Shown: one piece after another, positions 1 through 64,000 of the stretch | How the letters are laid out: each line of letters starts with the position of its first letter | Numbering within the stretch: position 1 is the first letter of the stretch | Source of the DNA: Neoarius graeffei | Lineage: Eukaryota > Chordata > Actinopteri > Siluriformes > Ariidae | DNA: 64,000 nucleotides | Direction: 5' to 3' | Assembly: GCF_027579695.1 (NCBI RefSeq) | Contig: NC_083590.1 | Span: 22,162,110 to 22,226,109 of the forward strand | Made by a program: the position numbers and the translations under genes | Notes under the pieces: model-generated | The model's database searches: none | What the model saw: the letters and a program-made list of their open reading frames with translations, nothing else | What the model was told of the DNA's origin: nothing

Positions 1-749
1 CCGAGTCGCTCGAGGTGATTATCGAGAAATCGTCCGAATTTCTCAGCCAATCAGCACGCATGATTTCTTATCACCTGCGTATTTACGTATACGAATTATT
101 TTTATTGTCATTGTTAGACATTTAAACACTAATGAATCAAAGAAACATCAACAACACAAAAACAAAATGCATCCTGTGTACTTCTTAAACAATAGTAATA
201 AACTGGCCAGTGCTAAAAAGTGCTAATATGTTAGCAAGTGATTAACCAATACACCAATACTAATATACCAGTAACACTACAAACATACTAACGAACTTTT
301 ATTAACCCTTTAAATGGCACATACTATGTAAAATGTAATATTTTAAGACGATCAGAAAACATGCTTCAACAAACCGTTCAGATTCGGCTCCCCTTTCTAT
401 GTCACAAGCAGAGCTCATTAGAATAATCCCGCCCCCTCATGTGAGTATCTCCACTACTGCCTTTGTTAATGAATATTCATGAAGAAACAAGTGCTGCCTG
501 ATTGCGTAGCAGAAGAGGGGGCGGGGTGAGCAGCGTCTCATTATCATTTAAAGGAACAGGCTCTCGAATCGGCCGTTTTGAACAGAGGGTGAGAAGGGAG
601 CTGTGGGATTGATCCTTGTCATATTTTGACCAAAGCATGTCGCAGATGTTTCATTAAGACCTCAGGGAACCGTGTCAGCTTGTGGAAAAGGGGTATAATA
701 CGTCTCCTTTAAAGTCTGACTCTATAATAAATAAATAAATAAATAATGA
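1..749. other. jarid2 intron sequence, with possible old dispersed repeat at 361-715
   Basis: No exon of jarid2 or any other protein could be recognised here. The stretch 361-715 (GC-rich patches, an ATGAATATTCATGA core near 475, ending in TTTAAAG) resembles a dispersed fish repeat I have seen elsewhere, but there is no second copy in this window to prove it. A short (AAAT)n run at 728-746 precedes the first SINE. Confidence 0.5.
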
Positions 750-761
750 AATATTAATATG

Positions 762-1143
762 CGGGTGGCACGGTGGTGTAGTGATTAGCGCTGCCGCCTC
801 ACAGCAAGAAGGCCCGGGTTCGAGCCCCGTGGCCGGCGAGGGCCTTTCTGTGCGGAGTTTGCATGTTCTCCCCGTGTCCGCGTGGGTTTCCTCCGGGTGC
901 TCCGGTTTCCCCCACAGTCCAAAGACATGCAGGTTAGGTTAACTGGTGACTCTAAATTGAGCGTAGGTGTGAATGTGAGTGTGAATGGTTGTCTGTGTCT
1001 ATGTGTCAGCCCTGTGATGATCTGGCGACTTGTCCAGGGTGTACCCCGCCTTTCACCCGTAGTCAGCTGGGATAGGCTCCAGCTTGCCTGCAACCCTGTG
1101 GAACAGGATAAAGCGGCTACAGATAATGAGATGAGATGAATGC
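762..1143 (+). mobile_element. tRNA-derived SINE, copy 1 (full length)
   Basis: The 5' head has pol III promoter boxes: an A-box-like TGGTGTAGTGATTAGCG and a B-box GGTTCGAGCCC. The unique body contains CCACAGTCCAAAGACATGC, and the tail ends GATAATGAGATGAGATG. The copy is flanked by a 12-bp target-site duplication AATATTAATATG at 750-761 and 1144-1155. This is the type copy of the main SINE family of the window, about 14 copies at roughly 370 bp each. The TSD shows insertion by target-primed reverse transcription. Confidence 0.93.
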
Positions 1144-1412
1144 AATATTAATATGCCTTACCTTCGAACAGCAATGAACCAAACAATAGTATTAATATAC
1201 TGACAAAAGGCAGACTTTTGGGAATGCAGTTTATGAATATGCAGAAATATTAATTAATATAAGTGTTATGCTAATAATTAATGATAGAGTATCCAATAAT
1301 ACGGCAAAGCAAACACCAGTACTATAATTTCCAACACCAATAGTGATAAATGGCGCAAAGTTATCTATAATAATAATAATAATGATGATGAAATTGTGTG
1401 TGTGTCTGTAAG

Positions 1413-1595
1413 ATCTCTCCGGAGGTGCTGAGTCGTGAGGGGATTAAAGTTCACCGCACGGTGCAGCAGAGCGGACAGTTCGTGGTGGTTTTTCCTGGCA
1501 CGTTTGTCTCCAGAGTATGTTGCGGCTACAGTGTGTCGGAGACGGTGCACTTCGCCACACCGCAGTGGATGAACCTGGGCTACGAGGCTGCTAAG
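1413..1595 (+). CDS. jarid2: jarid2 coding exon: C-terminal part of the JmjC domain
   Basis: This internal exon encodes 61 codons in phase 0, starting ISPEVL and ending GYEAAK. It includes the very characteristic stretches [13 protein letters not shown] and [14 protein letters not shown] of the JARID2 JmjC region. KDM5 demethylases, the nearest relatives, read differently here. Known role of the family: JARID2 is a chromatin protein of the nucleus that recruits and stimulates Polycomb repressive complex 2, and its JmjC domain lacks the iron and oxoglutarate ligands for demethylation. The acceptor AG is at 1411-1412 after a TG-rich tract, and the donor GTGAGA starts at 1596. Upstream exons lie left of the window. 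Teleosts have two paralogues (a and b), and I cannot tell which this is. Confidence 0.93.
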
Positions 1596-1742
1596 GTGAG
1601 ACGAGTATCCCTGCCCTCTGCTGCCACCTGCTGGACTGATAGATTACAGCACCACCACCACCTTAACGTCCTGCTCTGTTTAGTCAGGATATTCACATCT
1701 GCCCTGTGTGTGTGTGTGTGTGTGTGTTTCCCCTCGGATCAG

Positions 1743-1873
1743 GATCTGAAATGCAGGCGCATCGCTAAGCCCTTCTCCATGGAGAAGCTGCTCTACCAGA
1801 TCGCCACGGCCGAGGCCAAACGAGAGAATGCACTTCTGCTGAGTACAATCTCCTCTCTTCTCAAAGATCTCAG
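1743..1873 (+). CDS. jarid2: jarid2 coding exon following the JmjC domain
   Basis: The exon encodes 43 codons plus two bases (phase 0 in, phase 2 out). It begins [20 protein letters not shown] and continues through an alanine/glutamate-rich helix to LLKDLR. This matches the JARID2 segment between the JmjC fold and the zinc finger. The acceptor is ATCAG at 1738-1742 behind a TGTG tract, and the donor GTCAGC starts at 1874. The intron to the previous exon is only 147 bp and holds a (TG)n run at its 3' end. Confidence 0.93.
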
Positions 1874-2311
1874 GTCAGCACCTCACACAGATTTGTGCGG
1901 GGTTTTTTTGTTCGTTTTTGGCTCCCAGCTGGCAATCTGATTGGTCAGGAGGTTAAAAAGAAGCACTTTATGTTGTTTAAAAGTTGTTTCAGGCACAAGC
2001 AGTGAAGATGGAATGACATACATTTTGTGTTTTGTTTAAAAAAAGAGACATTTTGTCGAGAGAATGAAAAGTAGCATAATTAACATGACTTAAATGTGCA
2101 GTAATAATCCACCTCTGGTGACTGAAAGGCTGAGAGTTCCTGTTTTTACCTTCATAAATGTTCTACATTTTGTGGATAGTAGGACTGAAGTGTGTGTGTA
2201 GGAGTTTTTATACGACTGAGGGCCAAACGTCCCCACAAGGATAGAAAATCTGACTATTTTGACCTTGTCGGGATGTGTGGACGGTCCCCACAAGGAAAGT
2301 AGTAGTGCTGT
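1874..2311. other. jarid2 intron with possible old repeat at 2195-2305
   Basis: This is non-coding intron. Around 2230-2300 two GTCCCCACAAGG motifs occur some 63 bp apart, a pattern I recognise from a dispersed teleost repeat. No target duplication or second copy supports it here. Confidence 0.4.
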
Positions 2312-2315
2312 TTAA

Positions 2316-2995
2316 AGGAGAACCGAAGGCAAATTTTTTTATCATCAAAATTCTATTTATCTCATTTTATTAAATATCGGAATGCAGTTTTGATGGCTAT
2401 TTTGTCGCTGCTATAGCAAGTTCTGAGTGTTTGAAATATGCTCTGTAATATATCAGTCCATATGTCAAAGCGATGGCCGTAAACGAGATTCGTTGAGACC
2501 TGTGCGAGACATCGTAGGACGGAAGTAAAACGTGCAGCGGAAATCAAAGTCACCGACATCTGCCAACATTGTCAAAAGACGCGCGCGCCCTCTTTCGAAT
2601 GCTGACGTAATCAAGCCGGAAGTTTTGTTTGTTTTGATGGCAATCAGGAAAGTTTGGAAAAAGTAGCCAGTAATCGTCATTTAAACTTGTTTTTGTGCAA
2701 TACTTTGCTTGGAAAAAACATTTTTCAAAATGGCGGCACTGACACCTGGCTGACACTTCACGTTTCGAAGTCTCGCACAAGTCTCATGAAGATCGCGCGG
2801 ATAAGCGACGCCTGCCGTGGACCAAACGAACTAAATTCAACATGGCGAAAAACCGAATAGGCCGATAAGTATAATATTTCATTACAATTAGTTGCCGATA
2901 CGAGTCATGGTATAAGGTTACTAAAACCGAAAACGTAATTGAATAACACGTTAATTAAGAAATAAAGCAAGTTTAAAAATAACTTCAGTTCCCCT
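2316..2995 (+). mobile_element. piggyBac-type MITE, copy 1 (680 bp)
   Basis: The element is bounded by inverted ends AGGAGAACCGAAGG and CTTCAGTTCCCCT. It is flanked on both sides by TTAA (2312-2315 and 2996-2999), the hallmark target duplication of piggyBac-type elements. It carries no transposase, so it is non-autonomous. A second copy in the opposite orientation lies at 4676-5333 and aligns along its whole length, including the GCGCGCGCCCTCTTTCGAA core. The two copies bracket jarid2 exon 3140-3317. Confidence 0.85.
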
Positions 2996-3079
2996 TTAAC
3001 AAAAATGAAAAAATAACAGAGTGAAAAAGTTTCTTTTTCATTACTAGGTGCAGGTCCTTGGAAGGATAGTCAGACAAAT

Positions 3080-3130
<51 letters not shown>
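3080..3130. repeat. (GT)n microsatellite just upstream of a jarid2 exon
   Basis: About 48 bp of uninterrupted TG dinucleotides sit where the polypyrimidine tract would be, ending ten bases before the acceptor of exon 3140-3317. A (CA)n run at 3337-3365 follows the exon, so the two runs are complementary in the pre-mRNA. Confidence 0.95.
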
Positions 3131-3139
3131 GTATTATAG

Positions 3140-3317
3140 GAACATAGAGATGAAGCAGAGGCAGGAGCTCTACGAGGCCGGTCTGCTCTCCTCTGCACGC
3201 TACGGTGCTCATGATAACAGTCACGCAGACAACAGGAAGAAACCACGCAAGTGGCCGGCGCTCGAGTCGTCTGAGAGACGATGCCAAATGTGCCAGCACC
3301 TCTGTTACCTGTCCATG
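3140..3317 (+). CDS. jarid2: jarid2 coding exon: first half of the C5HC2 zinc finger
   Basis: The exon is one base plus 59 codons (phase 2 in, phase 0 out). It reads [22 protein letters not shown], then [20 protein letters not shown] and HLCYLSM. CxxC followed by HxxC are the first metal ligands of the JARID2 C5HC2 finger, completed by the next exon. The acceptor TATAG is at 3135-3139 and the donor GTGAGA starts at 3318. The length is not a multiple of three, so skipping it would break the frame. It is flanked by complementary microsatellites and by an inverted MITE pair. Confidence 0.94.
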
Positions 3318-3330
3318 GTGAGACCGCAAT

Positions 3331-3336
<6 letters not shown>

Positions 3337-3365
<29 letters not shown>
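3337..3365. repeat. (CA)n microsatellite downstream of the exon
   Basis: About 28 bp of CA repeats follow a short TATATA, 20 bp after the donor site. The run is the reverse complement of the (GT)n tract before the same exon. Confidence 0.95.
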
Positions 3366-3854
3366 CTCGAATAACACATCATGCATTTTAGTGTAAAGAA
3401 GAGTACAGTATATGCTGTAGAAAAAACAAAACGTGATTTGATTCAGATTCCATGTATAAAATGATTTAAATGATTTGTACAAAGCTGCGTAAATGTATAT
3501 ATTTGAATATTTAAGCAGGGTTCCAACTGGGCCGTTTCAGCGTGTCAGGCCGATACACAGTGTTTCCTTCCCGCTACGCTCACAATATGACCGACACGCC
3601 TGTAAAAGTTGCCGCTACACTCATAAAAAGACTTGTCAATCTTGAAAATGTGGTCTTTTGTGTAATTTTCTCTTGTTATCCCGACGTGACAGCGCACCGC
3701 CATGTGAATGTTCTACACTCAGACAGACTCCACTCCCCGCCCACGTAAGCGCCCAGTGTAGAGCTGCCCGAGTCGTTCCGTGTGGAGATCATCACTGATC
3801 ATACTAGTCCGGTTTACACTCGGAAGGGGTGGAGTCATTATATTATATTATATT
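3366..3854. other. jarid2 intron, nothing recognised
   Basis: AT-rich intron. A GC-richer patch at 3520-3780 may be an old repeat but shows no termini. A short TATTA pentamer run begins at about 3838 and touches the SINE that follows. Confidence 0.5.
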
Positions 3855-4223
3855 ATCTCATCTCATTATCTCTAGCCGCTTTATCCTGTTCTACAGGGTC
3901 GCAGGCAAGCTGGAGCCTATCCCAGCTGACTACGGGCGAAAGGCGGGGTACACCCTGGACAAGTCGCCAGGTCATCACAGGGCTGACACATAGACACAGA
4001 CAACCATTCACATTCACACCTACGGTCAATTTAGAGTCACCAGTTAACCTAACCTGCATGTCTTTGGACTGTGGGGGAAACCGGAGCACCCGGAGGAAAC
4101 CCACGCGGACACGGGGAGAACATGCAAACTCCGCACAGAAAGGCCCTCGCCGGCCACGGGGCTCGAACCCGGACCTTCTTGCTGTGAGGCGACAGCGCTA
4201 ACCACTACACCACCATGCCGCCC
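3855..4223 (-). mobile_element. SINE of the main family, copy 2, set in a TATTA microsatellite
   Basis: Full-length copy in reverse orientation, with the tail at left (TCTCATCTCATTATC) and the tRNA-like head at right ending CACCATGCCGCC. TATTA pentamer repeats lie on both sides (about 3838-3855 and 4224-4284), so the target duplication is hidden within, or has grown into, the microsatellite. Confidence 0.92.
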
Positions 4224-4284
4224 ATATTATATTATATTATATTATATTATATTATATTATATTATATTATATTATATTATATTA
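4224..4284. repeat. (TATTA)n pentanucleotide microsatellite
   Basis: About twelve pentamer units directly abut the SINE head. The shorter run of the same phase on the other side suggests that the A/T-rich target duplication of the SINE was the seed of the expansion. Confidence 0.9.
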
Positions 4285-4415
4285 ATGCATTAATTTTATG
4301 ATACAATATCATAAAAAAAAAACTTTAATACAGGAAGTTGAAAGGAGTCTCCAGTGTCAGCACTCGGAGGTAAAGCTGTAGGTTTTCTGACACAGAAAGA
4401 TGCATTTTTTGTTTT

Positions 4416-5374
4416 TATCCCCCGCTGGCCGAAAGGCCCGAAGGTGGATGATGTCGTGGCGATGTCCGTCAGTCTGTCCATCCAAGGAAAGGGTGCTCAC
4501 CTTCTGAAATCAACTCCTCTCACAATTTTTAGAGGAATTTCACAAAACTTGGCAGGATTCTTTATTTGTCAGTAATACACATATTGAAATTTCATTCAAT
4601 TCGGTCACATTTTACCAGAGTTACAGCCCTTAATTAACAAAATTATACTCTGACAATTTCATGTGAGTGTAATAAAGGAGAACTAAAGTCATTTTTAAAC
4701 TTCTTAATTAACGTGTTATTCAATTACGTTTTCGGTTTTAGTAACCTTATATCGTGACTCGTATTGGCAATTAAATATGATACTTATCGGCCTATTCGGT
4801 TTTTAGCTGTGTTGAATTTAGTTCGTTTGGTCCATGGCAGGCGTCGCTTATCCGCGCGATCTTCACGAGACTTGTGCGAGACTTCGAAACGTGAAGTGTC
4901 AGCCAGGTGTCAGCGCCGCCATTTTGAAAACTGTTTTCCAAACGAAGTATTGCACAAAAACGAGTTTAAATGACGATTCCTGCCTACTTTTTTCACACTT
5001 TCCTGATTGCTATCAAAACAAACAAAACTTCCGGCTTGATTACGTCAGCATTCGAAAGAGGGCGCGCACGTCTTTTGACAACGTTGGCAGATGTTGGTGA
5101 CTTTGATTTCCGCTGTACATTTTACTTCCGTCCTACGATGTCTCGCACAGGTCTCAACGAATCTCGTTTACGGCCATCGCTTTGGCATATGGACTGATAT
5201 ATTACAGAGCATATTTCAAACACTCATAACTTGCTATAGCAGCGACAAAATAGCGATCAGAAATGCATTCTGATATTTAATAAAATGATAAATAGAATTT
5301 TGATGATTAAAAAAATTTGCCTTCAGTTCTCCTTTAAACACTTATAGCATAGATATAGTTGCCAGCGGGGGATA
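4416..5374. mobile_element. Outer terminal-inverted-repeat element interrupted by MITE copy 2
   Basis: Left end TATCCCCCGCTGGC (4416-4429) and right end GCCAGCGGGGGATA (5361-5374) are exact inverted repeats. Between them lies about 245 bp of its own sequence, then the TTAA-type MITE (4676-5333), then a short remainder. No coding capacity is seen. The superfamily is unassigned because the flanking duplication is unclear. Confidence 0.72.
4676..5333 (-). mobile_element. piggyBac-type MITE, copy 2 (inverted relative to copy 1)
   Basis: Ends AGGAGAACTAAAG and CTTCAGTTCTCCT, flanked by ATAA (4672-4675, a one-base change from TTAA) and TTAA (5334-5337). The whole body is the reverse complement of the element at 2316-2995, with scattered substitutions. 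It sits inside the outer element 4416-5374. Confidence 0.85.
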
Positions 5375-5456
5375 TTGTGCTCTCGGAGCACTCTTGTTTA
5401 TTTTTAATTTTGGTATTGATTTCAAAGGGGGTGTGGCTAGTGAGGGAGCAACTGGT
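5375..5456. other. short jarid2 intron spacer
   Basis: Sequence between two mobile elements. The motif CTCTCGGAGCACTCTTGTTTA at its start may still belong to the outer element 4416-5374. Confidence 0.4.
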
Positions 5457-5590
5457 CAGGGGTGGGTTTCCCAAAAGCATCGCAGCACAAAGATCACCGT
5501 TAAAATGTTAGAGCGGGCATCACAATGAACACTCTCTCTCCTAGTTAAGATGCTCTTGGCGTTAAGAGGCTTTTAGGAAACCCAACCCTG
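5457..5590. mobile_element. Short hAT-like MITE (134 bp)
   Basis: Ends CAGGGGTGGGTTTCCCAAAAG and CTTTTAGGAAACCCAACCCTG form an imperfect terminal inverted repeat of about 20 bp starting with CAGGG, as in hAT elements. No clean 8-bp flanking duplication remains, so the family call is tentative. Confidence 0.6.
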
Positions 5591-5904
5591 AACTTAAGTG
5601 AGAACAGGAAGTTGTTTTGCAGATGTTCAACAATATTAAATGTAACAGTAAGCGGTTAAAAAAAATGATGTTCTTTAATTCATTAAAAAAAGGGAACTTT
5701 GGCAAACTGCTGCGGTATAAGTGGAATAAAACACTTATTATTATTATTATAATTATTATTATTATTTTGATCACTTTCGTCCACTTTAATATGTACTATT
5801 TGTTCTCCTGGTGTGTCTGATCTCTAGAAATGACCTCCTGTGCTTTAATATATTATACGTGTGTGTGTGAGGAACTGAGGACTGAAGTGGCGTCTGTGTT
5901 GCAG

Positions 5905-6012
5905 GTGGTGCAGGAGAACGATAACGTGGTGTTCTGTCTGGAGTGTGCACTGCGCTACGTCGAGAAACACAAATCCTGTCGCGGCCTGAAGATGATGTAC
6001 CGCTACGACGAG
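5905..6012 (+). CDS. jarid2: jarid2 coding exon: second half of the C5HC2 zinc finger
   Basis: 36 codons in phase 0 at both ends, reading [20 protein letters not shown], then [16 protein letters not shown]. It supplies CxxC and the HxxxC ligands that complete the JARID2 C5HC2 finger begun in exon 3140-3317. The acceptor GTGTTGCAG ends at 5904 and the donor GTAAAC starts at 6013. The sequence is strongly vertebrate JARID2-like, with no stop or frameshift. Confidence 0.95.
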
Positions 6013-6512
6013 GTAAACCTCACGGCGACTCTGAGCCTGCAGGGGGCGCTGCGGAGTCGAGTTCGCTGATCCTGATGGTGCTCTTTGTGTTCGCTCGGTT
6101 TTCCTTCACGTCCTTCGGCTTCCGCCACAGCCTCCATCATGTCACTTGGGTCCTTTGGTTTAAAATTCCAGCGTGATCTCGGTGCTGGCCGAGCGTTTTC
6201 GAGCTGCACCGCGTGGGGTTCGGGTCACTGTTCGAACATGGCCTGTTTAGATTAGATGAGTGGAAACAGATGCACTCAAGCTGGAGCGCTCTTTCATCAT
6301 GAGAAACGTTTTTCAGTGTATTAAGAAAACAACCGTGTAAAATCTCTGATAAAGCAACTGCGGAGGAAACGTTCTCTGATGAACACGACATGACCAGCTG
6401 GCACTTTTTCTCTCGCTTTCATTACGAATAAAGTATTGGCACCTTTGTCTTTGTTTTAATCAGTTCCTCAGTCCAGAAGTTACTGCGGTATGTTTCTGAG
6501 TCTGGGTTTTAA
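6013..6512. other. jarid2 intron, nothing recognised
   Basis: Start of the long last intron (6013-12862). No exon, repeat termini or RNA gene is apparent in these 500 bases. Confidence 0.5.
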
Positions 6513-7049
6513 GGCCAATTTATGCTGACAACCCAGTCCTCGCAGATAGCGTCACAGATAGCGTCTGCGTAGCCCCCCCCACCTTCTCAGACGCTCTGCG
6601 CGCACCTCCCAAAAATTGTGACCACCGCAGAAGCCTCGCAGACAGCGTCGCAGACAAGAAGGCTCTGATTGGTCCACTCTACATCCGCTGTACACGCACT
6701 TCCGCTTCCCTACTTTCCCGGTTTGGTTTGTTTTCACGACCAGCATTTTTAAAAACACGAGCAAAGATGGAGCAGCACGAAGAGCGGTTGATCGAGGAAG
6801 TACGTACATCTATACGACTCCAGTTCTAGTCATTATAAAAAAAAAAAAAAAGTTCTAGTCATTATAAGTAACCGGAGGATAAACACTCCACTAACCACAC
6901 CCACCAACTACTCCTAGCGACTTCGCGCCCCCTTGCGTTGTGCCGGTGAATAACATCGCGCACGCCTATTACTCCCCGCTCAACGATAAATTACAACTGT
7001 CTGCGAAAAGCTATCTGCGAAAGCCTTGTTGCAAGAGCATGCAGAGGCC
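6513..7049 (+). mobile_element. PIF/Harbinger-like non-autonomous element
   Basis: The ends GGCCAATTTATGCTGACAAC and its imperfect inverse (…GCATGCAGAGGCC) are flanked by TAA (6510-6512) and TTA (7050-7052), fitting the TWA target of PIF/Harbinger. Near 6766 a short reading frame MEQHEERLIEEVRTSIR resembles the start of the MADF/Myb-like accessory protein that autonomous Harbinger elements encode. It is truncated at once, so the element is a deletion derivative. GCAGATAGCGTC motifs recur near both ends. Confidence 0.65.
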
Positions 7050-7052
7050 TTA

Positions 7053-8227
7053 AGTGTGGTGATGATCAGTGGCGGCTGGTGGTCTCTGAAATAGAAGAAG
7101 CTGAGTTTTAGGTTTACGTAATAAACATATTTTCACTTATCTGTCAATTTGTTGTTATTTATATGTGAATCCTGCCGTGTTCCACTCCGACTCTGCCAAG
7201 TAAACTTAAGCGTCCGCATGAACTTCAGGGTTCTTTGCTTTTCTCATGCCTTTCGTATGCTCTGTCAAAGTTGGCCAAATCTCCAAAACCCAGTTCTGAC
7301 CCAATAACACATCCCTGGGATGGTCTTATTAAGAGACAAAGCCAACAGGACATTCTCTTGGTCAAAGCCCTCCCAGTTAACCAGTTTACTTTGTTATACA
7401 GAGACAGCTGAAATGAGCGACTGTGTCTCGCTGACTTTTGAATTAAATTGATATTGGGCATTGATCTGCCCTGTTGTTTTGTAATTTTGATTTGTAAGGA
7501 AGAACATCAAAATCAGGTCACACCAGCAGGCTTTCGTCTAAACGGGGGAACAGGGGCGCTGCGCCCTCTTACTCTCGGCATGCACCCCCTTACCGACTCC
7601 GTGAAAACATCCCAGCAACACTACATGACAATGTGTCTGATCATCAAATACGTTATAATTGCTCCAAAAATATTCCAATCATAGTAGATACACCGCCAGA
7701 CGGTGCAAAAACAATCCGAATTGGCGTTTTCCAGACTGAGGCGCCATGTTGTTTAGTTGTTTACTTGTCGCGGCTGCTCTCGCGAGATTTGACATGGGTT
7801 ACATACAAGGTCAGCTGACTTGTAGAGCGAGATTTCTCTAGACTGAATGACCTTTCACCCACCGGCGCGGGAGCTTTTGACAGAAGTAGTTCGCGAGTTG
7901 TTTTTGTTGACACTTGGGCATTTAAAGATGTCATCCCGCGGCACGAAGCGGAAGAAAGCCAAAGGCTGTCCAGGGCAGAAGAAGATTACTTCTTTCTTTT
8001 TCAATGTTGACAGACAATTTGTTACAATTTCCCTCTCAGATAGCCTCAGAATGTCCCATTGGAGCATTTTTCAAAGGCTTTGCATGGCGGGGGGGGGGAC
8101 AACCGGCACCATCTCCCCCCCCGCTTCGCTCCCTCGCCATGGTGAGCGCCCTCATACTAAATTTTTCTAGAAAAAAACCCTGACACCAGCATTAGCAGGG
8201 TTTGCCATTTTGCACAGCTAACAGCTC
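7053..8227. other. jarid2 intron with old DNA-element debris
   Basis: A motif CAGTGGCGGCTGGTG at about 7069 looks like the end of a hAT-like repeat. Around 7540-7580 the string GGGGCGCTGCGCCC is another repeat-like block. 7720-8170 holds the remnant coding piece described separately, followed by C-rich and G-rich runs (8090-8125). No intact gene. Confidence 0.45.
7928..8020 (+). pseudogene. N-terminal remnant of an unidentified transposon protein with a PIP-box-like motif
   Basis: The ATG at 7928 opens MSSRGTKRKKAKGCPGQKKI followed by TSFFFNVD. The basic stretch and QKKITSFF (matching the PCNA-binding pattern Q-x-x-I-x-x-F-F) resemble the start of transposase-like proteins found in fish repeats. 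Similarity is lost after about 30 codons, at a G-run. There is no splice site or conserved continuation, so I treat it as debris. The family is not recognised with certainty. Confidence 0.35.
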
Positions 8228-8236
8228 GCTGGCTAG

Positions 8237-8581
8237 TCAAGTCAAGTCAAGTCAAAGTCCCTCTCATGCTAGAATCTGGTCTTCCCAGGCAATCTCCTGT
8301 CCCAGTACTGACTAACTCTTTAAGGCACATGGGTGCGGTGCCAATCTCCATTTCGATAGCCCTCTCGCCTATACAGCTGGGGTTACAGTGGGGGGGGGTT
8401 GGTCCTCTGGTAACCACAAGAGTTTGCCTTCCCCACTCGCATCTGTATTGCAGCATGCCTTGCCAGATGGCAGTAGGTACCATTTTTATGATAGTCTTTG
8501 GTATGACCCGACCGCAAATAGAACTCACGATCTCCTGGTCAAGAGGCGTAAACGCTAACCACTAGGCCAACTTGCGGTATT
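8237..8581 (-). mobile_element. Second type of tRNA-derived SINE with (GACTT)n tail
   Basis: Read on the - strand, the head has an A-box-like TGGCCTAGTGGTTAGCG and a B-box-like GATCGTGAGTTC. A body of about 250 bp follows, then a tail of TTGAC pentamers (GTCAAGTCAAGTCAA at 8237-8255 on the + strand). A direct repeat GCTGGCTAG at 8228-8236 and 8582-8590 is the target duplication. It is unrelated in body to the main SINE family. Confidence 0.85.
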
Positions 8582-8590
8582 AGCTGGCTA

Positions 8591-8992
8591 GATTTCCCGT
8601 CCATTGCCTGGCTTAAAATAAACAGCCTTTACTGAACCAGAACGAAAGAAAGTAACAAACTCACGAACTCCTATATTTGCAGTTTTATTTACAGGATATG
8701 GAAATATGAACTGTATATTGGTAAGAAAAGAACGAGAATGAGCAGCAGCTAGTTTTAAAACACTGTCGCATGGCATTCAAAAGAGATTTGAGAGTTCCTC
8801 CAATCACCAATCATCATAGAGAAGCTCAGTATTCAGTCCCGCCTTACTGTCAGCGACTCTCCACAGACCCCCAGTGAAGCCGGGCGTCCGGAAATGACGT
8901 TTTAAAAGCGTATTGTCCAGTAAACGTCTCGCTTTGCTGCACTAAGATCAAAGTATATCCCGTAGTGGCATTAAACTACAGAGATGAGCGCT
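8591..8992. other. jarid2 intron, nothing recognised
   Basis: No exon or repeat boundary could be recognised in this 400-bp spacer. Confidence 0.45.
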
Positions 8993-9179
8993 GTGTCCAA
9001 AATCGCCCACTACTCACTATATAGTCCGAATGTATAGTGAGGATTATTTACACTCTATATAGTGCACTCAAAGTATCCCACAATGCATCACGAAAAGTAG
9101 TGTAAGAAAAGTAGACGGTCACTAACCAAGTAATGTATCCCATCATGCATTGCGATCTCGCTGAAAGAAATCAAATTAA

Positions 9180-9840
9180 TAATAATAATAATAAGTTAAA
9201 TTTATATAGCGCCTTTCAAAAAACCCAAGGACGCTTTACAATTATAGACAAGGAAAGAAAAAAATAAATAAAAATATAATAAAAAGTAAAAAGTCCACTG
9301 AGTAGGGGTCAGGATGTAATTCCTGTGGTGTAGCAGCCACAGTCCCACCAAAAGGCGCACGAAAACGAGTCCCACATCTCCAGCACCGCCGCCGCGATGC
9401 CGTCAGCAACATCGCTCGAACACCACGCCGTGGATCCACATGTGAGCAGAGAAGCACCGCCATGCAGAGCGCTGGTGTGTCCCAAACCGCCTGCACAGCC
9501 ACCGCGACGCCACCGAGCAACATCGCTCGGACCATCACGCCAAGTGTTAAAGCACAGAGCGCTGGACAACCACGATGTAAAATGAGCAACAGGCTCACTG
9601 CAGTCCATAGCTGGGAGCACAGGCATCACCCACGGCGAACCAAGGCCTGGAGGGAACCGACGCCCAAAACTAGGTCCGGAGCTACACCACAACCGGCAGA
9701 CAAAACACTCAAACAAACATCAAACTACACAAACACACAGGAAAGAAAAAAAATAGAAAAAGAAATAAAATAAGAGCTCCGGTGAGAAGCGGCAGCCAGA
9801 ACGCGCACGACGTACTCTCAACCGGAAATGAAAACCCTTA
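9180..9840. repeat. Dispersed repeat with TTTATATAGCGCCTTTC motif
   Basis: It starts with an (AAT)n run followed by TTTATATAGCGCCTTTCAAA, a motif that heads or ends a well-known dispersed fish repeat, and ends near a CGGTGAGAAGCGGCAGCC block at 9780. The two overlapping frames across 9242-9773 are proline/alanine-rich shadows without recognisable domains. Its right boundary is a guess. Confidence 0.5.
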
Positions 9841-10108
9841 AATTAAAATTAAAAGCCTCAAATTTGATTTAATAAAAGGCAGCAGCAAAGAAGAAAGAAT
9901 TCAGCCTTGATTTAAAAGAACTGAAAGCTGCAGGTACTTTGTATTTATTAATGTGGGAAATGCGCTCAGTATAATATGGATTTATCACAAACACACATGC
10001 TTGTATTTATTATTTTGAAACCCACCAGCCGACTGATCTGGCACGTTTTACTTGTGCGACAGTAATGACGTAAATGACAGCGCGGACAAATAGTGTCCGA
10101 AAACATAA

Positions 10109-10816
10109 GGGGTGTTCATACGGCACATATTTGCACCGATGTATTTTGTTGCGATATATCTTACACCGGTGTAAATTTTGTGCAGCGTTCACACGTCACA
10201 AACCTGCTTACTAGAGAGAAGCGTGTTGGCACCGGTGCAGCCCCACTTGCGTTCACACGGCAGTTTTTGCGATCGTGCTATACGATAGTAATAATGCGGA
10301 AATGAAATATGCGCATGCGTGAAAATGTACTTCCTTTTCCCGGTTGTCATGGCATCACCAAGCGCCGGGAAAACAACGTGGATGAAGACACCAGTGTTGC
10401 CAGATACTGCTGACGTTTTCCAGCCCAAAATATGTTCAAATCCGCCAAAATGCACTTAAAACCGCCCAATCTGGCAACACTGGAAGACACGAAGTTCTGT
10501 TGTTGTTGATATTCGCCATTTTGGAAGCGCAAAATACCAGGATGCAAATTATGCAATGCCCGCATGTAATCAACTCTCCTCACGCGTAGCGAGTCTACCC
10601 CTGTAGCGTTCAGACGTCCCATTTTATATCGGTGCTGCCCTGCAAACTAGCATTTACTCCGGAGTAAATTTCTTAAACCGCCTCCCGAGCAGGGTTAGAT
10701 TTGCACCGGTTTAAGCAGCTTTCAGGGGCGACACCGCTATAACTTTGTACCATGTGAATGCTCTACCGGGGCAGCCCCGGTGCTACACCGGAGTAAAAGT
10801 TGCCGTGTGAACACCC

Positions 10817-10817
<1 letters not shown>
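10109..10817. mobile_element. TIR element with repeated ACCGGTG motifs
   Basis: The ends GGGGTGTTCATACGGCA and TGCCGTGTGAACACCCC are inverted with one mismatch. CACCGGTG-like motifs recur inside (10163-10175, 10228-10240, 10700-10710, 10775-10790), probably subterminal transposase-binding repeats. No coding region. It contains the 91-bp hAT MITE and lies within the 8993-10959 element. Confidence 0.72.
10392..10482. mobile_element. 91-bp hAT MITE with perfect 8-bp target duplication
   Basis: The ends CAGTGTTGCCAGAT and ATCTGGCAACACTG are exact inverted repeats. The flanks GAAGACAC (10384-10391) and GAAGACAC (10483-10490) are an exact 8-bp duplication, the size made by hAT transposases. It is the innermost level of a three-deep nest. 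Confidence 0.9.

Positions 10818-10818
<1 letters not shown>

Positions 10819-10873
<55 letters not shown>
10819..10873. repeat. (AT)n microsatellite
   Basis: About 27 TA units followed by a T-run, directly at the right end of the 10109-10817 element. Confidence 0.95.
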
Positions 10874-10882
<9 letters not shown>

Positions 10883-10998
10883 TTTACACTATATAGGGAA
10901 TATAGTAATTCCCTATATAGTGAGTAGGGAGTAGTGAATGAGTGAGCGATTTTGGACACGGAACAGGTTTTCAATGAGTCAGGCTTCCACAGGGTTCT

Positions 10999-12575
10999 CA
11001 TCTCATTATCTGTAGCCGCTTTATCCTGTCCTACAGGGTCGCAGGCAAGCTGGAGCCTATCCCGGCTGACTACGGGCGAAAGGCGGGGTACACCCTGGAC
11101 AAGTCGCCAGGTCATCACAGGGCTGCACGTACACTACGTTCAGACTGCAACCTGAAACGACCCATATCCGATTTGTTGTGAAATCCGATTTTTTGTTAGG
11201 CCGTTCACATTACCAATTATATGAGACTTGTATGCGATCTCCAATATGAACGGAAAACGACCCAAAAGTGTCCCGCATGCGCAAATTGACACGTAATAAG
11301 CACATCTACGTAATACGTAAACAAAAAAAAAGCGCACTCTTCAAGTTTAATGATTTTTTTGTTTGTTTGTTTGTTTAATTATCTGGTTAGTGTTAAAGTG
11401 TGAGGTCTCGTGTGTGTTTTTGTTTCTGAACTGAAATGAAAACGTGTAGCCTGGTAACGAGGGTTGACTCCTAAATGTCTCTCTAATTTCTATATAAGTG
11501 CACTACATGTTACTAGGAAGTAATGGATTTTTAAACTCTATATAGTGCACTCGAGCTTCAGTAGGCAGTCGTTTGGGATACGGCCGCTGTATTACCAAAC
11601 TCTTAATTCAGGCTTAATAATTTGCACATATTTATTTCGTCATATTAATAAACTTTTTCTACATTTTTATAAATATTTATTTAGATTGTTTATAGCCAGC
11701 TGAATTCTGCAACTTCTCTCAGCGCTGGCTCAAGGTGCAGAAACACCAGTGCAGTTTGCTATGGAGATGAGGCGAGACCTGGCGATGTGGTTTTTGTGGC
11801 GGAACTCACACAATAATCTGATTAATGTGGGCAGCAGACTAATGAGACCGAAGGTGTCAAATTACTGGAAATTTCCAGAACAATCTTATAATCTTGTAAT
11901 ACAGGATGGTTTAAATTATAAATCAGTTATAGAAACTGTTTTATTTAATCAGGCTAACAGATCAACATCCAGGTCCCTACCAAATCCACCATTAGCTTGA
12001 TCAATTCTATAAAAGTCTATTTAAATTCTGAAAACTGTACAAATGTTGTTGTTTTCCACCAAAGAGGCGGGATTAGCCAACGCAGAATAGTGACGTTTGT
12101 CTCTTGTTGATGACGTGTAGGTCGCATGAATGCGACCTGTCCGGTCAGACTGCAGTCGCATGTGAAAATATCGGATATGCATCGGATTTAGGACCACATA
12201 TCCAAGCGGCCTGGGTCGCATGTGAAAAAATCGGATCTGTGTCGTTCAGATTGTCAATAACAAATCGGATACAGGTCGCATATGGGCAAAAAAATCGGAT
12301 ATGGGTCGTTTCAGGGTGCAGTCTGAACGTAGTCATAGACACAGACAACCATTCACACTCACATTCACACCTACGCTCAATTTAGAGTCACCAGTTAACC
12401 TAACCTGCATGTCTTTGGACTGTGGGGGAAACCGGAGCACCCGGAGGAAACCCACGCGGACACAGGGAGAACATGCAAACTCCACACAGAAAGGCCCTCG
12501 CCGGCCACGGGGCTCGAACCCGGACCTTCTTGCTGTGAGGCGACAGCGCTAACCACTACACCACCGTGCCGCCCC
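10999..12575 (-). mobile_element. SINE of the main family, copy 3, split in two by another element
   Basis: The 3' half (10999-11126) and the 5' tRNA-like half (about 12334-12575) together make one reverse-oriented SINE. The 9-bp duplication CAGGGTTCT flanks the whole at 10990-10998 and 12576-12584, which proves a single original insertion. A 1.2-kb element occupies its middle. Confidence 0.88.
11133..12333. mobile_element. TIR element inserted into SINE copy 3
   Basis: Left end ACTACGTTCAGACTGCA (followed by a CCTGAAACGACCC block) and right end GTGCAGTCTGAACGTAGT are near-perfect inverted repeats of roughly 35 bp. Inside the right end, TCGCATGTGAAAA and TCGGAT motifs recur several times (12160-12305) and have inverted partners at left. 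A frame at 11749-12000 has no recognisable domain. A block at 11500-11590 (CTATATAGTGCAC) is related to the 8993-10959 family. Superfamily not settled. Confidence 0.75.
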
Positions 12576-12862
12576 CAGGGTTCTATGGAGGGCAAAAAAA
12601 AAAAAATCACGTGATCAGATTATGACGACCCGAGAGAAATAACTGCTGAGCGAACTCGCCGTAAAGCTGAGCACTTTCTCACACAGAATATCCGTTTGGA
12701 ATAAGAGAGTTGAGTCGTGTAGATACAGATTTAACAGACGAACGTTTTCATGACGTTTTACAGGAAGCTGGGCTTCACTTGTAGTCTTCAAGCAGTCGGC
12801 TCTGATGATGATGATGACGACTAACTTCTCTGTTCTTCCATCCTCTGTTTATCTTCTTCCAG

Positions 12863-13039
12863 GAACAGATCAACAGTTTGGTGAATCTGGTGTGCTGTAA
12901 AGCTACAAAGAGCTCAGCGGAAAGCTGTAACGGATCCAGTCCAAACAAAACCCCGACCAAGCGCCGGCCGAGGAAGGGCGCCTCCTTAGAGCTGACTCTC
13001 ACCCGCTTGGGCAAAAACACCACCATGGCTGTCTCATGA
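12863..13039 (+). CDS. jarid2: jarid2 last coding exon (C-terminus and stop)
   Basis: 58 codons plus stop in phase 0. It begins EQINSLVNLVC, directly continuing the YRYDE of the previous exon, and runs through a serine- and basic-rich tail (NKTPTKRRPRKGA) to the stop TGA at 13037-13039. The acceptor CTTCTTCCAG ends at 12862 behind a good pyrimidine tract. The basic RRPRK stretch may serve in nuclear localisation (inference). The last dozen residues (LTRLGKNTTMAVS) extend past what I remember of the mammalian end. Confidence 0.92.
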   Translation, partial: EQINSLVNLVCCKATKSSAESCNGSSPNKTPTKRRPRKGASLELTLTRLGKNTTMAVS

Positions 13040-14945
13040 GAGAGAGAGAGAGAGAGAGAGACGGAGAGATGTCGAGACGTCCTGCTCTGAGATCTACTTT
13101 TAACCAATCGCACCTCTCTCTCTGTCTCGGTTTCTCTCCAGCGCAGATCTTCTGCCTCCTACAGTACGGCGAGACTTGCTGTGTGCGAGCGAGCTGCCTT
13201 TTTTGCACTAGAGCGAAAGAAGGTTTTTTTTTTTGTTTGTTTGTTTGTTTGTTTGTTGTTTTTCCTTTTGTTTTTTGTTTTTTTTTAGTTAGCATTAAAC
13301 GGTGACGTGCTCTCTGGTCTGATTAAGCAACCGAGACGGACGTCGTCCTCTCGCACGGACCCTTTTTCCTCATCCTCGGCCCTGTCGACTGCATACACAC
13401 TCAGCCTGAACTGTGAATCGAGACACGTCGGTGCTCCTCTTTTACATTTTTTTTTTTATTTTTGTGTCAAGATTCCAGAGACACAAAGGCCGTCCGGTCG
13501 GCCTGGACTGCTTTTGTTTATCTGTTTTTTTTTTTTTTCGTTTTTAAATGAACGAGTTTGACCTCTTTGAATTAGTTGCAAAGGCGAGGTAACACTTGAA
13601 AGCGAGACTTGTTTTTAGTTTTTGTTTTAGATGTCAGATGGTTTTAATTGGACGGGTGCAGACGTGACGAGCTCCTGCTGCGCTGACGCTTGCGACTCCG
13701 TAACTGTGCCTGATCTTCAGATCTTCAGCCGAGGAGCTCCGTCCGATTCTTTGGTGCTGTTTTATTTTATTTCTTTTTAACATCAATACACAAAAACAAA
13801 GGTAAATGAAAAGGAGTGCTGTCGGCCTTCAGAGGCTTTCCGCTTCGACATGTGCAATCGTGTTAACATTCCACACTTCCTGACTAAACAATTCAACAGT
13901 TAACATTAATTATTATTATTATTATTATTATTGAGGGTTTTTTTTACCATTATTTTTTCCATTTCATTTTGGATGAGTCTCAAGTAGAGCCACTAGGCAG
14001 AGGGTGTATAATGTGAACTATTTTTTTTCCTTATTTTTATTTTTTATCTTATGAGTGATTTTTCTTAAAGGATCCCATCAACCTTTTTTTTTCTTTTTTT
14101 TTTTGTACATAATCCTGTAAATGTCTGTTTAAATACTTGAGCCTCTGCGTCGAGGTGCCAGAAAGAGGAAACAAGATGAAAAACTAACACGTGATGAAGA
14201 AACAGCCTTACCTTTCCGTTTCTTCATCCGACCGGTGTGAGAGTGTGTGTGTGTGTGTGTGTGTGAGTGTGTGTGTGAGACACGTACAGGGTTCCTCTGG
14301 CATCGTGGAGAAAATCTGAAGTGCTGCTTATATCGCTGATGAATAAGATATGGAGTAGCGATGCCCCTCCCCCTCCCCACCTTCATCCCAGGTTCCTTGG
14401 TTTTGTTTTTTAGCTTTACTTTTTTAAAGAAAAGGGAGGAAAAAAATACCTAAACAAAAAAAAAAGGGTTTTACATTTTCATTACTGAAAATTCAACGAT
14501 GTAGTAGCTACTCATGTTGCACTGAGCTTGCCAGTGGTGACTGTCAAGGAAAAAAAAAACCTATAATCCAGTTTGATGGTTGTCGTCCTTTCCAGAAGAC
14601 TGAACTGTTTTAGGACTATTTAATGAAAACCAAGTCAGGTTTTTTTCAACAGGAAAAAAAAAATCGTGGTTGTCGAGTTTTTATGGCCTTATGATGTATT
14701 TTATTCACTTTTTTTGCTGGTTTTGTTTTTTGTTCGTTTTGGGTTTTTTTTTCTTAAAGGTTGTATGAAAGATTTGCTCAGCGTCTGGTTAATTTATTCG
14801 CACTGCGTCTCAGCCTTTCCACACACACACGGGAAGATTTCATGTTTGTTATATTGCCATGCTTTCTTTGTTTTACTTTCTTTATTTTTTACTTTTCAAG
14901 TTTGTACTCAAGTTTTAATAAAAACTTATGGACAATTTGTCGCCT
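13040..14945 (+). other. jarid2: jarid2 3' untranslated region
   Basis: It opens with a (GA)n run (13040-13062) and is rich in T-runs and AT-rich blocks, ending with a canonical AATAAA at 14917-14922 followed by a GT-rich stretch (TTTTCAGTTTGTCTGG). The CA/GT run at 14238-14278 is a microsatellite. There is no other gene in it: short frames are shadows. The exact end is inferred from the poly(A) signal, about 20 bases downstream. Confidence 0.7.
14917..14922 (+). terminator. AATAAA polyadenylation signal of jarid2
   Basis: Canonical hexamer 1.9 kb after the stop codon, followed by a GU-rich region. Confidence 0.65.
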
Positions 14946-15173
14946 TTTCAGTTTGTCTGGACTATTTGAGACACGTACTGTATTTTGGTCATGACTAAGA
15001 CTTGCTCCTCCCACAATCGTGACGGATGCTGATTGGGCTTCGCGATTCCAAACCACTGAACTGAAATTTGGAAGCACACGCACCAGTAGATTTACATTAT
15101 TAGTTTTTGAAGCATGTGTGAATTAACTTGTATTTGCCGTTACGTAAACCCCTGATGTCAGGTGAGGAGGTCT

Positions 15174-15350
15174 GGGGTTCAGTCGGTGTTCCAGTTCGTC
15201 CTAAAGGTGTTCAGTGGGGTTGAAGTGCGGGACACTCAAGTTCTTTCACTCCAACCTTAACACACCATGTCTTCATGGAGCTTGCTTTGTGCACGGGGGC
15301 ATTGTCATGCTGGGACAGATTTGGGCCTCTTGTATGGCTTGGCTTCGTGA
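15174..15350 (-). pseudogene. Fragment of a Tc1-like transposase (left part)
   Basis: On the - strand the sequence encodes degenerate pieces corresponding to the region around the second catalytic aspartate of Tc1 transposases. On the + strand the phrases GTTCAGTGGGGTTGAAGTG and GGGGCATTGTCATGCTGGGA match the usual antisense appearance of that region. A related end motif CAGGTGTCCACATACTTTTG at 16470-16489 may be the other side of the same element, now split by later insertions. Many stops. Confidence 0.55.
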
Positions 15351-15689
15351 ATGAAGATCTCTGAACGGGTGCTGTCCATGTCCGCTGCAGGCTCGCTGAT
15401 GGCTGAAGAGGCCAATTTGAGATAGGCAGGCCCAGCTTCAACAGCTGCAGGGAAATGGGCGTGTCCTTCAGCCTGCGCAAAGGATTTTCTTTTTCTTGTG
15501 GAGTGCAGTTTGTGCAGCACTGGCCCCACCCTATTTACCTGGGGTTCTTCTGCCATTGCCAAGCTAGCTGGGACGGTGACAGCAAGGTCCTCGGGTTGTA
15601 AGTTTTACTAAGGACTGTCCTTGTCCTTTGGGCCTCTTGGTTCCAATCTCTACGCTATTGTGTGCTTCTAACTTTGTGGAAACAGTTTG

Positions 15690-15905
15690 GAGAAGAACCA
15701 TGTATTTGGTCTGATGGTCTATGGGGAAGCCATAGCCTAATGGTTATAGAAGCAGCTTTGGGACCGAAAGGTTGCCAGTTCAATTCCCTGGACCAGCAGG
15801 AATGGCTGAAGTGCCCTCGAGCAAGGCACCTGACCCCCAACTGGATCCCATGTTGCTCTGGGTATGTTGTACATCACTCTGGCTAAACACCTGTAATGTA
15901 ACATC
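15690..15905 (+). mobile_element. Third SINE type (V-SINE-like, tRNA-derived head)
   Basis: The head carries the A-box-like TAGCCTAATGGTTATAG and the B-box-like GGTTGCCAGTTCAATTCC. It is followed by the conserved GAGCAAGGCACCTGACCC block typical of this class of fish SINE, and ends near repeated AATGTAACAT. No clear target duplication. Confidence 0.75.
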
Positions 15906-15974
15906 TGAACGACTGTCTACTAAGATCTTTTGTTGCTGACAGTAAAAAGGACTTTATATCAAGAAAGGGTCAAA

Positions 15975-16268
15975 CGTGGGCCACATGCACCAGCTTAAAT
16001 CATATGGGAGTCGGACGTCGCCAAATCTACCAAGGTTGGCTTCTTTCGGGCCGGTGTCGACAGCATACTACTTCATGGTGCTGAAACATGGACCATTAGT
16101 AAAGAACTTGAAAAACGCCTTGATGGCACATGCACAAGACTGCTAATGCGGGTCTAAAACCTATCCTGAAAAGACCACCCAACCAAACCTGTGATCTATG
16201 GTGAAGTCCCGTCCATCTCTAGACCAGTGGCACAAAGGAGAGCTAGATTCGCCGGCCGTTGTTTCTGA
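15975..16268 (+). pseudogene. LINE fragment: C-terminal part of an RTE-like reverse transcriptase ORF
   Basis: The frame reads VDSILLHGAETWTISKELEK, then RLDGTCTRLLMRV, a stop, and VIYGEVPSISRPVAQRRARF. The order AETWTI…RLDG…RLL…YG.lP.IS…RR.RfAG is the usual segment after the polymerase core in RTE/Rex3-type LINEs. An internal stop and no flanking domains show a dead 5'-truncated piece. Confidence 0.65.
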
Positions 16269-16489
16269 TCAAAAGATCAAATCATCTCTGATGTCATTCT
16301 ATGGAGATTACCGTGCTCAAAACAGGGAAGTAGACCTTTAACGTTCCCCGATACTCTACTCTATCCAGAGAGTCCAGCTTAGTCTTTGAGGAATTAGCTC
16401 GGGCAATGTCTGATTGGCCCCTATGGCGGAGCACTGGGTCGTCTCTCTCGATGGCAGTCAAATGATGGTCAGGTGTCCACATACTTTTG

Positions 16490-17095
16490 GCCATACTGTG
16501 TATAAATGCGTTATAAAATCGGGCAAAACAGCAATGATTATTAGCCATGTTACACAACTCAATATGTTTGTTGTTTACTTTAAAATCACAACACAACTCC
16601 ACTCTAAATGACTCGAGTCACTGAAAATGGCTCAAAAATCTCGAGTTGATTCTCAAACCTCTTACTAACAGACATACTTGTGCTCACTCTTTAGAAGGAT
16701 AGTAGACAAGCTGGGATGTACCTTACATCTTGCTCTGCGTGCTGATGGGTCACCATGATCCAATCACATTTGGTTATTGATCTGACTCATTATTATTATT
16801 ATTATTATTATAATAGAGTATGGCTTCTCAAGCATTTTACAGCCGTTTAATTGTCAAATTCCATCGATGTCTCTCAGCACGGATTTCATCCAACTATTCA
16901 AATACAAGGCTCATTATTTTAATGTTTAATTCTAATCTGTTGCCGCAGTGCTTTTTATTTCCGACATAGCATATTAGGTCCAAGTTGAGGTTTGCAGGTT
17001 TACTAGTTTGAGTTAATGAGGTTGGGATTTAACAGAACAATCAGACAGAGTAAAAGCTATTAGAATGTCGTAATAAATATAATAATAATGATATT
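16490..17095. other. intergenic, nothing recognised apart from an (ATT)n run
   Basis: AT-rich DNA between the convergent genes. A (TTA)n run lies at 16791-16812. No reading frame with a known domain. Confidence 0.45.
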
Positions 17096-18320
17096 AAGTT
17101 ATTCCGCAAAATCGAGTCATACGTGAGCTGATATCGGCTATAAGCCATGTACGACGAGATTGAGTCGAATAACTGTTTTATTCTGTCCACATTCACTGGA
17201 TTTTGAGAAACGGCAGGGTTTTTTTTTTGTAAATTCAATAAATAACTTTATACAAAACATTGGACAAAATCATTTTTGCTTAGGCAGACTTCTTAAAAGC
17301 CTATCGATGGCGACACAAATTGACTTTAGTGTTGTTTTTTTGTAGAAAGTGCCGTATTGCTGTCGTGCTGCTGAGGTATAGAATAGTTTTAGGACATTTA
17401 TTTAATTCTTCCTTGGACATTTCAGTTCTGTAATTTTCAAACAAATTTTAATGCTTAAAGATGAAGAATGTAAACAAACCGGTGAAATGACAAGCAATTT
17501 GTGAAAAATATGATGATAGTTCTTGAAAATGTACGTTCTTACCATCAAATACTTTCATTCCATATGAGTGATTCCATGCTTATGGGTACTGAAATGGGGA
17601 CATGAACTTATTTTTAAAAATTCACCTAAAACCATTTCTTTTTTTACCATCAGGTCACAAAACATGTAATCTTTAATGAATGATATGTTAAAAGATAACT
17701 TTAATTTTCTGAGATGTAATAAAAACATATTTATATGCCAAAGTCAAGCCTATGAGTTCCAAAATGATGTCTGTTCCATTACTTCTGTTACGATTGTCCA
17801 TCTCGCGTCTGTTACAAATTAATTACAATCTAGCTATATACCATGTTAATCTTATTGAAAGAATGTGTATGTTTATTCTACTACACATGTTTATTAATTA
17901 TATTTGCTAAAACATCACCTTCCTATGTTTCAAAAAGTAATTCTACATTGTTAAAATTGAGAATATATATGTCCACAACACTTCTGTTACTTTCTGACTT
18001 TGGCATATAAATATGTTTTTATTACATCTCAGAAAATTAAAGTTATCTTTTAACATATCATTCATTAAAGATTACATGTTTTGTGACCTGATGGTAAAAA
18101 AAAGAAATGGTTTTAGGTGAATTTTTAAAAATAAGTTCATGTCCCCATTTCAGTACCCATAAGCGTGGAATCACTCGTGTGTGTGTATATATATATATTT
18201 TTTTGTATTATTTGGAATTTTGTTTTCGAGATGAGTTTTTATTTCGTCCTCGGTTGGTTCAGCAACACGGTCTGCAAAATTTAGATTTTTAATTTTTTTT
18301 GGATGCACTGTCATTTCAAA
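17096..18320 (+). repeat. Dispersed repeat, copy 1, interrupted by a foldback element
   Basis: The left part (17096-17566) and a short right part (about 18177-18310) match the uninterrupted direct copy at 18447-18925: shared blocks include ATTCCGCAAAATCGAGT/ATTCCACAAAATCGAGT, CCACATTCACTGGATTTTG and TTTCGTCCTCGGTTGGTTCAGC. Copy 1 is broken by the inverted-repeat element 17567-18176. Confidence 0.75.
17567..18176. mobile_element. Foldback element with two arms of about 180 bp
   Basis: The left arm 17567-17746 and right arm 17995-18176 are reverse complements with only about one substitution and one or two single-base indels. They start GAGTGATTCCATGC and end GCGTGGAATCACTC. The 248-bp spacer has three CTTCTGTTAC-like motifs and no reading frame. 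Young by arm identity. Target duplication not identified. Confidence 0.9.
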
Positions 18321-18446
18321 TCACTAAAGCTCAGAATATCTTGCTACACTGGACCCGTATTCTGGTGGCACACCCCAAATGATACGCTTGTATACAGTAT
18401 TTCAATCGCTATTTTACACTTGTTTGTTTACATATTTTGTATATTT

Positions 18447-18925
18447 AACAATTATTCCACAAAATCGAGTTGTACACGAGCTGACGGCTATAAACCCTGT
18501 ATGACGAGATTGAGTAGAATAACGGTTTTACTCGATCCACATTCACTGGATTTTGAAAAACAGAGCATTTTTATTTTTTCCAAATTTAATAAATAATAAC
18601 TTTCTACAAAACGTCCAACAAAATCGTTTCTGCTTAGAATGTAAACAAACTGGCGAAATGACAGGAGCAGTTTGTGAAAAATGCGATAATAATTCTTAAA
18701 TTGTAAAAAAGATTCACTCTTACCATCAAATACTTTTATTCCATATTTTGTTGCTTTTTTTGTATTTTTTGGGGTTTTGTTTTCGAGTAGAGTTTTTTAT
18801 TTCGTCCTCGGTTGGTTCAGCAACACGTTCCGCCATTTTTTCTCTACTCACGGTATATGAGCTGATATCCTAGTAGTAGAGTAGCCAGTCAGAGCGTGTG
18901 ATTGCTCATATCCAGTGAATGTGGA
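18447..18925 (+). repeat. Dispersed repeat, copy 2 (uninterrupted)
   Basis: Direct copy of the repeat at 17096-18320. CCACATTCACTGGAT (18536) and its inverse ATCCAGTGAATGTGG (18909) suggest that inverted termini belong to the family. Confidence 0.72.
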
Positions 18926-19537
18926 TAGAATAATGATAATTAGAATGTTGGATGAGGATTTCCACCACTGGAGCAGAATTTAAAAATAAATAGATAAATC
19001 ACAGACCCCTTGGATGTGCTTCATGAACTGTTTTGAGAAACACTGATATATATATTTTAAAGGTGTGTGTGTGTGTGAGGGTTTTTTTCCCATCACACTT
19101 GGTACAGATTTCATGTCGCGTTAACTCTGTGTAGTCTCTAAACTCCAAAAAAAAAAAAAAATTAGAAAAAGTAAATAAATGTTGACTGAAGGTGCACATC
19201 AGTGCCTCTGGTCTGTCCTGGGACTTCATGGACAAGGCACAAGGTCACACCGTTTGCAGTTTACCTTTACTTTTTTTTTTTTAATAATTATAATTAACAG
19301 TAATGAAAATCACGGTGAGTGATGGTGCAGGTGATGGTTTTTCTATAAACCGAGCAGGTGGCCGCATCAGCTGCAGTGGAAGATATTATAATAATAAGAG
19401 GATCAGATAAATGCTGCATGGCACGTACCAGGGGATTTCTGTACAAAACCTCAAAACACTGTTTACACACAACACTTTCACACACACCGAGGACTCGGCA
19501 CACAGTTTTAAAAACCATATTTCTGTGGATCGTTTGT
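18926..19537 (-). other. dtnbp1 3' untranslated region and intergenic DNA
   Basis: Sequence downstream of the dysbindin stop on the - strand. An ATTAAA on the - strand (about 19281-19286) inside a T-run is a possible weak poly(A) signal, but no canonical AATAAA is close. No coding region. Confidence 0.4.
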
Positions 19538-19788
19538 CTATAAGGACGAATCACGGTTCGCACAGTTCTTGGAGGACTGATCTTGTCCTGCTTGTACGTC
19601 AGCATGGACCTTCTCCCCCTCATCCTTGACTCCGCCCCTCTCGTCTTCATCATCGCCCTCTTCTTCCTGGGTGTCCTGGCTGGCCGAGTCGGTGCAAGTG
19701 GAAGAAAGCGAGGCGAGTTTGTGCCTCAGCTCAGCCTGCGTCGGGACCTGCAGCGTGATCTCTGCTCCGAATGACTCCACGTCCGGTT
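19538..19788 (-). CDS. dtnbp1: dtnbp1 (dysbindin) last coding exon
   Basis: The exon begins EPDVESFGAEITLQVPTQAE (first codon split with the previous exon). It passes through SSTCTDSASQDTQEEEGDDE, an acidic PEST-like tail, and stops at 19540-19538. EITLQVP and STCTDSA are conserved marks of the dysbindin C-terminus. The acceptor on the - strand reads GCTGCCAG before 19788. Dysbindin is a coiled-coil subunit of the cytoplasmic BLOC-1 complex, acting in lysosome-related organelle and synaptic vesicle traffic (known of the family). The frame joins exactly to exon 24141-23998. Confidence 0.92.
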
Positions 19789-20341
19789 CTGGCAGCAAAA
19801 AAGAGGGGGAAAAAAAGGGATTAAAAGAACATCTAGCAGGAAGGACATGAGTGAATTGCTGTCTCTAGAGGCTGTGTGTTGTTCTGATAATCCTGTAATG
19901 TAATTAGCACTAATTGAAAAGCCTGTTAGTGCCTCCCCTCCCCGGAGCCGGATCTTCTCAGAGCTCTGTAAATGTCAGCTCTGATTTAGAGAAAGAGGAG
20001 CATCAGAGCCAGCGCACCTTCAAGGATGTGAGGCATTAGTAGGGAACGTCTGAACAGCCAGACTCATCACAAACGTGTTTTGCATGTAGAGAATGCAGCC
20101 GGGTTTTACTGCAAAACCCAGGAGATACAGTACACGCAACCTGCTCCACGAAATGCAAATAAATCGTGTGTGTGCGTGTTTGCATGCTCGCTCAAACAGG
20201 ATGTAGAGGTAAAATATTTCTGTATGAAGTGTGTAATGGGGCATCTCATGAGGATGAAGGACAAAAATCAGGTCCTTGATTCCAAGATAATTTCCTAACA
20301 ATTCATGCTTAAATAAATTTTAGAAATACATTTCATTTAAA
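19789..20341. other. dtnbp1 intron, nothing recognised
   Basis: Intron between the last two dtnbp1 exons. No exon or repeat terminus seen before the SINE at 20354. Confidence 0.5.
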
Positions 20342-20353
20342 AACCTTAAATCA

Positions 20354-20728
20354 GGTGGCACGGTGGTGTAGTGATTAGCGCTGTCGCCTCACAGCAAGAA
20401 GGTCTGGGTTCGAGCCCCGTGGACGGCGAGGGCCTTTCTGTGCGGAGTTTGCATGTTCTCCCCGTGTCTGCGTGGGTTTCCTCCGGGTGCTCCGGTTTCC
20501 CCCACAGTCCAAAGACATGCAGGTTAGGTTAACTGGTGACTCTAAATTGAGCGTAGGTGTGAATGTGAGTGTGAATGGTTGTCTGTGTCTATGTGTCAGC
20601 CCTGTGATGACCTGGCGACTTGTCCAGGGTGTACCCCGCCTTTCGCCCGTAGTCAGCTGGGATAGGCTCCAGCTCGCCTGCGACCCTGTAGAACAGGATA
20701 AAGCGGCTAGAGATAATGAGATGAGATG
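20354..20728 (+). mobile_element. SINE of the main family, copy 4 (full length)
   Basis: Flanked by an exact 12-bp duplication AACCTTAAATCA at 20342-20353 and 20729-20740. The A-box and B-box are intact and the tail is AATGAGATGAGATG. A clean reference copy of the family. Confidence 0.95.
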
Positions 20729-20740
20729 AACCTTAAATCA

Positions 20741-21639
20741 AACACCTATCGAGAAAGAACTTGAGGTTAATTCCATGCTATTTAATTTCAGTATTAAAGG
20801 AAGGGTTTATAATTTTTGGCACCCTCTACTGTCCATGAGACAAACTGCAATCACAAAGAATAAACGAACAATTGTTTATTTTCTCCAATTGAACACGTCT
20901 CCAGGGTTCTTCCAGAAAATCTGAAGTAGCCGGCTTAAAAAAAAAAAAAAAAAAGTAGAAAGCGGCTCTGGAATTTACAGCTGTGAAGCCGCCATGGCGC
21001 GCCAAAGGGTGTACTAATGCTGGGGGGGTCTGGAGGTATGCCCCCCCACCCCCAGAAAATTTTGAAAATTACATGCCTTCTGGTGCATTCTCAGCTAATA
21101 AATTAGTAACAATACACTTACAAATTATATCTGAAATTTCCCTCCAGATGTTTGTGTGCTTGGCTTTCTCACTTACCCTCCGTAGTACGCTGCCTGGCTC
21201 TGTAACATAACTACATATGCTATGGCGTGGTCTGGCTCAGCCTATCAGAGCACTAGAATCGATCATCAAATATGGCATCGCTTCTGGTCATGACCCGAAT
21301 CGAAGACAACTTCGTGGTGGAATACTTGGATTTGCAGCAAATTATGGGCAGCAGAGACGATATAAATCACTTGAACATTGAAAGGCAAGGTTTTTTTTTT
21401 CCCCCTGGGATCAAGTAGCCGGCATGGATCGTCTGTGTAAGCAGAGAAAACCGCCAGTGGCTGGTGCTTGTGGACGTTTCTGCGTCTTGGTTAATACTAC
21501 GCGTGCCTTGGGTTGCCTTGTAACTAAAGAGGCACAACTAAGCAGCTTTACTGGAGATGAAGGCAGGGCTTATTTAATATTAAAGAGGTACTACACACCT
21601 AAATGTGTTTTTGAGCTGTAAGCTAAATGATATGACTGT
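20741..21639. other. dtnbp1 intron with unclassified repeat-like block
   Basis: The A-run at 20938-20954 and the T-run at 21390-21400 lie just inside AGTAGCCGGC motifs (20924-20933 and 21414-21423). The block 20905-21430 is therefore probably an insertion, but no inverted ends or target duplication were resolved. No conserved coding sequence. Confidence 0.4.
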
Positions 21640-21651
21640 GCTGCTAATATT

Positions 21652-22025
21652 CATCATCTCATTATCTGTAGCCGCTTTATCCTGTTCTACAGGGTCGCAG
21701 GCGAGCTGGAGCCTATCCCAGCTGACTACGGGCGAAAGGCGGGGTACACCCTGGACAAGTCGCCAGGTCATCACAGGGCTGACACATAGACACAGACAAC
21801 CATTCACACTCACATTCACACCTACGGTCAATTTAGAGTCACCAGTTAACCTAACCTGCATGTCTTTGGACTGTGGGGGAAACCGGAGCACCCGGAGGAA
21901 ACCCACGCGGACACGGGGAGAACATGCAAACTCCACACAGAAAGGCCCTCGCCGGCCACGGGGCTCGAACCCGGACCTTCTTGCTGTGAGGCGACAGCGC
22001 TAACCACTACACCACCGTGCCGCCC
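21652..22025 (-). mobile_element. SINE of the main family, copy 5
   Basis: Full-length reverse copy with duplication GCTGCTAATATT (21640-21651) and GCTGTTAATATT (22026-22037), one mismatch. Confidence 0.94.
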
Positions 22026-22474
22026 GCTGTTAATATTGACAAAAAAATTTTAATTAGATAAAAATCTGGATTTTATGGGTTGAAAATAACTCAGTGCCAT
22101 CTACTGGGTAAAATCATCCTGGACCTTTCAAGGCCGATGCTGATGTAGAGTCGACCAAAAGAACGTTAACGCCCTCTAACCAGAAGTGCATGTGTGCCCA
22201 CCTCTTCCAGCCCTCACCCGTGAGTGGGAATCTGTGAAACTGAGCTCATTTTCTGAGCAACTCCTACGTCGCACACCCACAGTTATGGTCTTATTGTTGA
22301 GGTGCCAACATTGCAAACAAACAAACAAAAAAAAAAACACCCTTGCAGGCACAGAGGAAGAAAAAGAAATTTACTGCAAAACCATGAGAAAAGCATTGGA
22401 AGTGTCCACTGCTTAATAATTAGCAGCCAATTTTTCGGGACTAAAAAAAAAAAAAAAAAAAAGAGATTCTTGTT
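22026..22474. other. dtnbp1 intron, nothing recognised
   Basis: Spacer between two SINEs, containing A-runs at 22328-22338 and 22443-22462. No other feature seen. Confidence 0.45.
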
Positions 22475-22842
22475 GGCGGCACGGTGGTGTAGTGGTTAGC
22501 GCTGTCGCCTCACAGCAAGAAGGTCCTGGGTTCGAGCCCCGTGGCCGGCGAGGGCCTTTCTGTGTGGAGTTTGCATGTTCTCCCCGTGTCCGCGTGGGTT
22601 TCCTCCGGGTGCTCCGGTTTCCCCCACAGTCCAAAGACATGCAGGTTAGGTTAACTGGTGACTCTAAATTGAGCGTAGGTGTGAATGTGAGTGTGAATGG
22701 TTGTCTGTGTCTATGTATCAGCCCTGTGATGACCTGGCGACTTGTCCAGGGTGTGCCCCGCCTTTCGCCCGTAGTCAGCTGGGATAGGCTCCAGCTTGCC
22801 TGCGACCCTGTAGAAGGATAAAGCGGCTAGAGATAATGAGAT
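22475..22842 (+). mobile_element. SINE of the main family, copy 6
   Basis: Full-length forward copy with exact 12-bp duplication GAGATTCTTGTT at 22463-22474 and 22843-22854. It lies just after an A-run. Confidence 0.95.
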
Positions 22843-23030
22843 GAGATTCTTGTTTTACATTTGTTTTATCTTGGATCACTAAACCAAAGCTTATGAATTC
22901 ATATGAAGAAGTTCATGCAAAGTAAATATAACCACAAGCGGAAGAAAATGTATCTTTCATGTTGAATGTCCTTTCCCCTTCTGTGAATCAGTTTTACTGC
23001 TCTGAGACCTGATCTTGAATTGATAGTTGT

Positions 23031-23330
23031 TTTCACTCTCGCCTCACGGTAAGAAGGTTCAGGGTTCGAACATCGCAGTTGACTGGGGTCTTTCTGTGTG
23101 GAGATTGAATGTTCTCCTCACGCCTGTGTGGGTTTCCTCCGACAGTCCAAAGACGTGGATTTGGTCAACTGGCTGCTCTAAATTGCCCATAGGCATGTAT
23201 GTGAGTGTGATGGTTATTCGTCTGTGTGATAGACTGGCAAACTGTCCAGGGTAAACCCCGCCTCTCGCCCAAAGTTAGCTGGGATTGACTCCAGCTTTCC
23301 CCTTGACCCTGATGGATAAGCAGAATAGAT
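23031..23330 (+). mobile_element. Old divergent member of the main SINE family
   Basis: The head (CTCGCCTCACGGTAAGAAGG, GGTTCGAACAT) and body (CAGTCCAAAGACGTGG) align with the family but with many differences and deletions. The tail reads GGATAAGCAGAATAGATAATGG, intermediate between the SINE and the LINE 3' end. It probably represents an earlier subfamily. Confidence 0.8.
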
Positions 23331-23504
23331 AATGGATGATTGGTCTGACGGAATAAAATCGTTGTTTTAAGAGGTTCCATATCACTGTAGCAAGGGGTCA
23401 AACAATGTAAATGCTACGGCTAAACTGGACATTTTGGTGCCTCTTTTGTTGCACGCATGTATCACTGTGTCAAGTCGTACACGCAGACACAGACCATGAG
23501 TCTC

Positions 23505-23857
23505 CATTATCTGTAGCCGCTTATCCTGTCCTACAGGGACGCAGGCAAGCTGGAGCCTATCCCAGCTGACTATGGGTGAGAGGCGAAGTACACCCTGGAT
23601 AAGTCGCCAGGTTATCGCAGGGCTGACACATAGAGACAAACAGCCATTCACACCTACAGTCAATTTAGAGCCACCAATTAACCTAACCTGCATGTCTTTT
23701 GGACTGTGGGGGAAACCGGAGCACCCGGAGGAAACCCATGCAGACACGGAAAACATGCAAACTCTACACAGAAAGGTCCTCGCCAGCTGCTGGGCTCGAA
23801 CCCAGGACCTTCTTGCTGTGAGGCGACAGTGCTAACCACTACACCACCATGCCACCT
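23505..23857 (-). mobile_element. SINE of the main family, copy 8 (older)
   Basis: Reverse copy with several substitutions, flanked by GACCATGAGTCTC (23492-23504) and GACCACGAGTCTC (23858-23870), one mismatch. Confidence 0.92.
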
Positions 23858-23997
23858 GACCACGAGTCTCATAACAAAAATCCTAGACTGTAGATGTAAA
23901 TGAAGGGAAGTGTATGTTTTATTGTGAAGAAATATCTGATGTCACAAACTATTTAAACATCACAAATACACTTAATGGTGTGTGTCTGGATGCGTAC

Positions 23998-24141
23998 CCA
24001 ACATGGGGGAAGCCACACTGTTGTCCTCTGCTCCCGAGTTGAGGAAGACGTCCAGGGCCTCGTGGTCAGACATGTCCATCAGGTCCATCTGCTCAAGCAT
24101 GTCCACATTCACCTCCATGGAAGACATGCTTCCTATTGGCT
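23998..24141 (-). CDS. dtnbp1: dtnbp1 (dysbindin) penultimate coding exon
   Basis: A 144-bp exon, phase 1 in and phase 1 out. The - strand frame reads [20 protein letters not shown], then [20 protein letters not shown], ending SPML. This segment (nuclear-export-like leucine-rich helix and DVFLNSG) is nearly identical to mammalian dysbindin. The acceptor TTTGCAG ends at 24142 and the donor GTACGC begins at 23997. The split codon GAG joins it to exon 37086-36928 and the split GAA to 19788-19538. Confidence 0.95.
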
Positions 24142-24446
24142 CTGCAAACCACAGGAAGGGTAAACATCATCACTTCCTCTTCTCTTCTTTCAACAAGTGT
24201 TGCCAGGCAAAACAAACCTTGCCTGGCCTTTCCAGTGACCTTGGCCTGATTACCCCCACAATTTAATCAGGTAATCTACGGCCCATTGCCCACCTACCCT
24301 GAAAATTTGAAGTCAATCACTGCAACCATCTAGACGCTAGATTGTTAACAGACAGACACACAAACAAACCACATTGATTACAATACCTCGCCTCGCTTAC
24401 TCTGTTGTGATCGAGGTAATCATACCCACCATTTCACTACAGCTAG
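24142..24446. other. dtnbp1 intron with possible repeat piece
   Basis: The block 24260-24420 (AGACAGACACACAAACAAAC and GATTACAATACCTCGCCTCG) looks like the end of a dispersed fish repeat, but its borders are not visible. Confidence 0.35.
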
Positions 24447-24562
24447 TATACTCTCAGAAAACAAAGTAAATTACTATACCTTTAGGGGTACAATGGCTTG
24501 TCACTGGGGCAGTACCCTCTAAGGTCCATATTTGTACCTTTTAAATAGTGCTAGGGAACATG

Positions 24563-26211
24563 TACAGTTAGGTCCAAAAATATTTGGACAGAGACAACAT
24601 TTTTCTAATTTTGGTTCTGTACATTACCACAATGAATTTTGAACAAAACAATTCAGATGCAGTTGAAGTTCAGACTTTCAGCTTTAATTCAGTGGGTTGA
24701 ACAAAATGATTGCATAAAAATGTGAGGAGCTAAAAGCATTTTTTAAACACAATCCCTTCATTTCAGGGGTTCAAAGGTAATTGGACAAATTAAATAATTG
24801 TAAATAAAATGTTCATTTCTAATACTTGGTTGAAAACCCTTTGTTGGCAATGACTGCCTGAAGTCTTGAACTCATGGACATCACCAGACGCTGTTTCTCC
24901 TCCTTTTTAATGCTCTGCCAGGCCTTTACTGCAGCGGTTTTCAGTTGCTGTTTGTTTGTGGGCCTTTCTGTCTGAAGTTTAGTCTTTAACAAGTGAAATG
25001 CATGCTCAATTGGGTTGAGATCAGGTGACTGACTTGGCCATTCAAGAATATTCCACTTCTTTGCTTTAATAAATTCCTGGGTTGCTTTGGCTTTATGTTT
25101 TGGGTCATTGTCCATCTGTATTATGAAATGCCGACTAATCAGTTTGGCTGCATTTGGCTGGATTTCAGCACACAGTATGTCTCTGAATACCTCAGAATTC
25201 ATCCGGCTGCTTCTGTCCTGTGTCACATCATCAATAAACACTAGTGACCCAGTGCCACTGGCAGCCATGCATGCCCAAGCCATCACACTGCCTCCACCGT
25301 GTTTTACAGATGATGTGGTATGCTTTGGATCATGAGCTGTACCACACCTTTGCCATACTTTTTTTCTTGCCATCATTCTGGTAGAGGTTGATCTTGGTTT
25401 CATCTGTCCAAAGAATGTTCTTCCAGAACTGTGCTGGCTTTTTTAGATGTTTTTTAGCAAAGCCCAATCTAGCCTTTTTATTCTTGAGGCTTATAAGTGG
25501 CTTGCATCGTGCAGTGAACCCTCTGTATTTACTTTCATGCAGTCTTCTCTTTATGGTAGATTTGGATATTGATACGCCTACCTCCTGGAGAGTGTTGTTC
25601 ACTTGGTTGGCTGTTGTGAAGGGGTTTCTCTTCACCATGGAAATTATTCTGCGATCATCCACTACTGTTGTCTTCTGTGAGTGTCCAGGTCTTTTTGCAT
25701 TGATGAGTTCACCAGTGCTTGCTTTCTTTCTCAGGATGTACCAAACTGTAGATTTTGCCACTCCTAATATTGTAGCAATTTCTCAGATGTTTTTTTTTCT
25801 GTTTTCGCAGCTTAAGGATGGCTTGTTTCACCTGCATGGAGAGCTCCTTTGACCGCATGCTTTCTTCACAGCAAAATCTTCCAAATGCAAGCACCACACC
25901 TCAAATCAACTCCAGGCCTTTTATCTGCTTAATTGAGAATGACATAACGAAGGAATTGCCCACACCTGCCCATGAAATAGCCTTTGAATCAATTGTCCAA
26001 TTACTTTTGGTCCCTTTAAAAACAGGGTGACACATGTTAAGGAGCTGAAACTCCTAAACCCTTCATCCAATTTTAATGTGGATACCCTCAAATGAAAGTT
26101 GAAAGTCTGGACTTTATGTCCATGTCCATTATATAACTTGAATATGTTTCAGTAAACAGGTAAAAAAAGAAAAATTGTGTCAGTGTCCAAATATATATGG
26201 ACCTAACTGTA
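24563..26211 (-). mobile_element. Tc1-like element A (1.65 kb)
   Basis: Terminal inverted repeats TACAGTTAGGTCCAAAAATA and, inverted, TACAGTTAGGTCCATATATA, about 35 bp long and diverged, with TA at both borders. It encodes one broken transposase on the - strand. Confidence 0.92.
24819..25897 (-). pseudogene. Tc1 transposase of element A, two frameshifts
   Basis: Three overlapping - strand frames (25897-25709, 25761-25330, 25403-24819) cover a whole DD34E transposase. They show an N-terminal helix-turn-helix region, ILWTDETK (first Asp), GGGSVMAW, IIQMDNDPKH (second Asp) and SPDLNPIEH (Glu). There are 34 residues between second Asp and Glu, as in the Tc1 family. It ends at FSTKY. Two frameshifts and lack of a single frame mean no functional protein. 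Cut-and-paste DNA transposition is the family's known activity. Confidence 0.88.
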
Positions 26212-26350
26212 TGTACCTTTTTGACCCTAAAAAGGTACACATAGTTACCTTGAGGTCCAGTAATGAGCCCTATATCTGTATACTAGTGTAGATTGTACCT
26301 TGGGGGACAGAACTGGACTCCTACTGTACCCCTATTTCTGACAGTGTATA

Positions 26351-27000
26351 AAAGTCCAGGAGGAAGCGTTCTCTAAAGGTAACTTGTTGAGCAGTGAGAT
26401 TTTTTTCCATGTCAGTGTTGAAGCAACACATTATCTCAAGTAAATAAAGTCATTCGTGAGCTGCACAGTGATTTATGCGTATCCAGGAACCAGTGTGGAA
26501 TGAACTGACAGTTTTTCATCGAAATGCTTGTTTGTATTGTACTGGGTGTGAAAGCCAGCTCACGTGTTCAGCTCTTCCACAGCACTTAATAAATAAACAT
26601 TTCTGATGGTGTAAGAAGAATGTAACACTTCAGGATGTACTGTTATCGGAAAACAATTGACTCTGGGATGGTAAAAGAAACGGCGCTTCGTGTCAGGCAG
26701 CATCTGTGAGAGAATTTTGTCCCTAGCTTGTGGTTTTAAGCTTCAGAATGTGTTAAGATTCCCGTCTCTGGAGGCAACAAAAGGTGTGAACATCTCAGTC
26801 TCTGTAGCCACAGTTATCTTTTTGATCCACTGTTGACTAGTTTAGAAAGACTGCTCCCCCATTTCAATATTTTATGGGCCTCACACCTCCAGTCATACAC
26901 TGGGGGGACACACACACACAAACTGTTTTAGCTTGCTACAATTATTTTTGGGATATTGGTGAAATTGTGTTATTTAGCATGAATTTATGATTTTTATACT
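26351..27000. other. dtnbp1 intron, nothing recognised
   Basis: 650 bp without recognisable exon, repeat end or RNA gene. Confidence 0.5.
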
Positions 27001-27376
27001 CATCTCATCTCATTATCTCTAGCCGCTTTATCCTGTTCTACAGGGTCGCAGGCAAGCTGGAGCCTATCCCAGCTGACTACGGGCGAAAGGCGGGGTACAC
27101 CCTGGACAAGTCGCCAGGTCATCACAGGGCTGCACATAGACACAGACAACCATTCACACTCACATTCACACCTACGCTCAATTTAGAGTCACCAGTTAAC
27201 CTAACCTGCATGTCTTTGGACTGTGGGGGAAACCGGAGCACCCGGAGGAAACCCACGCGGACACGGGGAGAACATGCAAACTCCGCACAGAAAGGCCCTC
27301 GCCGGCCACGGGGCTCGAACCCGGACCTTCTTGCTGTGAGGCAACAGTGCTAACCACTACACCACTGTGCCGCCCT
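27001..27376 (-). mobile_element. SINE of the main family, copy 9
   Basis: Full-length reverse copy with tail CTCATCTCATCTCATTATC. It is directly followed by a fragment of a more diverged relative and then another copy. Confidence 0.9.
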
Positions 27377-27471
27377 AATTTAGATTACCAATTAGCCTAA
27401 CCTGCATGTCTTTGGACTGTGCGGGAAACCGGAGCAACTGGATGAAACCCGTGCGGAGAACATGCAAACTC
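27377..27471 (-). mobile_element. Fragment of a diverged SINE of the same family
   Basis: About 95 bp matching the middle of the SINE (AACCTGCATGTCTTTGGACT) but with older changes (GCAACTGGATGAAACCC). Probably the remainder of an older SINE into which the neighbouring copies inserted. Confidence 0.7.
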
Positions 27472-27737
27472 ATCTCATCTCATTATCTCTAGCCGCTTTA
27501 TCCTGTTCTACAGGGTCACAGGCAAGCTGGAGCCTATCCCAGCTGACTACGGGCGAAAGGCATGGTACACCCTGGACAAGTCGCCAGGTCATCACAGGGC
27601 TGACACACAGACACAGACAACCATTCACACTCACATTCACACCTACGGTCAATTTAGAGTCACCAGTTAACCTAACCTGCATGTCTTTGGACCGTGGGGG
27701 AAACCGGAGCACCCGGAGGAAACCCACGCGGACACGG
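27472..27737 (-). mobile_element. SINE of the main family, 5'-truncated copy 10
   Basis: The 3' two-thirds of the SINE in reverse orientation, ending at CCCACGCGGACACGGG. The tRNA-like head is missing, as expected for incomplete reverse transcription. Confidence 0.88.
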
Positions 27738-27980
27738 GTGGAGAGTATTTTAACATTAAGTTCCTTTAAGCAGAGCCTAAGCACATGCTAAGTATGTTTC
27801 GAGGACCTCATATATATGTGATTATCTTGTGTTCTCCACCACTGATCATCATTGTAAATGTATTTTGTGTGACAAACACAGACTCGTCGTTAAGTAGCAA
27901 AACCCTTAGAATGTCATATGGTAAATACTAATACGTCTGTTTTCTTTTGAAAAATAGCAGGAATTATGTTTTAGCCAATC

Positions 27981-28365
27981 AAAGAAATTCCTTTTACAAT
28001 GGTTTTAATAGGAGCTGCCATATTTTGGGAGGCGATCCTGGTACGGTCCTAGGGTGGGTCTTCCAAAAAGGGACCCAACTTAAAAACAATTGGAAGAAAC
28101 TTAGACTTCAGTGTTTTTCCAGGAATCACTAATGCTTGTATTGTTTCTGTGCAATAATAATAATAATTCAGAAGTCTGTGTTTCAAACAAAGAAATTCCT
28201 TTTACAATGATTTGAATAGGATCTGCCATATTCTGGGAGGCGGTCCTGGTGTGGTCCTCGGGTGGGTCTCCCAAAAAGGGACCCAACTTAAAAACTAATG
28301 GAAGAAACTTAGACTTCAGTGTTTTTCCAGGAATCACTAACGCTTGTATTGTTTCTGTGCAATAA
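27981..28365. repeat. Two-copy tandem duplication, period about 208 bp
   Basis: AAAGAAATTCCTTTTACAAT starts at 27981 and again at about 28189. Both units run through GGGACCCAACTTAAAAAC and TTTTTCCAGGAATCACTAA to TTTCTGTGCAATAA, with roughly 10% differences. Confidence 0.85.
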
Positions 28366-28774
28366 AAGCATTTAAGGCAACTTCTTCCATGTAAGTATAT
28401 TTTTTCGGCTACGTTTGAAGTACAGACTTCCATGACGCATCACACCACGTCACCCCACCCCACATTTTTTGGAATCTGCCTCATTTCCTGTTTGTGTCTG
28501 TAGGTAAAAGTGGTTCTGACTCTGAAAACATGATGCTGCAAAGAAGTTTTATTATACACTGGCATGTTTTACTGAATCACACTTTCCACTTTCCACTGAG
28601 GATTTTCATGTCTCACAAGATGGATCATAATAATTGAAAAAAAAAAATTTACGTCAGATGATTTAGAGCTGAAAATGACTTCCTGATTCCAGACACATTG
28701 TTTTCACCTGACCCTGTAATGTCACTAATCATGTTGATTTTCATTTTTAAGTAACAAACATGCTGCAGACTGGG
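28366..28774. other. dtnbp1 intron, nothing recognised
   Basis: AT-rich intron without recognisable features. Confidence 0.45.
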
Positions 28775-28940
28775 GGAAGTAGTGGTTCAAAGGGTTTAAG
28801 GCTCTGGGTTACTGATCGGAGGGACAGGAGTTCATGCCCCAGCACCACCAAACTGCCCCTGTTGGGGTCTTGGGAAAGGCCCTTACCCCTATCGACTCAA
28901 CCCATCCACATTGACTCCACATACCGGTAGAAGTGGGGAA
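28775..28940 (+). mobile_element. V-SINE-like tRNA-derived SINE, old
   Basis: GTAGTGGTTCAAAGGGTTTAAG (A-box region) and GGAGTTCATGCCCCAGCACC (B-box region) are followed by the GGAAAGGCCCTTACCCC block of this SINE class and a GGATGAAGAAGAAA-type tail. No target duplication visible. Confidence 0.65.
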
Positions 28941-28984
28941 AAGATGGATGAAGAAGAAACAACAAGCTGCTGATTAATAGGCCT

Positions 28985-29600
28985 TGTTTATATCTGAAGC
29001 ATACTCGTCTGCTTAGTTTATCTCTTTAATGCATGTTGGTCATTATTAACTACTTATTAACCTCACTTGCTTGGTCTTTATGGGAAAATATCAGACCGAG
29101 ATCTTGACAGTACAGACTGAGCCATACAAAAAGCCCAAGGTCTGATATTTTCCCATAAAGACTGAGCAAGCGAGGTTAATAAGGAGTTTATTATATGGCT
29201 TTTTTATTTCTAATATTAAAATAGACATCATTATAATGAGGCATGACTCTGCTTTCAGTCACATCATATTTGTAACGTAGTTGAATCACGCATGCAGAAT
29301 AAACGGCTAGCGCTTTCAAAACTGAATGTCTGTTAGCAGTGAGAGGTTTCTGAATGCTCTTTGTCGCTCATTACTTGAATAACTCGCTGACTCGTTTGTC
29401 TTTCGGCCATTTTTGATTCCATTTTGATTTCCAATTAATCTTTGTTTGTCATTTTGGTTTTTTTTGCAACATTGAAAGTCGGCAGCTTGGAAAGAAAGTC
29501 CGTAATCGCCCATAGGCATTAAGGAAAAATTCTGCCCACCAAGGAACCAATCAGAGCGTATGATTTTACCAGAAGTAGCTTGTGCCATAAAATAAAGCTA
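28985..29600. repeat. Repeat with a 40-bp inverted pair
   Basis: TTAACCTCACTTGCTTGGTC continuing to TATCAGA (29054-29095) is inverted at 29141-29184 (TCTGATATTTTCCCATAAAG onward to GAGGTTAATAA). Adjacent sequence to about 29600 looks like part of the same dispersed element, but its far end is not certain. Confidence 0.6.
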
Positions 29601-30569
29601 TTTTAAAAGTAATTATTTTGTATAATTTTGTAAAAGTTTCATGCTACCGTAGCTTATTTTCATAGATGTTACTGAAATGTTACACCAATGATCACCACCT
29701 ACTGGCGAGTAATTGTAAGTGCAACAAAAGACGGACTGAAATTCAGAACCAGTAGAGATTTCTGTTTAATCCTTTCACAGGAAAAGACCCTTACAGGTAA
29801 GTAAAAGATAATCACAAAAAGTAATATCTAAGGAAACACGATATAATTGTCATGCCTCCCCCCCCCCCATATTGTTTTCATGTACAGTAAGCAGCAAATT
29901 ACAATGAACCATCGTGCATCCTAGTAATATTGCCATTTTACACCCAGGTTACAATATAAGCGCTTTTTTTTAAGATTATGTGCATTTTACTTTCTTTGAT
30001 TAACAAACAATTAACAGTTCAATCATTAGTCCATTAGATGCAACTGAACGCACAAATGCATGGTGTCCTTCAGAGTGGACACATGAATGACTTTTTAAAA
30101 CATTCCTGTAAAAAAAAATAAACCTTTTAAAAATAATTTTTCTCAGCATCAAAGAAGTATAGAAAACAATTTTGGGGGAAGAAATCTTGAATCAGGCTGA
30201 CACAATTCATGCATGAAATGATTATTAACATCTACGGGACTTAAAATTAACATCCATTTGATGGCACATCAGAGCCAAGTTATCCCTGTGTGTCAGGTTT
30301 AAATTCAGTTAAATCAGTACCAGTTTACTTTCAATGCTATTTGATTATTGGAATTTTTTTTGTTGGGATAATTCTGAGGATGTGATCGAATGAAATATTT
30401 TTAGTTAACAGTTTGCCATCAGGAACCGAGGGAACAGAATTGGCCCTACTCTCAGGTTGGGATTGATGGCATACTGTATCTTCCCTGTTAATCACAGTGA
30501 CACTAGCCAATCGTAGGCGTCTTTCAGTTCATGTATGTGGAAGAGGGCAGATAGCACTTTTCTCTGATG
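29601..30569. other. dtnbp1 intron, nothing recognised
   Basis: AT-rich intron, with only a C-run at 29862-29871. No exon or repeat terminus. Confidence 0.5.
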
Positions 30570-31101
30570 CCCCTTTTCCACCAAAGCAGTTCCAGGGCTG
30601 GTTCGGGGCCAGTGCTTAGTTTGGAACCGAGTTTTCTGTTTCCACTGACAAAGAACTGGCTCTGGGGCCGGAAAAAACGGTTCCAGGCTAGCACCAACTC
30701 TCTGCTGGGCCAGAGGAAAGAACCGCTTACATCGGGGGGTGGAGTTGTTAAGACCAACAACAATAACAAGACCGCGAAAGATCGCCATTTTTAAGCGACG
30801 AGAAGCAGCAGCTGTACAAACGCAAAGTCATCCATTATTATTATTGTTGTTGCTGCTGCTGCTTCTTCCGTGTTGTTTTTGCTTCGATATTCACGCCAAG
30901 GTTTATGCAAATGTAGCGACGTAACTGACGTATACAGCGACGTAAGGATGTATACAACGACGTAATGACGTGGCTTCCCTTAGCACCGCGAGCTATGGAA
31001 AAGCAAACTGGTTCTCAGCTGGCTCGCAAGTTGAACGAGTTGTGAACCAGCACCAGCACTGGCTCCGAACCAGCCCTGGAACTGATTTGGTGGAAAAGGG
31101 G
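30570..31101. mobile_element. TIR element (CCCCTTTTCCACCAAA family)
   Basis: Ends CCCCTTTTCCACCAAAGCAG and, inverted, CCCCTTTTCCACCAAATCAG. Inverted similarity continues through AGGGCTGGTTCGG for about 45 bp. Internal GACGTAA motifs are repeated at 30910-30975. No coding region, so this is a non-autonomous DNA element. Confidence 0.85.
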
Positions 31102-31257
31102 TATGAGTGTGTTATACTGCCCTGTGATGATAAATGTTAGCTGGCTCCATGTGTGACCAATCTGGTGCTCGATTGAAATATTTTTTTCAGGCAATGCTCC
31201 TGGTTCTATCCTAAATTTATCCAGCACCAGGTTGAAATAATTTTCTCTGAGAGTTTT

Positions 31258-31631
31258 CATCTCATCTCATCTCATTATCTCTAGCCGCTTTATCCTGTTC
31301 TACAGGGTCGCAGGCAAGCTGGAGCCTATCCCAGCTGACTACGGGCGAAAGGCGGGGTACACCCTGGACAAGTCGCCAGGTCATCACAGGGCTGACACAT
31401 AGACACAGACAACCATTCACGCTCACATTCACACCTACGCTCAATTTAGAGTCACCAGTTAACCTAACCTGCATGTCTTTGGACTGTGGGGGAAACCGGA
31501 GCACCCGGAGGAAACCCACGCGGACAACATGCAAACTCTGCACAGAAAGGCCCTCGCCGGCCACGGGGCTCGAACCCGGACCTTCTTGCTGTGAGGCGAC
31601 AGCGCTAACCACTACACCACCGTGCCGCCCG
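31258..31631 (-). mobile_element. SINE of the main family, copy 11
   Basis: Full-length reverse copy except a 10-bp deletion near CGCGGACAACATG. Exact 12-bp duplication TCTGAGAGTTTT at 31246-31257 and 31632-31643. Confidence 0.94.
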
Positions 31632-31714
31632 TCTGAGAGTTTTTATTAGCAAAAATACACAGAAATGATTATCCATCTTCCCTTCTGAGTGCAAAATGGC
31701 TCAATATTTGAGCT

Positions 31715-31905
31715 TATGAGACAGGTACATACAGTATTTGTTCCTCAAGGTACAAACATGATGTAGGCTCCAGAATTAGCAGTGTGGTCCTTAAGGTCCA
31801 AAGAAAATGTGTTTTAATGGTATGTGACATTTGCTTCTTCCAAAAGATGCGTTTGTACCCTGAAAGGTACACATTAGGACCCCTTCTCTGAGTGGTATAA
31901 TAGGA
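31715..31905. repeat. Relative of the GGTACA-rich MITE that hosts Tc1 A
   Basis: Shares GTACCTTGAGGTAC-type blocks (AGGTACATACAG, CAAGGTACAAACATG, TGAAAGGTACACATTAGGACC) with the outer parts of 24447-26350. The termini are eroded. Confidence 0.5.
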
Positions 31906-33170
31906 CAGGAGGTCAATTTATCACAGAAAAAAAAAGAGCCTAGCTATGTTTATAGGTCACATTCAAGCACCATCTGTGTGTAACATTAATTTAGAGAAAC
32001 TGTTAAAATATTCCCTCAACTAGTCTGATATGTGATTATATATAACAGAGAAGCAGCAGCACTGATGTGTGTGTGTGTGTGTGTGTGTTAACAGCTCCAC
32101 ACTGTCAGTTTGACTATGAGTACATGTTGTTAATGCAGACATCGCATGCACACAAAGAGGGGTGTGTGTGAGAGAGAGAGGGAGAGAGAGGGAGAGCACG
32201 AGAGAGACGGAGACGGCGGCAGGGGACAACGCAGAGCTGCATACCTCAGGGACGAGTTAAATCAGGGCAGCAGGAGGAGGGAGGGGAAGGACAGCAGAAA
32301 GAGAAAGAGAGAAGGGACGTGTTAGCTACGTTTACACACGTGTTCCTCAGCAGCGTGAGGTATTTTGAGTTAAAGAGCAGCTCCAGGTGCTTGACTTCAA
32401 GGCATGATGATCTACAGGCTTCCAGAAACTTCTCAGCATGACATGACATGGCTGATGGAAGCTTTCCTCTGACTTCCAATTATTTAAAATTACTAGGTTT
32501 CTATTGGAAAAATAAAGATACGACAATTCATAGCTACAAAATACTCTTATGTGGCTCAAAAGGACTGTTTGGAAAAGGAACTCAATTATGACTCGTATAC
32601 TTGTGTGATTTGGTGTAACAGCAGCTCGGATAGTAGTTCGGGCTGCAAGACAAATCGCAGGTTTCCACTGTATTAACAGTGTCGTTCTAAGACGTTATTG
32701 TAAAACGTGTAATTGCTAGTAAAGTGAAGTTTTCTGTAAGGAGACACTTATTTAGCATGTTCAGAAGTTCTCCAGTGTCAGCACTTTGTAACAGTCAGTG
32801 TTGACTGTAAGTGTTCACAGGAACTACCTTGTTTCATGGATATTATGTAAATATGAGGACATGTTCTTTAATTAATGATAAATTGAGACACTTTTTGGGC
32901 TTTATCTCCGATAGTATATTACATTTCCAGAATGATGCACTGCTGCATGGCAGATCCACCAGGAAGCGAATCTTTCAGCTACTGCCAAGTGAAATCTCAG
33001 GATCACCTGAATGACTTTTGTAGATTTTTATTTTTTATTTTTCTGTAGGTGTCATTATTTTGATTTCCTGAGTGACCCCATAACCTATTTTTCCTCAAAA
33101 AAGAAGCAGACAGGTTTATGAAAGCCTTGAACCACAAGGTGTGAAATTTTTAAAGTGCTGTGTTGTTATC
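31906..33170. other. dtnbp1 intron with GT and GA microsatellites
   Basis: (GT)n at 32064-32088 and GAGA-rich tract at 32168-32210. No exon or mobile element end recognised in the remaining sequence. Confidence 0.5.
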
Positions 33171-33179
33171 TGGACTAAG

Positions 33180-34125
33180 TGTCTCATTATTTTTGGCTGA
33201 GTAACTCTGTATTATTTTTTGTTGATTTAGCAACTTATTTCAACACAATAACTCATTATTCAATATTCCAAGATATTATCTCATTATTTTCACACAGTAA
33301 CTCAATATTCCAAGATATTACCTCATTATTTTGACTTAATGACATTATTTCAAGCTATCATCTCATTATTTAAACTTTATAACTTATTTCAAGGTATTAT
33401 CTCATTTTGGCTTGGTAGCTTGTTATTTCAAGATGTTATCTCATTATTTTTGATTTAGTATCTTCTCATTTCAAGATACTATCTCATTATTTTAACTTGG
33501 TGACATTATTTCAAGATATTATATTTTAACTTTGCAACTTATTTCAGGATATTATCTCATTATTTAGACTGAGAGACATTATTTCAAGATATTTTATTAT
33601 TTTGACTTGGTAACTTTTTATTTCAAGATCTCATTATTTTGACTTGGTGACATTATTTCATGATCTCATTTTGACTTAGTAACTTCTCATTTCAAGATTT
33701 TATCTCATTATTTTGACTTAAGGACATTATTTCAAGATATTATCTCATTATTTTCACTTAGTAACTTATTTCAGGATATTCTCATTTTAACTTTGTGACA
33801 TCATTTCAAGATCTCATTATTGTGACTGTAACTTCTTATTATTTTGACTTAGTGACATTATTTCAAGACATTATCATTATTTTAACTTCATAATTTAAGA
33901 TATTCTCTCATTTTTGACTTTGTAACTTATTTTAAGATATTTCATTATTTTGACTTTGTAACGTATTTCAAGGTATCTCATTATTTTGACTAACTTGTTA
34001 TTTCAAGATCTCATTTTGACTTAGTATCTCATTATTTTGACATAATAATTCATTTATTTTTATTAGTGACTCGTAACTTAGTAACTTGTTAGTAATAATG
34101 AATTAGTACGTCGTAATGAGATACT
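33180..34125. repeat. Degenerate minisatellite, unit about 36-40 bp
   Basis: Phrases TTATTTCAAGATATTATCTC and CATTATTTTGACTTAGTAAC alternate about 25 times over 950 bp with many small deletions. The array ends with an inverted piece (34095-34130, ATTAGTACGTCGTAATGAGA). Strongly AT-rich with strand asymmetry. Confidence 0.9.
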
Positions 34126-34984
34126 AAACCAAAATTACAGGCTTCTATTATTTATTTATTCCGTTTTTGTGGATTTTATCTCTCAGTCCTCACTGTACAC
34201 CATGCCTTGTGCTCCAGCACTGACTTGTTCAGCTGCTCTCTTGCACACAAGTTGATTGGGGGGGGGGGGGGGGGGGTGTTTCACAAGTGACAAGGAAATA
34301 ACACTCAAGACAGGGCGAGGATAAAAGGTTATGCATCTTATTGACTTGTGTGCTGAGCTCCAGGCAAAACTCATTCTCAGTAACGGTAGCTAAGAGCCTT
34401 AGAGAGTGATCTCTGAAGAGCAATCTCACGGAAATATAAAGGGTTCTTCACATCCAAACGTCTGAGTGCACTACTGAGGAGTGTAATTTCATCACCTATG
34501 AATATACTGTGAAATGCATTACTCAAACAGAAGTCTAATGTTCTTCACTAATACAAGTCCTTTAATGACTGAAAGCAGTGAGGACAAGAACAAAAGTCAT
34601 GGATGTAAATATTCAATATATCAATTTTTAAGCCGGGGCATCACTGTGGTAGCACCGGGTACACTGCCAGTCAAAAGATTTTGCAGTTTTAGTACAGTTT
34701 AATCACTACTATTGGCAGAGAACTGCAAAAAAAAAAAAGGACACGATAGAAATTATATTAGGAAATGAGGAATGCTAAAAGTCTGTGGAACTTAAGTGGT
34801 TGCTCTCAAATCCCAATGTGACTCTAAATGAGTGATTTATTAAAGACACTGAGGGTAAACCTGTTAAATCTATAGGTAATAAACAGTGCTAGTATTAACT
34901 GTAAAACATGCCTATGTTGTATGTCTAATGTGCTCATGAAGTGATCAATATTTTTGCCTTTATAACATTTCTGTGTTCATTCTA
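34126..34984. other. dtnbp1 intron; G-run at 34258-34276
   Basis: No gene seen. The run of about 19 consecutive G could form a quadruplex. The rest is AT-rich and without features. Confidence 0.5.
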
Positions 34985-35225
34985 GATTCAGAACCGATAC
35001 CAGGATAAGTGAGTGTGAGTTGGGAACGCACACATTCACACTTTGGACAATTGGAGTCAATTAGAGGCAATTTCAAGCCACCAATCCACCTGGTGGCATG
35101 TTTGTGGGAAGAAACTGGAGAACCTGGAGGAAACCCACACTGACACAAAGAGAACGTGTGAAACTCCACACAGAAAGTAGCCCAAGCTCATGATCAGACC
35201 GGGGCCTGATTCTGTGAGGAGGCAA
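34985..35225 (-). mobile_element. Very old SINE relative
   Basis: Blocks ACCTGGAGGAAACCCACACT, AACTCCACACAGAAAG and AGGAGGCAACTTGGTCA correspond in order to the main SINE family on the - strand with heavy divergence. The tail is not recognisable. Confidence 0.55.
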
Positions 35226-35399
35226 CTTGGTCATCTGTAAGTAAATTAGATAACTTAGTTATTTAATTGTAAGTAAGACATTAAAATATTTGATAATGGA
35301 TCGCTGCTTATTCTGAAAAAATATCAATCATTCCATGCACTAACTCTAATATTTTTAACCATAATATAATACTACTAAGTGCACATCAAATACCGAGTC

Positions 35400-36475
35400 A
35401 CTAAATGACTGCTGAAAAACTCCTGAACAACTCTGGACTGACTCTCTGTATGACTCATGACTGAGTTCTGAATAACTCCAGACTGACTTCTAACCGAGTC
35501 CTAAATAACTATGGATTGACTCCTGAATGACTTGTGAATGACTTCTGACCAAGTCCTGAATGACTCTGAACTGACTCCTGAATAACTTCTGACAATGGAA
35601 AGTCTCCTGTCAGACTCCTGCTTGACCTCTGAATGACTCTGGACTGACTTCAGAACGACTCCTGACTGACTCCTGAATGATTCTTTACTGACTGCTGAAT
35701 GACTCTGGACTGACTAATGAATGACTCCTTACTGACTGCTGAATGACTCTGGACTGACTAATGAATGACTCCTTACTGACTGCTGAATGACTCTGGACTG
35801 ATTCCTAAACGACTTCTTACTGACTCCTGAATGACTCTGGACTGATTCCTGAATGACTCCTTACTGACTGCTGAACAACTCTGGACTGATTCCTGAATGA
35901 CTCCTTACTGACTGCTGAATGACTCTGGACTGACTAATGAATGACTCCTTACTGACTCCTGAATGACTCTGGACTGATTCATGAATGACTCCTTACTGAC
36001 TCCTGAATGACTCCCTTACTGACTGCTGAACGACTCTGGACTGACTAATGAATGACTCCTTACTGACTGCTGAATGACTCTGGACTGATTCCTGAATGAC
36101 TCCTTACTGACTCCTGAATGACTCCCTTACTGACTGCTGAACGACTCTGGACTGACTAATGAATGACTCCTTACTGACTGCTGAATGACTCTGGACTGAT
36201 TCCTGAATGACTCCTTACTGACTCCTGAATGACTCTGGACTGATTCCTGAATGACTCCTTACTGACTCCTGAATGACTCCCTTACTGACTGCTGAACGAC
36301 TCTGGACTGACTCCTGAATGACTCCTTACTGACTGCTGAACGACTCTGGACTGATTCCTGAATGACTCCTTACTGACTGCTGAACAACTCTGGACTGACT
36401 CCTGAATGACTCCTGACTGACTGCTGAACGACTCTGGACTGATTCTTGAGTGGCTCCTTACTGACTCCTGAATGC
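35400..36475. repeat. Minisatellite with 11-bp subunit and 44-bp higher-order unit
   Basis: The subunit is of type GACTCCTGAAT. The main array (35640-36470) repeats a 44-bp block containing CTGAATGACTCTGGACTGA and TGAATGACTCCTTACTGAC about 18 times, with occasional extra subunits such as CTCCCTTACTGACTGCTGAAC. The left 240 bp are a less regular array of the same 11-mers. The shadow frame on the - strand is only the 33-bp/11-residue reading of the repeat. Confidence 0.93.
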
Positions 36476-36927
36476 TACCATTTCTCAGTTCAGTACACAT
36501 TTAATTAATATTAAACGGTTCTTGATTCAGTGGTACCTATTCCTTGATTAGATTTTTAAATATTCGAGTATTTATTTAGAGAGTAAATAAGGTCATTTAA
36601 AATGCTTCAAAATGGGGTGTTCACAAACTTTTGACTGTCAGTGTATGTTAGCGTTTTAGAGAAATATATGGCATATAAGGGTACTCAAATATAGGTTTCT
36701 TTTTATTAAATGATCAATGAAACTTTTGAGTTGTGAAAAGTGTATTTTTGAGTGATAAACTACGACCTGAGTACAATTATGTATTCAGTTATTAAGTGGT
36801 GAAATAAACTCTGTTTGTGGTCGTGGACTGTGACGTTTGGATCCTGTACAGCACATGTGCAGTGTAACGTAACGAGTGTTTGTGTGGGTTTTTCCCCCAC
36901 TGTATTCCCTCTGTGTGTTTCGTTCAC
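36476..36927. other. dtnbp1 intron, nothing recognised
   Basis: AT-rich sequence up to the donor site of the dtnbp1 exon. Confidence 0.5.
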
Positions 36928-37086
36928 CTCTCCTCTCAGCGATCTGCAGGTAGCTGGTGGACAGGTAATGCTCCATGTCCTGCTGAAACGCCTCCTCGAA
37001 GAACTTCTGCCTGTCTTTCAACTTCACCTGTTGCTGTCCTGACTCCGCCTCTGGGACCTTCTGAGCATGCTCTGAGTCCAGCTCCG
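36928..37086 (-). CDS. dtnbp1: dtnbp1 (dysbindin) coding exon: end of the coiled coil
   Basis: A 159-bp exon, phase 1 in and out. The - strand reads [20 protein letters not shown], then [52 protein letters not shown] is the hallmark of the dysbindin coiled coil, which holds BLOC-1 together (known of the family). The acceptor AATCACAG ends at 37087 and the donor GTGAAC starts at 36927. No further upstream exon could be found to the window end, so the preceding intron exceeds 26 kb or holds exons I missed. Confidence 0.95.
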
Positions 37087-37152
37087 CTGTGATTGGAGGA
37101 AAAATGAATAAAATGCAGAGGTAAAATAACACTGACGGCAAAAACTTACTCT

Positions 37153-37384
37153 ATGTGCTGTAATTGGATACGGGCGCAACTCTATTCGAGACAAGGGGAC
37201 TTATACAGTACATTCTTTAGAATTCCAGCAATTATAAATAATCAAGGAGGAAAAAAACAAAACACAAAACGAGAGTTGTCCACGGAGCGTAGACGTCAAT
37301 GGCTGTCCAACATAAACCGGGCTGATCTAAGTGACGAGAAAGCAAAAAACACCACACAAGTCTGCAGTGAACATTTTATCAACG
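37153..37384 (+). pseudogene. Exon 1 of a THAP-domain transposon-like gene
   Basis: The reading FFRIPAIINNQGGKKQNTKR, then RRRQWLSNINRADL and VCSEHFING shows the central and C-terminal part of a THAP (C2CH) DNA-binding domain: the F-x-x-P motif, the buried Trp and CxEHF. The expected first Cys pair lies in another frame (CAVIGYGRNS, second Cys changed to Tyr), so a one-base deletion near 37208 breaks the domain. The donor GTAAGT starts at 37385, phase 1. The exon begins only 67 bp from the dtnbp1 exon, in the opposite direction. The family accompanies YqaJ-type transposon ORFs in fish (from memory). Confidence 0.75.
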
Positions 37385-37424
37385 GTAAGTGCTACGAACT
37401 AGTTATTAATGAAAGATCGCAATA

Positions 37425-39033
37425 TACAACCCTGATTCCAAAAAAGTTGGGACAAAGTACAAATTGTAAATAAAAACGGAATGCAATGATGTGGGAGTTT
37501 CAAAATTCCATATTTTATTCAGAATAGAACATAGATGACATATCAGATGTTTAAACTGAGAAAATGTATCATTTAAAGAGAAAAATTAGGTGATTTTAAA
37601 TTTCATGACAACAACACATCTCAAAAAAGTTGGGACAAGGCCATGTTTACCACTGTGAGACAACCCCTTTTCTCTTTACAACAGTCTGTAAACGTCTGGG
37701 GACTGAGGAGACAAGCTGCTCAAGTTTAGGGATAGGAATGTTAACCCATTCTTGTCTAATGTAGGATTCTAGTTGCTCAACTTTCTTAGGTCTTTTTTGT
37801 CGTATCTTCCGTTTTATGATGCGCCAAATGTTTTCTATGGGTGAAAGATCTGGACTGCAGGCTGGCCAGTTCAGTACCCGGACCCTTCTTCTACGCAGCC
37901 ATGATGCTGTAATTGATGGAGTATGTGGTTTGGCATTGTCATGTTGGAAAATGCAAGGTCTTCCCTGAAAGAGACGTCATCTGGACAGGAGCATATGTTG
38001 CTCTAGAAACTGGATATACCTTTCAGCATTGATGGTGTCTTTCCAGATGTGTAAGCTGCCCATGCCACACGCACTAATGCAACCCCATACCATCAGAGAT
38101 GCAGGCTTCTGAACTGAGCGCTGATAACAACTTGGGTCGTCCTTCTCCTCTTTAGTCCGAATGACACGGCGTCCCTGATTTCCATAAAGAACTTCAAATT
38201 TTGATTTGTCTGACCACAGAACAGTTTTCCACTTTGCCACAGTCCATTTTAAATGAGCCTTGGCCCAGAGAAGACGTCTGCACTTCTGGATCATGTTTAG
38301 ATACGGCTTCTTCTTTGAACTATAGAGTTTTAGCTGGCAACGGCGGATGGCACGGTGAATTGTGTTCACAGATAATGTTCTCTGGAAATATTCCTGAGCC
38401 CATTTTGTGATTTCCAATACAGAAGCATGCCTGTATGTGATGCAGTGCCGTCTAAGGGCCCGAAGATCACGGGCACCCAGTATGGTTTTCCGGCCTTGAC
38501 CCTTACGCACAGAGATTCTTCCAGATTCTCTGAATCTTTTGATGATATTAAGCACTGTAGATGATGATATGTTCAAACTCTTTGCAATTTTACACTGTCG
38601 AACTCCTTTCTGATATTGCTCCACTATTTGTCGGCGCAGAATTAGGGGGATTGGTGATCCTCTTCCCATCTTTACTTCTGAGAGCCGCTGCCACTCCAAG
38701 ATGCTCTTTTTATACCCAGTCATGTTAATGACCTATTGCCAATTGACCTAATGAGTTGCAATTTGGTCCTCCAGCTGTTCCTTTTTTGTACCTTTAACTT
38801 TTCCAGCCTCTTATTGCCCCTGTCCCAACTTTTTTGAGATGTGTTGCTGTCATGAAATTTCAAATGAGCCAATATTTGGCATGAAATTTCAAAATGTCTC
38901 ACTTTCGACATTTGATATGTTGTCTATGTTCTATTGTGAATACAATATCAGTTTTTGAGATTTGTAAATTATTGCATTCCATTTTTATTTACAATTTGTA
39001 CTTTGTCCCAACTTTTTTGGAATCGGGGTTGTA
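37425..39033 (-). mobile_element. Tc1-like element B (1.6 kb), in the THAP gene intron
   Basis: Terminal inverted repeats of about 60 bp: TACAACCCTGATTCCAAAAA at left and, inverted, TACAACCCCGATTCCAAAAA at right, with TA at both ends. It fills much of the intron between the THAP exons. Confidence 0.94.
37647..38723 (-). pseudogene. Tc1 transposase of element B, one premature stop
   Basis: A single frame of 358 codons from 38723 to TAA at 37649-37647 with only one internal stop, TGA at 37979-37977, where CGA (Arg) is expected: a CpG transition. Helix-turn-helix region ([20 protein letters not shown]), first Asp in VLWSDKSKF, second Asp in FQHDNAKPH, Glu in SPDLSPIEN, with 34 residues between them (DD34E). 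The true start is probably the internal MGRGSPIP. It is nearly intact, hence young. Confidence 0.92.
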
Positions 39034-39035
39034 TA

Positions 39036-39960
39036 AGAAACATCGGATTGTTTAATAGCCTGGTTGTGCAGAAACTCACCGCTGTCAAATGTGACAAAGC
39101 CGTGATCATTGAGTGTGTGAGCCGACAATCAAAGCCTTCTCTGGATCTGATACACAACACTCGCTGTGTCAGAAGCGCCAAAAAGGTTATAAAGGACATC
39201 ACTCACCCCACACATCACTTATTTAAGCTCCTCCCATCAGGCAGGCGCTTCAGATCTATACGCATGCGTACTAACAGACTTAAAAATTATTTCCTTCCAA
39301 CTACAATAACTCTGAGATCTCCACAGTCTGAGATATGACATGTGCAATACATTGTTTTTCTATTCAATCCATAACCTGTACATATTGCTTGATTTACATA
39401 TCGTTTCTCATCTCATTATCTGTAGCCGCTTTATCCTGTTCTACAGGGTCGCAGGCAAGCTGGAGCCTATCCCAGCTGACTACGGGCGAAAGGCGGGGTA
39501 CACCCTGGACAAGTCGCCAGGTCATCACAGGGCTGACACACAGACACAGACAACCATTCACACTCACATTCACACCTACGGTCAATTTAGAGTCACCAGT
39601 TAACCTAACCTGCATGTCTTTGGACTGTGGGGGAAACCAGAGCACCCGGAGGAAACCCACGCGGACACGGGGAGAACATGCAAACTCCACACAGAAAGGC
39701 CCTCGCCGGCCCCGGGGCTCGAACCCGGACCTTCTTGCTGTGAGGCGACAGCGCTAACCACTACACCACCGTGCCGCCCATGTTCATTTTGTATATATTA
39801 TATTTATTACTTATCACCTTTCTTAGCTCTCAGGTATTTACTAAGGATGTTTTTTTTTTTTTGTCTTAATATTTTGGACCTTTGGGACCAGCACAAAAGA
39901 AATTTAATTGTGCCTTAATAATGACAAAGTGCTTGAACTTGAACTTGATTGATTAATTTT
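39036..39960 (+). mobile_element. LINE 3' end (CR1/L2/Rex1-like), split by a SINE
   Basis: The frame up to the stop at 39336-39338 reads KVIKDITHPTHHLFKLLPSG, then RRFRSIRMRTNRLKNYFLPT, which is the usual C-terminus of fish jockey/CR1-group ORF2. The 3'UTR continues after the SINE (39409-39779) to CAAAGTGCTTGAACTTGAAC. It is truncated at left against Tc1 element B. Confidence 0.75.
39409..39779 (-). mobile_element. SINE of the main family, copy 12
   Basis: Full-length reverse copy with intact A- and B-boxes, inserted in the LINE 3'UTR. The target duplication is not clear. Confidence 0.92.
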
Positions 39961-40021
39961 AAAAAGAGCTGTGTATAATATTTGATGACGCTGCTTTTAT
40001 TTTGCTTTTTCTTCCCATTAG

Positions 40022-40249
40022 GGAAACCGGCTGATCTCTACAATTTTACGGCTCCAAACTGGGCTCCGACACCAAATATGGGCCACAACAAAATCAGACA
40101 TGGTACTAAAGCGGTAGCTCGAAATGCTTGGCTTACAGAGCGCAGAAAGAAACGCAAAATTATTGAAGAATCTTCCAAAACGATCACAGAGCCAATCGAA
40201 CAAAATTCACGTCAATCCAGGATCTCAAATACTGCAGCCTCGTCGCCCG
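40022..40249 (+). CDS. Exon 2 of the THAP-domain transposon-like gene
   Basis: The acceptor TTCTTCCCATTAG ends at 40021. Phase 1 joining to exon 1 gives …SEHFING-KPADLYNFTAPNWAPT, the exact continuation seen in fish THAP/YqaJ transposon proteins. The exon continues with a basic helix (AWLTERRKKRKIIEE) and ends before the donor GTGTGT at 40250. It is open throughout. Its function is inferred only from the family: DNA binding by the THAP module. Confidence 0.72.
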
Positions 40250-40378
40250 GTGTGTGCTCTTTTATAACTAAATATGTTCTATAGTGTGTTAGATACCGAT
40301 CTTTTGAAGCAGCCAAAATGTTTTTAAAATAGCTTTGACTATAAAAGTGTTGAAATGTAACTCGTCTTTACCTTCCAG

Positions 40379-40626
40379 TCTGTACTCTTACCACTGCACC
40401 AGATATAGAGATGGATGATATTGAAGTTCAGAATGATACGATAAATGCTTACAAACGCTGTTTACAGACGCCATATTGTTTGATTGTATATCCTCCAACA
40501 TGGCGACGGTCAGTGACACAAGCAGTTTTAGTCATGTGGTTGCAAACGAAGAATAGCGTCTTGCGCCTCAGTGCAGCGCCCCCGGTGGCCACCGGAGGCC
40601 ATGTATCTTTGGTGCTTGGGCCCTAA
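40379..40626 (+). CDS. Exon 3 of the THAP-domain transposon-like gene (to stop)
   Basis: The acceptor TTACCTTCCAG ends at 40378. In phase 1 it reads CTLTTAPDIEMDDIEVQNDT, then INAYKRCLQTPYCLIVYPPT and onward to TAA at 40624-40626. The last 45 codons look like non-coding read-through into the element end (CAGCGCCCCCGGTGGCCACC). A piece with VYPPTW recurs at 54727-54750, suggesting a shared element 3' region. The gene model rests on splice signals and on frame continuity. Confidence 0.55.
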
Positions 40627-40920
40627 ATAATACAGTACAATAGTGATGAGATCACTGTATAAATCACTGCACCAGCTGCAGAGAAAGGACATAGTTGTAT
40701 AGTGTTAACGGAGGTCGGTAATTACCTCAATACAGGATACAAGGGCTTTAGGGTTCATCACACCTCCAATTATCTCGAAGACAAACAAGCTGTAATTAAC
40801 ATAGTGTGCAGTGAGAAGGTTCAGAGACTCCAAGGCAGTTTGATTCGTTAAACTCCCTGATGGCTAAGACGGCGTAAGAGGGTGGACATGTGGTTACAGC
40901 CTGTAGGCATGTCTCCATAT

Positions 40921-41006
<86 letters not shown>

Positions 41007-41120
41007 CAAATCTCAGCACCACACTATCACTGATTACAGTCACAGAACAGAGAGGACTGTGGAGGAAGAATTGAATAACACTACAGACAGGGAACAGTGA
41101 GCATCCTCATTCACAGCCTC

Positions 41121-41173
<53 letters not shown>

Positions 41174-41382
41174 TTTCTCTCATCCTTTGTCCTCTAATCT
41201 CACTTTCCTCTCCTCTCCATCTGTGTGGGCCACTGAGACGGCTCTAATACGTGACAGACCCGAGGAGGCATCCGCCAAAAGCCTCTGTGTGTGTTTTGTG
41301 CTTTAAATACTTAAATAAAACATCAGCAGTTGGACTGGACACCATGTGGGTGGAAACGTGTGTGTGTGTGTGTGTGTGTGTG
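40627..41382. other. dtnbp1 intron with CT and CA microsatellites
   Basis: (CT)n at 40922-40942 runs into (CA)n 40942-41003. Another (CA)n lies at 41123-41171 and (GT)n at 41357-41384. No gene found. Confidence 0.75.
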
Positions 41383-41614
41383 TACAGCTTTGGAAAAAAT
41401 TAAGAGACCACTGCAAACTTATCAGTTTCTCTGGTTTTACTATTTATATGTCCGTGTTTGAGGAGCATCAACATTTTTGTTTTATTCCATAACTTACTGA
41501 CAACATTTCCCACAAATTCCACATAAATATATTGCCACTTAAAGCATTTAATTGCAGAAAATGACAACTGGCCAAAATAACAAAAAAGATGAAGTGCTTT
41601 CAGACCTTGAATAT

Positions 41615-41983
41615 CTCATCTCATTATCTCTAGCCGCTTTATCCTGTTCTACAGGGTCGCAGGCAAGCTGGAGCCTATCCCAGCTGACTACGGGCGAAAG
41701 GCGGGGTACACCCTGGACAAGTCGCCAGGTCATCACAGGGCTAACATAGAGACACAGACAACCATTCACACTCACACCTACGGTCAATTTAGAGTCACCA
41801 GTTAACCTAAACTGCATGTCTTTGGACTGTGGGGGAAACCGGAGCACCCGGAGGAAACCCACGCGGACACGGGGAGAACATGCAAACTCCACACAGAAAG
41901 GCCCTCGCCGGCCCTGGGGCTCGAACCCAGGACCTTCTTGCTGTGAGGCGACAGCGCTAACCACTACACCACCGTGCCGCCCC
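41615..41983 (-). mobile_element. SINE of the main family, copy 13
   Basis: Reverse copy with exact 12-bp duplication GACCTTGAATAT at 41603-41614 and 41984-41995. Confidence 0.95.
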
Positions 41984-42169
41984 GACCTTGAATATGAAGA
42001 TCATATTCAATTTTAATCAACACAATAGGCTACTAATGTTTGAACTTAGGATGAGTTCAGAAATCAATATTTGGTGGAATAACCCTGACATTTAATCACA
42101 GCTTTCATGCATCTTGGCATGTTCTCCACCAGTTTTTCACGTTGCTCTTGGGTGACTTCAAAAATTCAA

Positions 42170-42653
42170 TCAGCTCAGCCTTATTTCAGGCTTGTGACCA
42201 TCCATCTTCCTCTTGATCACATTGCAGAGGTTTTCAGTGGGGTTTAGGTCTGGAGATTGAGCTAGGGTCTTGATCTTGTGGTCGTGCATCCATACCTTGA
42301 TTGGCATGGCTGTGTGGCATGGAGCAATGTTCTGCTGGAAAACCCAATCCTCAGAGCTAGGGAACATTGTCAGAGCAGAAGGAAGCAAGTTTTCTTCCAG
42401 GATATCCTTGTACATGGCTTGATTCATGTGTCCTCCACAAACAAAAATCAGCCTTGCTGAAGTTCCCCCAGATCACCACTGATCCTCCATCAAAATTCAC
42501 AATGGGTGCAAGATACTGTGGCTTGTAGGCCTCTCCAGGTCTCTGTCTAACCATTAGATGACCAGGTGATTGGGGGTGGGGGCTGAAAATTGGACTCGTC
42601 AGAGATGACCTTACTTCAGTCTTCAACGGTCCAATCCTTTTGGTCTTTAGCAA
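42170..42653 (-). pseudogene. Decayed Tc1 transposase
   Basis: Two - strand frames (42653-42357 and 42427-42170) carry PGHLMVRQRPGEAYKPQYLA, GGSVVIWGNFSKA, then FQQNIAPCHTA and SPDLNPTENL. In the second catalytic site Asp is replaced by Asn, and there are frameshifts and stops. Further N-terminal debris extends to about 43020. Confidence 0.8.
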
Positions 42654-43250
42654 ACCTCAGCCTGGTTCTTCTTTGCTTTTCATAGATGAAGGACTTTTTT
42701 CTAGCTTTGCATGACTTCAACACCGCCCAGAAGAGCCTGTTTCAAACCATCCTTGCTGTGCACTTAACCCCAGCTGTCATTTACCATTATTTTTGTAGGT
42801 CATTGATGTCATCCTCTGGTTGTTGAATGACAGTTGACAATCATCCTGGTCAGTGGAGAGTCGTTTTTGCCCTCTGCCAGTCTGTAACTTTGTTGTCCCC
42901 AATGTCTGCTGCTTGACCTTGATCTTACCTGCTGTCTTTGAAATTTTGAGGATGGAAGCAACTTAACGTTCACTGCATCCCTCTGCCAGTAAAGCCAGAA
43001 TTGAACCCTTCTTTTTCTCACTCAAAACTTTTTCTTTTTAACTCTTTTGGTATGATGAATAGATATTTTTGTATTCTGATTAAATTTAAGGTACTGTTTT
43101 TGCCATCCAGACTGGTTCTATTGCAAGAGGATAGTGATGACCACAGCAGTGGCTTTTATTCTTTTCCTCATTAAATAAGATTTGGTTCAGCTCATCACCT
43201 AATCAGTACCTCGTTAAGTAAAATGAGGTGTGCTTGTGTTGGAACTCCAG

Positions 43251-43600
43251 CACAGACACTGGAATGAAATGGCTGCCGTAGACAGCGATGCTGATTTAAG
43301 AAAAAAAAAAACTGCAGTAGCCAGCACTGATTTTCCATCGGCTAAAAATGAAAAGATCCATTGTGGGTGAATCTATATAACTACAACATAAGTCTTAAAA
43401 CCTATTGTTTATCCCCTGCTCCCATATTTAAGTATTAACTTGTCATTAAGAACATAAGACGTATGTATATGCAAGACAAAACGTTATTATTTATTGATGC
43501 ATCTTTTGGAAATAAAGGTAGGTCATTCCCTGTGCAAGGATGAACAAGGTTATCATACTGTCAGTAACAATCATAACCTTGGTTATGAGACCATCAACAT
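43251..43600. other. dtnbp1 intron, nothing recognised
   Basis: Contains an A-run at 43301-43310. No gene or repeat end. Confidence 0.45.
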
Positions 43601-44180
43601 AGAGCTGAATGATTCCAAACAAATCCTGAACAATTCCTAAATGACTCCTGAGTGATTCACGAACAACTCCTGACTGATTTTGGAATGACTCCTGCATGAT
43701 TAGTGTATGCCAGATATTTAGCAATGCCTGAACGACTCGCCAACAATTCCTGAATGACTCCTGAATATTCCTCAACAACTCCTGAATAACTTCTGAACAG
43801 CCTCATGTTCATCTCCTAAACAACTCCTGAATGACTCAACAATTCCTGAATGACTCCTCAACAACTCCTGAATAACTTCTGAAAAGCCTCATATTCATCT
43901 CCTAAATAACTCCTGAACGACTCCTCAATAACTTCTGAATAACTTTGTGTTCATCTCCTAAACAACTCCTGAGTGGCTCAGCAATTCCTGAATGAATCCT
44001 GAATACTCCTCAACAACTCCTGAATGACTCAACAATTCCTGAACGACTCCTCAACAGCTCCTGAATAACTTCTGAACAGCCTCATGTTCATCTCCTAAAC
44101 AACTCCTGAATGAATCCTGAATACTCCTCCACAACTCCTGAATAACTCCTCACTGGCTCCTGACCGACTCCTGAATAGGA
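43601..44180. repeat. Second minisatellite array of the 11-bp CTCCTGAATGA type
   Basis: Built from 11-mers such as AACTCCTGAAT and GACTCCTGAAC, with inserted longer blocks (CCTCATGTTCATCTCCTAAA) recurring at about 43801, 43887, 43948 and 44080. Same subunit and strand as the array at 35400-36475, 7 kb away, but with a different higher-order pattern. Confidence 0.88.
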
Positions 44181-45031
44181 CCCAGTAATTCCAGTACTGC
44201 ATGGTACCAAGATCCCGTCCTAAATGATACCCTAATTTCTGTGTTCCTCATCGAAGTCCAAACTTTAATGAGGCTTCAAGATCCAGACTTACGATGCACA
44301 AAGCCAAAAGGGTGCAGGACGTACCATGACACATCACACACCATGATACAACGTGGTGTTTTTTATTCATTTATAGTTGGGTTTAAAGTAAACTAAAACA
44401 GTTAGTTCCTGTTATCCTATCAGCACATAGTAGCAGCTATAAACATGTAAGAAATCACGTTATTATTAGTTATAGTAGTAGTCATAGTAGTAGATGATCA
44501 TCCATGTATGTCATGGCGCTTTGAAATTAAAACTAGTCCTTCCTGTAAAACCATCAGCTTCTCAAGATTAAAGCAAGAGGTGTGAAATGTCCAAAACACA
44601 GAAATTACCTGAATCTGTGTCTAAATGCATCCTGGTGTTGTCATGCAGTGTGAATCAGCTCGTTACAATGTCTGTAGTGTCTGTTTGGAAGAATCCAGAC
44701 TATCCCGTGTGTGTGTGTCTGCTGTTTTGCCAGTTGCAAGGTTATGATATTTTCTGCTATAGTAGAAAACCTCCTGTCTCTTAGAACAATGTGGTTTTCA
44801 TCGAAACCGTGTGCGTGGGTGTGTGCAGGGTGGGCTCATGTGTTGATCTGCACTTCCTGTGCTGTATACGGGTGAGCTATGTGAGCCGATGGACAAAAAA
44901 AGATGCGTTCATACAGAAAGAACCACCTACAGGAAAAACTATTCATAGCTCTGGATCATCAACAACAAAAAAAAATCAAATGAGAAAAAAAAAAACAGGC
45001 TTTCAGTCCGGTGCGTGGTACAATTCAGTTT
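44181..45031. other. dtnbp1 intron, nothing recognised
   Basis: No exon or repeat end seen, apart from short A-runs at 44966-44974 and 44987-44996. Confidence 0.5.
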
Positions 45032-45108
45032 ACTAAGTTTTCTCATTTCATTTCTCTTCTCTTCTCTTCTCTTCTCTTCTCTTCTCTTCTCTTCTCTTCT
45101 CATTCCGC

Positions 45109-46649
45109 TTATCCGGGGCTGGGTCGCGGAGGCAGCAGTCTGAGCATGGAAGCCCAAACTTCCCTCTCCCCAGACATCTCGGCCATCTCCTCGGGAAGAA
45201 CACCGAGGCGTTCCCAGGCCAGCCAAGAGACATAGTCCCTCCAGCATGTCCTGGGTCTTCCCTGGTGCCTCCTCCTGTGTGGACATGCCTGGAACACCTC
45301 CCCAGGGAGGCGTCCAGGAGGCATCCGAAAGAGATGCCTGAGCCACCTCAGCTGATTCCTCTCGATGTGGAGGAGCAGCGGCTCTACTCTGAGCTCCTCC
45401 CGAGTGACTGTGCTTCTCACTCTAAGGGAGCGCCCAGCCACCCTGCAAAAGAAACTCATTTTGGCCGCTTGTATCCGCGATCTTGTTCTTTCGGTCATTA
45501 CCCAAAGCTCATGACCATAGGTGAGAGTCAGAACGTAGATTGACCGGTAAATCGAGAGCCTCACCTTTTGGCTCAGCTCCTTCACCACGACAGACCGGTA
45601 AAGCGACCGCATCACTGCGGAGGCTGCACCAATCCGCCTGTCGATATCACACTCCATCCTTCCCTCATTCGTGAACAAGATCCCGAGATACTTAAACTCC
45701 TCCACTTGAGGCAGGACTTCTCCACCAACCTGAAGAGGGCAAGCCACCCTTTTCCAGTCGAGAACCATGGCCTCGGACTTGGAGGTGCTGATTCTCATTC
45801 CAGCCACTTCACACTCGACTGCAAACCGCCCCAGTGCATGCTGAAGGTCCTGGTTTGAAGAAGCCAACAGGACAACATCATCCACAAAAAGCAGAGATGA
45901 AATCCTGTGGTTCCCAAACAGGATTCCCTCCAGCCCCTGGCTGCACCTAGAAATTCTGTCCATAAAAATTATGAACAGAACTGGTGATAAAAGGGCAGCC
46001 CTGCCAGAGTCCAACATGCACTGGGAACAGGTCTGACTTACTGCCGGCAATGCGAACCAGACTTCTGCTCTGTTTGTGCAGGGACCGGACAGCCCTTAGC
46101 AAAGAGCCCCGAACCCCATACTCCCGAAGCACCCCCCCACAGGATACCATGAGGGACACGGTCAAATGCCTTCTCCAGATCCACAAAGCACATGTGGACT
46201 GGTTGGGCAAACTCCCATGAACCCTCAAGCACCCTATGAAGGGTATAGAGCTGGTCCAGTGTTCCATGACCAGGACGAAAACCGCATTGTTCCTCCTGGA
46301 TCCACAGTTTGACTATTGGCCAAATTCTCCTCTCCAGTACCCTGGAGTAAACCTTCCTGGGGAGGCTGAGAAGTGTGATTCCCCTATAATTGGAGCACAC
46401 TCTCCGGTCCCCTTTCTTAAAAAGAAGGACCACCACCCCAGTCTGCCACTCCAAAGGCACTGTCCCCAACCGCCATGCGATGTTGCAGAGGTGTGTCAGC
46501 CAAGACAGCACCACAACATCCAGAGACTTGAGATACTCAGGGTGGATCTCATCCACCCCCAGTGCCTTGCCACCAAGGAGCTTGCAAACCACCTCAGTGA
46601 CTTTGGCTTGTGTAATGGATGAGTCCACCTCTGAGTCATCAGTCTCCAC
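45109..46649 (-). pseudogene. LINE reverse transcriptase and C-terminal region, frameshifted
   Basis: The - strand frames 46649-46038 and 46050-45109 carry the finger region (KALGVDEIHPEYLK, NYRGITLLS), motif A CFVDLEKAFDRVPHG, and motif C SLLFVDDVVLLA with both catalytic Asp. They continue into the thumb (EFKYLGILFTNEG, ALTYGHELW-like) and the conserved end RPRTCWRDYVSWLAWERLGV. A frameshift lies near 46045. Not functional as it stands. Confidence 0.9.
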
Positions 46650-46703
46650 TTCCTCAATGGGAGACGTGACAGTGGGATTGAGGAGATCCTCGAAGTATTC
46701 CTT

Positions 46704-47429
46704 TCACCGCCTGATAATATCACCAGTCAAGGTCAACAGCTCCCCACCCGCACTGTAAACAGTGTTGGCAGGGTACTGCTTCCCCCTCCTGAGGCGCTGG
46801 ACGGTTTGCCAGAATTTCCTCGAGGCCAACCGATAGTCCTCCTCCATGGCCTCACCGAACTCCTCCCAGTTCTGAGTTTTTGCCTCCGCAACTGCCCAAG
46901 CTGCAGCACACCTGGCCTGCTGATACCCGTCAGCTGCCTCAGGATTCCCGAAGGCCAACATGGCCTGATAGGACTCCTTCTTCAGCTTAATGGCATCCCT
47001 TACTTCTGGTGTCCACCACCGGGTTCGGGGATTGCCGCCACAACAGGCACTGGAGACCTTGCGGCCACAGCTCCGAACAGCCACATTGACAATGGAGGCA
47101 GAGAACATGGTCCACTCAGACTCGATGTCCTCCGCCTCCCTCGGAAGCTGGGAGAAGCTCTCCCAGAGGTGGGAGTTAAAGACCTCCCTGACAGAGTGCT
47201 CGTCCAGACGTTCCCAGCAGACCCTCACCATACATTTGGGCCTGCCAGGTCTGTCCAGATTCCTCCTCCGCCAGCGGATCCAACACACCACCAGGTCATG
47301 ATCAGTTGACAGCTCAGCCCCTCTCTTCACCCGACAGGTGTGAACAACACATAGGGCCAGAGATCCGATGAAACGACAACAAAGTCGATCATCAACCTTC
47401 GACCTAAGGTGTCCTGGTGCCACCTGCAC
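46704..47429 (-). pseudogene. LINE ORF2 linker between endonuclease and reverse transcriptase
   Basis: The - strand frame begins with the end of the endonuclease domain (STDHDLVVCWIRW) and continues through a helical, Trp/Arg-rich linker (TRWWTPEVRDAIKLKKESYQ). It is offset by frameshifts from both neighbours. Confidence 0.82.
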
Positions 47430-47992
47430 TTATGGACACCCCTATGCTTGAACATGGTGTTCGTTATGGACAAACCATGACTAGCACAGAAGTCCAATAA
47501 CAAAGCACCACTCAGGTTCAGATCGGGGAGGCCATTCCTCCCAATCATGCCCCTCCAGGTGTCACTGTTGTTGCCCACGTGAGCATTAAAGTCCCCCAGT
47601 AGAACAATGGAGTCCCCAGTCTGAGCACCTCTCGGTACCTCTCCCAGGGACTCCAAGAAGGCCGGATACTCTATACTGCTATTCGGCCCGTAGACACAAA
47701 CTACAGCAAGAGCCCTCTCCCCGACCCGAAGGCGCAGAGAAGCGACCCTCTCATTCACTGGGGTAAACTCCAACACATGGCGGCTAAGCTGGGGAACTAT
47801 AAGCAAGCTCACACCAGCCCGCCGCTGCTCACCGTGGGCGACTCCAGAGAAGTGGAGAGTCCAGCCCCTCTTGAGGAGCTGGGTTCTGGAGCCCAAACTG
47901 TGCGTGGAGGTGAGCCTGACTATCTCTAGCAGGTACCTCTCAACTTCCCGCACAAGCTCAGGCTCTTTCTCCCCAGTGACTAGAACCCCTCC
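47327..47992 (-). pseudogene. LINE APE-type endonuclease domain
   Basis: The - strand frame reads [43 protein letters not shown], then [13 protein letters not shown] (metal-binding Asp and Asn) and [10 protein letters not shown]. These are APE endonuclease motifs that nick the target for target-primed reverse transcription. The N-terminal GIWNVT of the same domain is found on the opposite strand at 48459-48476, beyond the inversion point. Confidence 0.88.
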
Positions 47993-47999
47993 TAGAACT

Positions 48000-48473
48000 G
48001 CCACCTTATTGTGGTGGAGGGGTTTGTGTGCTTGAATGATCCTAGGAACTATGTTGTCGGGGGCATTATGCCCCTGTTAGGGTTTCCCAAGGCAGACAGG
48101 TCCTAGGTGGCAGGCCAGACCAAGAGCAGTTCACCAAACCCCCTTATGGAAATGAAAAAAATCAAGGACTGTGACATCACCCGGTATGGCGCAGCCGGGG
48201 CCCCACCCTGGAGCCAGGCCTGGGGTTGGGGCTCGTATGCGAGCGCCTGGTGGCCGGGCCTTTGCCCACAGGGCCCGGCTGGGCTCAGCCCGAAGTGGTG
48301 ACGTGGGCCCGACCTCCTGTGGGCTCACCACCCACAGAGGTAGCCGTAGGGGGCCGGTGCAGTGTGGATTGGGCGGCAGTCGAAGGCAAGGGCCTCAACG
48401 ACCTAGTCGAAGGCAAGGGCCTCAACGACCTGATCCCCAAACACAGCAGCTAGCTGTTGGGATATGGAATGTC
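48000..48473 (+). mobile_element. Inverted 5' segment of the LINE
   Basis: It starts GCCACCTTATTGTGGTGGAG, the usual 5' end of this LINE type, and runs through GC-rich 5'UTR (a 24-bp direct duplication at 48382-48429) to TTGGGATATGGAATGTCAC, the beginning of the endonuclease frame. It ends precisely at the target duplication. The - strand body resumes just after this point of the element (TCACTGGGGAGAAAGAGCC), so almost nothing was lost at the inversion. Confidence 0.9.
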
Positions 48474-48485
48474 ACTAAGTTTTCT

Positions 48486-49257
48486 GTCAAAGTTAAATCA
48501 GGAATTGTTAAATCTATACTTACAATCGGTATATCAGGTGAAACTTCACATTCAACCTAAATTGCTTGAAACTGCTGTCATTGAATTCAGAAGTGAATGC
48601 TAAATAACATACTTTTTACAGAATTAAAACATGTTTATCCGTTCTTGAGATATTACAAATCAAAGATTGAAGAAACGGCTTCATTTTTATTAAACTGCCG
48701 TAATATTCTGTATGAGGATCACATGGTCCAAAATGGGCCTCGTTAACCAATGAGATCAAATGTTTTTTCTGAATAACTTTTCTATTTTTTCAAGATACTG
48801 AAAGGCAAAGTTTGAAAAATTACTAAAACAAAACAATTATGGAAAGTAGTATTTAATTAGTATTAATTATGCTAATTTGATACAAACGTTAAATCGGTAC
48901 ACTCAATAAAAAAGTAATACATTATTTCTAATCCCCTCTTTGTGCTCTCTAGGCCTTTGTATTTCTCAAAAGTAGTGCCTGCTAGTGTTTATATGAAAGA
49001 ATATAAATGATAATATTCACAGCTTTCAAGGCAAATCTCAAAAAAACTCTCTGAGCCACATCCAATAAACAATTCACATTAACTGAGCTGAAATTGACAC
49101 TTGCGTTTCTGACTTCCAGGTTTTTAAAATTTCATTCTGACCACTAAGAACTCAATTTTTTTCATCAAAACCACTTCAGGTATATTCTAAAATAGTAATT
49201 TATTTACATAAATTGGTTTGATTTGAAAAAATAAGTAGGTAAAGCTGTGAAAACTGA
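48486..49257. other. dtnbp1 intron, nothing recognised
   Basis: AT-rich sequence, possibly an old repeat, but without visible termini or coding potential. Confidence 0.45.
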
Positions 49258-49601
49258 CTTCAAAGTAGAGCCCTGCACTCCCACGGGAGTCCCGCGGGAC
49301 CCGACGCAAAGCAGTGCGGCGTGGGACAAATTTTGAAAGCTCATTGCGGGCGCGGGCGGGAGGGGGAGTGCACAATGCGGGCACAGGGGGGAGAGGTGAT
49401 AAGCTGCAGTCCCACTAACTAAAAACGTGTTTAAAATAAAATTTATAAATTATTAATTTATGTCTATCATATATAATTTGTGCTGGATATTTTATTTGGC
49501 ATTAATAAAAACATTTTAAGATGCCTAAATTTGCGGATGTGGTCTAATCTCGCGTACATTTCCGATTCCTTTCCGCTCTTCCATGTTTGAGATCTCCGAT
49601 C

Positions 49602-49649
49602 ATGGCAGAAGAGCAGAGCTCCTCTAGTGAAGCTCACAGTGCTTCAGAA
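49602..49649 (+). pseudogene. First coding exon retained in the hAT element
   Basis: The ATG at 49602 opens MAEEQSSSSEAHSASE and meets a good donor, GTAAGT at 49650. Ser/Glu-rich N-termini of this sort start ZBED-like hAT transposases. The following exons are deleted. Confidence 0.55.
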
Positions 49650-49921
49650 GTAAGTGCTGCTTTAAAAAGAGGTACATTTACCGTTAAAAAGTCAAGAGTA
49701 TTAGTCCTAAGTATTAAAAAGTATTTAAAAAAGTATTAAAAAGTATTAACTAGTATTAAAAAGGACTGTGTATCACACAGATTGTTCAATTTAAAGCGAG
49801 AAATAGACAGTGTATAATCTGAGGAGCTGGTTGTGGTTGCGCAGCACTTCATATGAGAGGAGAATGAAATCGCGGTTGGAATCATAACGCCACAGACTCG
49901 GAAGTGGGAGTGTGAGTGCGC

Positions 49922-49980
49922 AAAGCGAGAGCTGTCAATCAAAGCGAGAGCTGTCAATCAAAGCGAGAGCTGTCAATCAT
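49922..49980. repeat. Three tandem 18-bp units inside the hAT element
   Basis: GCGAGAGCTGTCAATCAA occurs three times in a row, the last ending ATCATG. Possibly a transposase-binding or replication-slippage array. Confidence 0.9.
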
Positions 49981-50308
49981 GAGCGCATGCAGCACTCAAC
50001 TTGGAATGTGTCAGCAGAATGTCAGAGTCTAAACAATAAACTTACAATAAATGAAGGATCGGTCAGTGGAGAGCTCAGCTAAGCTCAGCATGTTTAATTC
50101 CCCAAGCCAATGACAAGAACTTTCGTGAGAAATAACGCGAACGTCTGCATCGTGCAGGATTTGCAGGCGGGAGTGGGACAAAATATGGCAGGCGCGGGCG
50201 GGAGCGGGACTGAAAATCATAATTCTTTGCGGGAGCGGGACTGCACAATGCGGGAGCGAGCAGGAGCGGGACTGAAAATTCTGTCCCTCGCAGACCTCTA
50301 CTTCAAAG

Positions 50309-50795
50309 TCTCTTGTGAAGCATAACATCAAAACTAGCAGATGGAAAATTTCGCTGAATCCTTCATCAGAAACCGTGAGGGCGAGAGAACATCCCTGTAA
50401 AAGTGATCTGACTGACATTCACGAGTAATCCAGTCGGAAACCGATCAGGAGAGAGAGAGAGAGAGAGAGAGAGCCTGACCACTTTCCCATGACTCAAATT
50501 GAAAAGTACCAGCAGTTTCCCGACATCCTGCGATCAGAGTTTTTATTCTGTTGTACTGACTTCAACCTGCCATTACTCCCAAAGTACTGAACAGATCTTA
50601 ACCAGATACATTTCTTTGGAAAGCAGAAATTATAAGCTTTTTAATGATAGAAAATATTCAAGAGTTAAGCAATGACAGATTTGGAAACTTAGATGAGCGT
50701 CTGCATGGATAATTTTCACAGCACAGCCAGCAAGTGTCTGATATGCCTAATTACAGCTTTACCTCAGACTGACACTGGAAACTCCTTCCAAAAAT
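50309..50795. other. dtnbp1 intron, nothing recognised
   Basis: Contains a (GA)n run at 50450-50473. No coding features. Confidence 0.5.
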
Positions 50796-50807
50796 ACTGT
50801 TTAATAT

Positions 50808-51181
50808 CTCTCTCTCATTATCTGTAGCCGCTTTATCCTGTTCTACAGGGTCGCAGGCAACCTGGAGCCTATCCCAGCTGACTACAGGCAAGAGGCGGGG
50901 TACACCCTGGACAAGTCGCCAGGTCATCACAGGGCTGACACATAGACACAGACAACCATTCACACTCACATTCACACCTACAGTCAATTTAGAGTCACCA
51001 GTTAACCTAACCTGCATGTCTTTGGACTGTGGGGGAAACCGGAGCACCCGGAGGAAACCCACGCGGACACGGGGAGAACATGCAAACTCCACACAGAAAG
51101 GCCCTCACCGGCACGGGGCTCAAACCCGGACCTTCTTGCTGTGAGGCGACAGCGCTAACCACTACACCACCGTGCCGCCCC
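50808..51181 (-). mobile_element. SINE of the main family, copy 14
   Basis: Reverse copy with exact 12-bp duplication ACTGTTTAATAT at 50796-50807 and 51182-51193. The right-hand duplication runs straight into a pentanucleotide microsatellite. Confidence 0.95.
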
Positions 51182-51185
51182 ACTG

Positions 51186-51243
51186 TTTAATATAATATAA
51201 TATAATATAATATAATATAATATAATATAATATAATATAATAT
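51186..51243. repeat. (ATAAT)n microsatellite seeded at a SINE target duplication
   Basis: About eleven pentamers continue the TTTAATAT of the target duplication. The next SINE copy interrupts the array. Confidence 0.92.
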
Positions 51244-51398
51244 CTCATCTCATTATCTCTAGCCGCTTTATCCTGTTCTACAGGGTCGCAGGCAAGCTGG
51301 AGCCTATCCCAGCTGACTACGGGCGAAAGGCGGGGTACACCCTGGATAAGTCGCCAGGTCATCACAGGGCTGACACACAGACAACCATTTACACTCAC
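51244..51398 (-). mobile_element. SINE of the main family, 5'-truncated copy 15
   Basis: Only the 3' third (tail TCTCATCTCATTATC to ACACACAGACAACCATTTAC) is present, reversed. It is bounded at left by (ATAAT)n and at right by (ATTAT)n. Confidence 0.9.
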
Positions 51399-51450
51399 AA
51401 TATTATATTATATTATATTATATTATATTATATTATATTATATTATATTA
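51399..51450. repeat. (ATTAT)n microsatellite, inverse of the one before the SINE
   Basis: About ten pentamers of the complementary phase to 51186-51243, so the two arrays can pair as arms of a hairpin with the truncated SINE as loop. Confidence 0.9.
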
Positions 51451-52485
51451 TCCGTGATAAATTCTTAGTACACAATGTAGCAGCACAGCGCTCTGTATTT
51501 TTCATCTATTCCTTCCAGTCACTCTCGACCCAGCCAGGTTGTGCTGTTTTAAGCTGATTAAACCAATTTTCTCGATAATAAACTAAGATTTGTGTGCCGC
51601 TCTATTGTAACTTGGCACAATGATCTTCCACTAGAATCTTCTGCCAATCTAAAAAGTTGTTAGCATCCGACAGTTACAGAAAGTGGCTTAGCAGCAGGCA
51701 GAAAGGCATTTAACGTTAAAAATCGTCTGCTCCCTCACACCAGAGTGTGAGACAAGGCTTTCAGGCTTGAGACAGCAGGAAGTAAATGCTTATTAGTGTG
51801 CATGTGGGGAGTATTGTGCCTGCTCATGTGTTGAAGAAGAAATATATTTAGCTATTCAGCCAAGCTGCAAATAAACTAAGGGGAAGCTAGTGTGTTATCA
51901 GTGTCAGAGTTTCCTCTCTTACCCATGGCTGTAGACTTTTTTTTTTTTCCTTCAATCCTGATTCTCCCAGCATGCACTTGATTTAGATGGTAGTGAATGT
52001 TGCATTTCAAATGCAGCATGTCTTAGTGATGTGGTTTCACAAGTAATGATTCTCAAAGTCAAAATCATGATGGCACTCAAATACATTTCGGTATCAGTTA
52101 TCATCATCTCTGCTCTTTTACTCTGTAGACTTTTGTCAGTGTAACATAACATTACATAACACAGGCCCTTTTCAGATAAATACATTTATTTAAAAAAAAA
52201 AAGATATGTATTTCCAATGAAGCATGAGTTGCAGCTCCTGTCTCATAGCTTGCACATTTAGACCACAGCTGAGATCTGGGAGATTTGGGTGAGATATGGC
52301 GAAACGGATTTGAGCCAAATCTGAGCCATGATGCATCTCAGCATACAAGGGTACTTCTAAAAGTTCTCGGCATAACCCAGAAAACGCCACAGGAGAAAGA
52401 CTGTTCTTGTATACAACTAGATGACTTGCAACCACATGATCAAAATATGCTATGTCATGAGTGTTCACCATGATGGTGGATATAC
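51451..52485. other. dtnbp1 intron, nothing recognised
   Basis: One kilobase without recognisable exons or element ends. The block 51650-51850 (reverse transcriptase-like in neither frame) has no support. Confidence 0.5.
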
Positions 52486-53973
52486 TAGTGCATCTCAAAA
52501 AATTAGAATATTGTGGAAAAGTTTAATATTTTCCATCAGTTATTTAAGAAAGTGAAAATGTTATATATTACAGACTCATTACATATAAACTAAAATGTTT
52601 CAAGCATTTTTCTATTTTAATTTTAATCAGTATGGCATACAGTACAAAAACATTAAAAAAAACATCTCAAAATATTAGAATATTTCATTTCGAGTTTGAG
52701 TAAAACAGTATAAACACAGCGTATCTCTCGGTCTAGTTCAGTACACACAACCACAATCATGAGGAAGACTGCTGACTTGACTGTTGTCCAGAAGATAATC
52801 ACTGATGCCCTCCACAAGGAGGGTAAGCCACAAAAGGTCATTGCTGAAAAGGGTGGCTGGAAAAGGTGCACAAGCAACAGGGATGGCTGCAGTCTTGAGA
52901 GGATTGTCAAGAAAAGTTGATTCAAGAACTTGGGAGAGCTTCACAAGGAGTGGACTGAGGCTGGTGTCAGTGTATCAAGACCCATCACGAACAGACATCT
53001 TCAAGAAAGGGGATACAACTTTCGCATTCCTAATATCAAGCTACTCCTGAGCCAGAGACGATGTCAGAAGTGTCTTATCTGGGCTAAAGAGTGAAGGAAA
53101 TGGACTGTTGCTCAGTGGTCCAAAGTCCTCTTTTCAGATGAAAGTACATTTTGCATTTAATTTGGAAATCCCGGTTCTAGAGTCTGGAGGAAGAGTGGAG
53201 AGGCACAGAATCCAAGGTGTTTGAAGCCCACTGTGAAGTTTCCACAGTCTGTGATGATTTGGGGTGCCATGTCATCTGCTGGTGTTGGTCCACTGTATTT
53301 TATCAAGTCCAAAATCAACACCGCCATCTACCAGGAGATTTTAGAGCACTTCATGCTTCCATCTGCTGACGAGCTTTTTGGAGATGCTGATTTCCTTTTC
53401 CAGCAGGACTTGGCACCTACCCACAGTGCCAAAACTACTACCAAATGGTTTGCTGACCATGATATTACTGTGTTTGATTGGCTAGCCAACTTGCCTGACC
53501 TGAACCCCATAGAGAATCTATGGGGTATTATCAAGAGGAAGATGAGAAACACCCAACCCAAAAATACAGATATGCTGAAGGCCACTATCAAAGCAACCTG
53601 GGGTTCAATAACACCTCAGCAGTGCCACAGACTGATCACCTCCATGCCACACCGCATTGATACAGTAATTCATGGTAAAGGAGCCCCAACCAAGTATTGA
53701 GTGTATAAATGAATATACTTTTCAGAAGTTGGACATTTCTGTATTGTAAATCCTTTTTTTGATTGATCTTAGGGAATATTCTAATAATTTGAGATACTGG
53801 ATTTCTGATTTTCATGAGCTATAAGCCATCATCATCAAAATTAAAATAAAAAAGGCTTGAAATATTTCACTTTACATGTCAAGAATATAGAATATATGAA
53901 AGTTTACCTTTTTGAATTAAATTATGAAAAAAAGGAACTTTTTCATGGTATTCTAATTTTTTGAGATGCACTC
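52486..53973 (+). mobile_element. Tc1-like element C (1.49 kb)
   Basis: Inverted ends AGTGCATCTCAAAAAATTAG and (inverse) AGTGCATCTCAAAAAATTAG over about 37 bp. TA at the left border, mutated to TC at the right. A frameshifted transposase on the + strand. Confidence 0.92.
52759..53700 (+). pseudogene. Tc1 transposase of element C
   Basis: The ATG at 52759 (MRKTADLTVVQKIITDALHK) opens the helix-turn-helix part. Frameshifts and two stops (after WAKE near 53092, and after STFCI near 53158) follow. The region around the first Asp reads VLFSDESTF. From 53221 an open frame of 159 codons carries FQQDLAPTHSA and LPDLNPIEN (DD34E spacing) and ends GAPTKY. Confidence 0.88.
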
Positions 53974-53988
53974 TTACAAGCAACTAGG

Positions 53989-54310
53989 ATGGCAGCCGCT
54001 GAAAGCGTGTCTGTAAACGATGCTGAATTTTCTCACTATTATGACGATTTGAACAGTTGAGCGAAGATTCGATACAAAGAGAAGATAGATACGTGTGGTT
54101 TTGACCCATAATATTTTAAAAAGTCAGATTTTTCTGAAGATAAGATGCTTCTACTGACCATCGAGTATCCAGATATCGAGTTCTATCTGGTTTGGCTGCC
54201 GAAGAATCGAGTCCGACCTTGGATGAAACACAGCCCATGTTCTGAGTGGGTGCCCAGTCTGGATTGTTTCTATCGAATAATTTCACTGGCGCTCCTAGAA
54301 GTGCAATGGT
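53989..54310 (+). pseudogene. Decayed ORF of the THAP/YqaJ-type transposon family
   Basis: The ATG at 53989 reads MAAAESVSVNDAEFSHYYDD, then, after an in-frame TGA, AKIRYKEKIDTCGFDP, a TAA, and YFKKSDFSEDKML…EYPDIEFYLVW. The pattern RYKEKI..CG.DPY..KKSDF…YPDI.NYLV is what I remember from the N-terminus of fish proteins with a YqaJ-like recombinase domain that accompany THAP transposons. Two stops make it dead. A further piece at 54600-54790 (VYPPTW) matches the end of the THAP gene exon 3. Confidence 0.55.
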
Positions 54311-54794
54311 AATACATGTTTTAAAATTATAACAACGACCGAGTGAACCACGACAAGAGAGCGCTCATTTTATAGCAAAATTCTAGCAACACGAAATAAA
54401 ATTCTTCCATGATATTATTGAGAGCTTTTGAATCTCACCTGAGATAAAATGATTACTGTGAATACGGGCTGTTTTGGTTTTAGCCTCTGTTAGATCAGCC
54501 CTGCCCGTCTCCTCTCCGTACTAAGCCTAAGAGTTTCCTCGCCCTCTTTCCGAATCACGGACGGAATTCTAAAAAAATCAGAACGTGCCACGGTCACAAG
54601 TACTGTTGTGACCGCAACCATATACAGCACAAATATATGGCAGAGCTAAAAGAAAGCTTAAAGCAGTGGAAAAACAAAGAGAGTTGCACACGCATGACTG
54701 TTTTGCATGGAACGACACCTGACCCCGCATTTGTATATCCACCAACATGGCCGACATCTGGGTTTCTGTTTTGCTTTGATGCCACTTGCAAGTC

Positions 54795-55095
54795 AAGGAT
54801 AATTTTTCAACATAGTCTCCTTTAATGTCAATGCACTCAGTCCACCGATGTTCAAGCTTCGCTATTCCTTCAAGGAAGAAGGTCACACATATCTTGAGCC
54901 TCCAGATCTTCTTGAACAGCATGGATGACTTCATCATCACTCTGAAAATGGAGACCATGCGAGTCGGATTTCAGTTTGGGAAACAGTTAGAAGTCAGGTG
55001 GTGCCAGGCCGGGTGAGTAAAGTCCATGAGGCAACAGTGCAAAACCACATTTGGCTGCTCTTGCCCCTGCCACCTGTGCTGTGTGGATGAGCACG
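54795..55095 (-). pseudogene. mariner transposase C-terminal fragment
   Basis: The - strand reads GLYSPGLAPPDF, stop, LFPKLKSDSHGLHFQSDDEV, then LEGIAKLEHRWTECIDIKGD and YVEK. YSPDLAPSDFFLFPKLK with the final catalytic Asp and the end W..CI...GDYVEK are mariner signatures (DD34D). The Asp of SPD is changed to Gly and a stop is present. Confidence 0.82.
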
Positions 55096-56059
55096 TTGCC
55101 AGCTCAAACTTTTCCTCTCCTTTTTTTCTTTGATTGCTTCTTTCATTTGAATTTTTGTGGACAGTGATGTAAGGCTTTATAGTATACAGTTATGCCCCAA
55201 AATGGGAGTTACACCCCTTGTTTCTGGGTGAGGCCGAGAACTTTTTTGAAGTACCCTCTTACATCTGAAGCAGCTAGAAGCCTTTGGGTGAAGATACATC
55301 TCCAAAATTCCACCTGCCGTGTAAAAATAAAACAATCTGATCCAGCTATCTTAAGTGAAGCCAACATGCTGTTATATTAAAACAATCAATTTTGGGATGT
55401 TACCATTACGTCATCCTGAGGTCAATTATTTTCCAAAACCTCCACATCCTGATGTGTTTTATTCCACTTAGACGGTATAAAAAATAATTGCCAGTGATAA
55501 CTTTGTTTCCTAAAGAATGACACGTTTTATAGATTTATAGTTGCATTTAATGATGTCAAACAAGTTTCTGTTATAATAACTATAAGCATTAGTTTTCACC
55601 AGCCTTTCTTTTTCTACTTTTCTTCTCTCTCTTGAAGTTAATAAGACAAAAAAATAACCACACTAAACCCTCTATCCTGTAGACTTTCTCAGGAAAACTT
55701 GAAATGACGTCTTTTCCTCTGACTGTTATAACTCACTGACACTGGAGACTCCTTCCAAAAATGCTCAGTAAGATGATATTAAATGATTAAAAATGTTTTA
55801 CCCACCACAGTCGCAGTTCCACTGGATGGAGCACTGGACTGACTGAAGTCTGGACCAATGAGAGTGAGTTCAGGAGGAACAGCTTAAGATTTGGGTTCAA
55901 TCATCTGACCAAAGACCTGTTTTTACTTCATCAGGTCTGAAAAATGAGACCGCCAATGATGGCATAGCTCACTCCGACCGAATTTAGTCCAGAAGGAACG
56001 ATCTAAAGTGCACAATAAATGTTGCAAGCTATATACACCTATATACAAGCTATATATAG
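55096..56059. other. dtnbp1 intron, nothing recognised
   Basis: No exon, RNA gene or element end recognised. Confidence 0.45.
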
Positions 56060-56515
56060 AAGCGATATCCACCCTGGGAATACTGACCTATTCGCCAGAA
56101 AGAATCCAAAACGGTGAGGAATTGATGGAGAAGCAATTTTTTTAAATTGAACTGCTCATTAAGGCTTAATTAGTCCATATCTTCATTAATAATTGTAATG
56201 AAGCAAATCTGGGTAGAAGTTCTATGCACCCTAGGCACCCCTACCTTCATGCCAGAAAGAATTAACATCGCTGAAGAACTGAGGGAGAAGAAGCGATTTG
56301 TGTGGAAACTGCTCATCAGGGATTGATTAATTACTCCATATCTTCATTATTAATTGCAATTATGCAAATTTGGGTAGAAGCTATAGTATATGCACCCCAG
56401 GCAGACCTACCTTCCTGCCAAAAAGAATAAAAATCGGTGAAGAATTGAGAGAGAAGCGATTTTTGTGAAATGTGGATGACGCCGGACGGACAACGGACAA
56501 CACGTGAGGGCATAA
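56060..56515. repeat. Three-unit tandem repeat (about 160 bp) of a dispersed fish repeat
   Basis: GCCAGAAAGAAT occurs at about 56094 and 56252, and as GCCAAAAAGAAT at about 56416. Each is followed by GAGAAGCGATTT and CATATCTTCATTATTAATTG-type blocks. The array ends in GACGCCGGACGGACAACGGA, a motif usual at the end of this repeat class. Confidence 0.75.
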
Positions 56516-56961
56516 ACTCATCACCTGTTGGCCGGATGAGGTAATAATACACAATGTGGTTATAGACTTTACTCAAAAGATTCCATCCTGACTAATGGAG
56601 CTAGAGCATTAGGGACGATGTTTATTTTTTTATCCATTTATAGCAGGGGTCATCAAACTACGGCCCGGGGGCCGACTCCGGCCCGCCACCCCCCTTTGAC
56701 CGGCCCCCCAGCCCCTCTGCCCCCCACCACTTGAACCGGCCCTATGAGGCAATCCCCCAAAAGTGGTCATGGCCTATTTTTTTAAATTGCTTTTTGGCAA
56801 ATAATAACATGTCTGCATCTTGTATTTTGTTGATTTTATCAATTAAAATTGATAGTGATAAAATGAACTATTCATATTTTCCGAATTTTCGTCATATGCT
56901 CGCGATCAAGCAGAGACAGGCAGCACACGTGCAGAGAACTGTCAGTGTTCAGGACAGCAAA

Positions 56962-57535
56962 ATGGCTAGCGGTCAGCGAAAAGTTGACAGAGTGCAGAGT
57001 TTTTAAAGAACAGTGGACCACTGATTATTTTTTCGTTCAGTGTAAGGACCGTGCAGTTTGTCTTGTATGTAAAGAAAGTGTGTCGGTTTTCAAAGAATAT
57101 AATCTGTGTTGTCACTACGAAACCCGCCACAAAGAGTATGCTAGTTTGCGAGGGCAAACAAGAGAAGACAGGATTCGGAGGATGAAATGTGGACTGGCTG
57201 CACAACAGAATGTATTCCTTCGCCAAACCCAGATCAACCAGGCTGCTGTCCGAGCTAGCTATAAGGTAGCTCACCTACTAGCTACCCATGGAAAGCCGTT
57301 TACTGATGGGGACTTTGTTAAAGTATGCATGCTTGCTGTGGCCGAGGAGGCGTGTCCCAACAAGAAGGATGCGCTCAACTCGGTGAGTCTCTCCGCACCT
57401 ACTATGACCAGGCGAACCGAAGATTTGGGGGACACCGTGTATGACCAGCTGAATGAGAAAGCATCAGAATTCGAGTTTTTTTGCTTTGGCCATGGATGAG
57501 AGCAATGACGTGCAGGACACAGCACAACTGCTGTG
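56962..57535 (+). pseudogene. N-terminal part of a hAT (GTF2IRD2-like) transposase
   Basis: The ATG at 56962 starts MASGQRKVDRV. A frameshift then leads to VFKEQWTTDYFFVQCKDRAV and a BED-like zinc finger (CLVC … HYETRH). It continues through QNVFLRQTQINQAAVRASYK and FTDGDFVKVCMLAV. A T-run slip near 57480 moves to the frame reading ALAMDESNDVQDTAQLL and a stop at 57535. The remainder of the catalytic domain is deleted. Mammalian GTF2IRD2 carries a related domesticated hAT (known). Confidence 0.85.
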
Positions 57536-57880
57536 ATCTATTGCTCATATTATTATAATTTCACTGTTTTTTTTTAATATATTTATTTTATAGGCCTATT
57601 TATTTGACCTTTATTAAGTGCTGCACACAATTATTATTAATATTATTAATAATATCAACAGGCCTACCTACAATTTATAATTTTCCACTTACCTTTGCCA
57701 GTGTCAATCATCTCAACTAGGCAGATGTTTCTTACCTTGACAGCTTTGATGTTATTTTTATTAGAAAAAAAATAAATGGAATATCTGTGGTATTTCAAAT
57801 TAAAACAAAGTGTGAAGACTCGATTACTACTTTTGCAAACCACTAGTAAAGATAAACAAATATGTGCCAGGAATCTAGTG
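57536..57880. other. interior of the hAT element, non-coding
   Basis: AT-rich remainder between the transposase fragment and the minisatellite, with an (ATT)n run at 57624-57650. Confidence 0.6.
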
Positions 57881-57914
57881 TGGAAATAGTAGTGGGGATA
57901 TAGTAGTGTGGATA

Positions 57915-59517
57915 TACAGTGGTGCTTGAAAGTTTGTGAACCCTTTAGAATTTTCTAGATTTCTGCATAAATATGACCTAAAACATCATCAGATTTTCAC
58001 ACAAGTCCTAAAAGTAGATAAAGAGAACCAAGTTAAATAAATGAGACAAAAATATTATATTTGGTAATTTATTTATTCAGGAAAATGATCCAATATTACA
58101 TATCTGTGAGTGGCAAAAGTATGTGAACCTCTAGGATTAGCAGTTAATTTGAAGGTGAAATTAGAGTCAGGTGTTTTCAATCAATGGGATGACAATCAGG
58201 TGTGAGTGGGCACCCTGTTTTATTTAAAGAACAGGGATCTATCAAAGTCTGATCTTCTCAACACATGTTTGTGGAAGTGTATCATGGCACGAACAAAGGA
58301 GATTTCTGAGGACCTCAGAAAAAGCGTTGTTGATGCTCATCAGGCTGGAAAAGGTTACAAAACCATCTCTAAAGAGTTTAGACTCCACCAATCCACAGTC
58401 AGACAGATTGTGTACAAATGGAGGAAATTCAAGACCATTGTTACCCTCCCCAGGAGTGGTTTACCAACAAAGATCACTCCAAGAGCAAGGCGTGTAATAG
58501 TCGGCGAGGTCGCAAAGGACCCCAGGGTAACTTCTAAGCAACTGAAGGCCTCTATCACATTGGCTAATGTTAATGTTCATGAGTCCACCATCAGGAGAAC
58601 ACTGAACAACAATGGTGTGCATGGCAGGGTTGCAAGGTGAAAGCCACTGCTCTCCAAAAAGAACATTGCTGCTCGTCTGCAGTTTGCTAAAGATCACATG
58701 AACAAGCCAGAAGGCTATTGGAAAAATGTTTTGTGGACGGGTGAGACCAAAATAGAACTTTTTGGTTTAAATGAGAAGTGTTCTGTTTGGAGAAAGGAAA
58801 ACACTGCATTCCAGCATAAGAACCTTATCCCATCTGTGAAACATGGTGGTGGGAGTGTCATGGTTTGGGCCTGTTTTGCCGCATCTGGGCCAGGACGGCT
58901 TGCCATCATTGATGGAACAATGAATTCTGAATTACACCAGCGAATTATAAAGGAAAACGTCAGAACATCTGTCCATGAACTGAATCTCAAGAGAAGGTGA
59001 GTCATGCAGCAAGACAACGACCCGAAGCACACAAGTCGTTCTACCAAAGAATGGTATAAGAAGAATAAAGTTAATGTTTTGGAATGGCCAAGTCAAAGTC
59101 CTGACCTTAATCCAATGGAAATGTTGTGGAAGAACCTGAAGCGAGCAGTTCCTGTGAAGAAACCAACCAACATCCCAGAGTTGAAGCTGTTCTGTATGGA
59201 GGAATGGGCTAAAATTCCCCCAAGGACTGATCAACAGTTACCGGAAATGTTTAGTTACAGTTATTGCTGCACAAGGGGGTCACACCAGATACTGAAAGCA
59301 AAGGTTCACATACTTTTGCCACTCACAGATATATAATATTGGATCATTTTCCTTAATAAATAAATGGCTAAGTATAATATTTTTGTCTCATTTGTTTAAC
59401 TGGGTTCTATTTATCTACTTTTAGGACTTGTGTGAAAATCTGATGATGTTTTAGGTCATATTTATGCAGAAATATAGAAATTTCTAAAGGGTTCACAAAC
59501 TTTCAAGCACCACTGTA
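57915..59517 (+). mobile_element. Tc1-like element D with terminal inverted repeats of about 210 bp
   Basis: TACAGTGGTGCTTGAAAGTT at left and its inverse at right, with TA borders. The inverted similarity extends to AGTGGCAAAAGTATGTGAAC (left, about 58110) and GTTCACATACTTTTGCCACT (right, about 59304): the long inverted-repeat/direct-repeat architecture known from Sleeping Beauty-like elements. Confidence 0.95.
58284..59295 (+). pseudogene. Tc1 transposase of element D, nearly intact
   Basis: One frame from ATG 58284 (MARTKEISEDLRKSVVDAHQ), interrupted by TGA at 58638-58640 and TGA at 58998-59000, both explained by single transitions. There is a one-base shift near 59240 before the usual end at 59293-59295. 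The paired helix-turn-helix N-terminus is complete. The first catalytic site reads WTGETK, so Asp is replaced by Gly. The second, QQDNDPKHT, and SPDLNPME are intact (DD34E). Dead on three counts but young. Confidence 0.93.
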
Positions 59518-60133
59518 GTAGTGTGGGATATAGTAGTGGGGATATAGTAGTGGGGATATAGTAGTGTGGGGATATAGTAGTGTGGATATAGTAGTGGGGA
59601 TATAGTAGTGTGGGTATAGTAGTGGGGGATATAGTCGTGTGGGATATAGTAGTGGGGATATAGTAGTGGGGATATAGTAGTGTGGGTATAGTAGTGTGGA
59701 ATATAGTAGTGGGGATATAGTAGTGTGGGTATAGTAGTGTGGAATATAGTAGTGTGGGATATAGTAGTGTTGATATAGTAGTGTGGGATATAGTAGTGGG
59801 GGATATAGTAGTGTGGGATATAGTAGTGTGGGATATAGTAGTGTGGGTATAGTAGTGTTGATATAGTAGTGTGGGATATAGTAGTGTTGATGTAGTAGTG
59901 TGGGTATAGTAGTGGGGGATATAGTAGTGGGGATATAGTAGTGGGGATATAGTGGTGGGGATGGCTGTGCCAGGCTAGTAATCTCTACTACACAATGAGG
60001 CCTGCTGGTGGTCATATTTGTCTGTGTCATACAATTCTATGTTATATAGCTGACCCGACCCCGGCCCCCCATCACAGTCAGGAACGACAATGTGGCCCCC
60101 AGAGAAAAAAGTTTGGTGACCCCTGATTTATAG

Positions 60134-60794
60134 TTACATTTAATCTTATGAAACATCAGTTCTCCCTTTTTTCTTTCTAATATTGTAGATTTAATAACCT
60201 TGTCTATGATTAGCCTTTTGCGTATTGTATATCCCGACGATTATCACCTTGCAATCATCATTAAAACCTGTGACTAAATTTTATTGAGTCAATTAGACGT
60301 GTAACCAAAAAAGGGGAAAAAAACCCCCCAAAACATCCGTCTAGTCATTGAGACAGTATGAACCGTGTACATCACAGTGCACCGCTGAGCAATGCTAATG
60401 ACTCTCAAGTTCATGTAATAAAACAAAAACAGACGTTCATTTAGCGAAGGCGTGTGTAGTGTGTGTGTAATGGACTGATTGAAACACTTCTCACGGGAAC
60501 AGCGGAGCTCGTTTACTGCCTTGCTGTTCCTACTTCAGTAATCGTGACTGTCTTCCTCCACAACTCTACCACGTTTTTTTTTATTTTTTTAACCTCATGT
60601 CTGCAGATGGATCTGGAAAGCGTGTGGAGTGTGAGAGATACAGAGTGATGGAGAGAGAAATGTCATTATCAGTTTGTTCTTCCAAAATGAAATCCACATA
60701 ACCTTTTTGGCTAGAGTGACAAAACGGAGCATTTCCAAGCACTGAGAGGTGATAGCAGGGATTTTATTATTTTTTTTAACAGAGAACTGGCTGT
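60134..60794. other. dtnbp1 intron, nothing recognised
   Basis: No exon or repeat end apparent. Short T-runs only. Confidence 0.45.
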
Positions 60795-61652
60795 GCAGTG
60801 TTGTAGTCGAGTCACTAAACCTCGAGTCCGAGTCCAGTCTTGAGTCCCCAGTCATTGAAAAAAATTTTGAGTTGAGTCCAAGGTTCCAACTGCACCATGT
60901 GACGGTGGCTGTTTTAGCGCCATTAATATTAGCTTGTTCCTGAAAGTGACGTATGAACAGGCGAATGTGCTTCTCTTTATCAGAAAGTGTGAAGTATTCT
61001 GTCAGAGATGGTTGAGAGACGGATGTAAGTGCAGAAGGTGTGTTTATTAATACAAGTGAAGACGGTAAACAGTCCAGAATGGCAGGCAAAATCGTAAAAT
61101 AGTGAAACAGGCAATAGGTCGAGCGATGCACAAACAGGCTATCGGAGACTCGGCAGAATCAAAGACGAGAAACAGGAAATCAGGGATCAGGAAACCAAAC
61201 AAGGAAATAAGGCTTGGTAATGTCAGCAACGCAACTCAATACTTCGCAAAGTAAGTGTGTTTTCACAGTTTTTATATCGGTGCGCTGATTGCACCTTAAT
61301 CCTGTGCACGTGCGAGTCGTTTACAGCGCGTGCATGTGTGAGAGTCTGCTTGGCACGCACACTGTCCGGAGCGCGCCCGAGAGTCTATCTGATGCATGCG
61401 CCAAGGCATGCAGGTGTGACACTCTTGCATGAAATTAGTATAAAAAGGAATGTAGATATAAATATCTTGTGCCAAATTATTACGGCGTGTTACAAAAAAT
61501 AAAGAAAAAATCCCAGTCCTCGTCTCCAATTTATGAGTCCGAATGCAGTTAATGCACGAGTCCAAGTCCGAGTCATCAGTGCTCAATTCCAAGTCGAGTC
61601 ACGAGTCCTTAAAATTAGGGCACGAGTCAGACTCGAGTACCACAAGCCTGGG
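60795..61652. mobile_element. hAT-like element rich in GAGTC motifs
   Basis: Ends CAGTGTTGTAGTCGAGTC and (inverse) CAGGCTTGTGGTACTCGAGTC. Both subterminal regions are dense in GAGTCCGAGTC motifs (60805-60880 and 61530-61635). A different repeat-like block at 61000-61260 (GGCAGGCAAAATCGTAAAAT) may be a later insertion. The flanking 8-mers TGGCTGTG and GGACTGTG match only in part. Confidence 0.68.
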
Positions 61653-61857
61653 ACTGTGTATCTCTTTTCGTCTTTCCGTGTCTCTCGGACTATCGTATTT
61701 CTCTCTGAATGAAATGGAAATCTTGTACATGTCTAAATAATGCAGATAAAGTCATGTTCAGTCCATTAGGATGGAAACAGGATAGTAAGAAAGACAAAAA
61801 GAACAGAAAGAGAGATCGATTAAGTCAGTTCTCTGTTAAAACCATGCCTAAACTACA

Positions 61858-62415
61858 GGTACAATGTTGTGCATAAATATTCACACCCCCCTCCCTGAAC
61901 TTTTTCCCCCACATGCTACAACCTGGAACTAAAATGGACTTAAATGAGATTATATGCCATTATTCTACACAAAACAGCCTGTAATACTGAGATGCATAGA
62001 GAAAGCAGTATACTTCACAAAATTATTTACATAAGGATTGTATAAGTATTCGCCTCCTGTTGCTGTGAAACCCCTACATTTCCATCAGAAGTTACATAAT
62101 TAATTGCATGGCTTTCACGTGTGTGTTTGTGACGAAAGTGTCATGTGATCTCAATATAAATACATCTTGTTAAAGGATATGAACACGTCTAAACAAATAG
62201 CATCATGAAGACCAAGGAGCGATCACAACGAGCTCTATTTAATCTGTTTTTAAAATTTGTAAACATGTCTAGAGGAGGCCATCCAGTAAAAATCAGTGAA
62301 CGGATAAATAAGGGATTAATCAGGGAAACAACCAAGAAACAAGCTCACCGTGATGCTCCCACCACCATGCTTCACTGCACAGATGTATTTATTATTGTAC
62401 AAAAGCCCATCTGAT
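61858..62415 (+). mobile_element. Rearranged, deleted Tc1-like remnant
   Basis: The N-terminal frame at 62205 (MKTKERSQRALFNL, then GGHPVKISERINKGLIRETT) is the helix-turn-helix region of a Tc1 transposase. It is followed directly by the inverted fragment GATGCTCCCACCACCATGCT (62352-62371), which on the - strand reads KHGGGSI, a segment normally found later in the same protein on the same strand. The left end GTTGTGCATAAATATTCACA is a Tc1-type terminus. Confidence 0.7.
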
Positions 62416-62424
62416 ATCCTTTTA

Positions 62425-63026
62425 TGTTATGCCAATTATTCAGTTTCCTATTTTAGTCAGGCAGTTAATTGGCCACCCTTTAGACTTTAGGACCCCTTTA
62501 GGCCCCCTTTTGTATTTGTTAGTAGCAGAAGGCAAGGTCAAGGTGGTAACAGCAGTTGGATCATATCTGTAGTCTTTCACAGATGTTTCATAGTTTTGTG
62601 TGCGTGCATCTACTGGTGAGTGCCTTTATTAATATTAGAAATTTGTTGGGTGTTTAAATTGCACCAGTTATGTATGAGTCTTGTAAGTACCAAATTAATC
62701 TGGGTTTGTCAAATTGATATTGATTGGTAATTCTTGCTGTGTCATGTTAGCTAGCTAGTACTGTTACATGTAGGCAGTAATTATTACCATGAGGGTAAAG
62801 AAAATTGTATCCATTCCTTTATTTCAGAACCACACATACATGCACAGAGACAATGTTTATTTTGACATAAAGAAGAATTTATTCATGTGTGTTGTGGGTG
62901 TAAGGATTAATAAAGAAGACCTTTGCTTGGAAATACTTCTTCCTCATCATTGTTCTGATCGGACAACCTGTAGAGCTTGCTAACGGATTAGTAGCCAGCA
63001 TTCATTTTACCTACACATATTTTACA
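62425..63026 (+). repeat. 5' LTR of an LTR retrotransposon (left border tentative)
   Basis: It ends TTTTACA immediately before the primer-binding site. The proposed start TGTTATGCCA gives TG…CA termini with TGT/ACA inverse ends and a length of 602 bp. AATAAA at 62909-62914 is suitable as LTR poly(A) signal. The left border cannot be proved because the 3' LTR lies outside the window. Confidence 0.6.
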
Positions 63027-63043
63027 TGGTCCTTCGAGCCGGA
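63027..63043 (+). promoter_or_regulatory. Primer-binding site for tRNA-Tyr
   Basis: TGGTCCTTCGAGCCGGA is the exact complement of the last 17 bases of vertebrate tRNA-Tyr including CCA (…TCCGGCTCGAAGGACCA). It abuts the LTR, where reverse transcription of minus-strand DNA would start. Confidence 0.9.
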
Positions 63044-63067
63044 TACAGCAAGTTCTATAGCTAACCA

Positions 63068-64000
63068 ATGTTGAAGCAAGCAGAAGGTGACACCCATCAG
63101 TCACCCACAACACAAGAAGCACCTCAAGCTGAGAGCGCACATACTCCAGAGCTGAGGATGCATGCATATCAACTTGCTGAAGAGAATGCTAGGCTGAGAC
63201 GCTATATAGAGGAGATGGAGGAGCAACAGAGGTCTCGGTGTATGAGACATGAATATCACTCACTCCCAAGGCATCGAGCTTCACGCTCTAGATCAAGCTC
63301 ATCGCTGTCACAGGAAGGGGAGACGCTTCAAAGATATCATCAGGATCCACGTCCTCCACAACCTGTAGCTGAATTGGCAGCCACTGAGAGCAAGCAACCG
63401 CATGCACTAAAAGGAGAGGATATTGATGAGCTCACTAGTGGTTTTGATGGGTTACTATGCCATCATGGGCCATCAACTAGAGACCACTCAAGCCGAAACC
63501 CAAGCTGCTATCCTCAGTCACCTCCTCACCGTAGCCATTACTCACCTACAGGCTCCCGTCATGATTCAACCTGGGGTATGTCACAACGTTTCCGTAGATC
63601 ATTCTATGTGCATTATCATCGTAGCCCACCTGCTGAGGGCTATACCAGGCAGTATAGATATAACTCTGAGAGGGGCTATGACCCAGGTTGGCATTATGGT
63701 TCTCGATGTATTGAACCATCCTACTCACCTCAGCGTTCGAGCTCTCGCTCATCTCGATGCTCCTCACCACCGCATCCTGTAGAGACAGAGTTTTTCTATC
63801 GAGGTCCAAAGGCAAAGATCCCTGACTTCCAGCGTGAAGATCCACGTGAGTTCAACAGGCTCAAAGTTGCTCTAGACAACCTCCTTCCCCCAGATGCAAC
63901 GGAGCAATTTAAATTTCACATTTTAACGGATCATCTGAAGTTGGAGGATGCGTTGCTAGTTGCTGATTCTTACAGTAATAGCCGTTATCCCTACTCTGAT
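63068..64000 (+). CDS. gag-like ORF of the LTR retrotransposon, open at the window end
   Basis: From ATG 63068 a frame of 311 codons runs to the last base of the window without a stop. It shows a charged N-terminus, a predicted coiled coil (about residues 35-60, ENARLRRYIEEMEEQQ), an Arg/Ser-rich stretch (RHRASRSRSSSS), and Tyr/Pro/Ser-rich repeats (residues 130-240). A capsid-like region follows (AKIPDFQREDPREFNRL, then DHLKLEDALLVADSY). The position 41 bp behind a primer-binding site identifies gag. Ty3/gypsy versus BEL/Pao cannot be decided without pol. Structural protein of intracellular particles in this class (known). Confidence 0.85.
   Translation, partial: MLKQAEGDTHQSPTTQEAPQAESAHTPELRMHAYQLAEENARLRRYIEEMEEQQRSRCMRHEYHSLPRHRASRSRSSSSLSQEGETLQRYHQDPRPPQPVAELAATESKQPHALKGEDIDELTSGFDGLLCHHGPSTRDHSSRNPSCYPQSPPHRSHYSPTGSRHDSTWGMSQRFRRSFYVHYHRSPPAEGYTRQYRYNSERGYDPGWHYGSRCIEPSYSPQRSSSRSSRCSSPPHPVETEFFYRGPKAKIPDFQREDPREFNRLKVALDNLLPPDATEQFKFHILTDHLKLEDALLVADSYSNSRYPYSD

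Follow-up and report, generated by a model that had tools for sequence, protein, structure and literature searches.

Structure of the LINE insertion

The window, the whole 64,000-nucleotide stretch of DNA analysed here, is C23:22162110-22226109, and it was compared with the rest of its own genome (2.34 Gb, 38 contigs). Between positions 45032 and 48485 of the window lies a LINE in two oppositely oriented pieces, the features of which are as follows.

45032-45043: one copy of the target-site duplication, adjoining the 3' end of the LINE, exact 12-mer ACTAAGTTTTCT
45044-47979, minus strand: LINE body, not inverted (first cDNA), extending from RNA nt 464 to the 3' tail, delimited by blastn against normal-order copies and by reading frames
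45052-45101, minus strand: 3' microsatellite tail, (GAGAA)10, with a TAA stop codon, GCG and GAA immediately ahead of it
45109-46703, minus strand: reverse-transcriptase and C-terminal coding region, PF00078 in two ORFs, with frame changes and stops
46429-46448, minus strand: site of the published Rex3 PCR primer RTX3-R3, 0/20 mismatches
47327-47979, minus strand: endonuclease coding region (PF03372), its 5' end lost to the inversion
47980-47985: inner joint, with as many as six additional bases (CTAGAA) that lie mostly beyond the family 5' end and have the letters of RNA nt 7-12
47986-48473, plus strand: inverted 5' segment (second cDNA), RNA nt 1 to 460, delimited by comparison with family copies
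48378-48431, plus strand: 27-bp tandem duplication within the 5' untranslated region
48474-48485: second copy of the target-site duplication, adjoining the outer end of the inverted segment, exact 12-mer ACTAAGTTTTCT

The sequence-only reading had described a minus-strand body and an oppositely oriented 5' segment as parts of one LINE, split beside the start of the endonuclease frame and bracketed by one 12-bp duplication, and this description holds. The two pieces match a single RNA, on which their ends are adjacent at nt 463/464; the PF03372 region is cut at its 5' end, and the family sequence directly ahead of it lies, in the window copy, in the inverted segment; and the 12-mer is found, without mismatch, at both outer borders. 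As a check on chance, any common 12-mer was shared by 18 of 19,736 pairs of random 42-bp stretches from the window, a figure inflated by the repeat richness of this DNA. The inner boundary, which had been placed at about 48000, also exists, and comparison with normal-order copies moves it to 47979/47986.

Pfam searches matched consecutive minus-strand ORFs of the body to PF03372 (7e-06) and PF00078 (3.3e-12 and 2.7e-11). The window copy is dead, since its coding is spread across three frames with stops. Further, the 27-bp tandem duplication is probably older than the inversion, because its motif occurs twice in the normal-order copy L003 as well.

The element fits a Rex3-like LINE, in agreement with the earlier suggestion of a fish LINE of another clade than L1; the excerpted text of the paper from which the RTX3-R3 sequence was taken (PMC3728117) relates Rex3 to the RTE family. 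With teleost Rex3 it has in common an endonuclease and a reverse transcriptase, an identical RTX3-R3 site, short target duplications (in this family variable, about 9-13 bp as longest exact matches) and the order of stop codon, GCG and GAA repeats given for the Rex3 3' end (PMC6274825, in excerpt). The window reads TAA GCG GAA, with one GAA instead of two, and another copy, L033, has two GAA repeats but GCA instead of GCG. Unlike in teleost Rex3, the tail is (GAGAA)n in the window and (GATGA)n in L033, variants of the published GATG unit rather than GATG itself, and the 5' segment of the window copy is inverted; we therefore use the wording "Rex3-like" on account of the tail unit. The genome is probably that of a teleost, judging by how abundant this Rex3-like LINE is in it. 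The second published primer, RTX3-F3, has 6/21 mismatches when placed ungapped at 45983, where the window holds one extra A. Among PDB matches of the LINE protein, L1 ORF2p came first (2.8e-08), followed by R2 proteins. No member of the family was found in viral_contigs, genome_contigs, plasmids or phages (the latter two by tblastn). One match at 36% identity in a record labelled as a bacterial plasmid (H1/L001, NZ_CP104070.1) is a LINE-type reverse transcriptase, uninformative on the 5' end, and was set aside; it is probably eukaryotic contamination or a mislabelled clone.

The LINE 5' end in the window (47986-48065) folds to a stem in which the first seven bases are paired (7 bp, CCCCUCC/GGAGGGG). 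An HDV-like ribozyme was considered at this place: Rfam gave no match there and, up to E 10, only a chance-level match elsewhere in the segment. The window further holds at least ten copies of a 370-440 bp repeat, with about 92-98% identity in the rows listed (734-1141, 3856-4254, 20354-20724, 21654-22038, 22475-22847, 27000-27382, 31254-31645, 39406-39809, 41612-41982 and 50802-51243), at least two of which are followed by ATATT-type repeats; this short element is young and very dense. At 35404-36474 and 59516-59962 there are long minisatellites, built of 44-bp/11-bp and 14-bp units.

Normal order of the family and the breakpoints

A search of the genome with window positions 47900-48485 as the query, in which 40 of 3749 candidates were scored, gave 30 places (L002-L031, with L002 being the window itself). 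The segment is followed by the body on one strand in 27 of these 30 loci, from which we conclude that the orientation of the 5' segment in the window is not the natural one for the family; a consensus that carries it in the window orientation was thus not what the genome contains. Among the 27, L007 proves to be inverted itself, with a longer inverted piece. L022 carries about 245 bp between segment and body, inserted within the LINE at the GACATGGAATGTC stretch and with GACATGGAATGTC on both sides, that is, a second insertion event at the same place. Of the other loci, L005 is inverted and L004 has the segment without a body in the stretch retrieved. L004 (C22:21624286-21624747) is a 5'-only copy that ends at RNA nt 462, in the stretch where inverted pieces start, and has CACCT on both sides. 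The normal order was also seen in copies not selected by similarity to the window, 44 of 50 of which have segment then body on one strand, although L072, one of the 44, is itself inverted.

Around the breakpoint the majority of 26 copies reads ...GGGACATGGAATGTCAC (nt 446-462) TTCGCTGG (463-470)..., and the window segment differs from this majority at 15 of 462 sites, or at 5 of 408 outside CpG. In the window the segment runs from nt 1 (47986) to nt 460 (48473) and the body resumes at nt 464 (47979). The three bases after 48473, ACT, are common to the target duplication and RNA nt 461-463, so that they constitute a 3-nt microhomology between target end and RNA at the start of the inverted piece; family copies read GTCAC-TTCGC at the place corresponding to 48474. 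When ACT is counted as RNA-derived, the pieces abut at nt 463/464, with nothing lost and nothing repeated at the inversion; otherwise 3 nt are lost.

The inverted piece reaches the family 5' end, which is CCCCTCC..., preceded by A or AA in a minority of copies. Ahead of it, at the inner joint, stands CTAGAA, of which the terminal A or AA may be part of the 5' end itself, as it is in some copies. When other 5' ends were aligned to the stretch starting at 47980, 28 of 29 began at position 5 or later, and L019 began at position 2. CTAGAA may be copied filler, since this hexamer is also found just within the 5' end. At the 5' ends of two other loci, the first ~25 element bases occur a second time, as a head-to-tail repeat in L015 and inverted in L026, and these extra copies look like filler copied at the end of reverse transcription.

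Inverted copies elsewhere in the genome

The sequence-only reading had called for a search of the genome for further inverted copies, and such copies were found. The exact 29-base 5' end occurs 2317 times genome-wide (1163 + 1154). As a sample we took 80 of the first 100 listed 5' ends, all on contig C1, 50 of them with long flanks and 30 with 100 bases upstream. Antisense body lay directly ahead of the 5' end in 6 of the 80 (L033, L039, L072, L075, L086 and L088), a count that covers copies with intact 5' ends, so that inverted pieces short of the RNA 5' end are left out, and from which inverted copies with very short bodies would escape. A more sensitive search returned the identical six. 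Three of the 80, L109-L111 (C1:102920487, 103581402 and 103748596), share nearly the same 50-bp upstream flank, the mark of a local duplication carrying the copy, and the independent total is thus ~78 rather than 80. Together with the three inverted copies among the 30 window-selected loci (the window, L005 and L007), nine inverted copies are known. L005 was considered as a duplicate of the window locus and rejected: the right flank of the window has no match to L005, and the breakpoints differ.

Target duplications around the whole insertion were confirmed in five of the nine, the count leaving out L005, L072, L086 and L088, in which the 3' end falls outside the sequence at hand. As longest exact matches they measure 12 bp in the window, 13 in L033, 12 in L039, 13 in L075 and 11 in L007, and 1-3 of the terminal bases may be part of the tail (the final two or three in L033 and L075). 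By reading, the microhomology at the target side is 1 nt in L033, L039 and L075, compared with 3 nt in the window. L033, L039, L075 and L088 also lack a large middle portion of the element. Large internal deletions were also seen in two non-inverted copies, L038 (C1:9967614) and L066 (C1:35333600-35338600), in which the 5' part is joined to the 3' part in the same orientation and which are flanked by target duplications measuring at least 9 and 13 bp; they perhaps arose by template jumping or from spliced RNA.

We noted that the inverted pieces tend to start at one place on the RNA. The starts, each uncertain by 1-3 nt owing to shared bases, are nt 451 (L075), 453 (L039), 457 (L088), 462 (L033), 463 (window) and 467 (L005), with outliers at about 672 (L086), 708 (L072) and 1330 (L007); nt 451-467 therefore holds six of the nine. 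The window was chosen by the reader and L005 picked by its similarity to the window, and neither is independent support for the cluster. Among the six unselected copies, four starts fall within 12 nt; a uniform draw gives such clustering somewhere in 2.1e-4 of trials over 700 nt and in 3.1e-3 over 300 nt, with the 12-nt width picked after inspection of the data.

The first cDNAs end at nt 464 in the window and at body nt about 2461 in L033, 1806 in L039, 1645 in L075 and 2460 in L088, and because these ends are widely scattered, they do not explain the cluster of starts. Four of the nine copies have their two cDNA ends no more than about 20 nt apart (window 0, L005 overlap ~12, L072 gap 12-17, L086 overlap ~5). 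We also counted joints genome-wide as exact patterns of antisense body beside the 5' end, the places not being inspected individually. A joint of the window type turned up at 2 places, namely in the window and in L005. Seven places, with six different fillers, carry the joint at body nt about 2450-2460, and 8 carry one near body nt 2686, a 3'-proximal control; four mid-body control joints gave 0 each. These counts indicate that inverted copies are spread over many contigs and that synthesis of the first cDNA often ended early. The shared stop of L033 and L088 at body nt ~2460, with 7 places for that joint, raised the idea of a hot spot at which first cDNAs terminate; the 8 places of the control led us to reject it in favor of many short first cDNAs, and we claim no preferred stop.

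Twin priming as the probable mechanism, its alternatives and known systems

Twin priming is the mechanism that Ostertag and Kazazian reportedly put forward in 2001 for 5'-inverted L1 insertions. We consider that the window copy arose in a single twin-primed retrotransposition of a Rex3-like LINE RNA, with a probability of roughly 0.93. The endonuclease would nick the strand ending ...AAGTTTTCT-3', and a first cDNA would be copied from the RNA tail up to nt 464. A second nick would fall 12 bp away, and the target end ...CTTAGT-3' would pair over 3 bp with that RNA at nt 461-463 and prime a second cDNA running to the RNA 5' end. The two cDNAs would then be joined with up to six filler bases, and repair would yield the 12-bp duplication. 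While this order of nicks and priming is what we infer, the observed structure, the normal order of the family, the breakpoints and the single duplication support the interpretation, which the sequence-only reading had already offered.

Four lines of evidence favor twin priming. First, there is a single exact 12-bp duplication, and the outer end of the inverted segment falls exactly on it. Second, both pieces belong to one RNA with adjacent ends, and the inverted piece extends to the family 5' end. Third, the normal order prevails in the family, including in L003, which shares the 27-bp repeat of the window. Fourth, independent inverted copies (L033, L039, L075 and L007) have duplications of their own. 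Against it, the target-side microhomology (3 nt in the window, 1 nt in L033, L039 and L075) is short, against 2-5 bp in about 70% of L1 inversions, and the simplest model does not account for the additional bases at the inner joint. Further, a 324-nt query of the joined flanks gave no match across the site in the own genome (40 scored of 2140 candidates), which need not contain an empty site, and matched only the two halves of the window and a dispersed repeat beginning near 48528. Joining the endonuclease translation across both pieces likewise brought no Pfam gain (PF03372 26.8 bits alone and 26.5 joined), and the PDB comparison behaved in the same way.

The clustered starts bear on an alternative in which the template of the inverted piece was a shorter 5' RNA fragment (nt 1 to about 451-467), copied from its 3' end after end-to-end template joining at the target. 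It would account for the cluster in six of the nine inverted copies, for the very short microhomology and for L004, the 5'-only copy; however, three of the nine (L072, L086 and L007) start elsewhere, and in four of the nine (window, L005, L072 and L086) the cDNA ends are so close as to point to one shared RNA. We regard this origin as unlikely. Less likely still is a normal-order insertion followed by an unrelated DNA rearrangement that turned its 5' part around. Such an event would produce the same order of pieces, and inversions are known in repeats, but its breakpoint must have hit the boundary of element and duplication by chance, and repeatedly so (window, L033, L039, L075 and L007); moreover, none of the 10 inverted-repeat pairs listed in 44500-49000 connects the two joints, and four of the inverted copies (L033, L039, L075 and L088) also miss the large middle part. 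Two separate insertions, a 5'-only LINE fragment beside a 5'-truncated copy, deserve almost no credence: 5'-only fragments may exist, as L004 stops at RNA nt 462 with other DNA beyond, but here one duplication surrounds both pieces, the repeat listing of the window has none between them, and they end at adjacent RNA nucleotides.

Within twin priming, a preferred second-priming site is a modest hint drawn from few events, and the sole part of the account that goes beyond the textbook. Regardless of how long the first cDNA is, second priming may be steered to one set stretch of the RNA, nt 451-467, close to where the 5' untranslated region gives way to the endonuclease frame; either a structured 5' untranslated RNA, held by the enzyme, would present this stretch to the second nick, or the RNA would be cut there. 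We offer this tentatively, at somewhat less than an even chance. In R2, the 5' untranslated RNA is structured and held by the enzyme. A preferred site would not be wholly without parallel, since L1 breakpoints show peaks (PMC12016303, in excerpt).

The comparison with L1 rests on excerpts of the sources. In human and chimpanzee L1, 639 of 2068 insertions are 5'-inverted, and of the inverted ones about 70% have 2-5 bp of microhomology, with none in only 28 of 605 (PMC2912911). The window copy and its relatives have in common with these an inverted 5' piece, one target duplication and short target-side microhomology. They differ in belonging to a Rex3-like LINE, in target duplications of about 9-13 bp compared with about 15 in L1, and in a second cDNA that reaches the RNA 5' end in the sampled copies, as the sampling demands. 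The inverted fractions, 6/80 among our intact-5'-end copies and 639/2068 in L1, have different denominators. The inversion in the window had been called near-lossless, which stands, at 0 or 3 nt, but this is commonplace, given that in 132 of 287 human L1 inversions the two breakpoints are at most 20 bp apart (PMC12016303), so that adjacent or slightly overlapping cDNA ends are found in about half of L1 cases and in four of nine here.

In cell culture, 5' inversions were seen only with L1 in human cells, a single Nimb-2_DR insert in DT40 being the exception. The authors argue that an overhang of about 5 nt may not be long enough for 5' inversion, and Nimb-2_DR duplications peak near 12 bp (PMC4245944, in excerpt). 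That zebrafish element in chicken DT40 cells resembles the present family, as far as the excerpt goes, in being a non-L1 fish LINE with a 5' inversion and a duplication peak at ~12 bp. It differs in being one cell-culture event in another species, whereas the copies described here are natural and lie in their genome of origin. No title on a 5' inversion of Rex3 was among the matches listed in the twin-priming literature for Rex3, RTE and fish LINEs, a search mostly outside subscription papers. The mechanism is thus an ordinary one, cleanly shown in a LINE family for which we encountered no such report.

Twin priming has been studied mainly in L1, and the genome examined here offers several natural inverted copies of one Rex3-like family. 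Their duplications of about 9-13 bp fit the proposal that overhangs longer than about 5 nt are needed (PMC4245944, in excerpt). If the clustered start of the inverted pieces is true, it would be a direct handle on how the LINE RNA is placed at the second nick.
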